This document shows, in pieces, positions 1 through 38,245 of a stretch of 38,245 bases of DNA. Position numbers and translations under genes: made by a program. This DNA comes from an uncultured bacterium. Lineage in GTDB: Bacteria > Cyanobacteriota > Vampirovibrionia > Gastranaerophilales > Gastranaerophilaceae. Within the stretch, counting starts at the first letter, position 1. Each line of letters starts with the position of its first letter. The stretch spans positions 1 to 38,245 of the forward strand of contig CANAIK010000011.1 in NCBI GenBank assembly GCA_947361225.1. The letters are read 5' to 3'. The notes beneath the pieces are model-generated. The model was given only the letters and a program-made list of their open reading frames with translations. It made no database searches and was not told where the DNA came from.

Positions 1-12
1 TTGAATAGAATG

Positions 13-71
13 TTAATAAATGTAACATTATTAGATTAAATCCTAAAGTTTTATTTTCTTTATGTCGATAT
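13..71 (+). promoter_or_regulatory. candidate sigma-28-like promoter with upstream box (copy A)
   Basis: A 15-base box, TTAATAAATGTAACA, lies at 13-27. TAAAGTTT follows at 44-51 and GTCGATAT at 64-71. TAAAGTTT is the textbook -35 region of FliA/sigma-28 promoters, and GTCGATAT matches the -10 consensus GCCGATAA at 6 of 8 positions, with a 12-base spacer instead of 11. The same box and the same TAAAGTTT, 16 bases apart, recur upstream of the orphan gene at 26388-26861. The box also forms part of an inverted repeat, AATGTTA at 9-15 and TAACATT at 23-29. Seen directly: the motifs. Inferred: promoter function. Confidence 0.45.
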
Positions 72-118
72 TCATTAATGTGATGACAATAGACAATAAG
101 GAAATAAGGAGCAAGCTA

Positions 119-514
119 ATGGATATTAATCAAGTAAGGTTTGGAAATTATTCAATTGCAAATTCAGGTGCGAAAGCAAAAAAACAACCAAAAAAAGAAG
201 AACAAACAAATTTAACTGAATCCAAAAACCAATTTCAACCAAAAGACGCTAACAACAATGCGGTTTTAGACGCACTTAACCTCCAAGGGCTTCAGAATAA
301 AGCTCAAATTCTTCCTAATAAAAAAGAATTGGATATAGACGCACTGTTAGCAAAATATTCAACTCCTGAAAGTCAAGATAGAATTGCTAATATGATGAAT
401 AGTTTTGATTTAGGAGTAAACAAAGTCGCAGATACTCTTGATAAAGAATTCCCGGGAGTTTTTTCCGATGAGAATAAAAATGCTTTTGCAGCGTCAATTT
501 ACGCTCAAAACTAG
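119..514 (+). CDS. small orphan protein, 131 aa
   Basis: I do not recognise this protein. An upstream in-frame start at 62 is possible, but the ATG at 119 is preceded by AAGGAG at 106-111 with a 7-base gap, so I take 119. The product is hydrophilic, with no signal peptide or membrane segment. Residues 15-60 are rich in K, Q and N and look disordered. The C-terminal half (about residues 70-131) looks helical, with a stretch DRIANMMNSFDLGVNKVADT that could form an amphipathic helix. It stands alone between the window edge and its own terminator at 559. The upstream box shared with the gene at 26388-26861 suggests the two are co-expressed, but I see no convincing sequence similarity between the proteins. 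Confidence 0.75.
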   Translation: MDINQVRFGNYSIANSGAKAKKQPKKEEQTNLTESKNQFQPKDANNNAVLDALNLQGLQNKAQILPNKKELDIDALLAKYSTPESQDRIANMMNSFDLGVNKVADTLDKEFPGVFSDENKNAFAASIYAQN

Positions 515-558
515 AACAAAATTTTCCTTATTCTCCTCTATTGTTTAATTTTTAGTTC

Positions 559-586
559 GCCGCTAAGTTTTTAGCGGCTTTATTTT
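559..586 (+). terminator. intrinsic terminator of the 119-514 gene
   Basis: Perfect 8-bp stem GCCGCTAA / TTAGCGGC (559-566, 571-578) with loop GTTT, followed by a T-rich run (TTTATTTTT). The T-run is only on the plus side, so it serves the plus-strand gene; the convergent minus-strand gene ends right at its edge. Confidence 0.9.
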
Positions 587-1791
587 TATAAATAACTCTC
601 AATTAAAGCTCGAATATTACAATCCTCAATTCCTTCGATTATTAGTCGATTAATTGAATCTGTTTTTTTGAATTCAGCTAGAATTGAGACACTTGACGCA
701 ATTAACGATGGATTTAGGGAATTTGTATTTATTAGTTCAATAAGTTTATCTAAATTTTTCTCTAGTTTTAATTCTTTAATAACAAAAAGAGCACAATCGA
801 ATCTTATAGGAATATTTTTAGAATTCTCGAGTTCTTTATCCATTGCGCTAAAATTCAAATTTAAATTATTTAAATATCTTTCGATTTTTCCCAACAATTC
901 CTTGGAGTTTTTATCTAAATCAAATAAATAGGATTCGTTGTTTAAAAATTCTTCAAATTTTATCCGGGCAAACATTAAAACATTGTAAGCATATTGGGTT
1001 TTAATATTCTCAATAAATTTAACATAATCAAAAATTTGATAATATTCAATCGTATCTAAATTTATATTCTCAGGGTATGAATCAACTAAAATATTAAAAA
1101 TTTTAACAATTTCATCGGGATTGAGCGTTTTTTTGATTGTTTCGAAATTATTGTAATCAAGAAGATTGGATATAATATTTGAAACAAAGGGGCTTTTGAG
1201 CGCATTTCTTGAAATGAATTTAATTGAGTTGTCCCCCCTAAAAGCGCTTATAAATTCATATGCCCCGAGGATTTCGAAATCGTCTTTGGAACTTAGAACC
1301 AATTCCATCATTTTGTTTAATGTTTTTATATCTCCAAACGCACTTAAAGCTTGAGCGCAGTTGATTTTTAAGGGTTTATATGATAAAAATGCATTTTTGT
1401 TAAGAAATTCAAGAGCTAAAGTGTCTTGAATGTAGCTAAAATACTTGGCGCAGTAGGCTTTTTGTTCAATTGTTCCTAATTCCAGTGTTTCTAAGATTCT
1501 ATCCGTTAGGGTTTCGTTTGCAAATTTTAACCAGGATTTAATAATAATATCTTCAAAATCCGAGGAGTAAATTTTTGCGAATTCAAAAATCGTATCTAAA
1601 TTTTCTTCGTTAACTAACTTAACAAAATCTTCAATAATTCTTTCTTTAAGAAAAGGAAAAATAAATTCGGAATTATTTGTTAATGTTTCAAATTGCTCCA
1701 GATTTGCGCTTGTTATAAGGTTTTTGATTGTGTGTTTCGATAAGATAATATCTTTAGATGTAATATTTCTTATAAAATCTTTATCTATCAT
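586..1791 (-). CDS. alpha-helical (HEAT-like) repeat protein, 401 aa
   Basis: Function unknown. The protein has no signal peptide or membrane segment and is rich in L, I, N, K and E. It reads as a string of paired amphipathic helices about 30-40 residues apart, for example around residues 100-180 (AYCAKYFSYIQDTLALEFLN, then a helix with INCAQALSAFGDIKTLNKMM) and 330-400 (DCALFVIKELKLEKNLDKLI, then LNPSLIASSVSILAEF). This spacing is typical of HEAT/ARM-like solenoids, which usually act as protein-binding scaffolds. It is divergent from pyrH, with about 80 bp between the starts. The family assignment is by eye only; a profile search would be needed to confirm HEAT units. Confidence 0.7.
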   Translation of the reverse strand: MIDKDFIRNITSKDIILSKHTIKNLITSANLEQFETLTNNSEFIFPFLKERIIEDFVKLVNEENLDTIFEFAKIYSSDFEDIIIKSWLKFANETLTDRILETLELGTIEQKAYCAKYFSYIQDTLALEFLNKNAFLSYKPLKINCAQALSAFGDIKTLNKMMELVLSSKDDFEILGAYEFISAFRGDNSIKFISRNALKSPFVSNIISNLLDYNNFETIKKTLNPDEIVKIFNILVDSYPENINLDTIEYYQIFDYVKFIENIKTQYAYNVLMFARIKFEEFLNNESYLFDLDKNSKELLGKIERYLNNLNLNFSAMDKELENSKNIPIRFDCALFVIKELKLEKNLDKLIELINTNSLNPSLIASSVSILAEFKKTDSINRLIIEGIEDCNIRALIESYL

Positions 1792-1810
1792 TACTTTATT
1801 ATTACATATT

Positions 1811-1830
1811 ACAAGTTTCTTGTGTATAAT
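1811..1830 (+). promoter_or_regulatory. candidate promoter -10 and small inverted repeat before pyrH
   Basis: A perfect TATAAT lies at 1825-1830, 42 bases before the pyrH ATG. No good -35 hexamer is present at 16-18 bases. A short inverted repeat, ACAAG-TTT-CTTGT (1811-1823), sits immediately upstream of the -10, where a regulator could act. This is the only intergenic gap before the pyrH operon. Confidence 0.45.
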
Positions 1831-1871
1831 TGATTTATATTATTTTTTACAATACGAAAAAGGGAAATAGA

Positions 1872-2594
1872 ATGAGTGAACTAAAATATAAGAGAATACT
1901 GCTAAAAATCTCCGGTGAAGCGCTTTTGGGCTCTCAACAATTCGGGATTGATCCTGAACCGGTGCAGAAGATTTGTCTTGAAATTAAAAAAGCTTATGAC
2001 AAAGGAGCGCAAATCGCACTTGTTGTTGGCGGGGGAAATATTTTTCGAGGAATGAAAAATTCGGCAAAACTAGGAATGGACCAAGCCTCAGGGGATTATG
2101 TCGGAATGCTTGCAACTGTTATGAATGCAATTTCAATTCAATCGGAATTAAGAAAAATAGGGGTTGATTGTCGTGTTCAATCGGCAATTAATATGGATAA
2201 AATCGCAGAACCATACATTCGTTTTCGTGCTATCAGACATTTAGAAAAAAACAGAGTTGTAATTTTTGCAGCAGGAACAGGAAATCCGTTTTTTACAACA
2301 GATACGGCTGCTGCCTTAAGAGCGGCGGAGATTGGAGCTCAAGCAATGCTTATGGCAAAAAACGGCGTAGATGGAATTTATTCTGATGATCCAAAAACTA
2401 ACCCGAATGCTAAAAAATATGATAGAATAAGTTATGATGAAATAATTTCTAATAATTTAAAGGTAATGGATTTAACTTCCGTTGCATTATGCAAACAAAA
2501 CTCAATCCCAATCTGCGTTTTTGACTTTTGTTTAGAAGATAGTATCATAAGAATTCTGGATAGCGAAAAAATTGGATCATTTGTTAGTGAATAA
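1872..2594 (+). CDS. pyrH: UMP kinase
   Basis: Cytosolic UMP kinase (UMP + ATP to UDP + ADP), the step after the de novo pathway encoded at 27094-36238. The start at 1872 (MSELKYKRILLKISGEALLG) gives 240 residues, the usual bacterial length; a longer frame from 1830 lacks a ribosome site, while AAAAAGGGAAATAG precedes 1872. Amino acid kinase family features are clear: KISGEAL at residues 12-18, VVGGGNIFRG near 55, the AGTGNPFFTTDTAAALRA block near 135-150, and GVDGIYSDDPKTNPNA. It is first in an operon with frr, cdsA, rnc and rpe; pyrH-frr is a very conserved bacterial pair. Confidence 0.97.
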   Translation: MSELKYKRILLKISGEALLGSQQFGIDPEPVQKICLEIKKAYDKGAQIALVVGGGNIFRGMKNSAKLGMDQASGDYVGMLATVMNAISIQSELRKIGVDCRVQSAINMDKIAEPYIRFRAIRHLEKNRVVIFAAGTGNPFFTTDTAAALRAAEIGAQAMLMAKNGVDGIYSDDPKTNPNAKKYDRISYDEIISNNLKVMDLTSVALCKQNSIPICVFDFCLEDSIIRILDSEKIGSFVSE

Positions 2595-2612
2595 TTAAAT
2601 TAGGAGAATACA

Positions 2613-3173
2613 ATGTCAGTAGATGAAATTAAAAAACAAGTTAGTGAAAAAATGGAAAAATGCATTAACCAATTAAAAAAAGAGCTTGCCTCAATTAGAA
2701 CCGGAAGGGCAAATCCTCTAATCCTTGATAAAGTTTTGGTTGATTATTACGGCGCTCCGACAGGTTTAAGACAACTTTCCCAGGTTAGTGTTGTTGAGGG
2801 TACGACTTTAGTTATAACCCCTTTTGATAAAACAATTATTAAAGAAATTGAAAAAGCGCTTGTTAAAGCTGATCTTGGAATTACTCCTAATTCAGACGGG
2901 GTTGTTGTTCGATTGCAGTTTCCTCCACTAACTGAAGATAGAAGAAAAGAAATTGCAAAAGGGGTTAAAGCGCAGGCGGAAGTTGCAAAAGTTGCAATAA
3001 GAAACGCAAGAAGAGACGCAACCGACGCTATTAAAAAACTGGAAAAATCGGAAAATTTGCCTCAGGATACAATTAAAGACGAAACCAATGAGGTTCAAAA
3101 AATTACCGATAAGTATACAAAAATCGTTGATGAAATAACGACTGCCAAAGAAAAAGAAGTTATGGAGATTTAA
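2613..3173 (+). CDS. frr: ribosome recycling factor
   Basis: Splits post-termination ribosomes together with EF-G. The 186-residue length is typical. The hallmark segments are present: ELASIRTGRANPLILDKVLV near residues 24-43, YYGAPTGLRQLSQVSVVEGT near 45-64, and the C-terminal arm with RNARRDATDAIKK. AGGAG at 2602-2606 is placed correctly for the ATG at 2613. It follows pyrH by 18 bases, and cdsA begins 1 base after its stop, so the genes are surely co-transcribed. Confidence 0.98.
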   Translation: MSVDEIKKQVSEKMEKCINQLKKELASIRTGRANPLILDKVLVDYYGAPTGLRQLSQVSVVEGTTLVITPFDKTIIKEIEKALVKADLGITPNSDGVVVRLQFPPLTEDRRKEIAKGVKAQAEVAKVAIRNARRDATDAIKKLEKSENLPQDTIKDETNEVQKITDKYTKIVDEITTAKEKEVMEI

Positions 3174-3174
3174 T

Positions 3175-4080
3175 TTGGAAGACGCTAGTGTAAAAAAGAA
3201 TAAGATTCTAAGGGTAATTACAGGGGTTATTATCTCGATTATCTCAATTGCGGCAATAATTCTAGGGTCAATCCCGCTTTATTTGCTTTTGTTGGTAATT
3301 ATTGTTTTGTGTTGTCGTGAATTTGTGCAAATTCTAAAACACAAGGGTTTTCATCCGAGTTTACCGATTATTCTTTTTTCTGCAATCGTTTTTACAACCC
3401 TAACTTTTTTCCACAGATTCGATCTTGTTCCTTCGATGCTAACATTAACTATCGTTGCGTCTTTTTTGATTGTTTTATTCTTAGGCAGACAACCCTATAT
3501 AGTTAATGTTGCAACAACGACACTGGGAGCGCTTTATTGCGGGTGGCTGCCTTGTCATTTGCTTTTGATAAGACAAATCGGGCTCGATAGGGTTGGGGCT
3601 TTTGCTTTCCATCCCTCACAAGGGTTATTTTTGTTGTTATTTGTTTTTTTAGCTGTTGCAATGACAGATATTGGGGCTTATTATTTTGGAGTTCGTTTTG
3701 GAAGACATAAATTAGCTGAAGTTATAAGTCCTAAAAAAACAATTGAAGGAGCAGTCGGAGGAGCTTTTTGTGCGGTTTTAATTTCAATAATCGGAATTTA
3801 TTATGCTGATTTGAGTTTGTGCCAAGCTATTATTGGAGGTTTATTAATAACATTATCTGCTCAGTTGGGCGATTTGTCAGAGTCTTTAATCAAAAGGGAC
3901 GCAGGAGTTAAGGATTCAAGCGATATTCTCCCGGGTCACGGCGGGATGCTGGATAGGTTCGACGGGTATATTTTTGCAATTCCCGTTGCATATTATTATT
4001 TTATGCATTTTTGTCAGGGCTCTAATGTCTTTATTGAATGTTTTAATTATTTAAAAGGTGCTATCAATGTCTATTTCTAA
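3175..4080 (+). CDS. cdsA: phosphatidate cytidylyltransferase (TTG start)
   Basis: Inner-membrane enzyme making CDP-diacylglycerol from phosphatidate and CTP, the branch point of phospholipid synthesis. The 301-residue protein has about eight hydrophobic segments. The family signature lies near the C-terminus: SLIKRDAGVKDSSD followed by ILPGHGGMLDRFDG, carrying the conserved K-D, H-G-G and D-R-x-D residues. The start is TTG at 3175, supported by GGAG at 3164-3167 with a 7-base gap; there is no nearby ATG. Its end overlaps rnc by 14 bases, suggesting translational coupling. Unlike E. coli, dxr and uppS do not sit between frr and cdsA. Confidence 0.95.
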   Translation: MEDASVKKNKILRVITGVIISIISIAAIILGSIPLYLLLLVIIVLCCREFVQILKHKGFHPSLPIILFSAIVFTTLTFFHRFDLVPSMLTLTIVASFLIVLFLGRQPYIVNVATTTLGALYCGWLPCHLLLIRQIGLDRVGAFAFHPSQGLFLLLFVFLAVAMTDIGAYYFGVRFGRHKLAEVISPKKTIEGAVGGAFCAVLISIIGIYYADLSLCQAIIGGLLITLSAQLGDLSESLIKRDAGVKDSSDILPGHGGMLDRFDGYIFAIPVAYYYFMHFCQGSNVFIECFNYLKGAINVYF

Positions 4081-4795
4081 AGAAAGAATGGAAGTATTAT
4101 TAGATTTTCAAAAAAAATATGATTTTAATTTTTCAAACCCTGAACTTTTGAATCAGGCATTCTGTCATACTTCCTATACAAGAGAAAATAATTTAGAGGT
4201 TTCAAAGTCTTATGAAAAACTCGAATTCTACGGAGATGCGGTATTAAAATTGGTTGTAAGCGATATTGTTTACAATTATTTTACCAATTATGCAGAAGGA
4301 ATCCTGACAAAACTTAGAGCAGAGGTAATTTCCGATAGAAATATCTTTAGATATGCACTTTCATTGGGTTTCGATAAATTAATCCTATTGGGGGATAATG
4401 AAAGAAAACAAGGGGGACAAAAAAAAGAATCCATCCTTGCTTGTGCTTTTGAGGCTCTTTTAGGGGCAATATTTATAGAATATAAAGACGAAGGATACAA
4501 AAAAGCGTTTTCTTTTATTAAGGATAATTTTTTTGATGATATTATATCGATTGAAAAAGAATTGAATAAGCTTAATCCTAAAGCAGCGCTTCAAGAATAC
4601 ACTCAATCCGTTAACCACAAACTTCCTAAGTACAATGTTGTAAGGGAAGAAGGAAAAGAACACGAAAAAACTTTCTTTGTTGAGGTTGAATTCGAAGGGG
4701 AAGTTATTGGGGCGGGAAGTGCCAAAAGTATTAAAGTTGCGCAACAAGAGGCTGCTCTTTGTGCGCTAAAAAAACTGGGAGTGATAGGTGAATAA
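4067..4795 (+). CDS. rnc: ribonuclease III
   Basis: Double-strand-specific endoribonuclease for rRNA processing and sense-antisense RNA decay. The start at 4067 (MSISKERMEV) is preferred over an in-frame GTG at 4058 because AAAGG lies 7-8 bases upstream. The product has 242 residues. The catalytic domain has the signature KLEFYGDAVL at residues 51-60, and the second acidic site is in ACAFEALLGAIF. A double-stranded RNA binding domain covers about residues 168-240 (PKAALQEYTQ to AQQEAALCALKKLG). It overlaps cdsA by 14 bases and rpe by 8. RNase III is also the enzyme that would degrade the duplexes predicted for the antisense pair at 22933-23590. Confidence 0.97.
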   Translation: MSISKERMEVLLDFQKKYDFNFSNPELLNQAFCHTSYTRENNLEVSKSYEKLEFYGDAVLKLVVSDIVYNYFTNYAEGILTKLRAEVISDRNIFRYALSLGFDKLILLGDNERKQGGQKKESILACAFEALLGAIFIEYKDEGYKKAFSFIKDNFFDDIISIEKELNKLNPKAALQEYTQSVNHKLPKYNVVREEGKEHEKTFFVEVEFEGEVIGAGSAKSIKVAQQEAALCALKKLGVIGE

Positions 4796-5426
4796 AATAA
4801 TTGTTTCTCCCTCGATTTTATCTGCCGATTTTTCCAATCTTGGCGCTGATATTAAAAAAGTAGAACCTTATTGTCCTTGGATTCATATTGATGTTATGGA
4901 CGGACATTTCGTTCCTAATATCACAATCGGGGTTCCTGTTGTTAAGTCGATTAGGAATATAACAAATCTTTTTTTAGACACCCATTTAATGATTGAGAAC
5001 CCCTTAAAGTACATCGATGCCTTTAGTAGTGCGGGTTCTAATTTAATTACTTTTCATTATGAAGCAGCTCTTAATAAAACCGAGGAAACAATTGATAGAA
5101 TAAGACAAAATAACAAAAAAGCCGGTTTATCGATTAAACCCGATACTCCGGTTGAAGAAATCGAACAATACATTAACAAAGTTGATTTAATTCTTATAAT
5201 GACGGTTGAACCCGGTTTTGGGGGACAAACCTTTAAGGAAGATCAGGTTGAAAAAATTAAAAAGGTAAAAAGTTTGTCCGATTCCAATCTTATAATTCAG
5301 GTGGACGGCGGAATTAACCAAAAAACCGCAAAAATTTGCACAGAACAAGGTGCAAATTGTTTGGTTGCGGGAAGTTATATTTATAATTCAACAAATATTA
5401 AACAAGCAATTGAGAGTCTTATTTAA
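4788..5426 (+). CDS. rpe: ribulose-phosphate 3-epimerase (GTG start)
   Basis: Interconverts ribulose 5-phosphate and xylulose 5-phosphate in the pentose phosphate pathway. The 212-residue TIM barrel begins IVSPSILSADF, the family N-terminus. Metal and catalytic motifs are visible: HIDVMDGHFVPN near residue 33, THLMIENP, LIMTVEPGFGGQ (catalytic D/E region) and IQVDGGIN. The GTG start at 4788 has GGGAG at 4777-4781. It is the last gene of the pyrH operon. Its 3' end overlaps the convergent response regulator gene by 8 bases, and no terminator is visible between them. Confidence 0.96.
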   Translation: MNKIIVSPSILSADFSNLGADIKKVEPYCPWIHIDVMDGHFVPNITIGVPVVKSIRNITNLFLDTHLMIENPLKYIDAFSSAGSNLITFHYEAALNKTEETIDRIRQNNKKAGLSIKPDTPVEEIEQYINKVDLILIMTVEPGFGGQTFKEDQVEKIKKVKSLSDSNLIIQVDGGINQKTAKICTEQGANCLVAGSYIYNSTNIKQAIESLI

Positions 5427-6522
5427 TTTCTTTATATAAACTTGAATATTTTAAATAATATTCATTCGGATTGTCTTTTGCCGCTTTAATAATATCTTGA
5501 ATTTCTACAAATTTTTGTGCTAAAACAGGGTCAAATTGCGCTCCTGCACATTTTTGGATTTCTCCAATCGCAACTTCGTGATCAAGCGCTTTTCTATAAG
5601 AACGTGTACTTGTCATAGCGTCGTATGTGTCTGCAATTGCAATTATTCTTGCGTGATAGGGAATATTTTCCCCTTCTAATCTATCGGGATAACCCCTTCC
5701 ATCCCAGCGTTCGTGATGATGTTTCATTCCGGGGGAAACTTCTTGCAATCTTTTAATACTTTGAATTAATTTTTGAGAATTTTCAGGATGAGTTTTCATA
5801 ACAAGAAATTCTTCGTCCGTAAGTTTTCCGGGCTTGCATAGAATTGCCTGAGGGATTGCAATTTTCCCAATATCGTGCAATAATCCTGCCATTTCGATTT
5901 GTTCCAGCTGATTAAAAGGAACCTTAAGTTCTTTAGCTAAAATTATCGAATACAAAGTCACTCTCATTGAATGTCCGTGCGTGTAAGGATCTTTAGCGTC
6001 GAGCGCCGAGGCAATTGATTTTATTGTTTTGTAGAATAATTCCTTTAAATCCTTTAGAATCAATGATTTAGAACTAACAAGGTCAAATTTATCCAAACCG
6101 TTCTTAACCGCCTCTTGAAGTTCGTCAGGGTTAAAAGGTTTTAGGACATATTGAAATAAATTACACTTATTAACCGCATCGGTTATAATTTCGATGTCTG
6201 AAAAACCGGTTAACAAAATTTTTATAACATCAGGAGCAATTTTATTTGCCTCTTCTAAAAATTTCGTTCCTTCCATAATGGGCATTTTATGATCAGAAAC
6301 AATAAGACAAATTTCATTCAAATTGCTTTTTAAGGTCTCTAAACCCTCCAATCCGTTTGATGCTGTAATAATTTTGTATTTATTTCTAAAAGTTCTTTTT
6401 AATAGCTGTAAATTATTAATTTCATCGTCAACAATAAGAATTGTATGTTCGTTTCTTAGCGAAGTTGCTCCGATTAAATCACCCACATCATTTAGAAACA
6501 ATTTGTTCTCAGTACTTAACAC
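5419..6522 (-). CDS. response regulator with HD-GYP c-di-GMP phosphodiesterase domain
   Basis: Two-domain signalling protein of 367 residues. The N-terminal receiver domain (about 26-140) has the acidic pocket VDDE, phospho-acceptor D77 in IVSDHKMP, T105 in LLTG and K128 in VLKPF. The C-terminal HD-GYP domain (about 160-355) keeps H216-D217 in LLHDIGK and the full signature HHERWDGRGYP at 269-279, so it should hydrolyse cyclic di-GMP. The start is GTG at 6522, with GAGGA about 11 bases upstream. Its promoter region holds an apparently exact sigma-28 consensus (6556-6582), linking it by inference to motility or surface behaviour. No sensor kinase is adjacent, so the input is unknown. Confidence 0.95.
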   Translation of the reverse strand: MLSTENKLFLNDVGDLIGATSLRNEHTILIVDDEINNLQLLKRTFRNKYKIITASNGLEGLETLKSNLNEICLIVSDHKMPIMEGTKFLEEANKIAPDVIKILLTGFSDIEIITDAVNKCNLFQYVLKPFNPDELQEAVKNGLDKFDLVSSKSLILKDLKELFYKTIKSIASALDAKDPYTHGHSMRVTLYSIILAKELKVPFNQLEQIEMAGLLHDIGKIAIPQAILCKPGKLTDEEFLVMKTHPENSQKLIQSIKRLQEVSPGMKHHHERWDGRGYPDRLEGENIPYHARIIAIADTYDAMTSTRSYRKALDHEVAIGEIQKCAGAQFDPVLAQKFVEIQDIIKAAKDNPNEYYLKYSSLYKEIK

Positions 6523-6555
6523 TTTCTTTTCTATCCTCTTTTTGTCATATATTTT

Positions 6556-6582
6556 TTATCGGCACAAAGTTTTAAAACTTTA
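6556..6582 (-). promoter_or_regulatory. apparently exact sigma-28 (FliA) consensus promoter
   Basis: On the minus strand, TAAAGTTT (6575-6582) is followed by 11 bases and then GCCGATAA (6556-6563). This equals the published sigma-28 consensus, TAAAGTTT-N11-GCCGATAA, at all 16 positions with the exact spacing. The predicted transcript start is near 6549, about 27 bases before the GTG of the HD-GYP response regulator. The -35 lies in a 16-base palindrome, AAAGTTTTAAAACTTT (6567-6582). Function is inferred from the match. Confidence 0.8.
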
Positions 6583-6662
6583 ATTTGTTTACAATTTTTA
6601 ATAAAAAAGTTAATTTTTTTAACAAAATATACTTTATTATTATAAGAAAGAGAGAGAAAACT

Positions 6663-7376
6663 ATGCCTAATATTGATATTGCGATTTATAACGATTTACA
6701 AAAGTGGCAAAATAAGCATTTAGCAAATGATACAGCTATGATAAAATCATTAGACGCAGGTTGCAATGAAGACACTGTTTTTCAACTTTATAACGAAAAA
6801 AAAGAAGAAATTGGAACGAGTTTTAATTTTCTTGAAGGAAAAGACGCAAATAACGAGCAAGATTATCAACAACAGCTGGAAAAATTGGCGCAGGGTGAAC
6901 TTTTATTCCACGATATTGATAATGACGGAGAAGTTTCCAAATCAGAATATATCCTAAAAGAAGTTGGGAGCTACAATAATTATTTAAACGATGACGAAGC
7001 TTTCCAAGCGATTATGTATTCTTATGTTATGTTTAATATAATAGATTCCGGAATGGAAGATTCTATCGATGACGATTCTTTAACCAGAAACGAATTTGAG
7101 CATTTGTATATTAATTTAGATAAATACCAAGGTTTGGATGAAACCGGAACCCCTGTAATGAGTGATCCTGACGGGGTTTTGGATATTGATAGCGCAGGAA
7201 GTTTTTGTTTCGATATTCCCAATTATTATAACGCTGAGTTAATTGAAAAAGCTTTGGAATGTTATCAGAATAACGATTTAGAAACAAACAATTCCGATGA
7301 TGCGGATACAAAAAACGCTAAAACACTTGCTCGTTTTTGTTTTAAGACATTAAATATTATTAAAAAATATTCATAA
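6663..7376 (+). CDS. EF-hand calcium-binding protein, 237 aa
   Basis: A soluble acidic protein of unknown role. The start at 6663 (MPNIDIAIYN) follows AGAAAGAGAGAG; the longer frame from 6585 has no ribosome site and unlikely composition. Residues 84-95 (DIDNDGEVSKSE) are a textbook EF-hand loop, with Asp at positions 1, 3 and 5, Gly at 6 and Glu at 12. Two more acidic patches, around 128-146 (DSIDDDSLTRNEF) and 168-176 (DPDGVLDID), look like degenerate or partner loops. There is no signal peptide, so calcium would be sensed in the cytosol unless export is atypical. It is divergent from the HD-GYP gene and ends 1 base before the convergent map gene. Confidence 0.8.
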   Translation: MPNIDIAIYNDLQKWQNKHLANDTAMIKSLDAGCNEDTVFQLYNEKKEEIGTSFNFLEGKDANNEQDYQQQLEKLAQGELLFHDIDNDGEVSKSEYILKEVGSYNNYLNDDEAFQAIMYSYVMFNIIDSGMEDSIDDDSLTRNEFEHLYINLDKYQGLDETGTPVMSDPDGVLDIDSAGSFCFDIPNYYNAELIEKALECYQNNDLETNNSDDADTKNAKTLARFCFKTLNIIKKYS

Positions 7377-7377
7377 A

Positions 7378-8127
7378 CTACAATAATTGGGTCGTTATTA
7401 TTGGTCCGTCTTGTGTTGCAATAACGGTGTGCTCAAAATGCGCTGAGGGCTTGTTATCGTCCGTAACAACCGTCCAACCGTCACCTAGTGTGTGAACTTC
7501 ATCACATCCGAGGTTTAACATCGGCTCAATTGCAATTGCGCAGTTTGGTTTAATTATTGTTTTGCAATTTGTTCTGTAGTTGAATAAAAAAGGCTCTTCG
7601 TGCATTTCCCGACCAACCCCGTGACCTCCGTATTGTCTTACAATTCCGACTTTTCCCTTTGTAGCTACATCTTCAATCGCACTTGAAACATTCTCCAGGG
7701 GATTATCGGGAATCATTTGTTCAATTCCTTTATAAAGAGCGTTTTTAGTTATTTCTAATAGATTCTCAACTTCTTTGGAAATTTTTCCCACAGGATAAGT
7801 CCAGGCTCCGTCTCCAACGAGTCCTCGAAAGGTTGCGCCAACGTCAATTGAGACAATATCTCCTTCTTTTAGAATTGTGTTTTTATTGGGAATTCCGTGG
7901 ACTACCTGTTCGTTAATCGAAGCGCAAATTGACCCCGGAAAACCGCAATAACCAAGAAAAGTCGGTGTTGCTTTGTTTTTTTTGATAATATCATAAGCAA
8001 TATTATCAAGTTCCAAAGTTGAAATCCCCGGTTCGATAACTTTTGCCATTTCCTCGTGAACCAAAGCTACAATTGAGCCTGCGATTCTCATTAGTTTAAT
8101 TTCTTCTCTTGATTTTTTGTGAATCAT
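7378..8127 (-). CDS. map: methionine aminopeptidase, type I
   Basis: Removes the initiator methionine from nascent proteins. The 249-residue length fits the short type I bacterial form without an N-terminal extension. The five metal ligands can be placed in IVSIDVGATFRGLVGDGAWT (two Asp), GHGVGREMHEEP (His), AIEPML (Glu) and the C-terminal FEHTVI (Glu). AAAGG lies about 9 bases before the ATG. It lies 20 bases downstream of hisS on the same strand and is likely co-transcribed with it. Confidence 0.97.
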   Translation of the reverse strand: MIHKKSREEIKLMRIAGSIVALVHEEMAKVIEPGISTLELDNIAYDIIKKNKATPTFLGYCGFPGSICASINEQVVHGIPNKNTILKEGDIVSIDVGATFRGLVGDGAWTYPVGKISKEVENLLEITKNALYKGIEQMIPDNPLENVSSAIEDVATKGKVGIVRQYGGHGVGREMHEEPFLFNYRTNCKTIIKPNCAIAIEPMLNLGCDEVHTLGDGWTVVTDDNKPSAHFEHTVIATQDGPIITTQLL

Positions 8128-8147
8128 AAAATTTGCCTTTCGAAAAA

Positions 8148-9383
8148 CTAAATTAGGTCGTTATAATTATCCACTTTTATTTGTTCGGACGAGCTCAAAT
8201 CCTTAACGCTGTAGAATCCTTGATTAATTTCATCTTCCCCCAGAATTATAGCTTTTTTTGCGGTTTTTGAGGCTTTTTCAAGTTGTTTGGAGAATTTTCT
8301 GTTTCCATAATCAAATTCAGCTGATTTTCCCGACTCCCTTAGTTTTAGAGCCAATTTTAAAGCCTCTTTTTGATTATTCGAAACTATATAATAATCCGGT
8401 TTTTGAACCTCAACTTTTTCAATTAAGGAATAAAGCCTTTCAACTCCAAGCGCAAACCCTATTGCAGGGGTTTTAGGACCTCCTAAGGTTTCAACCAGAG
8501 AATCGTATCTTCCGCCCCCTAAAATTGCGCTTTGAGAGCCCAAGTGGGAGCTTTTTATTTCAAAAACGGTTCTATTGTAATAATCCAATCCTCGAACCAA
8601 AAATTTGTTAATTTTATAGTTAATTCCAAGTTCGTCTAAATAATTGGTTAAAGTATCAAAATGATTTTTGCAATGAGGACAAATATAATCCTTTAAAACA
8701 ACTTTTTTAATCTCCTCCAATCCAAGAATTTCTTGACAAGAGGGTTGTTTGCAATCAAGAATTCTAAGAGGATTTTTTTGATAGCGAACCTTGCAATCAG
8801 GACACATTTTATCAAGATAAGGTAGAATTGCCTCTTTAATTGAGTTTTTGTATTCTTCTTTACAAGTTTTGCATCCAAGGGAGTTTAGCTCTACTTCAAA
8901 ATCCGATAAATTGAAAGATTTTAGTAAATTAATCGCTAAAAAAATAATCTCAGCGTCCATTGAAGGGTCTTCAACTCCAAAAGCCTCAATTCCGATTTGG
9001 TGGAATTGTCTTTGACGACCGGCTTGTGGTCTTTCGTATCGAAACATTGGTCCGAAGTACCAAAATTTTTGAGGCGGGCTCAAACGTGATAAATTGTGCT
9101 CAATATACGCTCTTACAACTCCTGCTGTGTTTTCGGGGCGTAGGGTTATTGAGTTTTCGTTTTTTTTAGCCCCGCCAACAGAAAAAGTATACATTTCTTT
9201 GTTTACAATATCACTTGATTCCCCAACGCCACGATTAAAAAGTTCGGTTGCTTCAAAAATCGGGGTTTGAATTTTTGAGAATCCTGCTTTGCGGAAAGTT
9301 TCACTTGCAATTTTTTCGATTCTTTCCCAATTATAGGATTCGTCAAATAATATATCTTTTGTACCTCTTTGCGCTTTTATCAT
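8148..9383 (-). CDS. hisS: histidyl-tRNA synthetase
   Basis: Class II synthetase charging tRNA-His. The start at 9383 (MIKAQRGTKDILF) is chosen because TTGAGGAAAA lies 7 bases upstream; the frame could be opened at 9404 but without a ribosome site. The 411 residues show motif 2 (FRYERPQAGRQRQFHQIGIE), the histidine-specific RGLDYYNRTVFE, ILGGGRYDSL, and motif 3 (PAIGFALGVERL). The insertion domain carries four CxxC-type pairs (CKTC, CPDC, a C-x5-C element in DCKQPSCQ, CPHC) near 165-250. The C-terminal anticodon-binding domain covers about 320-411. It is upstream of map on the same strand. Confidence 0.97.
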   Translation of the reverse strand: MIKAQRGTKDILFDESYNWERIEKIASETFRKAGFSKIQTPIFEATELFNRGVGESSDIVNKEMYTFSVGGAKKNENSITLRPENTAGVVRAYIEHNLSRLSPPQKFWYFGPMFRYERPQAGRQRQFHQIGIEAFGVEDPSMDAEIIFLAINLLKSFNLSDFEVELNSLGCKTCKEEYKNSIKEAILPYLDKMCPDCKVRYQKNPLRILDCKQPSCQEILGLEEIKKVVLKDYICPHCKNHFDTLTNYLDELGINYKINKFLVRGLDYYNRTVFEIKSSHLGSQSAILGGGRYDSLVETLGGPKTPAIGFALGVERLYSLIEKVEVQKPDYYIVSNNQKEALKLALKLRESGKSAEFDYGNRKFSKQLEKASKTAKKAIILGEDEINQGFYSVKDLSSSEQIKVDNYNDLI

Positions 9384-9443
9384 AATATTTTCCTCAATTA
9401 TCAACTATAATTCTACAATAAAAATGATAAAAGCTCTAATTTT

Positions 9444-10085
9444 TTATAAATTCGGTAAATTTTGATTTCCCTTGGGACTTTCAAACCCGGTTGATCGTTC
9501 GGGAAGATTTTTGTATCCTTGATTCGATATTACAAATTTGTAAATATATTCGTGGGTGCAATTGCCTTTTTCAAAAAGCTGTTTAATTACATTCTCCCTT
9601 GTAACCAAAGGATGGGAAATTTCCTGCAATTTCGGATTATCGTCCGTTAATTCTTTCCAAACGGCTCCTTCCAGCGTCCAAGCGTAAGTTTCCTCGTTAA
9701 TTGAGTTCTCGTCGTCCTGATGGATTGCTTCGTGGGATAAAAGTGCGCTTAGAGCCTCAATCGGGGCATCTTTATGTTTTTCGTTAATATAAATACTAAG
9801 CTGTTTTTTTTCTAACCAGCCAAGAGCGTCAAAATTCGCATAAAGCGGGTTAATATTGGCAAGATTTTTGAATTCTATTTTTATTGGTTTTTTTGTTAAA
9901 TTATTCCCAAGAATCGCTTTTTTTGAAAAATTTCCGGTTGTATATTCCAGTTTTTCAACCGCCTGGATTAAATTTGGATCTTTTGTTATTTTTTTATATT
10001 TATTATAAAGTGTTTCATCAAGAGCTAATACATTAGAACTCAAAAAAGAAAACAAAAACAATGAACCTAACAATTTCTTTTTCAT
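9444..10085 (-). CDS. secreted putative zinc peptidase-like protein (HEAIH)
   Basis: 213 residues with a clear signal peptide (MKKKLLGSLFLFSFLSSNVLA, cleavage probably after residue 21), so it acts outside the inner membrane. Residues 118-122 are HEAIH, a match to the zincin HExxH motif, in the context LSALLSHEAIHQDDENS, followed by acidic residues at 131-132 (EETYAW) that could supply a third ligand. I do not recognise the family. The remainder has no repeats, and the C-terminal 25 residues look disordered. GGGGA precedes the ATG. It is expressed alone, divergent from the DUF486 gene. Catalytic activity is an inference from one motif. Confidence 0.7.
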   Translation of the reverse strand: MKKKLLGSLFLFSFLSSNVLALDETLYNKYKKITKDPNLIQAVEKLEYTTGNFSKKAILGNNLTKKPIKIEFKNLANINPLYANFDALGWLEKKQLSIYINEKHKDAPIEALSALLSHEAIHQDDENSINEETYAWTLEGAVWKELTDDNPKLQEISHPLVTRENVIKQLFEKGNCTHEYIYKFVISNQGYKNLPERSTGFESPKGNQNLPNL

Positions 10086-10188
10086 ACAATCCCCTTATCT
10101 TAAAAATCAACTTATTAATATTATACGCATAATTTTTTTATAATTACAAATTTGGATAATGCAAATTTTTTTGTAATAAAATAAAATT

Positions 10189-10527
10189 ATGCTTAAGTAT
10201 TTAACACCAATAATTCTGCTTACAATTTCCAATGTTTTTATGACATTTGCGTGGTATGGACATTTAAGATTTAAAAACAAAGCTTTGTTTTTGGTTATTT
10301 TGGTTTCTTGGTTAATTGCTTTTTTTGAATATTGTTTTCAGGTTCCTGCCAATCGAATCGGGTATGGGACTTACAATGCGGTTCAATTAAAAACAATTCA
10401 AGAAGTTATAACATTGGTTGTTTTTAGTGTTTTTAGTGTTCTGTATTTAAAAGAAAATTTTCGCTGGAACTATTTAATTGGATTCGTTTTTATTATTCTT
10501 GCAGTATTTTTCATTTTTAGAAAGTAA
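10189..10527 (+). CDS. DMT-superfamily small membrane protein, DUF486 type
   Basis: 112 residues with four predicted membrane helices (about 5-20, 30-46, 68-84, 92-110). The sequence NVFMTFAWYGHLRF, the motif FEYCFQVPANRIGY and the ending KENFRWNYLIGFVFIILAVF fit the DUF486 family, related to small multidrug-resistance-like transporters. Its substrate is unknown. A plausible promoter, TTGGAT-N16-TAATAA (10152-10179), ends only 9 bases before the ATG, so the message may be nearly leaderless; no Shine-Dalgarno is visible. The MFS gene starts 6 bases after its stop, suggesting co-transcription. Confidence 0.85.
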   Translation: MLKYLTPIILLTISNVFMTFAWYGHLRFKNKALFLVILVSWLIAFFEYCFQVPANRIGYGTYNAVQLKTIQEVITLVVFSVFSVLYLKENFRWNYLIGFVFIILAVFFIFRK

Positions 10528-10533
10528 ATATTT

Positions 10534-11772
10534 ATGACATTGCACAAAAAACATTATTTAAGATTTATTTTAATTTCTATTGCAACAATATTCTATTTTT
10601 TGGCAAATATTCAACGGGTTAGTGTTCCGGGTGCGATTTTTGATAATTTGCAATCGGATTTTTTGTCCGATGCGTCAAAAATTACTCTTTTGGGTGCGGT
10701 TTTTTGTTATATTTACGCTTTAACACAGCTTGTGGTAGGGCTTTTGGTTGATAAAATCGGAGGATTTAGAGTTATTGCAATAGGGGCAATAATTTTTGCT
10801 TTGGGAGCTATAATTTTTCCAATTTGCAATAATTTAGCACTTTTGTATTTATCAAGAGCTTTTTTAGGCTTTGGTGCCGCAACTTTTTATTTAAGCACGA
10901 TAAGGGAAGTGAAAAAATATTCAAAAGACAAAAATTTTTCTTTAGCGGTTTCATATATTCTTTTTATCGGATATAGCGGGGGAATCATTGCTAATGCGCC
11001 TTTTGTGTTTTTCGTTGGCAAATTTGGCTGGAGGTCTTGTTTATCAACAATAGGGATTTTTGCTTTAGTTCTTGCAATGGTTTATTTGATTGCGCTTTTT
11101 ATCTTTAAACCAACCCATATTGAAAAAAAGACAAAATTTTCCCTATCCCCTTTTGTTGAGGTTTTATCGAAGAAAGAGAATATTAATCTTTATCTGTTCG
11201 GATGTATTAACTACGGGCTTTATTATGTTTTGCAAAGTGTTATCGGGAAGAAATTTTTGGAAGATTTTTGCTATATTGCAGTTGACAAAGCAGCGATAAT
11301 CCTATCTTTAATGGCTTTAATTTCGGCTTTCGCAGGAACAATAAGCGCATTTGTTTCAAGGTGTTTAAATAATCGAAGATCAATAATTTTTAAGTTTTTT
11401 TCAATCCTATCAACATTGTCGGTTCTATCTGTTTGTTTATTTTTGATTCTTGATATCCATACAAAATTTATTGCGTTAATTTTTTGCATTCCCTCTTTTA
11501 TCGGTTCGATTTCACCGCTTTTAATTCTTAGTTTGCACGTTTATAACCGCTATCAGGTTTCAGCCACCGCTGTAGCGATTCAGAATTTCAGTTTTTTTAT
11601 GATGGTTGGATTCTTAGGGACAATTTCAGGATTGTTAATGAATGTTTTTGTCCCGAAAGCGAGTGAATCGGGAGTTTTAGTTTATTCTAACAATTCTTAT
11701 CTGCTTGTATTCTCTGTATTTTTTGTTCTTAGTTTAGTTGAAGTTATTTGTGCTTATAGAATTCGAGATTAG
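10534..11772 (+). CDS. major facilitator superfamily transporter, 412 aa
   Basis: A 12-helix inner-membrane carrier by hydrophobicity. The inter-helix 2-3 loop GLLVDKIGGFRVIAIG matches the MFS signature G-x-x-x-D-x-x-G-x-R. The helix 4-5 region has RAFLGFGAATFYLSTIREV, and a conserved SGGIIANAP patch follows. The substrate cannot be told from sequence; the general layout resembles organophosphate or sugar-phosphate and nitrate/oxalate-type MFS members. It sits directly behind the DUF486 gene, and its last 4 bases overlap the end of the convergent RseP-like gene. Confidence 0.88.
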   Translation: MTLHKKHYLRFILISIATIFYFLANIQRVSVPGAIFDNLQSDFLSDASKITLLGAVFCYIYALTQLVVGLLVDKIGGFRVIAIGAIIFALGAIIFPICNNLALLYLSRAFLGFGAATFYLSTIREVKKYSKDKNFSLAVSYILFIGYSGGIIANAPFVFFVGKFGWRSCLSTIGIFALVLAMVYLIALFIFKPTHIEKKTKFSLSPFVEVLSKKENINLYLFGCINYGLYYVLQSVIGKKFLEDFCYIAVDKAAIILSLMALISAFAGTISAFVSRCLNNRRSIIFKFFSILSTLSVLSVCLFLILDIHTKFIALIFCIPSFIGSISPLLILSLHVYNRYQVSATAVAIQNFSFFMMVGFLGTISGLLMNVFVPKASESGVLVYSNNSYLLVFSVFFVLSLVEVICAYRIRD

Positions 11773-13160
11773 AATTTTTTTGTAATAAGAGCAAAAATAT
11801 CATTGTAACAAATTGCAATCATAAGAATAATAAGCAGAATAAAGAAAAAGTTGTTAATTTTTTCCCCGAATTCTCTTGATGGTTTTTTGCCTGTTATTTT
11901 TTCTATAATTAAGAACATAACGTGTCCGCCGTCGAGCGCAGGGATTGGAAGAAAATTCATGATTGCGAGGTTTATACTAATCATTGCAGTAAGTAGAATC
12001 CCGTTCAACATTCCCTTAGAAGCGATAATATCCCCTCCGACTTTAACAATTGCAATTACCCCGTGCATATCAGATGCGCTCACTTTTCCTGTAATGAGCT
12101 GCCAAAGGCTGTATAACATTGTAGTTGTTGTTGTGTATAAATAAGAACAGGATTTAACCACGATTTGTTTTGGAGTTTTTGTTTCTTGATAAACGTCATT
12201 AATCGTTAATAATACCCCAAGAACCCCTTCTTGATTGACTTTGATATCATTAATCGTAAGTTCTTTGTTGTTTCTTAAAACCGTTATACTAAGAGGTTTG
12301 TATGTGTCGGAAAGCGCCAGGGCTAAATCGTTTAAAGAAGTATCTTCGTCGAATTTATAGGTTTTTTTATTAAGGATTTTATTTCTTAGTTCAATTTGAT
12401 TTTTATTAAGTTCAAGACCTTCTTTTTTGTATTTTTCAAGCCCTTGAAGTACATTATCGTTGACAAAGAGCGGTTTTTCAGGTTTTTGATTAACAAGAGT
12501 TACAACCGTGTCTTTTTTTATTGTATCTTTAATTCCGGGGTTTAGTTTTTTTAATTCTTGAAGATTTTCTTCATATAAAGTTTTTTGTGCGTAATTATCG
12601 AAAAGTTTTGAATTCTGCGCAAAGAAACTTAGTTGATATAAAGAATTAATTTTTTTTCCGTTAACATATACAAATTTGTCGTTTTTTTCTAAACCCTGAG
12701 CTTTAGCATTCGAGGTAATTTTATCCGAAAAACCGCTAACAAAAATATCTTGAGTCGAACTCGGGAGTTTGTGATAATAAAGAGCGCAGCTCATTACAAG
12801 AAAAACCGCAAATAGGATATTCATTAAAACCCCTGCGCTTACAACAAAAAGTTTTTGATAAATCGGTTTGTTGTCATAAAGTTCTTCGGAATCTTCAGGA
12901 AGATATTCGTCCTCGTTTAAGCTTTTTTCTTCCTCGTTATCGTTTTTTGGTTCAGCGAAACTTACATAACCTCCAAATAGAAAAGCGTGGATATAAAAAA
13001 CAGTATCCTTCCACTTGAAAAGTTTCCAAGACGGTCCAATAGGCATTCCTATGCCAAAACGTGTTACTCGAACATTGCACATTCTTGCGGCTATAAAATG
13101 ACCTAATTCGTGGACTAATACAAGTGCGCTAATGAGCAAAATCATTATTATTTGGTTCAT
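11769..13160 (-). CDS. rseP: RseP-type intramembrane (site-2) metalloprotease
   Basis: Membrane M50 zinc protease that cleaves membrane-bound regulators such as anti-sigma factors. The first helix holds the active site VHELGH (H17, E18, H21), and the third metal ligand is in NFLPIPALDGGH near residue 400. Four membrane segments are visible (N-terminal, about 110-130, and two near the C-terminus). Between them is a long, Lys/Asn-rich periplasmic region of about 200 residues holding a PDZ-like part (SGFSDKITSNAKAQGLEKND). At 463 residues it is longer than many cyanobacterial forms (about 365). GAGGAG precedes the ATG. It lies 17 bases downstream of the acidic coiled-coil gene. Confidence 0.9.
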   Translation of the reverse strand: MNQIIMILLISALVLVHELGHFIAARMCNVRVTRFGIGMPIGPSWKLFKWKDTVFYIHAFLFGGYVSFAEPKNDNEEEKSLNEDEYLPEDSEELYDNKPIYQKLFVVSAGVLMNILFAVFLVMSCALYYHKLPSSTQDIFVSGFSDKITSNAKAQGLEKNDKFVYVNGKKINSLYQLSFFAQNSKLFDNYAQKTLYEENLQELKKLNPGIKDTIKKDTVVTLVNQKPEKPLFVNDNVLQGLEKYKKEGLELNKNQIELRNKILNKKTYKFDEDTSLNDLALALSDTYKPLSITVLRNNKELTINDIKVNQEGVLGVLLTINDVYQETKTPKQIVVKSCSYLYTTTTTMLYSLWQLITGKVSASDMHGVIAIVKVGGDIIASKGMLNGILLTAMISINLAIMNFLPIPALDGGHVMFLIIEKITGKKPSREFGEKINNFFFILLIILMIAICYNDIFALITKKF

Positions 13161-13177
13161 AAACTCCTCTTTTGTTT

Positions 13178-14173
13178 TTATTTTTTATGGGGAACTTTTT
13201 TATATAAACCAAATAATGTCGGTTTATAGGAATTTAGATTTTTATTGGATTCAGCCAATAAAAGTTTTAATTTTTTGTTCTGTTCTTCTAAGGAACGTGA
13301 TTTGTGCTCTAATTTTCTGTTTTTTTCTTTTAATTCTGATAGTTGAGCGCTATTGTCAACATCACGTAAATACATTGAACCAACATATTTTGTAATTTTG
13401 CGAGCTAAGGAACGAGCCACCAGATTTAGAGCTCTTTCTGAAATATCCAGTTTAAGTTCGTTATTTTTTTGTTGTTCTTGATCTTTTTGATATTGTTCTG
13501 AGTTAATATATTCTTTAAATTTTTCTTGAACTTCAAAAGAGCTTGAAACCAAACTCATATCATCGGGATCAATATCTTTTCCTGATGAAATAAGGCTTTG
13601 CTCGAATTCCTGACGTTCTTTAACATCCTTGGAAACAATTTGCATTGCCCCTTCTAAGGTTCCAAGTTTATGATAAGGATGTTCAATATTCTCGTCTTCT
13701 TCCTCGTCTTCGTCTTCTAATTCGTCTTCAATTTTGCTTGAAACCTCAGTTTCGTTGGAAGTGTTTGTAACTTCGGTCTTTTCTTCGGTTTCTTCTTTAA
13801 TTTCTTCTGTTGTATTGTTATTTTCTTGTTCGTTTTTGTCTTGTTCCACGTTTTCTTGAGCGGGTTCAGTCGGTGTATTGTCTACAGTTTCTTTTTCTAT
13901 TTGTTCGTTTGTCGCAACTTCTTCTTTTGTGTCTTTTTCCATGGTTTCTTTGCTTTCAGATTCATTTGTATCATTTGATGAGGCTGAAAAAAGGTTGTTG
14001 ATAATTAAATCAAGAGAATTTTTGTCGTAGAATTCTTGTCCTTTTTCATCTTCAAAAATTGCTTCTACTTTCCATTGTTCAAAAAAGCTGTCAAGAGTGT
14101 AGTTGTCAATGTAGTAGCCCTTAGCAGCAAGATGTTCTAAAATTTCATTTTTTGTATAAACGTTTGATAACAT
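13178..14173 (-). CDS. acidic coiled-coil protein with HTH-like N-terminus, 331 aa
   Basis: Function unknown. Three parts are visible. Residues 1-62 (YTKNEILEHLAAKGYYIDNY, then YDKNSLDLIINNLF) resemble a small helical DNA- or protein-binding module. Residues 65-165 are a low-complexity, very acidic linker dominated by E, T, N and D, including EDELEDEDEEEDE. Residues 165-331 are helical and end in a coiled coil (about 275-312: LSELKEKNRKLEHKSRSLEE) followed by a basic tail. There is no signal peptide or membrane segment. The gene is just upstream of rseP on the same strand and may be co-transcribed with it. The layout is reminiscent of scaffold or cell-division-associated proteins, but that is only a resemblance. 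Confidence 0.75.
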   Translation of the reverse strand: MLSNVYTKNEILEHLAAKGYYIDNYTLDSFFEQWKVEAIFEDEKGQEFYDKNSLDLIINNLFSASSNDTNESESKETMEKDTKEEVATNEQIEKETVDNTPTEPAQENVEQDKNEQENNNTTEEIKEETEEKTEVTNTSNETEVSSKIEDELEDEDEEEDENIEHPYHKLGTLEGAMQIVSKDVKERQEFEQSLISSGKDIDPDDMSLVSSSFEVQEKFKEYINSEQYQKDQEQQKNNELKLDISERALNLVARSLARKITKYVGSMYLRDVDNSAQLSELKEKNRKLEHKSRSLEEQNKKLKLLLAESNKNLNSYKPTLFGLYKKVPHKK

Positions 14174-14227
14174 AATTCACCTTATATTTATTATTATAAT
14201 CCAAAAATCTTTTCTAGTCTAGTCCAA

Positions 14228-14251
14228 TAAAAAAAAGCCTCAAAAAGAGGC
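14228..14251 (-). terminator. intrinsic terminator of the 14273-19068 minus-strand cluster
   Basis: Reading the minus strand, GCCTC-TTTTT-GAGGC (14251 down to 14237) is followed by a run of eight T. It lies about 22 bases after the stop of the AMIN-like gene and separates that cluster from the acidic coiled-coil gene. Confidence 0.88.
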
Positions 14252-14272
14252 ATTTATTGGTTGAGTATTATA

Positions 14273-15403
14273 TTAAATTATTTGTTTTGCTTTTGATAAC
14301 GAGCTTTTTAGGCCATTTGCAAGGTCGCCTCTTCCTGATTGTTCGTAAATTTTTGTAACTGATTCTAAGAATCTCAAATTGTCTGATTTTAATGTTTGTT
14401 TTTGTCTTGGTTCCTCAATTTTTTTATTTGGTCTTTGAATATAAGGACTTGTGAACTTTTGAATTGGTTCTCGTTTGGGAATTCCCAAGTTTTCTTTACG
14501 TGGATTAAGTTTTATTGTTTCTTGATCTAAATAAGGATTTTTAGTGCTTTTTTGATATTGATTAAGCGCAATTCCTTTTTTAATTGAATCAGGTTCAAGG
14601 GTTTTGGGTTTGGAGCTGTATTTTGTTTTTAAATAATCATTATATTTTTGATGAGCAATACTTAACTCCATTTGCGCTTTTCTAATCGTTTCGTTTCTTC
14701 TTGATAAATCTTCAAATTCGTTTTTTTCCTCAACGACACTGCGATTTAGATTTTGATTCAAACCTATAAGGGGTTCGTTGTCTAAAGAAAGTTTTTTTGT
14801 TAGTGATTTAATGATAAAAGCACTAAAGGCAAATATTGAAAGAATAATAAGAATCATTCCCAAGGGTCCTTCTTTTAAACTTTTTAGGAAAGTTGCAAGA
14901 AGATGGGAAAAATTAAAAGAATTATCGTCCCAGCCTTGAATCGAATCGTCTTCATAGTCATAGTTTGTTGGTTGATAATCGCTCAAAGGACGATTAATTA
15001 CAACTTTTTTTGTAGGGTCTTTTGTTTCAAGAAGTGAATTTACAAAAATAAGTTCTGTGTTTCTTGCGTTTTTTCCTTCAACATAAATTCGAACCTTGTT
15101 TTTATCAAGTTGTTTTACAATAACATTGTCAATATTGACTACATCGTCATAAACTGTTCCGATTTCAGGCGCTAAGGTTGAATTTTTAAGATCGAAATAA
15201 ATATTTCCGTTCTCATCAACCTTGCTTTTATAATTGGTGATTTTTGTTGAATCAACGCTCAATTCATAGGCATTTGCCTTTTCTTTGGAATTGGAAATCG
15301 TTACAGAAGAAATTATATTCTCACTTGCAAAACAAGATAGTGTTGTTAGTGCAAAAATCACTGTTAATAATATTTTCAAGGAAACATTTTTCATTTTCCG
15401 CAT
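14273..15403 (-). CDS. exported AMIN-like protein with one membrane helix, 376 aa
   Basis: An N-terminal signal segment (about residues 1-26, ending SCFA) is followed by a beta-rich domain (27-150: SSVTISNSKEKANAYELSVD, then KVRIYVEGKNARNTELIFV). This resembles AMIN domains, which bind cell wall or outer-membrane partners and are common in Cyanobacteria. A single membrane helix lies at about 180-200 (GMILIILSIFAFSAFIIKSL), and a long basic, Gln/Lys-rich and probably disordered cytosolic tail follows. So the protein may link periplasm to cytoplasm. Two starts are close together (15403 and 15394); GGGGAG lies near both. The AMIN assignment is by pattern and not certain. Confidence 0.7.
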   Translation of the reverse strand: MRKMKNVSLKILLTVIFALTTLSCFASENIISSVTISNSKEKANAYELSVDSTKITNYKSKVDENGNIYFDLKNSTLAPEIGTVYDDVVNIDNVIVKQLDKNKVRIYVEGKNARNTELIFVNSLLETKDPTKKVVINRPLSDYQPTNYDYEDDSIQGWDDNSFNFSHLLATFLKSLKEGPLGMILIILSIFAFSAFIIKSLTKKLSLDNEPLIGLNQNLNRSVVEEKNEFEDLSRRNETIRKAQMELSIAHQKYNDYLKTKYSSKPKTLEPDSIKKGIALNQYQKSTKNPYLDQETIKLNPRKENLGIPKREPIQKFTSPYIQRPNKKIEEPRQKQTLKSDNLRFLESVTKIYEQSGRGDLANGLKSSLSKAKQII

Positions 15404-15461
15404 ACTCTCCCCATAAATAAATCTATAATTAGATAATATTTTTTTATAAGAAGAGTTTCAT

Positions 15462-15507
15462 CAATCTTAAGATTGTTTTTTTCTCAATCTAAAGATTGAT
15501 TTTTTTT
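15462..15507 (+). terminator. two tandem hairpin plus T-run elements facing the plus strand
   Basis: CAATCTTAAGATTG (15462-15475) is followed by seven T, and 10 bases later CAATCTAAAGATTG (15485-15498) is followed by ATTTTTTTT. Each can form a 5-bp stem with a 4-base loop. On the plus strand they look like weak intrinsic terminators, yet every annotated gene here is on the minus strand; the second one covers the ribH stop codon. They may end an antisense transcript or act as an mRNA 3' hairpin for ribH. Confidence 0.4.
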
Positions 15508-15962
15508 ATAACATTAACAGTTTCAATCGCAGCTTGTGCGCATTCTGCTCCCTTGTTTCCGGCTTTAGAACCCGCTCTTTCGATTGCTTGGGCTAGAGTA
15601 TCCGTTGTTAGGACTCCAAAAAGTACCGGGATTTGGGTTTGCATTGAAACAGAGGCGATTCCCTTGGACAATTCAGCGCAAACATAATCATAATGGTCGG
15701 TTGAACCTTTAATTACGGCTCCAAGCGCAACAATAGCGCTGTATTTTTTTGTTTTTGCCGCAACAAGGGCGGTTAGGGGAATTTCAAAAGCCCCCGGGAC
15801 TTTAATAACATCAATATTGTCGTCTTTAACATTCAATCTTTTAAAGGTATCAATCGCACCTTCTAATAATTTAGAACCTATAAAATCGTTGAATCGAGAA
15901 ACTACAATACAGAATTTATCCTCTTGTTGGGCGTATAAATCCCCTTCTAATATATTGGTCAT
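15489..15962 (-). CDS. ribH: 6,7-dimethyl-8-ribityllumazine synthase
   Basis: Penultimate enzyme of riboflavin synthesis, joining the ribityl-pyrimidine and dihydroxybutanone phosphate; it usually assembles as a 60-mer or pentamer. 157 residues is normal length. Typical motifs are [20 protein letters not shown] near 19, [11 protein letters not shown] near 56-66, [16 protein letters not shown] near 81-96, and [13 protein letters not shown] near the end. GGAAAGGAG lies 8 bases upstream. It overlaps the upstream orphan gene by 4 bases. No other riboflavin genes are in the window. Confidence 0.97.
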
Positions 15963-16393
15963 TTTTGTTGCTCCTTTCCTTCTTCTTTTGTATATGTTAC
16001 AAAAGAAGGTGGTTTAATAACGGTTCTTGCGTCAAGTCCGCCTTTTTTATCGTATGTTGTAATAATAATCATATTTAAACTATCGTCATATTGAATGCTG
16101 TTGCAGCTTTTGCACTCAGTTTCAAAGGTGTAGGTTGCTTGATTTTTGTTATAAGGATTGTGCGTCACGGGATTAAGCTCATCAACCACTTTTTGAGCGG
16201 CGTTTGATGGTTTAATTGAAGGATTCTGATTAAATTCTTCTAATATTTTATTCACAAAAACAGAAGTTACCTCATTAATTTTCTCAATTTTTTTAGCCTC
16301 TTTTTTCTTTTTTATATCCGGAAAAAAGTAGAATCCGAGTCCGATTGACGCTAGAATTGAAATCATAACACCACCCAATAGAATTTTTTTCAT
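15959..16393 (-). CDS. membrane-anchored orphan protein, 144 aa
   Basis: I do not recognise this protein. Residues 1-26 are a single hydrophobic N-terminal segment ([20 protein letters not shown]) that could be an uncleaved anchor or signal peptide. A Lys/Glu-rich linker ([13 protein letters not shown]) follows, then a small domain with one CxxC ([10 protein letters not shown]), which could be redox-active or bind metal. It lies between a NAGPA-like gene and ribH with spacings of 4 and -4 bases, so it is in the same transcript. Its context suggests an envelope role; nothing more can be said. Confidence 0.7.
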
Positions 16394-16397
16394 TTTT

Positions 16398-17201
16398 TTA
16401 CCTTTCGATTACCAAGAATGATTTTACCCTTCTTTGATATTTTCCTAAAGACCCGATGTTCATATCCTTGTAGTTAACTGCGGTTGATAAACCTCCGTCC
16501 AGCGCCATTGCTTTTTTTAATTTTAAATTCTTTTCAGCATATTGTTTAAGTTCATTAGCGTCAACCTTGTGGTCTTTTGTAAATAGAACAATATATAAGT
16601 TTTTGCCTTTTAATCCAATAAGCGTGCGTTCTCTTCTTTTTAGGATATCAACACTCTGCATTTTAACTTTGTCATTTTCATACACAACAAAACCTTCACC
16701 AACCAAATCAACGCAAGGACTTATCCCGGGACCCGCTCCTAGAACGTGTTTTATATGGTACCCTTTTTTGATTGGGTCGTTGTGTCTTGCAATATCGAAT
16801 TTTAGTTTGTTTCGATTATTCTCTAAGATTCTAAGTTCACTTCTTGATAGAACTTGTTCCAATCGTCCTTCTTTTTTTAACCAGCCCACAAGCTCAGGTA
16901 AATTCGAAGGATCCGAAACCATTTTTGAATCTATTGTAGTGTATGAAACGCTTTTTCCGCTTTTAACATCGAAAAATCCGCCATTAACAACAAGATCAAA
17001 ACAATTCTCCTCGAAAACTTTTTGAGGGGTTGTAAGATTTGTTGTAACGTATGGTTTAATTTTAGAACCATATTTTTTAGTGTTAATTTTAAAAACATAA
17101 ATCCCTGTGTCGGGGTTGTCAACCGTAATTTTTTCTTTTGCAACAACAGGTGCAATAAAAAACATTGTAAGAATGCATAAACTTAAAATTTTCTTTTTCA
17201 T
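16398..17201 (-). CDS. secreted phosphodiester glycosidase-like (NAGPA domain) protein
   Basis: 267 residues with a signal peptide (MKKKILSLCILTMFFIAPVVA). The mature part matches the bacterial NAGPA/DUF2233 fold, related to the enzyme that removes N-acetylglucosamine from phosphodiesters: VVNGGFFDVKSGKSV near residue 70, GAGPGISPCVDLVGEGFVVY near 155-174, RRERTLIGLKGKNLYIVLFT, and ALDGGLSTAVNYKD near 233-246. The family is tied to exopolysaccharide or cell-wall glycan metabolism; the substrate here is unknown. Its ATG overlaps the stop of the LptF/G gene by 1 base (TAATG), which indicates coupling to LPS export genes. Confidence 0.88.
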   Translation of the reverse strand: MKKKILSLCILTMFFIAPVVAKEKITVDNPDTGIYVFKINTKKYGSKIKPYVTTNLTTPQKVFEENCFDLVVNGGFFDVKSGKSVSYTTIDSKMVSDPSNLPELVGWLKKEGRLEQVLSRSELRILENNRNKLKFDIARHNDPIKKGYHIKHVLGAGPGISPCVDLVGEGFVVYENDKVKMQSVDILKRRERTLIGLKGKNLYIVLFTKDHKVDANELKQYAEKNLKLKKAMALDGGLSTAVNYKDMNIGSLGKYQRRVKSFLVIER

Positions 17202-18325
17202 TATAAATCCTTTACTTTCTTAATTATAAATATAGACACAATAAATAGAATAATTGGTAATCCCGCTGCAATGAATGAAGGCAGCACTCCTTTTTGAGCT
17301 AATAAATCAAAAAAAGGAAGAGTTATATAATAACCAAAAATTATTCCGACTGCAATAGTAAAACCCACAAGTCTTTGAGATCTTGGAGGGGAAAAACCCA
17401 ATAAACATCCTATTATTGCAAACAAAATACACGTTAAGGGATGCAAGTATCTTTGATAGAGTTTTGTTTTAAAATATCTGTATTCATCAGAAAAATTGGC
17501 TTTTTTAAGTAATTTTGAATATTTAGAAATTTGATGATTTGTAAAAACACGTTCTTTTCTTGTTGTATTAAGCATTAAATCCCAAACTTCCTGAGCTTTT
17601 TTGTCGTCTCCGTCCAGAATCGGATATTTTTTCTGATGGATAATATTCTCATAAATTCCATCGTCGTTAATTTCATAAATAAGAGCGTCATATAACATCC
17701 AGCAGTTTTTTTCTTTTCTTGCATAAGGAGCAAAAACAATGCTTTTAAAAGTCGTTGCGTCAGAGTATTTTTCATTGGAAAAATTCATAACCGTAATATC
17801 GTAAATTTCAGTCGGGGTAAAATTCGAAACGATAATATTTCTTTTGGGAGTTTTGTCGGGATTCTCAACGATATATACAAAATGGCTCCCCCCGCCCTTG
17901 GATTCACCGAGTTTTTGACTTGCAATGGGGACGAGTTTATCATTAACAATATAACAAAAAACGCTTAAAACAACCCCAAAACAAATAACAGGAGCCATTA
18001 TTCGATTAAAAGAAAGCCCGATTCCACGAAGAATTGAAAGTTCGGAGTTTTTAGAGAGTCTGTCAAATGTGAAAATTGACCCAAGTAAAATCCCAACAGG
18101 AATTGCTTTAGCGAGCACTTTTGGAACTTCAAGAATTAAAAGTTTCGCTGCCGTATAATAACTTATATGGTCGTTTAAGACTTTTTTAATAACTTTAAAT
18201 AAAGTTTCAGGTGCAATCCAAACGATTATAAAAAGAATAAGACACACTATTGTGGCGCCAAAAACCTGAGATAAGATAAACTTATCCAATAAAGAAATTT
18301 TCAGTTTTTTTAATATTTTATCCAT
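17201..18325 (-). CDS. LPS export permease, LptF/LptG (YjgP/YjgQ) family
   Basis: Inner-membrane part of the lipopolysaccharide transporter that extracts LPS and passes it across the periplasm. The 374 residues show three N-terminal membrane helices (about 15-40, 60-82, 100-120), a large periplasmic beta domain (about 130-270), and three C-terminal helices (about 285-370). The conserved start LLDKFILSQVFGATIV and the middle RLSKNSELSILRGIGLSFNR support the family. lptB ends 2 bases before it. Only one such permease gene is present; Cyanobacteria-like lineages often have a single LptF/G protein that may work as a homodimer. I therefore give no F or G letter. Confidence 0.93.
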   Translation of the reverse strand: MDKILKKLKISLLDKFILSQVFGATIVCLILFIIVWIAPETLFKVIKKVLNDHISYYTAAKLLILEVPKVLAKAIPVGILLGSIFTFDRLSKNSELSILRGIGLSFNRIMAPVICFGVVLSVFCYIVNDKLVPIASQKLGESKGGGSHFVYIVENPDKTPKRNIIVSNFTPTEIYDITVMNFSNEKYSDATTFKSIVFAPYARKEKNCWMLYDALIYEINDDGIYENIIHQKKYPILDGDDKKAQEVWDLMLNTTRKERVFTNHQISKYSKLLKKANFSDEYRYFKTKLYQRYLHPLTCILFAIIGCLLGFSPPRSQRLVGFTIAVGIIFGYYITLPFFDLLAQKGVLPSFIAAGLPIILFIVSIFIIKKVKDL

Positions 18326-18327
18326 TT

Positions 18328-19068
18328 TTATAATACAAAATCTTTTCCTAAGTAAAATTCTTTAGCAACAGGATCAACCGCAACGTCTGTGCTTTTTCCT
18401 GAAATTTTAATTCTGCCGTCAAAAATAACATTTGCTCTATCTGTAATTGAAAGTGTTGCTTTGGGGTTATGGTCGGTAATTAGAATCCCGATATCTTTTT
18501 CTTTGGCTAATTTGTAAATATTCTGCTTAATTTCTCCAATTGCAATAGGGTCAATTCCTGTAAAGGGTTCGTCTAAAAGGATAAAAGAAGGAGTAGCAGC
18601 CAGCGCTCTAGCGATTTCAACCCTTCTTCGCTCACCCCCTGAAAGCGCTACTGAAGGGGCTTTTCTTAATCTTTCAACGCCGAATTCGCTAAGCAGGTTT
18701 TCTAATAATTCTTTTTTTTGTTTCTCGTTTAGTTTCTCATTCATTTCAAGAACCAATTTTAAGTTATCTTCAACGTTTAGTTTTCTAAAAATCGAGGTTT
18801 CTTGGGGTAAATATCCGATTCCAAGACGGGCTCTTTCGTTCATTGGAAGATTTGTAACGTCAATTTGGGTTTTATCGTCGTTTTCAATTAAAACACTGCC
18901 TTTGTTTGCTCGAACCAAACCCACAACCATATAAAAAGTTGTGGTTTTACCGGCACCGTTAGGACCCAAAAGCCCAACAACCTCGCCTTTGTTAACATCG
19001 AATGAAACATCGTTTACAACTGATCTATCCCCATAAATTTTAACAAGATTTTTAGCTATTATTTTCAT
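18328..19068 (-). CDS. lptB: LPS export ABC transporter ATP-binding protein
   Basis: ATPase that powers LPS extraction. 246 residues with a full ABC cassette: Walker A GPNGAGKTT near 35-43, Q-loop in YLPQETSIFRKL near 90, signature LSGGERRRVEIARAL near 143-157, Walker B FILLDEPFTGID near 164-175, and H-loop in LITDHNPKAT. The EPFTGIDPIAIGEI stretch and the C-terminal extension after VAVDPVAKEFYLG are typical of LptB rather than of other ABC ATPases. It is directly followed by the LptF/G permease gene, as expected for one complex. Confidence 0.96.
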   Translation of the reverse strand: MKIIAKNLVKIYGDRSVVNDVSFDVNKGEVVGLLGPNGAGKTTTFYMVVGLVRANKGSVLIENDDKTQIDVTNLPMNERARLGIGYLPQETSIFRKLNVEDNLKLVLEMNEKLNEKQKKELLENLLSEFGVERLRKAPSVALSGGERRRVEIARALAATPSFILLDEPFTGIDPIAIGEIKQNIYKLAKEKDIGILITDHNPKATLSITDRANVIFDGRIKISGKSTDVAVDPVAKEFYLGKDFVL

Positions 19069-19112
19069 TGTTTTTTTCTCTCTTTTTCTATAAATATTAT
19101 ATTATAAAAAAA

Positions 19113-19979
19113 TTATTTATATATTCTAATTAAAAAATCATTTCCCTTAAGAATAAAATATTTTTTTGTGTTCTCGATTAAATCGTAGTTTTTGAGTCTG
19201 TTGTCGATTAAATCTATAAATTCATAGCTTTTAATTTCAATATATCTTGTCCCGACTTTAACATAAGGAACAGCCCAGGGATAAAGCGCTCTTAAGTGTC
19301 TTGAAACTTCTTGTTTATTTTGGTTTAAGTCAATTACTACGTTGTCTTTGGTTATTTGGGGTTCATAACTTGCAAATTCTTCGTTTTGTTTAATTGGCTG
19401 CAGCTGATTTTTGTCAAAAAGGTCCAAAAATTCTCCAACCAAAACTTTAGCAACTCTTGTGGTTTTATCCTTTAAACTTTTTCCGGTTTCTTCTTCCCCT
19501 ATTGTTATCGGCTCTTGAAGAATAATATCGCCTCTATCGAAGAATTCGTTCATATAATGAATCGTTAAACCGCTTAGTTGTTGATTTAAAAAAATCGACC
19601 AAAAATAAGGATTAGCCCCTCTGTTTTTGGGTAATAGCGCAGGATGAAAGTTAACAATCGGGAGTTTATCAAGAATTCTTTTTTTGAATTTTTGAGCCCA
19701 AGACCCCACAATTATTAAATCAGGATTTAATTTTTCAATTTCTTTTAAAAATTCATCGTCATTAACACTTTTTGCTTTAATATCATAAAGTTTTTTTGAT
19801 TTAATAATTGTATAATCTTGACTAGCGTTAAATAAATCTTTTATAAAAAGAGAAAAACCACTGTAGCGCAATCTGTCCGAGCGAAAAACGCCCAGAATTT
19901 TATGTTCTTTTTTTGCCTCAATTCCTTCAATTAAAGAATAGAGCATTTGTCCGTAACCCACTAATACAACTTTTGCCAT
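19113..19979 (-). CDS. formyltransferase-family protein, 288 aa
   Basis: The N-terminal half is a folate-dependent formyltransferase domain: VVLVGYGQMLYSLIEGI, then PDLIIVGSWAQKF, then the catalytic Asn-His block VNFHPALLPKNRGANPYFWS near 130-149, and an Asp in FDRGDIILQEPI near 165-177. The C-terminal third (from about 215) resembles the OB-type domain of methionyl-tRNA formyltransferase. It is shorter and more diverged than typical Fmt, and NPYFWSI replaces the usual AAPIQ context, so it could be a sugar formyltransferase or a second formyltransferase rather than Fmt. It is upstream of lptB on the same strand and divergent from korA. Confidence 0.82.
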   Translation of the reverse strand: MAKVVLVGYGQMLYSLIEGIEAKKEHKILGVFRSDRLRYSGFSLFIKDLFNASQDYTIIKSKKLYDIKAKSVNDDEFLKEIEKLNPDLIIVGSWAQKFKKRILDKLPIVNFHPALLPKNRGANPYFWSIFLNQQLSGLTIHYMNEFFDRGDIILQEPITIGEEETGKSLKDKTTRVAKVLVGEFLDLFDKNQLQPIKQNEEFASYEPQITKDNVVIDLNQNKQEVSRHLRALYPWAVPYVKVGTRYIEIKSYEFIDLIDNRLKNYDLIENTKKYFILKGNDFLIRIYK

Positions 19980-20004
19980 AGAAAGATTATACCATAAAAT
20001 ATTA

Positions 20005-20049
20005 ACAAGAATTAATATTCTTGTCGAAAAGAAATTTTTGTAGTAATTT
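20005..20049 (+). promoter_or_regulatory. candidate operator and promoter before korA
   Basis: An inverted repeat ACAAGAAT-TAAT-ATTCTTGT (20005-20024) has perfect 8-bp arms. Its right arm overlaps a plausible -35, TTGTCG (20021-20026), which is 17 bases before TAATTT (20044-20049). A repressor bound here would block korABCD. It lies in the 104-bp gap between the divergent formyltransferase and korA genes. Seen: the repeat. Inferred: its role. Confidence 0.45.
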
Positions 20050-20083
20050 TAAATTGTATATTAACAAAATTAAGGATGAAATA

Positions 20084-21187
20084 ATGGTTAAAAAACTTAT
20101 CACTCAGGATACAAGAATGTTCTTGACGGGTAATGAGGTTATTGCTTATGCGGCAAACGCTGCTCAAGCGGAGTTTATGTATGGTTATCCTATTACCCCT
20201 CAAAATGAAATAATGCACACTTGGTGTAAATTGTTGCCTAAAACTGAAGCCGGGTTTTTGCAAACTGAAGATGAAATTTCAGCAGGTTTTTCTACAATCG
20301 GCGGAATTTTAGCAGGAAAACGAGCATTTACCGCAACTGCGGGTCCGGGGAATGTTATTATGCAAGACGCACAATCAATGGCTGAAATGATGAGAATTCC
20401 TTTCGTTTGCGCTGTTATGCAGCGTGGGGGTCCTTCTACCGCAACCGTTATTTACGCTCAACAAGAAACAAGATTAACTTGTTTTGGAGGCAACGGTGAA
20501 GGTTTTAGAATCGTTTATTCAACAGCAGGTCATCAAGATTTATACGATTATATGATTAAATCTTTTAACACCGCTTGGAAATACAGATTCCCGACTTTTA
20601 TGCTAGCTGATGGTTATCAAGGAAAAATGAGAGAACCTGTAACATTATATGACCCTGCGTCTCGTGGAATTACAATGGAACCAACTCCGGCGGCACTTCG
20701 AGCTCCCGGTGTTATCGGGGTTGATAGAGAGGCAACTCATTTAAGAAATACCTTTAACTTAGAAGAAGAACTAATGGAAAGACTTGATCAATATCAAGTT
20801 GATTATGACGCTATGAGCAAGGAAGTTGAGGAATATTTCGAATATAAAGCAGACGACGCTGAAGTTCTAATTATTGCGCACGGAATTGTTGCAAGAAGTG
20901 CTATGACAGCAGTCGATGAACTAAGAGCAAAAGGAATTAAAGCAGGTCTATTTAGACCAATAACAATAAGACCTTTAGCTGTAGAACCTTTGAGAAATGT
21001 CGTTAAAAGAGCTAAAGAAATACTATTTACAGAATCAGCTAACGGACAATTGGCTCAAATGTGTTTAGAAAAAATGTATGGTTTAACTACACCATATCAA
21101 ACCCTATTCAAAATGGGCGTTGGTGTGACGGGCGATGATATCGTTAACAAAGTTGAATCAATGGTTAAAAAAATGGCAAGTGTATAA
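20084..21187 (+). CDS. korA: 2-oxoacid:ferredoxin oxidoreductase, alpha subunit
   Basis: Core subunit of a four-subunit enzyme that converts a 2-oxoacid, CoA and oxidised ferredoxin to acyl-CoA, CO2 and reduced ferredoxin. The start at 20084 (MVKKLITQDTRMFLTGNEVI) has AAGGA nearby. The 367 residues include YGYPITPQNEI near 35-45, EDEISAGFSTIGGILAG near 60-76, and TATAGPGNVIMQDAQ near 80-95, all typical of this subunit. The C-terminal region (IAHGIVARSAMTAVDELRAK) is the transketolase-C-like domain. The alpha-beta-gamma-delta order fits KorABCD or VorABCD types; the actual substrate (2-oxoglutarate or branched chain) cannot be fixed from sequence. Confidence 0.92.
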   Translation: MVKKLITQDTRMFLTGNEVIAYAANAAQAEFMYGYPITPQNEIMHTWCKLLPKTEAGFLQTEDEISAGFSTIGGILAGKRAFTATAGPGNVIMQDAQSMAEMMRIPFVCAVMQRGGPSTATVIYAQQETRLTCFGGNGEGFRIVYSTAGHQDLYDYMIKSFNTAWKYRFPTFMLADGYQGKMREPVTLYDPASRGITMEPTPAALRAPGVIGVDREATHLRNTFNLEEELMERLDQYQVDYDAMSKEVEEYFEYKADDAEVLIIAHGIVARSAMTAVDELRAKGIKAGLFRPITIRPLAVEPLRNVVKRAKEILFTESANGQLAQMCLEKMYGLTTPYQTLFKMGVGVTGDDIVNKVESMVKKMASV

Positions 21188-21206
21188 AATTTAAAGAGGA
21201 TATAAA

Positions 21207-21962
21207 ATGATTACAACATTAGATGTTAAACCGGATTTAGCTAAAGCTCAAAATGCCGATGTTGGAGCTTCAAAATTCTGTCCCGGTTGCGGACACGGGA
21301 TGATTTTAAAAACTTTAGCTAAATCAATAGATGAACTTGAACTAAACGAAAGAGCAGTTTTTGGATGTGATATAGGATGTTCTTTGTTGTCCTGGAATTA
21401 TATGAACCTGGACAGTGTTCAAACACACCACGGAAGAACAACCCCCGTAATTTACGGCGTTACAAGAGCAAACCCCGGAACCGTCGGAATTGCTTATATG
21501 GGAGACGGCGGCGGACTTGCAATTGGAGCGCAGCATCTTGTTAATGCCGCTACAAGAAGTGAGAATTTGTTGGTTATTGTTGCCAATAACACAAACTACG
21601 GTATGACAGGGGGGCAAATGAGTCCAACCACAATGCCGGGACAAAAAACAGAAACAACTCCTTATGGCAGAGACCCTGAAGTTACGGGACGTCCCGCTAA
21701 AGCAGCTGAACTGGTTGCTGCAATTGCCGATCCTAATAAATCATATGTTGCAAGAGCTAGTGTTTCTAATTTGAGAAAATTATCAACAGTATTTAAAAAA
21801 GCTCTTACAAATGTTGCGCAAGGCGGATATTCTTTTGTTGAAGTTCTATCTGTTTGTCCTCTTAATTGGAGAACAAACAACGAGGCAACCTGGGATAGAT
21901 TAAAAACAATGGAAGAATGTTTCGAAGTTAAAGAATTTTTAGTTAAAGAAGGATTGGAGTAA
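21207..21962 (+). CDS. korB: 2-oxoacid:ferredoxin oxidoreductase, beta (thiamine diphosphate) subunit
   Basis: Holds the thiamine diphosphate cofactor. 251 residues. KFCPGCGHGMILKTLAK near 23-39 is the family start; GDGGGLAIGAQHLVNAATR near 98-116 with VANNTNYGMTGGQMSPTT near 125-142 is the GDG...N thiamine diphosphate motif; QKTETTPYGRDPE follows. AAAGAGGA precedes the ATG. It lies 19 bases after korA and 2 bases before the gamma gene. The N-terminal Cys pair of CPGC contributes to a 4Fe-4S site in related enzymes, but the other ligands would have to be confirmed by modelling. Confidence 0.93.
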   Translation: MITTLDVKPDLAKAQNADVGASKFCPGCGHGMILKTLAKSIDELELNERAVFGCDIGCSLLSWNYMNLDSVQTHHGRTTPVIYGVTRANPGTVGIAYMGDGGGLAIGAQHLVNAATRSENLLVIVANNTNYGMTGGQMSPTTMPGQKTETTPYGRDPEVTGRPAKAAELVAAIADPNKSYVARASVSNLRKLSTVFKKALTNVAQGGYSFVEVLSVCPLNWRTNNEATWDRLKTMEECFEVKEFLVKEGLE

Positions 21963-21964
21963 TT

Positions 21965-22525
21965 ATGGCAAGAACAAAAATAGTTTTAGCAGGCGAAGGC
22001 GGACAGGGCGTTCAATCAATTGCAAAAATCCTTGTTGAGGCAGGTTATGAGGCAGGAAAAGAAATTCTTTATATCCCTAACTTTGGAGTTGAACAAAGAG
22101 GGGGTGTTTCGGTTGCTTTTTGTCAAATCGCCGATGAAAAAATCGGGGAACCCAGATTTGCTAAGGGTGATATTATAATTGCGCTATCTGATAGAGCGAT
22201 TCAACGCTGCGCAACTTATACAAGTGCGGATTCAGTTGTTGTGTACGATTCCAGTGTTTGTGCAACAAAACCTTGCGTTCCTTGCAAAGATGTTATTGCA
22301 GTTGAAGCAAACAAAATCGCAAATGAAAAACTTAGTGCCCGTGTATTTAATATAATGATTCTTGGGGTGTTGCTTAAAGCAACCAATGTATTAAAATTAG
22401 ATGATATTAAAAATGCAATGGAAATCGCCCTTGGGAAAAAATTCGACGCTAAACCCGAACTTCGAGAACTTAACTACAAAGCTCTTGAAATGGGCATGGC
22501 AATGATAGATAAGGTTGGTGTGTAA
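21965..22525 (+). CDS. korC: 2-oxoacid:ferredoxin oxidoreductase, gamma subunit
   Basis: Gamma subunit of the complex, 186 residues. The N-terminus VLAGEGGQGVQSIAKILVEA and the block PNFGVEQRGGVSVAFCQIAD near 38-57 are the family hallmarks. A short cysteine-rich stretch, CATKPCVPC near 99-107, is uncommon in this subunit and could hold a metal, though it may be incidental. It starts 2 bases after korB, and the ferredoxin subunit begins immediately after its stop, so all four are in one transcript. Confidence 0.92.
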   Translation: MARTKIVLAGEGGQGVQSIAKILVEAGYEAGKEILYIPNFGVEQRGGVSVAFCQIADEKIGEPRFAKGDIIIALSDRAIQRCATYTSADSVVVYDSSVCATKPCVPCKDVIAVEANKIANEKLSARVFNIMILGVLLKATNVLKLDDIKNAMEIALGKKFDAKPELRELNYKALEMGMAMIDKVGV

Positions 22526-22777
22526 ATGGATAAACAATATAAAGGATATAAAGTTGAAAACGTTGCTAAGGGCAAAGCCGATTGGTATATGTTCTCTGAT
22601 TTATGCAAAGGCTGCGGACTTTGCATGGTTAAATGCCCCAAAAAATGTTTAAGCTGGTCTAAGGAAGTTGGTTTGTATCAAACTCCTTGCGTTGAACCGA
22701 ATCCCGAGGATTGCATTGCTTGTGGAACTTGCGCTTTGACTTGTCCTGATAGCGCAATTAAAATTGTTAAAAAATAA
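22526..22777 (+). CDS. korD: 2-oxoacid:ferredoxin oxidoreductase, delta subunit (2[4Fe-4S] ferredoxin)
   Basis: Small electron-transfer subunit, 83 residues. Two classic clusters are seen: CKGCGLCMVKCPKKC near residues 28-42 and CIACGTCALTCPDSA near 62-76, each with C-x2-C-x2-C-x3-C spacing. In other genomes this subunit is encoded first; here it is last in the order alpha, beta, gamma, delta. The ATG directly follows the korC stop with no gap. A strong terminator lies 17 bases after its stop. Confidence 0.93.
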   Translation: MDKQYKGYKVENVAKGKADWYMFSDLCKGCGLCMVKCPKKCLSWSKEVGLYQTPCVEPNPEDCIACGTCALTCPDSAIKIVKK

Positions 22778-22793
22778 CTTATAAATAAATAAT

Positions 22794-22829
22794 AAAAATC
22801 GACTAATTATTCAATTGGTCGATTTTTTT
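22794..22829 (+). terminator. strong terminator of korABCD
   Basis: A 15-bp stem (22794-22808 with 22813-22827, one G-U pair, loop ATTC) whose 3' arm runs into seven T. The 5' arm starts with five A, so it could also terminate from the other side. It marks the left border of the accessory island. Confidence 0.92.
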
Positions 22830-22875
22830 GCGCTGATTTTCTTTTCTCAATATTGATTCCGGCTTTTTTGCGGGT

Positions 22876-22897
22876 GGTCTTATCAACTTAAGATGCT
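22876..22897. repeat. degenerate core of the REP-like palindrome
   Basis: GGTCTTATCAACTTAAGATG followed by CT differs by one base from the centre of the full palindrome at 25229-25250. The flanking arms have decayed: AAATTTTTTTTCTGTGAC remains to the right. Between the kor terminator and the first toxin-like unit (22830-22932) I see nothing else. Confidence 0.6.
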
Positions 22898-22938
22898 CAA
22901 ATTTTTTTTCTGTGACGAATTGGGGACTAAGCGAAAAT

Positions 22939-22967
22939 TAGACAACCCGGATTCAATATGGTAGAAT
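22939..22967 (+). promoter_or_regulatory. promoter of hydrophobic peptide gene, copy 1
   Basis: TAGACA (22939-22944, 5 of 6 to TTGACA), a 17-base spacer, then TAGAAT (22962-22967, 5 of 6 to TATAAT). The predicted start is near 22974, giving a leader of about 87 bases. The leader holds an 8-bp stem, TCTATCGG (23003-23010) with CCGATAGA (23035-23042), ending just before the ribosome site. Confidence 0.75.
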
Positions 22968-23060
22968 AGCCATAGTAATCGGGCACTCTTGAAAACTTAA
23001 TCTCTATCGGCACGAACTGTAAACTCGGACGCTTCCGATAGACGAGGAGGTGAGAGCCTA

Positions 23061-23156
23061 ATGTTAACAAAGTTAATGCTAGTGATAATATTATCACTTT
23101 TAGATATTAAAAAACTAGCACTAATAGCGTTAATAACAGTGCTAGTATTCAATTAG
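23061..23156 (+). CDS. 31-aa hydrophobic peptide, candidate type I toxin, copy 1
   Basis: ATG at 23061 follows AGGAGG (23045-23050) by 10 bases; AGGAGGTGA is close to a full anti-16S match, one of the strongest ribosome sites in the window. The peptide begins MLTKLMLVIILSLLD, has IKK in the middle, and continues LALIALITVLVFN. Apart from Lys4, Asp15 and Lys17-Lys18 it is almost wholly L, I, V, A, so it should insert in the inner membrane. Small size, strong ribosome site, structured leader and an antisense transcript fit type I toxins (Fst, Ldr, TxpA, Ibs), but I see no direct sequence match to a named family. An alternative is a regulatory RNA with an incidental frame. Confidence 0.72.
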   Translation: MLTKLMLVIILSLLDIKKLALIALITVLVFN

Positions 23157-23215
23157 AATACAATCGAGAGTTAAAATTTAAAGGTTTTTGAGCGAACCTT
23201 TAAAGCTCGATTGCT
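23109..23215 (-). ncRNA. candidate antisense RNA (antitoxin), copy 1
   Basis: Predicted transcript of about 105 nt. The promoter at 23222-23250 gives a start near 23215. Termination is at ACTAGCACT / AGTGCTAGT (stem arms 23138-23146 and 23114-23122, 15-base loop) followed by six T, the last of them at 23109. It is fully complementary to the 3' half of the peptide gene (codons 17-31) and to the terminator hairpin of its message. Its own 5' end folds into the complement of that hairpin, and GTATTC-TAATT-GAATAC gives a middle hairpin. Mutual hairpins suit loop-loop contact, as in RatA/TxpA or SR4/BsrG. Transcription is predicted, not shown. Confidence 0.68.
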
Positions 23216-23218
23216 TTT
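23161..23218 (+). terminator. terminator of hydrophobic peptide message, copy 1
   Basis: Outer stem CAATCGAG (23161-23168) with CTCGATTG (23206-23213) and inner stem TTTAAAGGTT (23177-23186) with AACCTTTAAA (23195-23204), followed by CTTTTAT. The hairpin lies wholly within the region covered by the antisense RNA. Confidence 0.75.
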
Positions 23219-23221
23219 ATC

Positions 23222-23250
23222 ATTATTTACTATATTCCCCCTTTTGTCAA
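23222..23250 (-). promoter_or_regulatory. antisense promoter, copy 1
   Basis: On the minus strand: TTGACA (23245-23250, a perfect -35), 17 bases, AATAAT (23222-23227, 5 of 6 to TATAAT). This is a better promoter than the sense one, as expected when an unstable antitoxin RNA must be in excess. Confidence 0.78.
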
Positions 23251-23274
23251 GATGCTAACTTTATTTAGGAAAAT

Positions 23275-23303
23275 TAGACAACCCGGATTCAATATGGTAG
23301 AAT
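23275..23303 (+). promoter_or_regulatory. promoter of hydrophobic peptide gene, copy 2
   Basis: TAGACA (23275-23280), 17 bases, TAGAAT (23298-23303). Identical to copy 1. The leader stem is at 23339-23346 and 23371-23378. Confidence 0.75.
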
Positions 23304-23396
23304 AGCCATAGTAATCGGGCACTCTTGAAAACTTAATCTCTATCGGCACGAACTGTAAACTCGGACGCTTCCGATAGACGAGGAGGTGAGAGCCTA

Positions 23397-23492
23397 ATGT
23401 TAACAAAGTTAATGCTAGTGATAATATTATCACTTTTAGATATTAAAAAACTAGCACTAATAGCGTTAATAACAGTGCTAGTATTCAATTAG
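23397..23492 (+). CDS. 31-aa hydrophobic peptide, candidate type I toxin, copy 2
   Basis: Same 31-codon frame as copy 1, with AGGAGG at 23381-23386 and stop TAG at 23490-23492. Because the two coding parts are identical as read, the peptides are the same and each antisense RNA could act on either message. Retention of both intact copies, rather than decay of one, argues for either very recent duplication or selection on dose. Confidence 0.72.
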   Translation: MLTKLMLVIILSLLDIKKLALIALITVLVFN

Positions 23493-23551
23493 AATACAAT
23501 CGAGAGTTAAAATTTAAAGGTTTTTGAGCGAACCTTTAAAGCTCGATTGCT
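23445..23551 (-). ncRNA. candidate antisense RNA (antitoxin), copy 2
   Basis: Equivalent of the copy 1 antisense RNA. Start near 23551; terminator stem arms at 23450-23458 and 23474-23482, with the T-run ending at 23445. It covers codons 17-31 and the 3' untranslated region of copy 2. Confidence 0.68.
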
Positions 23552-23554
23552 TTT
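23497..23554 (+). terminator. terminator of hydrophobic peptide message, copy 2
   Basis: Same two-part hairpin as in copy 1, followed by CTTTTAT. Confidence 0.75.
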
Positions 23555-23557
23555 ATC

Positions 23558-23586
23558 ATTATTTACTATATTCCCCCTTTTGTCAA
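23558..23586 (-). promoter_or_regulatory. antisense promoter, copy 2
   Basis: On the minus strand: TTGACA (23581-23586), 17 bases, AATAAT (23558-23563). Identical to copy 1. Confidence 0.78.
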
Positions 23587-23676
23587 GATGTAACATAGGA
23601 GGAGGTTGTAATTGAAATTTATAAAGATAGAAGTTTGAAAGTTCTTTTTAGTCAAAATCCTAAAATCACGATTGCG

Positions 23677-23991
23677 TTAATAATGACTGTTATTTCGCCG
23701 ATTGCGTCTTTGAGCGTTTGTTATAGGTTTCAGACTAAGGTTTTTTAAATGATTTTCTTTTTCTTCTTGCGCCCAGTAGATTTTAGCCAGAGTTTCAATC
23801 ACTGCGTCATTTCTTATTTTTGATTCTTCGTTTAGGAAATTGAAATCCTGGACATATTGCTGCATTGATTTAACTTCATCGGTTGAAATTATCATTTTTT
23901 CAACAATTGTATACATTTCTTCGCTTGATTTGAGAACAAGTTCAAGAGTTTCTTTTAATTCTTTAATTTCTTTTGATTTTTTTCTGCACAT
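23677..23991 (-). CDS. small helical orphan protein, 104 aa
   Basis: Not recognised. The sequence is hydrophilic and strongly helical: KEIKELKETLELVLKSSEEM near residues 7-26 is a likely coiled coil, and the C-terminus is basic and Asn/Arg-rich (NAQRRNRRNNSHY), possibly nucleic-acid binding. It is divergent from the XRE regulator with only 32 bases between the two starts, so they must share a control region. Its 3' end faces copy 2 of the toxin-like unit. Pairing of a small protein with a divergent XRE gene is common in phage-derived or accessory control modules, but no phage genes are present. Confidence 0.6.
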   Translation of the reverse strand: MCRKKSKEIKELKETLELVLKSSEEMYTIVEKMIISTDEVKSMQQYVQDFNFLNEESKIRNDAVIETLAKIYWAQEEKENHLKNLSLKPITNAQRRNRRNNSHY

Positions 23992-24023
23992 GTTGATTTA
24001 AAAAATATATTGTAGACGTAAAG

Positions 24024-24341
24024 ATGATAGAAAAGGCAAAAAATACATTTATCATAAGAAATATGATAAATAATGACGATATTAAGTGCATTTTCGGAAC
24101 TGCTGTAAAAAATTTAAGGCAGGAAAAAGGAATTACTCAAGAAAAGCTTGCAGAATTCCTTGATATAGAAAGACAAACTGTAGCCACGATTGAAACAGGT
24201 AAAAGATTTGTTTCAAGTGAATTGCTTTCTAAACTTTGCAATTTTTTCAATGTCGAACCTTATGTTTTCTTTGTCAAACAAGGTAAAACTTACACTAAGG
24301 AAGATTTAGACTATATTGAACAAATAACATTTAAAGCTTGA
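24024..24341 (+). CDS. XRE-family HTH regulator
   Basis: 105 residues from 24024; a second ATG at 24063 would give 92 residues and also precedes the whole HTH, and neither has a clear ribosome site. The Cro/C1-type HTH covers about residues 26-83 (VKNLRQEKGITQEKLAEFLD, then IERQTVATIETGKRFVSSEL, then LLSKLCNFFNVEP), with the typical Q-x-x-L-A and S/T-I-x-x-E/I-x-x-G patterns. It should bind DNA as a dimer and probably controls itself and the divergent orphan gene. It is the first of three HTH genes in a row. Confidence 0.88.
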   Translation: MIEKAKNTFIIRNMINNDDIKCIFGTAVKNLRQEKGITQEKLAEFLDIERQTVATIETGKRFVSSELLSKLCNFFNVEPYVFFVKQGKTYTKEDLDYIEQITFKA

Positions 24342-24474
24342 AAAAATTTACAATATTCTTTCTAAGATTAAAAAGTAAAAAATGTTTTAACTTAAGAGCT
24401 GTTCATTGTTTGATTCCTAAAATTGCCCGAAGTGTCGGGTAAATAAAATTAATACTACAATTATTATATTATTA

Positions 24475-24735
24475 ATGCAAGACGATGCTAAAATACTATA
24501 CAAGGCAATTTCCAGGGTAGTTGCCAAAATAAGAAAAGATAAAGGTATAAAATATACCGATTTTTGCTATGAAAACGATATTCCAATGTCAACTTATGAT
24601 GATATAATAAACCACAAAACAAAAGCTTCTTATTATAATGTTGCAAAGGTTGTTCGTGCGCTTGGGTTGAGTTTTGAGGAATTCGGAGCACTTTTGGATA
24701 AGGAACTACCCAAGGATTTTTTTAAGGAACTCTAG
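24475..24735 (+). CDS. small HTH protein, tandem paralogue 1
   Basis: 86 residues. A diverged HTH (KYTDFCYENDIPMSTYDDII near residues 26-45, then YYNVAKVVRALGLSFEEFGA near 53-72) is similar in layout to XRE domains. The last 32 residues (VAKVVRALGLSFEEF to the end KDFFKEL) are almost the same as in the next gene, while the first 54 share only about a third. It has no obvious ribosome site; an AT-rich upstream stretch (TATTATATTATTA) ends at the ATG, so the message may be leaderless. It may be a DNA-binding partner of the XRE protein. Confidence 0.78.
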   Translation: MQDDAKILYKAISRVVAKIRKDKGIKYTDFCYENDIPMSTYDDIINHKTKASYYNVAKVVRALGLSFEEFGALLDKELPKDFFKEL

Positions 24736-24794
24736 GTTTTTAGGTAAAAAATGGTTTAATTTATGAACTATTCATTATTAGAATTTAATTTTTT

Positions 24795-24812
24795 ATTACA
24801 TAGGTATGTAAT
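24795..24812. promoter_or_regulatory. perfect inverted repeat before the second HTH paralogue
   Basis: ATTACATA-GG-TATGTAAT, 8-bp arms, 34 bases before the ATG at 24846. Size and position suit an operator for a small HTH dimer, perhaps one of the three encoded here. No equivalent is present before the first paralogue. Confidence 0.45.
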
Positions 24813-24845
24813 ATTTGATTTTAATTTACCATTATCATAGATTTA

Positions 24846-25106
24846 ATGCAAGAAAAAGATTTAGAATTGTATAGAATCGTTGGAAAAGTTCTTCGACAGG
24901 AAAGATTGAGGAAGGATTTAAAGTTTACCATTTTTTGTTATGAGAATGATATTGCAACTTCTTCTTTAAACTCAATTGAGAATGCAAGGGCTCAAATATA
25001 TTTTTCCAACATTGCAAAGGTTGTTCGTGCGCTTGGGTTGAGTTTTGAAGAATTCGGAGCACTTTTGGATAAGGAATTACCCAAGGATTTTTTTAAGGAA
25101 TTATAG
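24846..25106 (+). CDS. small HTH protein, tandem paralogue 2
   Basis: 86 residues, same length as its neighbour. The N-terminal half differs (LELYRIVGKVLRQERLRKDL; FCYENDIATSSLNSIENARA), including the expected recognition helix, so the two probably bind different sites. The C-terminal 32 residues match apart from one Val/Ile change, and in the DNA (24640-24735 against 25011-25106) only 5 of 96 bases differ, mostly silent. This suggests gene conversion of the 3' part or a recent copy of that part. The region upstream (24743-24780) is also similar to that before paralogue 1 (24375-24412). Confidence 0.78.
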   Translation: MQEKDLELYRIVGKVLRQERLRKDLKFTIFCYENDIATSSLNSIENARAQIYFSNIAKVVRALGLSFEEFGALLDKELPKDFFKEL

Positions 25107-25207
25107 TTTTTTAGGGTAATTGTGTGTTAAAAGTGCTTAAAATATGACATTCGACTTGTCAACCCGTCACTTTTTCAATCTTTTCAACCTGTCACTTTTT
25201 TCAACCT

Positions 25208-25269
25208 GTCACCCTGAACTTGTTTCAGGGTCTTATCAATTTAAGATGCTGAAACAAGTTCAGGGTGAC
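25208..25269. repeat. REP-like palindromic element with 21-bp perfect arms
   Basis: Arms at 25208-25228 and 25249-25269 are exact reverse complements (outer part GTCACCCTGAAC, inner part TTGTTTCAG) around a 20-base centre. Each arm is itself nearly palindromic (CCCTGAA-CTTG-TTTCAGGG). A further partial arm, CAAGTTCAGGGTGAT, lies at 25279-25293, and three short units containing CAACC(T/C)GTCAC precede it (25164-25212). Palindromes with CCCTGAA..TTCAGGG are widely scattered in bacterial genomes and mobilised by unknown or RAYT-type means. The 243-base gap 25107-25349 holds nothing else. Confidence 0.82.
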
Positions 25270-25349
25270 GATTGTGGACAAGTTCAGGGTGATATTTTAT
25301 GGGTTTTTATAAGTCAAAAAGCCATTTTGTACGTTGGTTTGTTGCAAAT

Positions 25350-25622
25350 TTAAACTTTTAAAGATTTTTTTGCAAGATATTCTTCAAGACAAAGCGCTAA
25401 TTGATCAGGACAGCTTGTTGGTTTAGCGCCGCAGGTAATTCCTTTTAGTTTTTTTATAATTGTGTTAATATTCTCACCTGTAACAAGATTTTTAATCCCT
25501 TTGAGGTTGCCGTTGCATCCTCCAAAAAAATCGATGTTTTTTATTGTATCGTTCTCAATTTCAACCCTTATTAACTTCGAGCAAGTTCCTTTGGTTTCAT
25601 ATTCAATAATATTGTTATCCAT
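25350..25622 (-). CDS. TSCPD domain protein, 90 aa
   Basis: A small conserved protein named for its C-terminal TSCPDQLA motif (residues 70-77 here). Other conserved features are the early Cys in GTCSKLIRVEI, FFGGCNGNLKGI near 33-44, and GITCGAKPTSC near 61-71, giving four Cys that may hold a metal. The same domain is found at the end of some B12-dependent ribonucleotide reductases, but the role of the stand-alone form is unknown. GAGGA precedes the ATG. It is divergent from pgeF with 33 bases between the starts. Confidence 0.9.
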   Translation of the reverse strand: MDNNIIEYETKGTCSKLIRVEIENDTIKNIDFFGGCNGNLKGIKNLVTGENINTIIKKLKGITCGAKPTSCPDQLALCLEEYLAKKSLKV

Positions 25623-25655
25623 TTATAAATCCTCTTTTTAGTATATAATTATATT

Positions 25656-26342
25656 ATGTTTAAATCGAAAGAAATAATCAACAAAAAAGTTTTTTATTCA
25701 ACTTTAATTTCAATCCCTCATTTTTTTACAACAAGGGATTTAATTGTTAAGGACAACAAGGAATTAATTTGTCAATATTTGGATATTCCTAAAAAAAACT
25801 TAATTTGTCCTGTTCAAACTCATAGTGATAACGTTGAAATTGTTGATAGCAGAAGGGAATATCCTGATTGTGATTCTTTAATTTCGAATCAAAAAAATCT
25901 TGCGGTTTATCTTAATTTTGCCGATTGCACGCCTTTGGTTTTTTATGATTCCAAAAAAGAAGTTTGCGCAATCGCCCACGCAGGCTGGAGGGGAACAGCT
26001 AAAAAAATCGGAGTTAAGACGGTTTTAAGAATGGTTGAAACTTTTAATTGCAACCCAAGTGATATTATTGTCTTAATTGGTCCTTGCATTGGTTTTTCTT
26101 CTTTTGAAACAAGTTTTGAGGTTATTGACAACTTAAGGTCAACAATTAAGGATGATACAGGACTATTTGAGGACAACAAAGCGGATTTAAAGGGAATTAA
26201 CAAAAGACAATTAGAGGAAATTAACGTTAAAACCATTGATACTTGTCCTTATTGCACGGTTTTAGATAATGATAAATTTTTTTCCTACAGAAAAGAAAAC
26301 AAGACAAAAAATCGTCATAGCGCTGTAATTTGCTTAAAATAA
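25656..26342 (+). CDS. pgeF: peptidoglycan editing factor / multicopper-oxidase-like laccase domain protein
   Basis: YfiH/DUF152 family, 228 residues. Zinc ligands are in place: H56 (VQTHSDNV), C91 (FADCTPLVFYD) and H108 (IAHAGWRGT); IGPCIGFSSFE and the ending SYRKENKTKNRHSA are also typical. In E. coli the homologue prevents L-Ser from replacing L-Ala in peptidoglycan precursors; relatives have purine nucleoside phosphorylase or deaminase activity, so the exact reaction here is open. There is no ribosome site; the ATG directly follows TATAATTATATT, so a very short leader is likely. Confidence 0.92.
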   Translation: MFKSKEIINKKVFYSTLISIPHFFTTRDLIVKDNKELICQYLDIPKKNLICPVQTHSDNVEIVDSRREYPDCDSLISNQKNLAVYLNFADCTPLVFYDSKKEVCAIAHAGWRGTAKKIGVKTVLRMVETFNCNPSDIIVLIGPCIGFSSFETSFEVIDNLRSTIKDDTGLFEDNKADLKGINKRQLEEINVKTIDTCPYCTVLDNDKFFSYRKENKTKNRHSAVICLK

Positions 26343-26364
26343 AAGACCTTTTTTAAAAGGTCTT
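26337..26364 (-). terminator. hairpin between convergent genes, T-run on the minus strand
   Basis: AAGACCTTTT (26343-26352) and AAAAGGTCTT (26355-26364) form a 10-bp stem with a 2-base loop. On the minus strand it is followed by TTTATTTT, fitting termination of the 26388-26861 gene; on the plus strand it lies just after the pgeF stop and may also protect that message. Confidence 0.8.
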
Positions 26365-26387
26365 AAGTCAAAAAATCAAAGGAAAAG

Positions 26388-26861
26388 TTAATTTGATTTG
26401 CCCTCTTTTTCATCCGTAGTCTGTTTAGTGGAGAATGGATTGTACCCGTTTTTAGAATTCGGGTTTTTATCCTCAATATTAAACAGATTTATAACATCTT
26501 TGTTTTTTTCAATTTTTTTAGGCGCAGCCAGCTCGAATTGATCGATTGATTGCAATAGTTCGACATTTTTTTGTCCACGATAAAGATTCAACGCTGCGTT
26601 TGAATTCAGTTTTTGAACATTAATCGCTTCAATATAAAGTCCTTTTTGAGTTAAGGCAATTTGTTTTTGAAGCTCCGGAGTTGTTCTTGGAGAATACAAA
26701 TCAACCCCTAAATTTGCTCTATTAAATTTGGAATAATCAATAGAAACCACTTGAGGCTCTTGTTTTTTTGCGCTGGATAGAATTTCGCTTGAAACCCTGT
26801 CAACGCTGTTTATATCAATTCCTTTAATAGAATATAATGCTGTATTTGCCCTAAGCCCCAT
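26388..26861 (-). CDS. small orphan protein, 157 aa
   Basis: Not recognised. The N-terminus MGLRANTALYSIKGIDINSV is followed by a central helical part (ELQKQIALTQKGLYIEAINV, residues 64-83) and a Lys/Asn/Glu-rich, probably disordered C-terminal tail from about 112. LYSPRTTPELQKQ and LNLYRGQKN look like linker or binding segments. The central helical pattern loosely recalls axial flagellar proteins, but this is weak. The nearest ribosome-like GGAG is 14 bases before the ATG. It is divergent from the pyr operon and shares its promoter box with the gene at 119-514. Confidence 0.72.
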   Translation of the reverse strand: MGLRANTALYSIKGIDINSVDRVSSEILSSAKKQEPQVVSIDYSKFNRANLGVDLYSPRTTPELQKQIALTQKGLYIEAINVQKLNSNAALNLYRGQKNVELLQSIDQFELAAPKKIEKNKDVINLFNIEDKNPNSKNGYNPFSTKQTTDEKEGKSN

Positions 26862-26910
26862 TGTTTGTTCATTTCTCCACTTATTTTAAGTTGTCTTCCT
26901 TATATTAATA

Positions 26911-26969
26911 GTTACGGTACAATCGGTTATAAACTTTAAAAATTAAGATATATTTGTTACATTTATTAA
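26911..26969 (-). promoter_or_regulatory. candidate sigma-28-like promoter with upstream box (copy B)
   Basis: On the minus strand, TTAATAAATGTAACA (26955-26969) is followed 16 bases later by TAAAGTTT (26931-26938), the same pair and spacing as at 13-51. The box ends 94 bases before this gene's ATG and 92 before the ATG at 119. The -10 is poorer than in copy A (TACCGTAA at the 11-base spacing, 4 of 8). Shared elements are seen directly; the sigma factor is inferred. Confidence 0.42.
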
Positions 26970-26998
26970 TAAATATTTATTCTAAATTTTGTCTAAGT

Positions 26999-27081
26999 TA
27001 TAATGAGAACTATGAAAAGAAGAATTAAAAACAAATTATAATTATTAAAAACAAGAAGGTTTTTATCGCCTTCTTGTTTTT
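26999..27081 (+). promoter_or_regulatory. pyr operon promoter and candidate transcription attenuator
   Basis: TATAAT (26999-27004) gives a start near 27011. The leader of about 80 bases ends in a full intrinsic terminator: stem AAAAACAAGAAGG (27047-27059) with CCTTCTTGTTTTT (27069-27081), within a T-run that ends 3 bases before the pyrK ribosome site (AGGAG, 27085-27089). Upstream genes point the other way, so this terminator can only act on the pyr message. A second ATTAAAAACAA (27025-27035) repeats part of the 5' arm and could pair with the 3' arm to prevent termination. The sensed signal is unknown. Confidence 0.65.
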
Positions 27082-27093
27082 TATAGGAGTAAA

Positions 27094-27819
27094 ATGGAAA
27101 AAAAAGATTACAAAGGTAGTGTTGAACAAATTGAGCAAATTGCACTTGAAACTTATAAACTAATAATCTCGTCTTCCCTAAAAGAGGCAATTCCGGGGCA
27201 GTTTATCTCAATTTTGTGTCCGAATAAGACCCTAAGACGTCCTTTTAGTATTGCTCATTTTGATAGTGAAAAAAACGAATTAACTGTTCTGTTTAAACTT
27301 AAAGGAGAAGGGACAAACTATATTGCAAACTTAAAAAAAGGTGATGTTGTTAATTTTCTTGCTCCTTTAGGCAACGGGTTTGAGCTTGTTAATAAAAAAG
27401 CGCTTTTAGTGGGCGCAGGAATTGGGATTGCGCCGATGCTTTTTTTAAAAAAAGAGCTTGATAAGAAAAATATTGACAACTATTTTATCGCAGGTTTTAA
27501 AAACAACGAAGAAGTAATAAAAGGAGCGGATAAGACTGTTGTTGGAGGATCAGTTTTAGACGATATTGATTCAATAATAGAAGAAAAGAAAATCGAGCTT
27601 ATTTATTCTTGCGGACCCAATATTGTTTTAAAAAAATTGGCAGATATTGCACTTAAAAAAAATATTGAATCCCAACTGGCACTTGAGCGTGTAATGGCGT
27701 GTTCAATCGGGGTTTGCAGGGGATGTGTTATAAAGTTAATAAAAAAACAAGAAATTGTAACGGCAAGTGTTTGTAAGGACGGTCCTGTTTTTTTAGGAAG
27801 TGAAATAATATGGGATTAG
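27094..27819 (+). CDS. pyrK: dihydroorotate dehydrogenase, electron transfer subunit
   Basis: FAD and 2Fe-2S subunit that passes electrons from PyrD to NAD+. 241 residues. The ferredoxin-reductase-like FAD region has RRPFSIAHFD near 46-55, and the nucleotide region has LLVGAGIGIAPMLFLKKELD near 108-127. The C-terminal cluster is C-x4-C-x2-C-x15-C (CSIGVCRGC ... C), as in PyrK. It is the first gene of the UMP operon, just after the attenuator-like terminator, and overlaps pyrD by 10 bases. Its presence shows the NAD-linked class 1B enzyme, fitting anaerobic life. Confidence 0.95.
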   Translation: MEKKDYKGSVEQIEQIALETYKLIISSSLKEAIPGQFISILCPNKTLRRPFSIAHFDSEKNELTVLFKLKGEGTNYIANLKKGDVVNFLAPLGNGFELVNKKALLVGAGIGIAPMLFLKKELDKKNIDNYFIAGFKNNEEVIKGADKTVVGGSVLDDIDSIIEEKKIELIYSCGPNIVLKKLADIALKKNIESQLALERVMACSIGVCRGCVIKLIKKQEIVTASVCKDGPVFLGSEIIWD

Positions 27820-28748
27820 AAAAACTAAAAACAATATTAAAAAACCCGATTAGCGGTAATTGTCTGGAATTAAGAACCCCGATAATAGGTGCCAGCGGGA
27901 CTTATGGTTATGAAAGCGAATTTGAAGATTTTATCGACCTTAATTGTCTTGGGGCAGTTTCAACCAAAGGAATTACTTTAGAAAAAAGACCCGGAAACTC
28001 GGGTGAGCGCTTATTTGAAGTCCAAAACGGACTAATTAATCGAATCGGGCTGGAGAATATCGGAATTAATCGATTTATTGCGGAAAAACTTCCTATTCTG
28101 GAATCTAAAAATATCGATTTTTTGCTCAATATCGCAGGATCCACCGAAAAAGACTATGAAACCCTAGCGCTTATTGCAAATGAGAATAAAATTAAAGCTC
28201 TTGAAGTCAATGTTTCTTGTCCTAACGTAAAACAGGGCTGTTTGGAGTTTGGTTTAAATCCTGAGGGGTTATTTAAACTTATTAAGCTAATAAGAAAAAA
28301 CTACGAAGGGTTTTTAATTGTTAAACTATCTCCCAATACAACAGATATTAAACCCTTGGCAAGTGCCGTTGAAAAAGCGGGGGCTGATTGTATTAGCGCA
28401 ATTAACACCGTTCGGGGCTTGGGAGTTAAGATTAACTATAATTCTAATAAATTTATCAAAAAGTGCGTTTCAGGGGGATTATCGGGGGGTTGTATTAAAC
28501 CGATTGCCCTTTATATGGCATCAGAAATTAAAAGGGTTGCAAAAATTCCTCTTATTGCAATTGGCGGAATTGCAACCTTGGAAGATTTATTTGAGTTTAT
28601 TTATGTTGGAGCAGATGCGTTTCAAATTGGCAGTGCAAATTTTGTCAATCCTTCGATTTGTTCTAAATTGGCGCAGGAACTTAATCAATTTATGATAGAA
28701 AACAATTTTTCCGGTTTCGAAGAACTAAAAAAAGCAATAAAGGAGTAA
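27810..28748 (+). CDS. pyrD: dihydroorotate dehydrogenase, class 1B catalytic subunit
   Basis: Oxidises dihydroorotate to orotate with FMN. 312 residues. Family features are GASGTYGYESEFEDF near 29-43, KGITLEKRPGN near 53-63, the catalytic cysteine loop in LEVNVSCPNVKQG near 131-143, VKLSPNTTDI near 170, AINTVRGLG near 196-204, and the phosphate site IGGIATLEDLFEFIYVGADA near 251-270. A cysteine rather than serine base, with an adjacent pyrK, marks class 1B. pyrE starts 4 bases after its stop. Confidence 0.97.
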   Translation: MGLEKLKTILKNPISGNCLELRTPIIGASGTYGYESEFEDFIDLNCLGAVSTKGITLEKRPGNSGERLFEVQNGLINRIGLENIGINRFIAEKLPILESKNIDFLLNIAGSTEKDYETLALIANENKIKALEVNVSCPNVKQGCLEFGLNPEGLFKLIKLIRKNYEGFLIVKLSPNTTDIKPLASAVEKAGADCISAINTVRGLGVKINYNSNKFIKKCVSGGLSGGCIKPIALYMASEIKRVAKIPLIAIGGIATLEDLFEFIYVGADAFQIGSANFVNPSICSKLAQELNQFMIENNFSGFEELKKAIKE

Positions 28749-28752
28749 ATTA

Positions 28753-29322
28753 ATGAATAATGTTGAAGAATTATTAATACAAGCAAAAGGACTTTTAAAA
28801 GGGCATTTTTGTCTAACTTCGGGGTTGCATTCGGATACTTATTTTCAATGTGCTTCTTTGTATCAATACCCTAAAATTGTTGAAAAATTAGCGTTTGGAT
28901 TAGGGGAACAACTAAAGAATATTGAATTCGATACAATTGTAGCTCCTGCAATCGGCGCTGTTATTTTTGGCTATGAAGTTTCAAGACAAACCGATAAAAG
29001 AAATCTTTTTGTTGAAAGAAAAGACGGGGTCATGGCGCTAAGACGTGGTTATAGCTTAAAAAAAGGGGAAAAAGTCGTAATTATAGAAGACGTTATAACA
29101 ACCGCAAGAACAATTTTTGAAACCGTTGAGGCTATTAAAGAATTCGATTGTGAGGTTGTCGGGGTTGGATGTATTGTTGATAGAACCCAAGGAAAGCTCG
29201 ATGATAAACTAAAAATTTATTCTTTATTAAAACAATCCCCGATAACCTACGACCCTAAGGATTGTCCTTTGTGCAAATCCGGGGTTGAACTTGTAAAACC
29301 CGGAAGCAGGGTGGGCAAATGA
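28753..29322 (+). CDS. pyrE: orotate phosphoribosyltransferase
   Basis: Joins orotate and PRPP to form OMP. 189 residues. FCLTSGLHSDTYFQCASLYQ near 19-38 and the PRPP-binding motif VVIIEDVITTARTIFETVEA near 108-127 identify it; the usual TTGGS/T loop reads TTART here, a mild departure. The C-terminal part has CPLCKSGVELVKPGSR, typical of the Thermus/archaeal-like and clostridial OPRT branch rather than the E. coli type. Its last bases overlap the pyrB ATG by 4. Confidence 0.95.
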   Translation: MNNVEELLIQAKGLLKGHFCLTSGLHSDTYFQCASLYQYPKIVEKLAFGLGEQLKNIEFDTIVAPAIGAVIFGYEVSRQTDKRNLFVERKDGVMALRRGYSLKKGEKVVIIEDVITTARTIFETVEAIKEFDCEVVGVGCIVDRTQGKLDDKLKIYSLLKQSPITYDPKDCPLCKSGVELVKPGSRVGK

Positions 29323-30209
29323 ACAATTTAATTACAATTAAAGATTTATCTAAAGACGATATCCTTGAAATTTACAATCGTGCTTATGAATTCGAAAAAA
29401 ACAGAAGAAAAGCGAATCATAGCAACGCTCAAGTGGTTACGATGTTTTTTGAGAACTCAACCAGAACAAAGTTGTCCTTTGAATTAGCGCTCAATAAAAT
29501 TCAAGCGAATAAATACGATTTTCAACCTTCAACTTCCTCAATTAACAAAGGCGAGGAACTTTTCGACACAATTAACAACCTTAGTGCCATTGGATTTGAT
29601 ACGATAATCCTAAGACACGAATCAAGTTCTTTAATTGAGGAACTTGTTAATAAAAAATACTATCAAGATATTTCTTTTATAAACGCCGGCTCCGGTACAA
29701 ACGCCCATCCAACGCAAGCTTTGCTTGATTTTTATACATTAAAAAAACATTTTGGGAATATTGAAGGAAAAACCGTAACAATAGTAGGAGACGTCCTTCA
29801 TTCAAGGGTTGCAAGGTCTAATATCGAGTTGTTGAAAAAATTCGATGTAAATATTCGAATTTTAGCGCCGAAAGCTTTTATCGACGAATCAATTGAAGGA
29901 ATAACTTACTTTGATAACTTAAAAACTGCTTTTGAATCAGCAGATATAATAATGGCACTTCGAATTCAGAAGGAAAGAATTAAAGAAAAAATCGATTTTG
30001 AAGAGTACATTAAAAATTATCAAATAACAAGGGATAATTTGCCTTATGCTGCGATTTTAATGCATCCTGGACCTGTTAATCGAGATATTGAAATAGAAAG
30101 TAGTGTTCTTGAGATTCAGAATGCAAGAACAATTCTAAATCAGGCTAAAAACGGAGTATATGTTAGAATGGCGCTGTTGGATATGATTCTATCGAATAAG
30201 GGGCTTTAA
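29319..30209 (+). CDS. pyrB: aspartate carbamoyltransferase catalytic subunit
   Basis: Makes carbamoyl-aspartate, the committed step. 296 residues, normal for the catalytic chain. The carbamoyl-phosphate loop FFENSTRTKLSFELA near 43-57 carries STRTK where STRTR is most usual. HPTQALLDFYTL near 129-140 is the carbamoyltransferase motif, VTIVGDVLHSRVARS lies near 151-165, and MHPGPVNRDIEIE near 248-260. No pyrI regulatory chain is present in the operon, so allosteric control by nucleotides on this enzyme is not expected in the E. coli manner. Confidence 0.96.
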   Translation: MNNLITIKDLSKDDILEIYNRAYEFEKNRRKANHSNAQVVTMFFENSTRTKLSFELALNKIQANKYDFQPSTSSINKGEELFDTINNLSAIGFDTIILRHESSSLIEELVNKKYYQDISFINAGSGTNAHPTQALLDFYTLKKHFGNIEGKTVTIVGDVLHSRVARSNIELLKKFDVNIRILAPKAFIDESIEGITYFDNLKTAFESADIIMALRIQKERIKEKIDFEEYIKNYQITRDNLPYAAILMHPGPVNRDIEIESSVLEIQNARTILNQAKNGVYVRMALLDMILSNKGL

Positions 30210-30213
30210 AAAA

Positions 30214-31194
30214 ATGGGAAAAGTGGTTGAAACATTGGGTTTTATTGATTTACACACACATTTTAGAGAACCCGGATTCGAATACAAAGAAACCATAGAA
30301 ACAGGAGTCAAAGCAGCTAAATGCGGAGGTTTTGTCGGGGTTTGCACAATGGCTAACACTAATCCTGTTTGTGATAACCCTAAAGTTATAGAATTTATCC
30401 TCAATAAAGCAAAAAACTGCAACTTCGATATTTATCCAATAGCGGCAATTACAAAGAATTTGGATAGTTTAGATCTTGTTAACTTTAAAGAACTAAAAAA
30501 CGCAGGGGCTGTTGGTTTTTCAAACGACGGATTGCCCTTGGGAGACGAAAAAGTTTTTCTTGAGGCGCTTAAGCAAGAAGAACTTATTATTTCTCATTGC
30601 GAAAAGGAAACTCAAGAAATTGAAACTCAAATTTCATTATTTCAATTCGCACTTAAAAAAGGGTTTAATCCAAGACTCCATTTTTGTCACGTTTCAAAAA
30701 AAGATAGCGTTGATTTAATTAGAAAAGCAAAAAACAAAGGACTTGCAATAAGCGCTGAAACTGCTCCTCATTACTTTACTTTTACCCGAGATAATATTTC
30801 AAGCAACGGGGTTTTTAAAATGAATCCTCCCCTGGGGGAAAAAAACGATAAAGAAAGCATAATTGAGGCACTTTTTAACGATACAATCGATTGCGTTGCA
30901 ACGGATCACGCTCCCCACGCAAAAGAAGAAAAACTAAAACCATATAACGACGCACCTAACGGAATAATCGGGCTTGAAACCGCTTTTAGTTTGACTTATG
31001 AACTTTTAGGATTGGAAAAAACTTTAGAAAAAATGGCTTATAATCCAAGAAAGATTCTAAGAATCGAGAATAATAAAAAAATAAAAATCGATCTTGATAA
31101 AACTTATATTTACTTAGAAAAAAACTCTTTTTCTAAGTGCAAGCTCAGCTGTTACAACAATTTAGAATTAAAAGGGAAAATAATTTATGAATAA
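30214..31194 (+). CDS. pyrC: dihydroorotase
   Basis: Cyclises carbamoyl-aspartate to dihydroorotate. Metal ligands are visible: HxH in GFIDLHTHFREPGFEYKE near 10-27, further His in IISHCEKE and LHFCHVSKKD, and the Asp in CVATDHAPHAKEEK near 228-241. At 326 residues it is about 100 shorter than most class I enzymes (about 425): it starts right at the first metal motif, so the small N-terminal beta domain is missing, and the C-terminal composite domain is short. The start used follows the pyrB stop by 4 bases; I see no longer frame. It may need a partner (PyrB complex), as in Aquifex. Confidence 0.93.
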   Translation: MGKVVETLGFIDLHTHFREPGFEYKETIETGVKAAKCGGFVGVCTMANTNPVCDNPKVIEFILNKAKNCNFDIYPIAAITKNLDSLDLVNFKELKNAGAVGFSNDGLPLGDEKVFLEALKQEELIISHCEKETQEIETQISLFQFALKKGFNPRLHFCHVSKKDSVDLIRKAKNKGLAISAETAPHYFTFTRDNISSNGVFKMNPPLGEKNDKESIIEALFNDTIDCVATDHAPHAKEEKLKPYNDAPNGIIGLETAFSLTYELLGLEKTLEKMAYNPRKILRIENNKKIKIDLDKTYIYLEKNSFSKCKLSCYNNLELKGKIIYE

Positions 31195-31915
31195 AGATGA
31201 AATTAAACAAAAACTGGTTCTGGCTCTTGATGTTGAGGAATTGGAGCAAGCGAAGAATTTAGTTAATGAATTAAGTCCTTATATTGGAACTTTTAAGGTT
31301 GGTTTACAGCTTTTTTGCGGGTTCGGGCTTGAAATTATTAATTATATTAAAGAAAAAAATTCTAATTTCTTTTTGGATGTTAAACTCCACGATATTCCTA
31401 ATACGGTTGAAAAAGCCTCTTATAATATAATAAAAAACGGTGCAACTTTTTTTAATGTTCACGCTCAAGGTTCAATTGATATGATGAGGGCGGCAAGAAT
31501 TGGAGCTGATAAAGCTTATCGGGAATTTAACACAAAAAAACCTTTAATTCTTGGTGTTACTTTGTTAACGAGTATTTCTCAAGAAGTTTTAAATAAAGAA
31601 CTTTCGGTTAATAAGGATTCTCGAAGTTTTGTTGTGGAATTGGCAAAAAACGCTAAAACCGCAGGATTAGACGGCGTTGTTGCGTCTGTAGCGGAACTTG
31701 AGGCAATAAAAAAAGAATTAGGGGACGATTTTATTGTCCTAACGCCGGGGATAAGACCTTCCTGGAGTTCAGTCAACGATCAAAAAAGAATTGCAACTCC
31801 AAGCAGCGCAATTTCTAAAGGAGCCGATTTTATTGTTTTAGGACGTGCAATTACAGCGTCAGACAATAGAATTGAGGCAATTGAAAAAATTTACAGTGAA
31901 ATTATAAGGATATAA
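31187..31915 (+). CDS. pyrF: orotidine 5'-phosphate decarboxylase
   Basis: Last step to UMP. 242 residues, the class with the NFFLDVKLHDIPNTVEKA active site near 60-77 (the D-x-K-x-x-D core). LVLALDVEELEQAKNLV near 10 gives the first Asp, VNVHAQG-like FFNVHAQGSIDMM follows, and the phosphate-binding end is VLTPGIRP then FIVLGRAITASDN. It overlaps pyrC by 8 bases, and carA starts 2 bases after its stop. Confidence 0.97.
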   Translation: MNKDEIKQKLVLALDVEELEQAKNLVNELSPYIGTFKVGLQLFCGFGLEIINYIKEKNSNFFLDVKLHDIPNTVEKASYNIIKNGATFFNVHAQGSIDMMRAARIGADKAYREFNTKKPLILGVTLLTSISQEVLNKELSVNKDSRSFVVELAKNAKTAGLDGVVASVAELEAIKKELGDDFIVLTPGIRPSWSSVNDQKRIATPSSAISKGADFIVLGRAITASDNRIEAIEKIYSEIIRI

Positions 31916-31917
31916 AA

Positions 31918-33015
31918 ATGGCAACTTTACTACTACAAGACGGGACCTTGATTAAAGGAAAATCATTCGGGTTCGAAGGTGAAAAAAAGGGGGAAATCGT
32001 TTTTAATACCTCAATGACAGGTTATCAAGAAATTATTTCTGATCCGAGTTATGCTAATCAAATTGTTGTTATGACTTATCCTGAAATTGGAAACTACGGG
32101 CTCAACGAAGACGATTTTGAATCCGACAAACCGTTTTTATCGGGTCTTGTTGTTAAAAACTATTCTAAAAAAGATAGCCACTATAAAGCAAATCAAACCT
32201 TAGAAAAATATTTAGTTGATAATAAAATACCTGCGCTTGAGGGAGTTGATACAAGGTCGTTAGTTAAAAAAATTAGAGAAATCGGCGCTATGTCAGCTTT
32301 TATTACAAACAGAGATTTAGAGGAAGCTGAAATTAAAGAAAAATTAGAAGAGCTAAAGAATTATGAGGTTGAAAAAAATATAATTGATCATACTTCAACT
32401 AAAGAAAAGTATATTTTTAACTCCTCAGGTTCGATTGACATTGGTTTTATTGATTATGGGACAAAACGTGGAATTCTGGAGTCATTGGGTTCAAGGGGGG
32501 CAAAATTAACGGTTTATCCTTGTAATGTCAGCGCTAAAGAAATTTTGGATAATAACCACGCTGCACTGTTTTTATCCAATGGTCCGGGGGATCCAGCGAA
32601 TTACACTTATCAAATAGAACAAATTAAAGAATTATTGGGAAAACTTCCGATTTTTGGAATTTGTCTTGGATATCAACTTTTAGCGCTAAGTGCAGACGCT
32701 AAAACTTATAAATTAAAATACGGACATCGAGGGGGCAATCATCCCGTTATTAATTTAGAGAACAATAAAGTTATGATGACAAGTCAAAACCACGGTTATG
32801 CTGTAGATTTAGAGAATTTACCAAATCTTATAAGACCGACGTATAAAAATTTAAACGATAACACATTGGAAGGGTTCGAAATATCCAGTTTATCTGTTTA
32901 TGCGGTTCAATTCCACCCCGAATCAAAACCGGGACCAAATGACGCAAAAATAATATTTGATGAATGGTTTAATATCCTGCAAGGCAAAATTAATGAGGTG
33001 AATAATGAAAGATAA
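31918..33015 (+). CDS. carA: carbamoyl-phosphate synthase, small (glutaminase) subunit
   Basis: Releases ammonia from glutamine for CarB. 365 residues. The N-terminal domain has GEIVFNTSMTGYQEIISDPS near 25-44; the class I amidotransferase half has FLSNGPGDPANY near 219-230, the nucleophile in IFGICLGYQLLAL near 243-255, TSQNHGYAVD, and the His-Glu pair in AVQFHPESKPGP near the C-terminus. The ribosome site AGGATATAAAA precedes the ATG. It overlaps carB by 11 bases. It supplies carbamoyl phosphate for pyrimidines and, if the pathway exists, arginine. Confidence 0.97.
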   Translation: MATLLLQDGTLIKGKSFGFEGEKKGEIVFNTSMTGYQEIISDPSYANQIVVMTYPEIGNYGLNEDDFESDKPFLSGLVVKNYSKKDSHYKANQTLEKYLVDNKIPALEGVDTRSLVKKIREIGAMSAFITNRDLEEAEIKEKLEELKNYEVEKNIIDHTSTKEKYIFNSSGSIDIGFIDYGTKRGILESLGSRGAKLTVYPCNVSAKEILDNNHAALFLSNGPGDPANYTYQIEQIKELLGKLPIFGICLGYQLLALSADAKTYKLKYGHRGGNHPVINLENNKVMMTSQNHGYAVDLENLPNLIRPTYKNLNDNTLEGFEISSLSVYAVQFHPESKPGPNDAKIIFDEWFNILQGKINEVNNER

Positions 33016-36000
33016 ATCCCTAAAAAAAGTTTTAGTAATAGGCTCAGGTCCAATTGTAATCGGACAAGCTGCCGAATTTGATTATGCCGGAGTTCAGGCT
33101 TGCAGGGCATTAAAAGAAGAAGGAATCGAAGTTGTTCTTGTGAATTCAAATCCTGCAACGATTATGACCGACGAAGAAATTGCATCTAAGGTTTATATTG
33201 AACCCCTAACCCTTGATGCGCTAACTGAAATTATAAAAATTGAGCGTCCCCAAGGTCTAATTGCGTCTTTAGGGGGACAAACCGCACTTAATCTTGCGGT
33301 TGAACTATTCGAAGCAAATATTCTTGAGGAATATAACGTTAAGTTATTGGGAACAAATATTGAATCGATTAAAAAGGCTGAGGATAGAGAATTATTCAAG
33401 AATTTAATGGAAGAAATCGGAGAACCGGTTCCTAAAAGCGAAATTGTGTCAAGTTTTGTTGAGGCAAAAAACTTTAGTGATAAAATCGGTTTTCCAATTA
33501 TTATTCGCCCTGCTTTTACCCTAGGGGGCGCAGGAGGCGGAATTGCGCACAATATCGAGGAATATGAGGAAATTGTTAATATTGGATTAAATCAATCTCC
33601 GATTAATCAAGTTTTGGTTGAAAAATCAATTGCAGGATACAAAGAAATTGAATACGAGGTTATTCGAGACAAAAACGACACCTGTATAATTATTTGTAAT
33701 ATGGAAAACATTGACCCAATCGGAATTCACACAGGGGACAGTTTTGTCGTTGCTCCAAGTCAAACTTTAACAAACAATGAGTTTCAAATGCTACGATCCA
33801 GTGCTATAAAAATTATAAGAGCCTTAAAAATCGAAGGGGGATGCAATGTTCAATTTGCACTTGATACAAAATCAAACCAATATTACGTAATTGAAGTAAA
33901 TCCAAGGGTTTCAAGATCATCGGCGCTGGCAAGTAAAGCGAGCGGATATCCCATTGCAAAAATTGCAACAAAAATTGCCGTTGGGTTTAATTTACACGAA
34001 ATAAAAAATTCAATTACAAATAAAACAACAGCAGCGTTTGAACCTTCCTTAGATTATGTTGTTGTTAAAATTCCAAAGTGGCCTTTCGATAAATTTTCCC
34101 AAGGGGATAGAATTCTAGGCACTAAAATGAAAGCAACCGGGGAAATAATGGCAATTGGAAGGGAGTTTTGTGCTTGTTTTAAAAAAGCGCTTACATCCCT
34201 TGAAGAAAAGCACACGGGGCTTTTAAAAAGGGGTTTTGAAAAACTAAACAAAGAGGAATTATTAAAAGAGCTATACATTCAAGACGACAGAAGGATTTTT
34301 AGACTGGCGCAGGCTTTATATAATAACGAAGATATCGAACAATTGCACAAAATAACAAAAATTGATATTTGGTTTATTTCAAAAATTAAGGAAATCGTTG
34401 ATTTGGAGCGCTCCTTAGAAACAGAACCCTTTACTTTGGAGTTATATAAAAAAGCAAAATCCTTTAACTTTTTGGATTCTGAAATTTCAACAATTGCCAA
34501 TGTTGATATTAAAGAAATTGAAAAATTGGGTATTACTGCTTCGTTTAGGGTTGTTGACACTTGCGCTGCGGAGTTTAGCGCTGCAACTCCTTATTTTTAT
34601 TCAACCTTTTTTGAACAAGACGAAATCGAAGAATTTAAGAGCAAAAACAAAACCGATAAGGAAAATATCCTTGTTTTGGGTTCAGGTCCAATTAGAATCG
34701 GTCAAGGAATCGAATTTGATTATTGTTCAGTGCACGCAGCCCAAGAACTTAACAAAAGAGGCTATGAATCAATAATGGTTAACTCTAATCCTGAAACTTT
34801 ATCAACCGATTTTGATATTGCCTCAAGATTATATTTTGAACCAATGAATATTGAATATATTATGAATATCATTAAAAAAGAAAATCCTAAGGGCGTTTTG
34901 GTTCAATTCGGAGGACAAACCGCAATCAATTTAGCGGAAAAATTGGATAAAAAGGGTGTTAAAATTTTAGGGACAAGCATTGAAAGTATTAATGCAACCG
35001 AGGATAGAAAAGTTTTCGAAAAATTGCTCCGGGAACTAAAAATCCCTCAGCCGAAAGGTTGTGCTGTAACAAGCGCTGCTCGAGCGCTTAGTGCGGTAAA
35101 GGAGCTTAACTATCCTGTTCTGGTTCGACCAAGTTATGTTATCGGGGGACGTGGAATGCAGGTTGTTTACAACGACGAGGAGCTTTTAACTTATATTACG
35201 GAGGCTTTTAAGTTCTCGTCCGAGCATCCTGTTTTAATCGACCAATATTTAGAGGGTCAAGAAGTTGAACTTGATTTAATTAGTGACGGACGTGATGTTT
35301 TAATCCCCGGGATTTGCGAGCATATTGAACGAGCCGGGGTTCATTCGGGGGATTCAATGAGCATTTATCCCAGTCAGAATATTTCAAGGAAAAACGAGAA
35401 AATTTTAGTTAAATATGCTACAAAAATAGCAAGAAAGCTAAATATTAAGGGTTTAGCCAATATTCAATTTATAATTAAAGACGACGAAGTTTATGTAATT
35501 GAAGTTAATCCAAGGGCGTCTCGAACTGTTCCTATAATGAGTAAAGTTACGGGAATTCCAATGGTTAATATTGCCTTAAGCGCAATATTAGGAAAATCGA
35601 TTCGAAGAGCGGGTTTTGGGGTTGGTTTGTACAAAAAAACAGGCTTGGTTTCAGTTAAAATGCCTATTTTTTCCTGGCAAAAGCTCAATCGAATAGACCC
35701 TGCGCTGGCTCCTGAAATGAAATCGACAGGTGAAGTTCTAGGAGTCGACAGAAACTACAAAAAAGCGCTTTATAAAGCATTTTTAGCGGGTGGACACAAA
35801 TTTAGCAAATCCAAACAAAGGGTTTTAGTATCTTTAAATGATCACAACAAACAACCCGCTCTTCCAATGTTAAAAAAATTATTTAAACAAGGATTCTTCA
35901 TAATGGCAACCTGGGGAACCCATAAATTCCTTGAAAGAAACGGAATTCCTTCTAAAATGATTGAAAAATTTATGATTGATAAACTTCAAAAACGTATGAA

Positions 36001-36238
36001 AAACGGGCGTTTGAGTTTTATTGTAAACACACCGACCACAGGGAAAAATTCACAGAATGCAGGTTTTCAAATAAGAACCATAGCGCAAATGTACGGAATT
36101 CCGAGTTTTACATCAATCGATACAGCGAATGCTTTTTTGGTTGCGCATAAAACATTTGATAAAAATACAAAATTAACTTATGATACTATAACTAACTATA
36201 GAAAGAAAAAATTTTTCAAGTTATTTAGAATAAAATAA
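33005..36238 (+). CDS. carB: carbamoyl-phosphate synthase, large subunit
   Basis: 1077 residues, full length. Two homologous synthetase halves are seen: the first from VLVIGSGPIVIGQAAEFDYA near residue 8, the second from LVLGSGPIRIGQGIEFDYCS near 555 on. Each has an ATP-grasp with IRPAFTLGGAGGG and VRPSYVIGGRGMQ glycine loops, and FALDTKSNQYYVIEVNPRVS / FIIKDDEVYVIEVNPRAS metal sites. The C-terminal MGS-like allosteric domain covers about 935-1077 (GFFIMATWGTHKFLERNGIP), where UMP or ornithine act in E. coli. It is the last enzyme gene of the UMP operon. Confidence 0.97.
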   Translation: MKDKSLKKVLVIGSGPIVIGQAAEFDYAGVQACRALKEEGIEVVLVNSNPATIMTDEEIASKVYIEPLTLDALTEIIKIERPQGLIASLGGQTALNLAVELFEANILEEYNVKLLGTNIESIKKAEDRELFKNLMEEIGEPVPKSEIVSSFVEAKNFSDKIGFPIIIRPAFTLGGAGGGIAHNIEEYEEIVNIGLNQSPINQVLVEKSIAGYKEIEYEVIRDKNDTCIIICNMENIDPIGIHTGDSFVVAPSQTLTNNEFQMLRSSAIKIIRALKIEGGCNVQFALDTKSNQYYVIEVNPRVSRSSALASKASGYPIAKIATKIAVGFNLHEIKNSITNKTTAAFEPSLDYVVVKIPKWPFDKFSQGDRILGTKMKATGEIMAIGREFCACFKKALTSLEEKHTGLLKRGFEKLNKEELLKELYIQDDRRIFRLAQALYNNEDIEQLHKITKIDIWFISKIKEIVDLERSLETEPFTLELYKKAKSFNFLDSEISTIANVDIKEIEKLGITASFRVVDTCAAEFSAATPYFYSTFFEQDEIEEFKSKNKTDKENILVLGSGPIRIGQGIEFDYCSVHAAQELNKRGYESIMVNSNPETLSTDFDIASRLYFEPMNIEYIMNIIKKENPKGVLVQFGGQTAINLAEKLDKKGVKILGTSIESINATEDRKVFEKLLRELKIPQPKGCAVTSAARALSAVKELNYPVLVRPSYVIGGRGMQVVYNDEELLTYITEAFKFSSEHPVLIDQYLEGQEVELDLISDGRDVLIPGICEHIERAGVHSGDSMSIYPSQNISRKNEKILVKYATKIARKLNIKGLANIQFIIKDDEVYVIEVNPRASRTVPIMSKVTGIPMVNIALSAILGKSIRRAGFGVGLYKKTGLVSVKMPIFSWQKLNRIDPALAPEMKSTGEVLGVDRNYKKALYKAFLAGGHKFSKSKQRVLVSLNDHNKQPALPMLKKLFKQGFFIMATWGTHKFLERNGIPSKMIEKFMIDKLQKRMKNGRLSFIVNTPTTGKNSQNAGFQIRTIAQMYGIPSFTSIDTANAFLVAHKTFDKNTKLTYDTITNYRKKKFFKLFRIK

Positions 36239-36251
36239 ATTTGAGGTATAA

Positions 36252-37610
36252 ATGTTCGAAAAATTTACAAAAAAAGCAATCGATGTCCTTTTGTCCGCTC
36301 AGAATCACGCTATTGAGCTAAAACATCAAAGGATTTGTTCAGAACATATCCTGCTTGGATTAAAAGAACTATCCAAAGGGGTTCAAGAAAAAATTCTTGG
36401 TTTTGATAAAATCGATATTCAAGAACTCAAGACTCTGGTTGCTTATTGTCAGGTTCAACAAGAGAACTTGGATTCGAGGGATATTTTTTTCTCGATTGAT
36501 ACAAGAACAATCCTCAAAAAAACAGTAGAGTTAACTAAAGAACTCAATTCTAAGTTTACAATGCCCCAGCATTTGGCATTAGCGATTTTTTTAACCAAAG
36601 AATCGGGAGCTTATAGGATTCTAAGACAATTCAATATTGACGAGGAAAAAATTATTCCTAATTTGAAAAGAATCTTAGATAAAAGTTCGGATATTAAACC
36701 CCGACATCCTGAAATCGAAGAAATTGCCCCAAAAAGCAATATTAATGACTTTTTTAGGGAAAAAACAATTTCTCAAATCCTATCCAACGCTCAATCAAAA
36801 CTTAGTGCTAAAGGATATGAAATTCTGGGAACCGAACAGCTTTTGCAATCAATTCTGGATAATGAAGACTATAAAATTACCCAATTGTTGAATAAATATT
36901 CGATTGATTCAAAAATTTTCCAAGAACACTTAGACGCATTCTCAAGCAGGAATCTGGAGTTTGAGAATTCCGAAAAACAAATAATTTTTACTCCCAATGC
37001 CTTTAGTGCACTTTTAGCGGCGCTTGATTTGGCTAAAGAAACGGGCAGCGTTGGAATTGAGGCGCAACACGTGGTTTTGGGGATTCTAAAAATTAAAAAA
37101 GGAATTGCATATAAAATCCTATCTTCCTTAATTACCGATAAAACCGAATTTTTTGATAGTGTTATTAAAAAAACTAATGAAAATATTCCTGAAACCCTTA
37201 TGATTCTAAGGCTTGCAAAACAAGAGGCAAGGGATTTAAACACAAGTACAATAGGGACAGAAATTATCCTATTGGGGATTTTGTCTTACGGGGCAGGGGT
37301 TGCTTATGAAACCCTAAAGCGCCTTGGAATAACTTTAAAAGACGCAAGAAACGAGGTTCGAAAACTCATTGTTCCGCAAAAAGAAGTGGAAGAACTTGTC
37401 TACAGCTCCCGAGCACAGCAGGTTTTAGAGCTTGCCTATAAAACAGCAAGAGAACACAAAAGATCCGCAATAAAATCAGAAAATTTGCTTTATGGCATTA
37501 CAAAAACCGATAATTGTCTTGCAATGACAGTGTTGTCGAACTTAGGAACAGATAAACTTGAACTCCAACAAGGAATTAAACAAGAACTACTGGGCGGAAT
37601 GGATTTATAG
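36252..37610 (+). CDS. protein built only of Clp-N repeats (no ATPase), 452 aa
   Basis: The N-terminus MFEKFTKKAIDVLLSAQNHA is a near match to ClpC N-domains, but no Walker motifs follow. I count six Clp repeats, i.e. three double Clp-N domains: starting near 1, 75, 163, 240, 310 and 380. Telling pieces are RICSEHILLGLKEL, FTMPQHLALAIFLT, ILGTEQLLQSILDN, GIEAQHVVLGILKI, TIGTEIILLGILSY and AIKSENLLYGITKT, each the 'E-H-hydrophobic-L-x-G-I' helix. Such domains bind adaptors, phospho-arginine or substrates, so this could be an adaptor or decoy for ClpC/ClpB. It begins 13 bases after carB with GAGGT before the ATG and is probably in the pyr transcript. Confidence 0.85.
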   Translation: MFEKFTKKAIDVLLSAQNHAIELKHQRICSEHILLGLKELSKGVQEKILGFDKIDIQELKTLVAYCQVQQENLDSRDIFFSIDTRTILKKTVELTKELNSKFTMPQHLALAIFLTKESGAYRILRQFNIDEEKIIPNLKRILDKSSDIKPRHPEIEEIAPKSNINDFFREKTISQILSNAQSKLSAKGYEILGTEQLLQSILDNEDYKITQLLNKYSIDSKIFQEHLDAFSSRNLEFENSEKQIIFTPNAFSALLAALDLAKETGSVGIEAQHVVLGILKIKKGIAYKILSSLITDKTEFFDSVIKKTNENIPETLMILRLAKQEARDLNTSTIGTEIILLGILSYGAGVAYETLKRLGITLKDARNEVRKLIVPQKEVEELVYSSRAQQVLELAYKTAREHKRSAIKSENLLYGITKTDNCLAMTVLSNLGTDKLELQQGIKQELLGGMDL

Positions 37611-37620
37611 TTATAAATCC

Positions 37621-38094
37621 TTAATCTTCGTCATCAATTTCAAATTCGGATTCTAATTCTTCAGGTGTTTTTTCAAGTATATAGTTTAAATAATTCTTGT
37701 CCAACTTTACCCCGCTGGGTTCGCCTTTTTCTTCAACAGCGTTAATAAGTTCTGCAAAATTTGAACGATCAGGATAAACAATGATTGGAACTTTCGAATT
37801 AACGTGGAATAAAGGTGCGTTATATGCACACCATTCATTTTGTCCTTCAATCCAATTATAATATTCTTGTCCTGTTACTAAAACCCCAATGTCAAACTTT
37901 TCTGCCAGTGCTTGATAATAATAGCCATTAACAACGCAGCCTTGTTCGTAGAGGCTTGTATAATCCCTTAGAGCATAGTTTTTATTTTCTGTTTGCTCTT
38001 CTAATTCTTTTTTTATTTTCGGTAATTCTCCCTTGGGAGTGGCAATAGGTATTACACTTCTAAAGTGTAAATTCGATAAATTATTAATTTTCAT
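37621..38094 (-). CDS. small orphan protein, 157 aa
   Basis: The start at 38094 (MKINNLSNLHFRSVIPIATP) has AAGGA just upstream; the frame runs on to 38235 but without start signals. The protein is acidic at its end (EELESEFEIDDED) and has no signal peptide or membrane part. The middle (FDIGVLVTGQEYYNWIEGQN, then VNSKVPIIVYPDRSNFAELI) looks like a compact alpha/beta domain. N-termini of the pattern LxFRSVIP recur, as far as I recall, in small proteins of gut Melainabacteria, but I cannot verify this. It is convergent with the Clp-N gene, with a 10-base gap. Confidence 0.72.
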   Translation of the reverse strand: MKINNLSNLHFRSVIPIATPKGELPKIKKELEEQTENKNYALRDYTSLYEQGCVVNGYYYQALAEKFDIGVLVTGQEYYNWIEGQNEWCAYNAPLFHVNSKVPIIVYPDRSNFAELINAVEEKGEPSGVKLDKNYLNYILEKTPEELESEFEIDDED

Positions 38095-38146
38095 ACTTTC
38101 CTTTCTATCATAAAAATATTTCTTATGCTTGTAAATTTTTGTAAAT

Positions 38147-38245
38147 TTACCACCACTTGTCCCTATCCTTATCATAGTCCTTAATATACTTTTCCTCGTC
38201 TTGTACTTCCCACCCGAGTGTTGGATTAAGGTCAATATCGAAGAA
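38147..38245 (-). CDS. 3' end of a gene cut by the window edge
   Basis: An open frame of 32 codons enters from the right edge and ends at TAA (38147-38149). It reads FFDIDLNPTLGW, then VQDEEKYIKDYDKDRDKWW. The mix of residues and codons looks coding, and the stop lies 52 bases before the start of the next gene on the same strand. Too short to name. Confidence 0.45.
   Translation of the reverse strand, partial: FFDIDLNPTLGWEVQDEEKYIKDYDKDRDKWW

What the first reader, a model, noticed from the sequence alone, without database searches (positions are those of the whole stretch)
22933..23590. Tandem pair of an apparently new type I toxin-antitoxin-like module
A 322-bp unit appears twice. Each has its own promoter (TAGACA-N17-TAGAAT), a structured leader, AGGAGGTGA, a 31-codon very hydrophobic peptide and a terminator. 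Hydrophobic peptides of about 30 residues with strong ribosome sites in tandem units are characteristic of type I toxins (Ldr in E. coli is also tandem). The peptide shows no evident match to Fst, Ldr, Ibs, Hok, TxpA or BsrG that I can recall, and the host looks like a Melainabacteria-type organism, for which I know of no described type I system.
Basis: partly seen in the sequence, partly recalled or inferred. Interest (0 to 1): 0.92.

Follow-up and report, generated by a model that had tools for sequence, protein, structure and literature searches.

The report
Gut bacteria's tandem antisense-controlled toxin peptides
The repeat is two identical copies of a small gene module predicted to make a membrane peptide toxin kept silent by its own folded message and by an antisense RNA; the module belongs to a large, apparently undescribed family found in over a third of the sampled genomes of this gut-bacterial lineage (Gastranaerophilales) and on its phages.

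Summary
Confirmed and extended. Two exact 322-nt copies (22933-23254, 23269-23590) each carry a promoter, structured leader, strong SD, 31-codon hydrophobic ORF and 3' hairpin. An RNA model built without the window finds both copies at E=3e-10. Two such models hit 138 and 152 of 383 order genomes, up to 8 matches per genome, including mixed seven-unit arrays, phage tail modules and viral contigs. Units share an RNA chassis but carry several unrelated hydrophobic peptides (21-31 aa). 5'-3' pairing, and in relatives an 8-10 nt (type A) or 5-8 nt (type B) leader word repeated in the 3'UTR, covary within units, so the antisense RNA can also bind the leader near the SD, as in par/Fst. No Pfam, NCBIfam or Rfam match; no paper found on type I systems in this lineage. 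Reservations: no expression or toxicity data; the window's peptide has no homologue in 383 genomes; its leader repeat was not recognised. Verdict: very probably a type I toxin-antitoxin family, new by sequence; a new variant of a known kind.

The parts
22933..23254 (+). unit copy 1 (322 nt)
   Evidence: exact copy of 23269-23590; RNA model R2, built without it, matches 23093-23253 at E=3.1e-10
23269..23590 (+). unit copy 2 (322 nt)
   Evidence: R2 matches 23429-23589 at E=3.1e-10
22939..22967 (+). sense promoter, copy 1 (TAGACA-17-TAGAAT)
   Evidence: 10/12; TAGACA-type -35 recurs in many relatives
23275..23303 (+). sense promoter, copy 2
22974..23220 (+). predicted toxin mRNA, copy 1 (ends inferred)
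   Evidence: fold z = -6.8; 5' arm 22977-22984 pairs with 3' arm 23205-23212
23310..23556 (+). predicted toxin mRNA, copy 2 (ends inferred)
   Evidence: identical sequence
23003..23042 (+). leader hairpin 5' of the SD, copy 1 (copy 2: 23339-23378)
   Evidence: TCTATCGG/CCGATAGA stem
23045..23053 (+). Shine-Dalgarno AGGAGGTGA, copy 1 (copy 2: 23381-23389)
   Evidence: unpaired probability of the core 0.41 in the full-length fold
23061..23156 (+). 31-aa peptide MLTKLMLVIILSLLDIKKLALIALITVLVFN, copy 1
   Evidence: GRAVY 2.0
23397..23492 (+). 31-aa peptide, copy 2
23162..23220 (+). sense 3' hairpin / weak terminator, copy 1 (copy 2: 23498-23556); complementary to the 5' hairpin of the antisense RNA
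23222..23250 (-). antisense promoter, copy 1 (TTGACA-17-AATAAT)
   Evidence: 11/12; same in 75 of 76 units, functional substitute in the other (the unit sets were partly found through this element)
23558..23586 (-). antisense promoter, copy 2
23109..23215 (-). predicted antisense RNA (antitoxin), copy 1, about 107 nt, ends inferred; covers the last 16 codons and the 3'UTR
   Evidence: promoter and terminator; two stable hairpins
23445..23551 (-). predicted antisense RNA, copy 2
   Evidence: identical sequence
23109..23146 (-). antisense intrinsic terminator inside the ORF, copy 1 (copy 2: 23445-23482)
   Evidence: ACTAGCACT/AGTGCTAGT stem then TTTTTT on the minus strand
23595..23665 (+). 5' fragment of a prophage DUF1353 gene behind copy 2: trace of a phage origin
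   Evidence: matches the gene behind the homologous unit in the C29 prophage of the same genome

Best explanation
A type I toxin-antitoxin module, duplicated in tandem. The sense RNA encodes a short membrane peptide that would be harmful when made. Its primary transcript is closed: the 5' end pairs with the 3' end, the SD lies in or next to a leader hairpin, and in many relatives the start region pairs with the stop region, so it is translated poorly until opened or processed. A convergent antisense RNA from the strong promoter at the 3' end is fully complementary to the 3' half of the ORF and the 3'UTR; its 5' hairpin mirrors the sense 3' hairpin, a likely first contact. In relatives the linker between its two hairpins also carries the complement of a leader word just 5' of the SD, so it can block initiation as RNA II does in par/Fst. 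Loss of the element would let the stable mRNA outlive the antisense RNA. Shown by sequence and statistics: promoters, ORF, antisense terminator, conserved layout, covariation. Inferred: transcription, RNA ends, repression, mRNA opening, toxicity, membrane target, post-segregational effect.
For: Convergent promoter and in-ORF antisense terminator; own-genome and sister units whose antisense promoter has a different sequence still show TTGAAN-16/17-TATAAT. R2, built from 7 units without the window, finds both copies at E=3.1e-10. 138/383 and 152/383 order genomes hit, 27 of 52 genera each. mRNA ends: cognate 5' x 3' duplex -15.1 against -11.4 non-cognate, 0/20000 permutations; second arm in type A 0/20000; type B 15/20000. 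Leader word = 3'UTR word: type A 8.89 against 4.36 nt, type B 6.52 against 4.96 nt, both 0/20000. Coding: second codon position conserved in type A (59/100000) and B1 (74/100000); type A pN/pS 0.38, lowest of six frames, 4/300 column shuffles. Unrelated peptides (about 21-32 aa) share the chassis and stay hydrophobic. Units in phage tail modules and viral contigs. The same device is documented for par/Fst (PMC7472228) and 5'-3' closure for AapA (PMC6733600).
Against: No transcript, toxicity or repression data. The window peptide has no match in 383 family genomes, so its frame cannot be tested by conservation. The leader/3'UTR repeat was not recognised in the window, and its leader x antisense duplex is no better than with shuffled leaders (312/500 reach it). 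SD only half hidden in the window fold (0.41). Type B1 pN/pS 0.81 is uninformative because the antisense terminator overlaps the codons. In an automatic count only 41 of 74 in-ORF hairpins had 4 or more T on the antisense side (20 on the sense side).
Confidence: 0.8

Rival explanations
1. A phage lysis or holin-like peptide under antisense control: in phages the unit sits in the tail/lysis region, in one viral contig directly before an amidase gene.
For: L032: unit between a tail-side gene and Amidase_3; the C29 unit lies between tail-module genes; single hydrophobic helix of about 25 aa.
Against: Most units found are not known to be in lysis modules; arrays of up to 7 units; own promoter and own antisense RNA in every unit rather than a late-operon gene; in C29 no amidase follows directly.
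Confidence: 0.07
2. A pair of structured regulatory RNAs (sRNA and antisense decoy); the ORF is incidental or only a translation sensor.
For: RNA structure is more conserved than the peptide; several unrelated peptides; the window peptide has no homologue.
Against: Strong SD, start and stop kept in nearly all units; second-codon-position conservation; always hydrophobic; frameshifted copies are rare (L061).
Confidence: 0.08
3. A small non-autonomous mobile repeat (MITE-like), the tandem copy being a transposition or assembly product.
For: Multicopy, conserved ends, two identical copies in a 98-contig assembly.
Against: Conserved ends are promoters; ends in relatives differ in sequence but keep promoter function; no terminal inverted repeats or target-site duplications seen (not systematically tested); arrays elsewhere have diverged units, so tandemness is not only an assembly effect.
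Confidence: 0.03

Closest known systems
par(pAD1)/Fst, RNA I / RNA II (Fst/Ldr superfamily)
   Same: convergent toxin mRNA and antisense RNA; complementary 3' hairpins; direct repeats letting the antisense RNA reach the initiation region (in relatives); SD-hiding leader stem; sequence variation of the repeats presumed to make systems specific (PMC7472228)
   Different: unrelated peptides without the PXXXG motif or charged tail in the window; no shared bidirectional terminator: the antisense RNA stops inside the toxin ORF; 5' end closes on the 3' end; repeat lies in leader and 3'UTR; repeat not found in the window unit
AapA/IsoA (Helicobacter)
   Same: multicopy chromosomal modules of about 30-aa membrane peptides; mRNA closed by 5'-3' long-distance pairing; documented module specificity (PMC6733600), here only suggested
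   Different: antisense RNA covers the 3' half and 3'UTR; peptide unrelated in curated searches; anti-SD is in the leader, not at the 3' end
msoT1/msoA1 (Microcystis aeruginosa)
   Same: same phylum in GTDB (own knowledge); antisense RNA against the 3' end of the ORF and the 3'UTR (PMC12390103)
   Different: 63-aa toxin with two predicted membrane helices; single locus; 56-83 nt antitoxin
Ldr/Rdl and Ibs/Sib (Escherichia coli)
   Same: tandem copies of short hydrophobic peptides with antisense RNA (own knowledge)
   Different: different antisense geometry; no sequence relation found
TxpA/RatA, BsrG/SR4 (Bacillus subtilis prophages)
   Same: prophage-borne, antisense overlapping the toxin's 3' end (own knowledge)
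   Different: longer toxins; antisense terminator not inside the ORF; no known leader repeat (own knowledge)

Membership tests
type I toxin-antitoxin system (general) | short hydrophobic peptide with its own promoter and ribosome site | tested here: met
type I toxin-antitoxin system (general) | cis-encoded antisense RNA overlapping the toxin mRNA | tested here: met
   promoter and terminator predicted and conserved; transcription not tested
type I toxin-antitoxin system (general) | peptide toxic, antisense RNA prevents it | not testable with these tools
   needs expression experiments
Fst/Ldr superfamily (par) | Fst-like peptide (PXXXG motif, charged tail; Pfam/NCBIfam models) | tested here: not met
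   no match for 10 peptides; motif absent from the peptides by inspection
Fst/Ldr superfamily (par) | convergent promoters | tested here: met
Fst/Ldr superfamily (par) | shared bidirectional terminator | tested here: not met
   antisense terminator is inside the ORF, apart from the sense 3' hairpin
Fst/Ldr superfamily (par) | direct repeats giving a second pairing region at the initiation site | tested here: inconclusive
   met in type A and B relatives, not found in the window unit
AapA/IsoA | 5'-3' long-distance pairing of the toxin mRNA | tested here: met
   folds and permutation test
AapA/IsoA | AapA-type peptide | tested here: inconclusive
   no match in Pfam, NCBIfam or PDB sequences, but no AapA model was shown to be in these libraries
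msoT1/msoA1 | 63-aa toxin with two membrane helices | tested here: not met
   peptides of 21-31 aa against PMC12390103
phage holin | position in lysis module and known holin family | tested here: not met
   no PHROG holin match; amidase next door seen in L032 only

The most novel reading that the evidence does not exclude
A lineage-wide, fast-diversifying RNA-addressed toxin system: one RNA chassis carries interchangeable membrane peptides, and a leader word repeated in the 3'UTR acts as the address that ties each antisense RNA to its own mRNA, so arrays on chromosomes and prophages form sets of mutually private modules used in element-element or phage competition.
Probability: 0.3. Interest if true: 0.88.

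Novelty: new variant of a known kind. Interest (0 to 1): 0.72.

Why it matters
Type I systems had been reported only from Proteobacteria, Firmicutes and Tenericutes until one Microcystis locus in 2025 (PMC12390103). This is a multicopy family in the gut Gastranaerophilales with no curated model, easily missed by gene callers because the ORFs have 21-31 codons. The units show coordinated change between leader and 3'UTR, which makes the open question of how many similar type I modules coexist without cross-talk directly testable by swapping a short word.

Tried and rejected
Rfam hits below gathering scores (Ref84, aspC) are near E=1 and dismissed. DNA hits of the unit in G016, G025 and G027 are chance: the G016 and G025 stretches are alike and look like part of an ordinary gene. 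L023 and L024 share only the promoter core with the antisense promoter and precede ordinary genes. Viral scans by ORF words gave mostly noise (L033-L037, L039). Staphylococcus phage and Priestia plasmid hits (E 2e-3 to 7e-3, about 50 AT-rich nt) not pursued. Leader-antisense pairing for the window: no signal. Literature on type I systems in Melainabacteria or Gastranaerophilales: none held; two papers mention Gastranaerophilales and toxin-antitoxin together, by title on other topics.

Full report
OBSERVATION. The window holds two exact 322-nt units at 22933-23254 and 23269-23590, 336 nt apart. The mRNA folds far better than shuffles (z = -6.8).

THE MISSING HALF. The best two promoters of the region are on the minus strand, at the 3' end of each unit: TTGACA-17-AATAAT, 11/12. 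On that strand an inverted repeat inside the ORF (23146-23114) is followed by TTTTTT. This predicts an antisense RNA of about 107 nt (23215-23109) covering the last 16 codons and the whole 3'UTR. It folds into two hairpins joined by a linker. The strict terminator scan missed it because it allows loops of at most 8 nt.

A LARGE FAMILY. The same genome has a diverged unit on C29 and a truncated one on C14. A pattern search on the antisense promoter and then two covariance models widened the set: R1 from five type A units, R2 from seven type B units, neither containing the window. R2 finds both window copies at E=3.1e-10. R1 hits 138 and R2 152 of 383 genomes of the order, 27 of 52 genera each, up to 8 matches per genome. 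In a sample of 386 genomes of the phylum all 86 genomes with hits belong to the window's own family; single hits in two other families of the order occur. The named genome contigs with a type A unit are titled Candidatus Gastranaerophilales, a few uncultured bacterium. The own genome holds about ten copies.

ARRAYS AND PHAGES. Tandem arrays are common: seven mixed A and B units within 2.1 kb on G105:C28, three on G308:C1, G248:C34, G179:C18 and G023:C22. Because their units have diverged where read (G023, L051, L055), tandemness is not only an assembly artefact, although the exact identity of the window's two copies in a draft assembly could be recent duplication, conversion or assembly. Units also lie on viral contigs (L032 with an integrase gene, L038) and in a prophage tail module (C29). 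A 70-nt fragment of the DUF1353 gene that follows the C29 unit follows the window's second copy, so the window locus looks like a prophage remnant.

ONE CHASSIS, SEVERAL PEPTIDES. Type A: MDKFNISLLLIFLILYILKNGSYLNR and relatives. Type B: MVDKIIMLLLAFSIAVIALKL, MTNEIIKTVITVIITVLQIVIYWL, VKRQIIKSAIKVLIALLNLIYLFL; in the own and sister genomes further ones such as MNNLIIKIAITAIIAILNFILLFL and MQFSVSEKALLLILLIIIALAFAK. The window peptide is a further one, without a match in 383 family genomes. Coding is supported in relatives by conservation of the second codon position (59 and 74 of 100000 column permutations) and by pN/pS 0.38 in type A, the lowest of six frames. For type B1 pN/pS is 0.81 and uninformative, since the antisense terminator lies in the same codons.

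RNA STRUCTURE. Folded one by one, 11 of the 12 full units close their 5' end on their 3' end; in the twelfth (L038) the pairing arm lies further in from the assumed start. Cognate ends pair better than ends exchanged between units (-15.1 against -11.4 kcal/mol, 0/20000), also for the second arm of type A (0/20000) and for type B (15/20000). The SD is buried in most relatives (unpaired 0.00-0.27 in ten units) but only half in the window (0.41) and in L019 (0.55). This resembles the closed mRNA of AapA (PMC6733600).

A COVARYING ADDRESS. In type A, a word of usually 8-10 nt in the leader, about 25 nt before the SD, returns exactly in the 3'UTR just behind the stop hairpin. At least a dozen different words occur, and both sites change together (8.89 nt shared against 4.36 for exchanged pairs, 0/20000). 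Type B shows the same with words of mostly 5-8 nt (6.52 against 4.96, 0/20000). Phylogeny alone does not explain why two sites of one unit stay equal while changing. Direct repeats cannot pair with each other, but the antisense RNA carries their complement in its linker, so it can bind the leader as well as the 3'UTR. This is how RNA II of par(pAD1) reaches the Fst initiation region through DRa and DRb (PMC7472228). In the arrays of L051, L055 and L045 the words mostly differ from unit to unit, which suggests private pairs; in G023 the units share one word, so privacy is not universal. In the window no such repeat was found and the leader-antisense duplex is not better than with shuffled leaders: this step is inferred for the family, not shown for the window.

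MECHANISM. Most likely a type I toxin-antitoxin module (0.8). Shown: layout, conservation, covariation. Inferred: transcription, antisense repression, opening of the mRNA, membrane toxicity, and a role in keeping prophages or arrays. Rivals: phage lysis peptide (0.07), non-coding RNA pair (0.08), mobile repeat (0.03).

RELATION TO THE KNOWN. It works like par/Fst in geometry and like AapA in mRNA closure, but is not shown to be a member of either: the Fst peptide and shared-terminator tests fail, and no AapA relation was found. No Rfam, Pfam, NCBIfam or PDB match. No paper held combines type I systems with Melainabacteria or Gastranaerophilales; the first cyanobacterial type I candidate, msoT1/msoA1, has a 63-aa toxin (PMC12390103). 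Most subscription papers are not held, so prior description cannot be fully excluded.

BIASES. The first units beyond the own genome and G023 were found through the antisense promoter, and R2 contains it; R1 contains only its -10 side, yet type A units have TTGACA at 17 nt, and diverged units keep promoter function with other sequences. Permutation tests ignore relatedness.

Noticed in passing
window 24024-25106: An HTH_3 gene followed by two 86-aa paralogues with identical C-termini (...GLSFEEFGALLDKELPKDFFKEL); in a sister genome (L113, L117) toxin units directly follow a gene ending in a similar sequence.
   Followed up: partly
window 23595-23665: Fragment of a prophage DUF1353 gene, hinting at a lost prophage.
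   Followed up: partly
L023 and L024, around position 1501: Genes behind a promoter like the antisense promoter have a run of about ten C soon after the start codon; possible phase-variable tract.
   Followed up: no
L061 1501-1580, L060, L027, L007: Decayed units: frameshift in a T run, lost stop, lost leader and ORF, lost 5' end.
   Followed up: no
L069 (minus strand), just upstream of the unit: The unit starts right behind a sequence that looks like the 3' end of a tRNA gene, a common integration site.
   Followed up: no
L051 1122-1286 (minus strand): A unit with a longer, basic peptide (MDLLIYLFLDYLIQKYKKKVPDLELLELFIKS) on the type B chassis; L027 keeps a similar hairpin.
   Followed up: no
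window 23677-23991 (-): 104-aa ORF without Pfam match next to the array.
   Followed up: no

What the first reader, a model, noticed from the sequence alone, without database searches (positions are those of the whole stretch)
23109..23250. Complete antisense transcription unit inside the toxin-like gene
On the minus strand there is TTGACA, 17 bases, AATAAT, then a predicted RNA that folds into the complement of the sense terminator hairpin. It ends in a 9-bp stem followed by six T, and that stem lies inside the coding region. So the same bases encode codons 19-29 of the peptide and a terminator for the opposite strand. Chance co-occurrence of promoter, hairpins and terminator within 142 bases, all in the right order, is unlikely. 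The overlap type (3' half of gene plus 3' UTR) is that of TxpA/RatA and BsrG/SR4, where RNase III degrades the duplex; rnc is present at 4067.
Basis: partly seen in the sequence, partly recalled or inferred. Interest (0 to 1): 0.88.

Follow-up and report, generated by a model that had tools for sequence, protein, structure and literature searches.

The report
Tandem type I toxin-antitoxin-like genes
Two identical mini-genes in an uncultured gut bacterium (Gastranaerophilales) each encode a 31-residue membrane-helix peptide and, on the opposite strand, an RNA whose start and stop signals lie just behind and inside that gene, which is the layout of a poison gene silenced by its own antisense RNA; about a hundred relatives show that this is a large, undescribed family, often found beside phage genes.

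Summary
On the minus strand a promoter (TTGACA-17-AATAAT), two hairpins and a terminator inside the 31-aa ORF lie in order; the unit is present twice (300 identical bases, spacing 336). The combination is absent from 12 shuffles of the window, and 7 of 3000 synonymous recodings of the peptide keep the terminator. 110 related units were found in Candidatus Gastranaerophilales genomes: several unrelated peptide types on one chassis (sense promoter, SD-masking 5' UTR, 20-36 aa mostly hydrophobic ORF, antisense promoter). In 105 of 110 the antisense terminator lies inside the ORF. The antisense RNA shows compensatory changes (11 of 26 pairs). In 50 places chosen by antisense-RNA structure, 36 have both parts, 13 only the antisense part, none only the toxin: the decay expected of poison and antidote. 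Units often sit beside phage tail genes; the window pair is followed by a fragment of one. I conclude: a new family of type I toxin-antitoxin systems in a class where none was described, working like BsrG/SR4 with an AapA-like mRNA clamp. Expression and toxicity are untested.

The parts
22939..22967 (+). copy 1: sense promoter TAGACA-17-TAGAAT (TG before -10), same sequence at paralogue C29
   Evidence: 95% identical 38-nt match at C29; 84 of 105 relatives have a sense promoter of at least 9/12
22974..23220 (+). copy 1: predicted toxin mRNA; 5' end AGTAATCGGGC pairs with the 3' end GCTCGATTGCT (5'-3' clamp)
   Evidence: MFE -77.4 kcal/mol, z -6.8; equivalent clamp has compensatory changes in class A relatives
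23004..23041 (+). copy 1: 5' UTR hairpin CTATCGG..CCGATAG just upstream of the SD
   Evidence: SD less exposed than with shuffled 5' UTR in 84 of 100 units
23044..23050 (+). copy 1: Shine-Dalgarno GAGGAGG
   Evidence: sequence
23061..23156 (+). copy 1: 31-aa hydrophobic peptide MLTKLMLVIILSLLDIKKLALIALITVLVFN (predicted single helix 2-30, pLDDT 92.7)
23109..23146 (-). copy 1: intrinsic terminator of the antisense RNA inside codons 18-29 (stem 23114-23122/23138-23146, U tract 23113-23109)
23109..23215 (-). copy 1: predicted antisense RNA (antitoxin), about 107 nt, two hairpins
   Evidence: covariation in class A homologues
23161..23213 (.). copy 1: nested hairpin CAATCGAG..CTCGATTG: 3' structure of the mRNA and, on the other strand, 5' hairpin of the antisense RNA
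23222..23250 (-). copy 1: antisense promoter TTGACA-17-AATAAT
23275..23303 (+). copy 2: sense promoter
23397..23492 (+). copy 2: 31-aa peptide, identical
23445..23551 (-). copy 2: predicted antisense RNA with terminator inside the ORF
23558..23586 (-). copy 2: antisense promoter
23611..23667 (+). remnant of the start of a phage DUF1353 (tail chaperone, phrog_1158) gene, IEIYKDRSLKVLFSQNPKI; the intact gene follows the paralogous unit on contig C29
   Evidence: phmmer E 4e-7; Pfam/PHROGs of the intact gene
4058..4795 (+). RNase III (rnc), candidate nuclease for the sense/antisense duplex

Best explanation
Each unit is a type I toxin-antitoxin module. The plus strand makes an mRNA for a 31-aa single-helix membrane peptide. 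[quoted passage not shown] The minus strand makes a short (about 107 nt) RNA from a strong promoter behind the gene, ending at a terminator coded inside the peptide ORF, so that it is complementary to the 3' half of the ORF and the 3' UTR. The antisense RNA competes with the mRNA's own 5' end for the mRNA 3' end (both start AGYAATCGRGC), forms a long duplex, and so keeps the message untranslated and exposes it to RNase III. If the antisense RNA is lost, the peptide is made and harms the membrane. The modules are often carried by phages of Gastranaerophilales and persist in chromosomes after the prophage decays. Shown by sequence and comparison: anatomy, both promoters, selected antisense structure, coding constraint, asymmetric loss, phage neighbourhood. 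Inferred: transcription, toxicity, mode of inhibition (translation block and/or RNase III, about equally likely), membrane as target.
For: Antisense terminator inside the ORF in 105 of 110 related units, better than 95% of synonymous recodings in 102 of 110; window unit 7/3000 recodings. Antisense RNA covariation: 11 of 26 pairs with double changes, 97.7% of cells paired, above all 500 shuffles and all slid versions. Antisense promoter kept in place with changed sequence. Decay 36 both / 13 antisense only / 0 toxin only / 1 neither, including loss of the start codon alone, single-base frameshifts and one such ghost in the window's own genome (contig C14). Codon position 2 nearly frozen outside the hairpin (906 changes against 3462 and 4328), so a hydrophobic peptide is selected. 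mRNA 5'-3' pairing with compensatory changes. Co-fold of the two RNAs -99.8 kcal/mol beyond the separate folds. Single helix predicted. RNase III present. Phage tail-gene neighbours for about 15 of 39 units on longer loci and for the unit of a viral contig.
Against: No expression or toxicity data. The coding sequence of the window type is known only from its own two copies, so covariation could be tested only on its chassis relatives, not on it. The 110 units were found through the antisense promoter motif and the 50 of the decay test through the antisense RNA model, so neither sample is free of selection. The toxin ORF is a larger mutational target than the promoter, so some excess of toxin loss is expected without selection (with a fourfold larger target, 0 of 13 has a chance of about 5%); two of the 13 antisense-only units have only a weak promoter (9/12). 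Five of 110 units, mostly the TEKAL type, have no terminator by my criterion. SD masking in the window unit is only partial (mean P(unpaired) 0.29).
Confidence: 0.83

Rival explanations
1. Phage lysis or exclusion module: the small membrane peptide is a holin-, antiholin- or superinfection-exclusion-like protein of the phage, and the antisense RNA times its production rather than acting as an antidote.
For: Units lie between a phage tail-region gene and an endolysin/DUF1353 gene (viral contig L081, contig C29); single hydrophobic helix.
Against: Units have their own promoters on both strands, occur in tandem arrays of up to seven with different peptide types (L113, G163) and in chromosomal places without recognised phage genes. 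Loss of the toxin with retention of the antisense RNA is not expected for a lysis timer, and the peptides are much shorter than holins. No holin family matches at cut-off.
Confidence: 0.1
2. Regulatory antisense RNA of a harmless small membrane protein (not an addiction pair): the RNA only tunes the level of a useful peptide.
For: Same anatomy is possible; toxicity not tested.
Against: Antisense part outlives the ORF in 13 of 14 decayed units; multi-copy, patchy, phage-linked distribution is typical of selfish toxin-antitoxin genes.
Confidence: 0.06
3. Chance or artefact: repeat-derived palindromes that merely look like promoter plus terminator.
For: Two copies are identical, so they count once; promoter-like sites are common in AT-rich DNA (17 found, 6.8 expected from shuffles).
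Against: 0 in shuffles; conserved with compensatory changes over dozens of genera.
Confidence: 0.01

Closest known systems
BsrG/SR4 and TxpA/RatA (B. subtilis prophage type I systems; PMC6562991)
   Same: Small hydrophobic peptide; convergent antisense RNA pairing with the 3' part of the mRNA over 100-140 bp; own antisense promoter; prophage location; SD partly masked in the mRNA; RNase III available.
   Different: No sequence relation (no Pfam, NCBIfam or Rfam match); shorter peptides (20-36 aa); mRNA 5' end paired to 3' end; many unrelated peptide types on one chassis; different phylum.
AapA/IsoA (Helicobacter; PMC6733600)
   Same: mRNA with 5'-3' long-distance interaction and SD-masking structures formed during transcription; short hydrophobic peptide; several loci per genome; decayed 'ghost' loci noted in T1TAdb.
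   Different: No sequence relation found; here the antisense RNA covers the ORF 3' half and the 3' UTR, with its terminator inside the ORF.
msoT1/msoA1 (Microcystis; PMC12390103, 2025)
   Same: Only other candidate type I system of the phylum in the wide sense; antisense RNA overlaps the gene.
   Different: 63-aa toxin with two predicted helices, in photosynthetic cyanobacteria; not compared by sequence here.
Hok/Sok (plasmid R1)
   Same: Fold-back of the mRNA 5' end on its 3' end, inert full-length mRNA (general knowledge).
   Different: Sok pairs with the leader and mok start, not with the 3' end; no leader ORF seen here.

Membership tests
Type I toxin-antitoxin system (as a kind) | small hydrophobic or membrane peptide ORF with SD | tested here: met
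   31 aa, single helix; coding constraint in relatives
Type I toxin-antitoxin system (as a kind) | antisense RNA gene with own promoter and end, complementary to the toxin mRNA | tested here: met
   sequence anatomy, conservation and covariation; transcription itself not measured
Type I toxin-antitoxin system (as a kind) | peptide toxic when made without the antisense RNA | not testable with these tools
   indirect: 13 antisense-only, 0 toxin-only decayed units
Type I toxin-antitoxin system (as a kind) | antisense RNA blocks translation or triggers decay of the mRNA | not testable with these tools
   co-fold energy only
TxpA/BsrG family | sequence membership of toxin or RNA | tested here: not met
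   no Pfam, NCBIfam, PADLOC or Rfam match
BsrG/SR4-like mode of action | antisense overlaps 3' half of ORF plus 3' UTR | tested here: met
   antisense 23215-23109 against ORF end 23156
AapA/IsoA family | sequence membership | tested here: not met
   no Rfam match; no Pfam or NCBIfam match for the peptide types
AapA/IsoA-like mode of action | 5'-3' long-distance pairing of the mRNA | tested here: met
   window MFE; class A covariation of the clamp
AapA/IsoA-like mode of action | SD masked in nascent and full-length mRNA | tested here: inconclusive
   84 of 100 units below shuffled 5' UTR, but only partial masking in the window unit (0.29)

The most novel reading that the evidence does not exclude
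The promoters and outer ends form a fixed chassis within which toxin/antitoxin cores are exchanged as cassettes. In the window genome the units on C11 and C29 share both promoters at 95% identity while everything between cannot be aligned, and in one genus four peptide types share the same pair of promoters. The family would be a recombining, phage-borne pool of mutually non-cross-protecting toxin-antitoxin cores, possibly used in competition between phages.
Probability: 0.25. Interest if true: 0.78.

Novelty: new member of a known kind. Interest (0 to 1): 0.63.

Why it matters
Type I systems were reported only from Proteobacteria, Firmicutes and Tenericutes, with one 2025 candidate in Microcystis (PMC12390103). 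Here a large family with several unrelated peptide types, up to 19 promoter-motif sites per genome and phage carriers turns up in a gut lineage of the cyanobacterial phylum for which I found no paper on type I systems. It gives a large natural alignment in which one stretch of DNA must code a membrane helix on one strand and a terminator on the other. Ghost units provide a genetic test of toxicity without a culture.

Tried and rejected
Rfam, Pfam, NCBIfam and PADLOC: nothing relevant (weak let-7/miRNA scores are chance hairpins). BLAST against phages and plasmids: only AT-rich chance matches in Staphylococcus phages, none in plasmids. Second viral contig L190: a motif match in an ordinary gene region, no unit. 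HTH/XRE regulators as fixed neighbours: 9 of 39 against 16% at random positions, not convincing. Weak 'amidase' neighbours at distance 0 are artefacts, because the N-terminal extension of that query ORF reads through the promoter motif. Terminal inverted repeats (mobile element): the two ends share more bases next to the -35 than shuffled pairs (2.58 against 2.12 of 6, 0 of 2000), but relatedness is not controlled, so left open. Promoter motif as unit marker: it also seems to drive ordinary genes (L058, L067), so it is not specific by itself. Relatives of the exact window peptide: none in 191 genomes.

Full report
Observation. The minus strand of 23109-23250 carries TTGACA, 17 nt, AATAAT (23250-23222, 11/12), a predicted RNA of about 107 nt with two hairpins (MFE -32.4 kcal/mol, z -6.4) and a stem-loop 23114-23146 followed by a T run (five T if the stem is counted as 9 bp, six if 8 bp). 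That stem-loop lies in codons 18-29 of the ORF 23061-23156. The plus strand has TAGACA-17-TAGAAT at 22939, SD GAGGAGG and the ORF; the whole unit is repeated at +336 with 300 identical bases. The sense mRNA folds with z -6.8, its first 19 bases pairing with its last ones.

Chance. A promoter of at least 11/12 followed within 150 nt by a terminator of this quality occurs twice in the window (the two copies) and never in 12 dinucleotide shuffles. Given the peptide, 7 of 3000 synonymous recodings keep such a terminator, and none of 572 antisense stretches of other genes has one.

Relatives. In the own genome only the two promoter regions match elsewhere (contig C29, 95% over 38 and 41 nt; C14, 88%), but between the promoters C29 holds another peptide gene, MSDFNLSLFLIFLILFIFKNGSYPKGKNR, with another antisense terminator inside its ORF. 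The promoter motif ATTATTTACTATNTTNNNCNNNTTGTCAAG was found in 125 of 383 family genomes with no control hit. All matching named records are Ca. Gastranaerophilales, 'Melainabacteria', an uncultured cyanobacterium or unnamed uncultured bacteria; record CANPYC010000022.1 has the length and match positions of contig G011:C22, a genome of the window's own genus. Of 160 motif sites examined, 111 have an RBS and a short ORF. 110 units passed filters; 105 have the antisense terminator inside the ORF, and 102 beat 95% of synonymous recodings. Peptide types: A MDNFNISLLLIFLILYILKNGSYLNR, B MVDKIIMLLLAFSIAVIALNLLKP, C MTKEIIKTVITVIITVLQIVIYWL, D MKIWITEKALWLILLIIIALIFAK, E MVNLLATIIKALVILELLAKLILALITL, F MGLGFFLILDFIIKSLKEKAPELELLELFLNS, and the window type, seen only here. 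The A tract before the hairpin (T tract of the antisense RNA) is why many types have Lys or Ile just before the hairpin (sequence).

Selection on the antisense RNA. In 29 type A antisense RNAs, 97.7% of pair cells are standard pairs and 11 of 26 pairs show changes on both sides, above all 500 shuffles and all slid controls. A covariance model of it matches 82 of 289 genomes of the class, all but one in the window's family (the exception is of the same order), and 4 places in the own genome at E below 1e-12. In a phylum-level sample it matches 58 of 292 genomes, all in that family. At many of these loci the antisense promoter is a different sequence (TTGAAA..TATAAT) at the same place: position and function, not letters, are kept.

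Selection on the peptide. Outside the hairpin, codon position 2 differs 906 times against 3462 and 4328 for positions 1 and 3 over all pairs of 41 type A genes. AlphaFold gives one helix, residues 2-30, pLDDT 92.7, from a single sequence.

Decay test. Of 50 places sampled by the antisense RNA model (which covers neither the ORF start nor the promoter), 36 have ORF and antisense promoter, 13 only the antisense promoter, 0 only the ORF, 1 neither. Losses include single-base frameshifts, premature stops, a start codon changed to ATA or AAG in an otherwise intact unit, and 5' truncations; contig C14 of the window genome is one. This is the direction of decay expected for poison and antidote. Caveats: the ORF is the larger target; two of the 13 have only a 9/12 promoter; random 54-nt stretches reach 9/12 in 12.6% of cases.

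mRNA clamp. In 43 type A mRNAs the first bases CAGGGT..GATGCTCTTTT pair with the last ones AAGGGCATC..ACCCTG, with several compensated pairs. Type C shows a weak pairing of the ends with some compensated pairs; in type B the alignment recovers the 3' and ORF hairpins but not the clamp. In the window the mRNA starts AGTAATCGGGC and the antisense RNA AGCAATCGAGC: the mRNA 5' end imitates the antisense RNA and holds the same 3' site. The SD is less exposed than with a shuffled 5' UTR in 84 of 100 units; in the window it is only partly masked (0.29). Both devices are known from AapA (PMC6733600), and the 3' overlap from BsrG/SR4 and TxpA/RatA (PMC6562991). Whether the antisense acts by RNase III (present) or by blocking translation is open.

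Place. On contig C29 the unit lies between a phage-related gene (phrog_14311/6034) and a DUF1353 / phrog_1158 tail chaperone gene; in viral contig L081 another unit type lies in the same place, next to an endolysin. About 15 of 39 units on loci of at least 2.9 kb have one of the two tail-region genes nearby (my count without the artefactual amidase matches). Behind copy 2 of the window, 23611-23667 encodes IEIYKDRSLKVLFSQNPKI, the start of that DUF1353 gene (E 4e-7), then sequence unlike it: a prophage scar next to the 2-oxoacid:ferredoxin oxidoreductase operon. So the pair is most likely what a decayed prophage left behind.

Known or new. Type I systems were reported from three phyla, plus msoT1/msoA1 of Microcystis in 2025 (PMC12390103). 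I found no paper on type I systems in Gastranaerophilales; the library lacks most subscription journals. No sequence family matches. I file it as a new family of a known kind, pending a toxicity test.

Noticed in passing
window 22935-22972 and 23217-23259 versus contig C29 of the same genome (L006): Both promoters of two units are 95% identical while everything between them is unalignable; in another genus (L047, L106, L107, L108) four peptide types share nearly the same promoter pair. Suggests exchange of cores between fixed ends.
   Followed up: partly
window 23611-23667: Fragment of a phage DUF1353 gene behind copy 2: scar of a lost prophage.
   Followed up: yes
L113 (G163:C28:18350-20800): Seven tandem units of at least three peptide types in one array.
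   Followed up: partly
L058, L067: The promoter motif CTTGACAAA..ATAGTAAATAAT also stands before what look like ordinary genes (a strong lineage-specific promoter type).
   Followed up: no
window 24475-24735 and 24846-25106: Two similar 86-aa proteins in a row behind an HTH_3 regulator (24024-24341); weak HTH match for the first.
   Followed up: no
window 23081-23098: Perfect 18-nt palindrome AGTGATAATATTATCACT inside the ORF upstream of the antisense terminator, followed by TTT on the plus strand; possible pause or early terminator of the sense mRNA.
   Followed up: no
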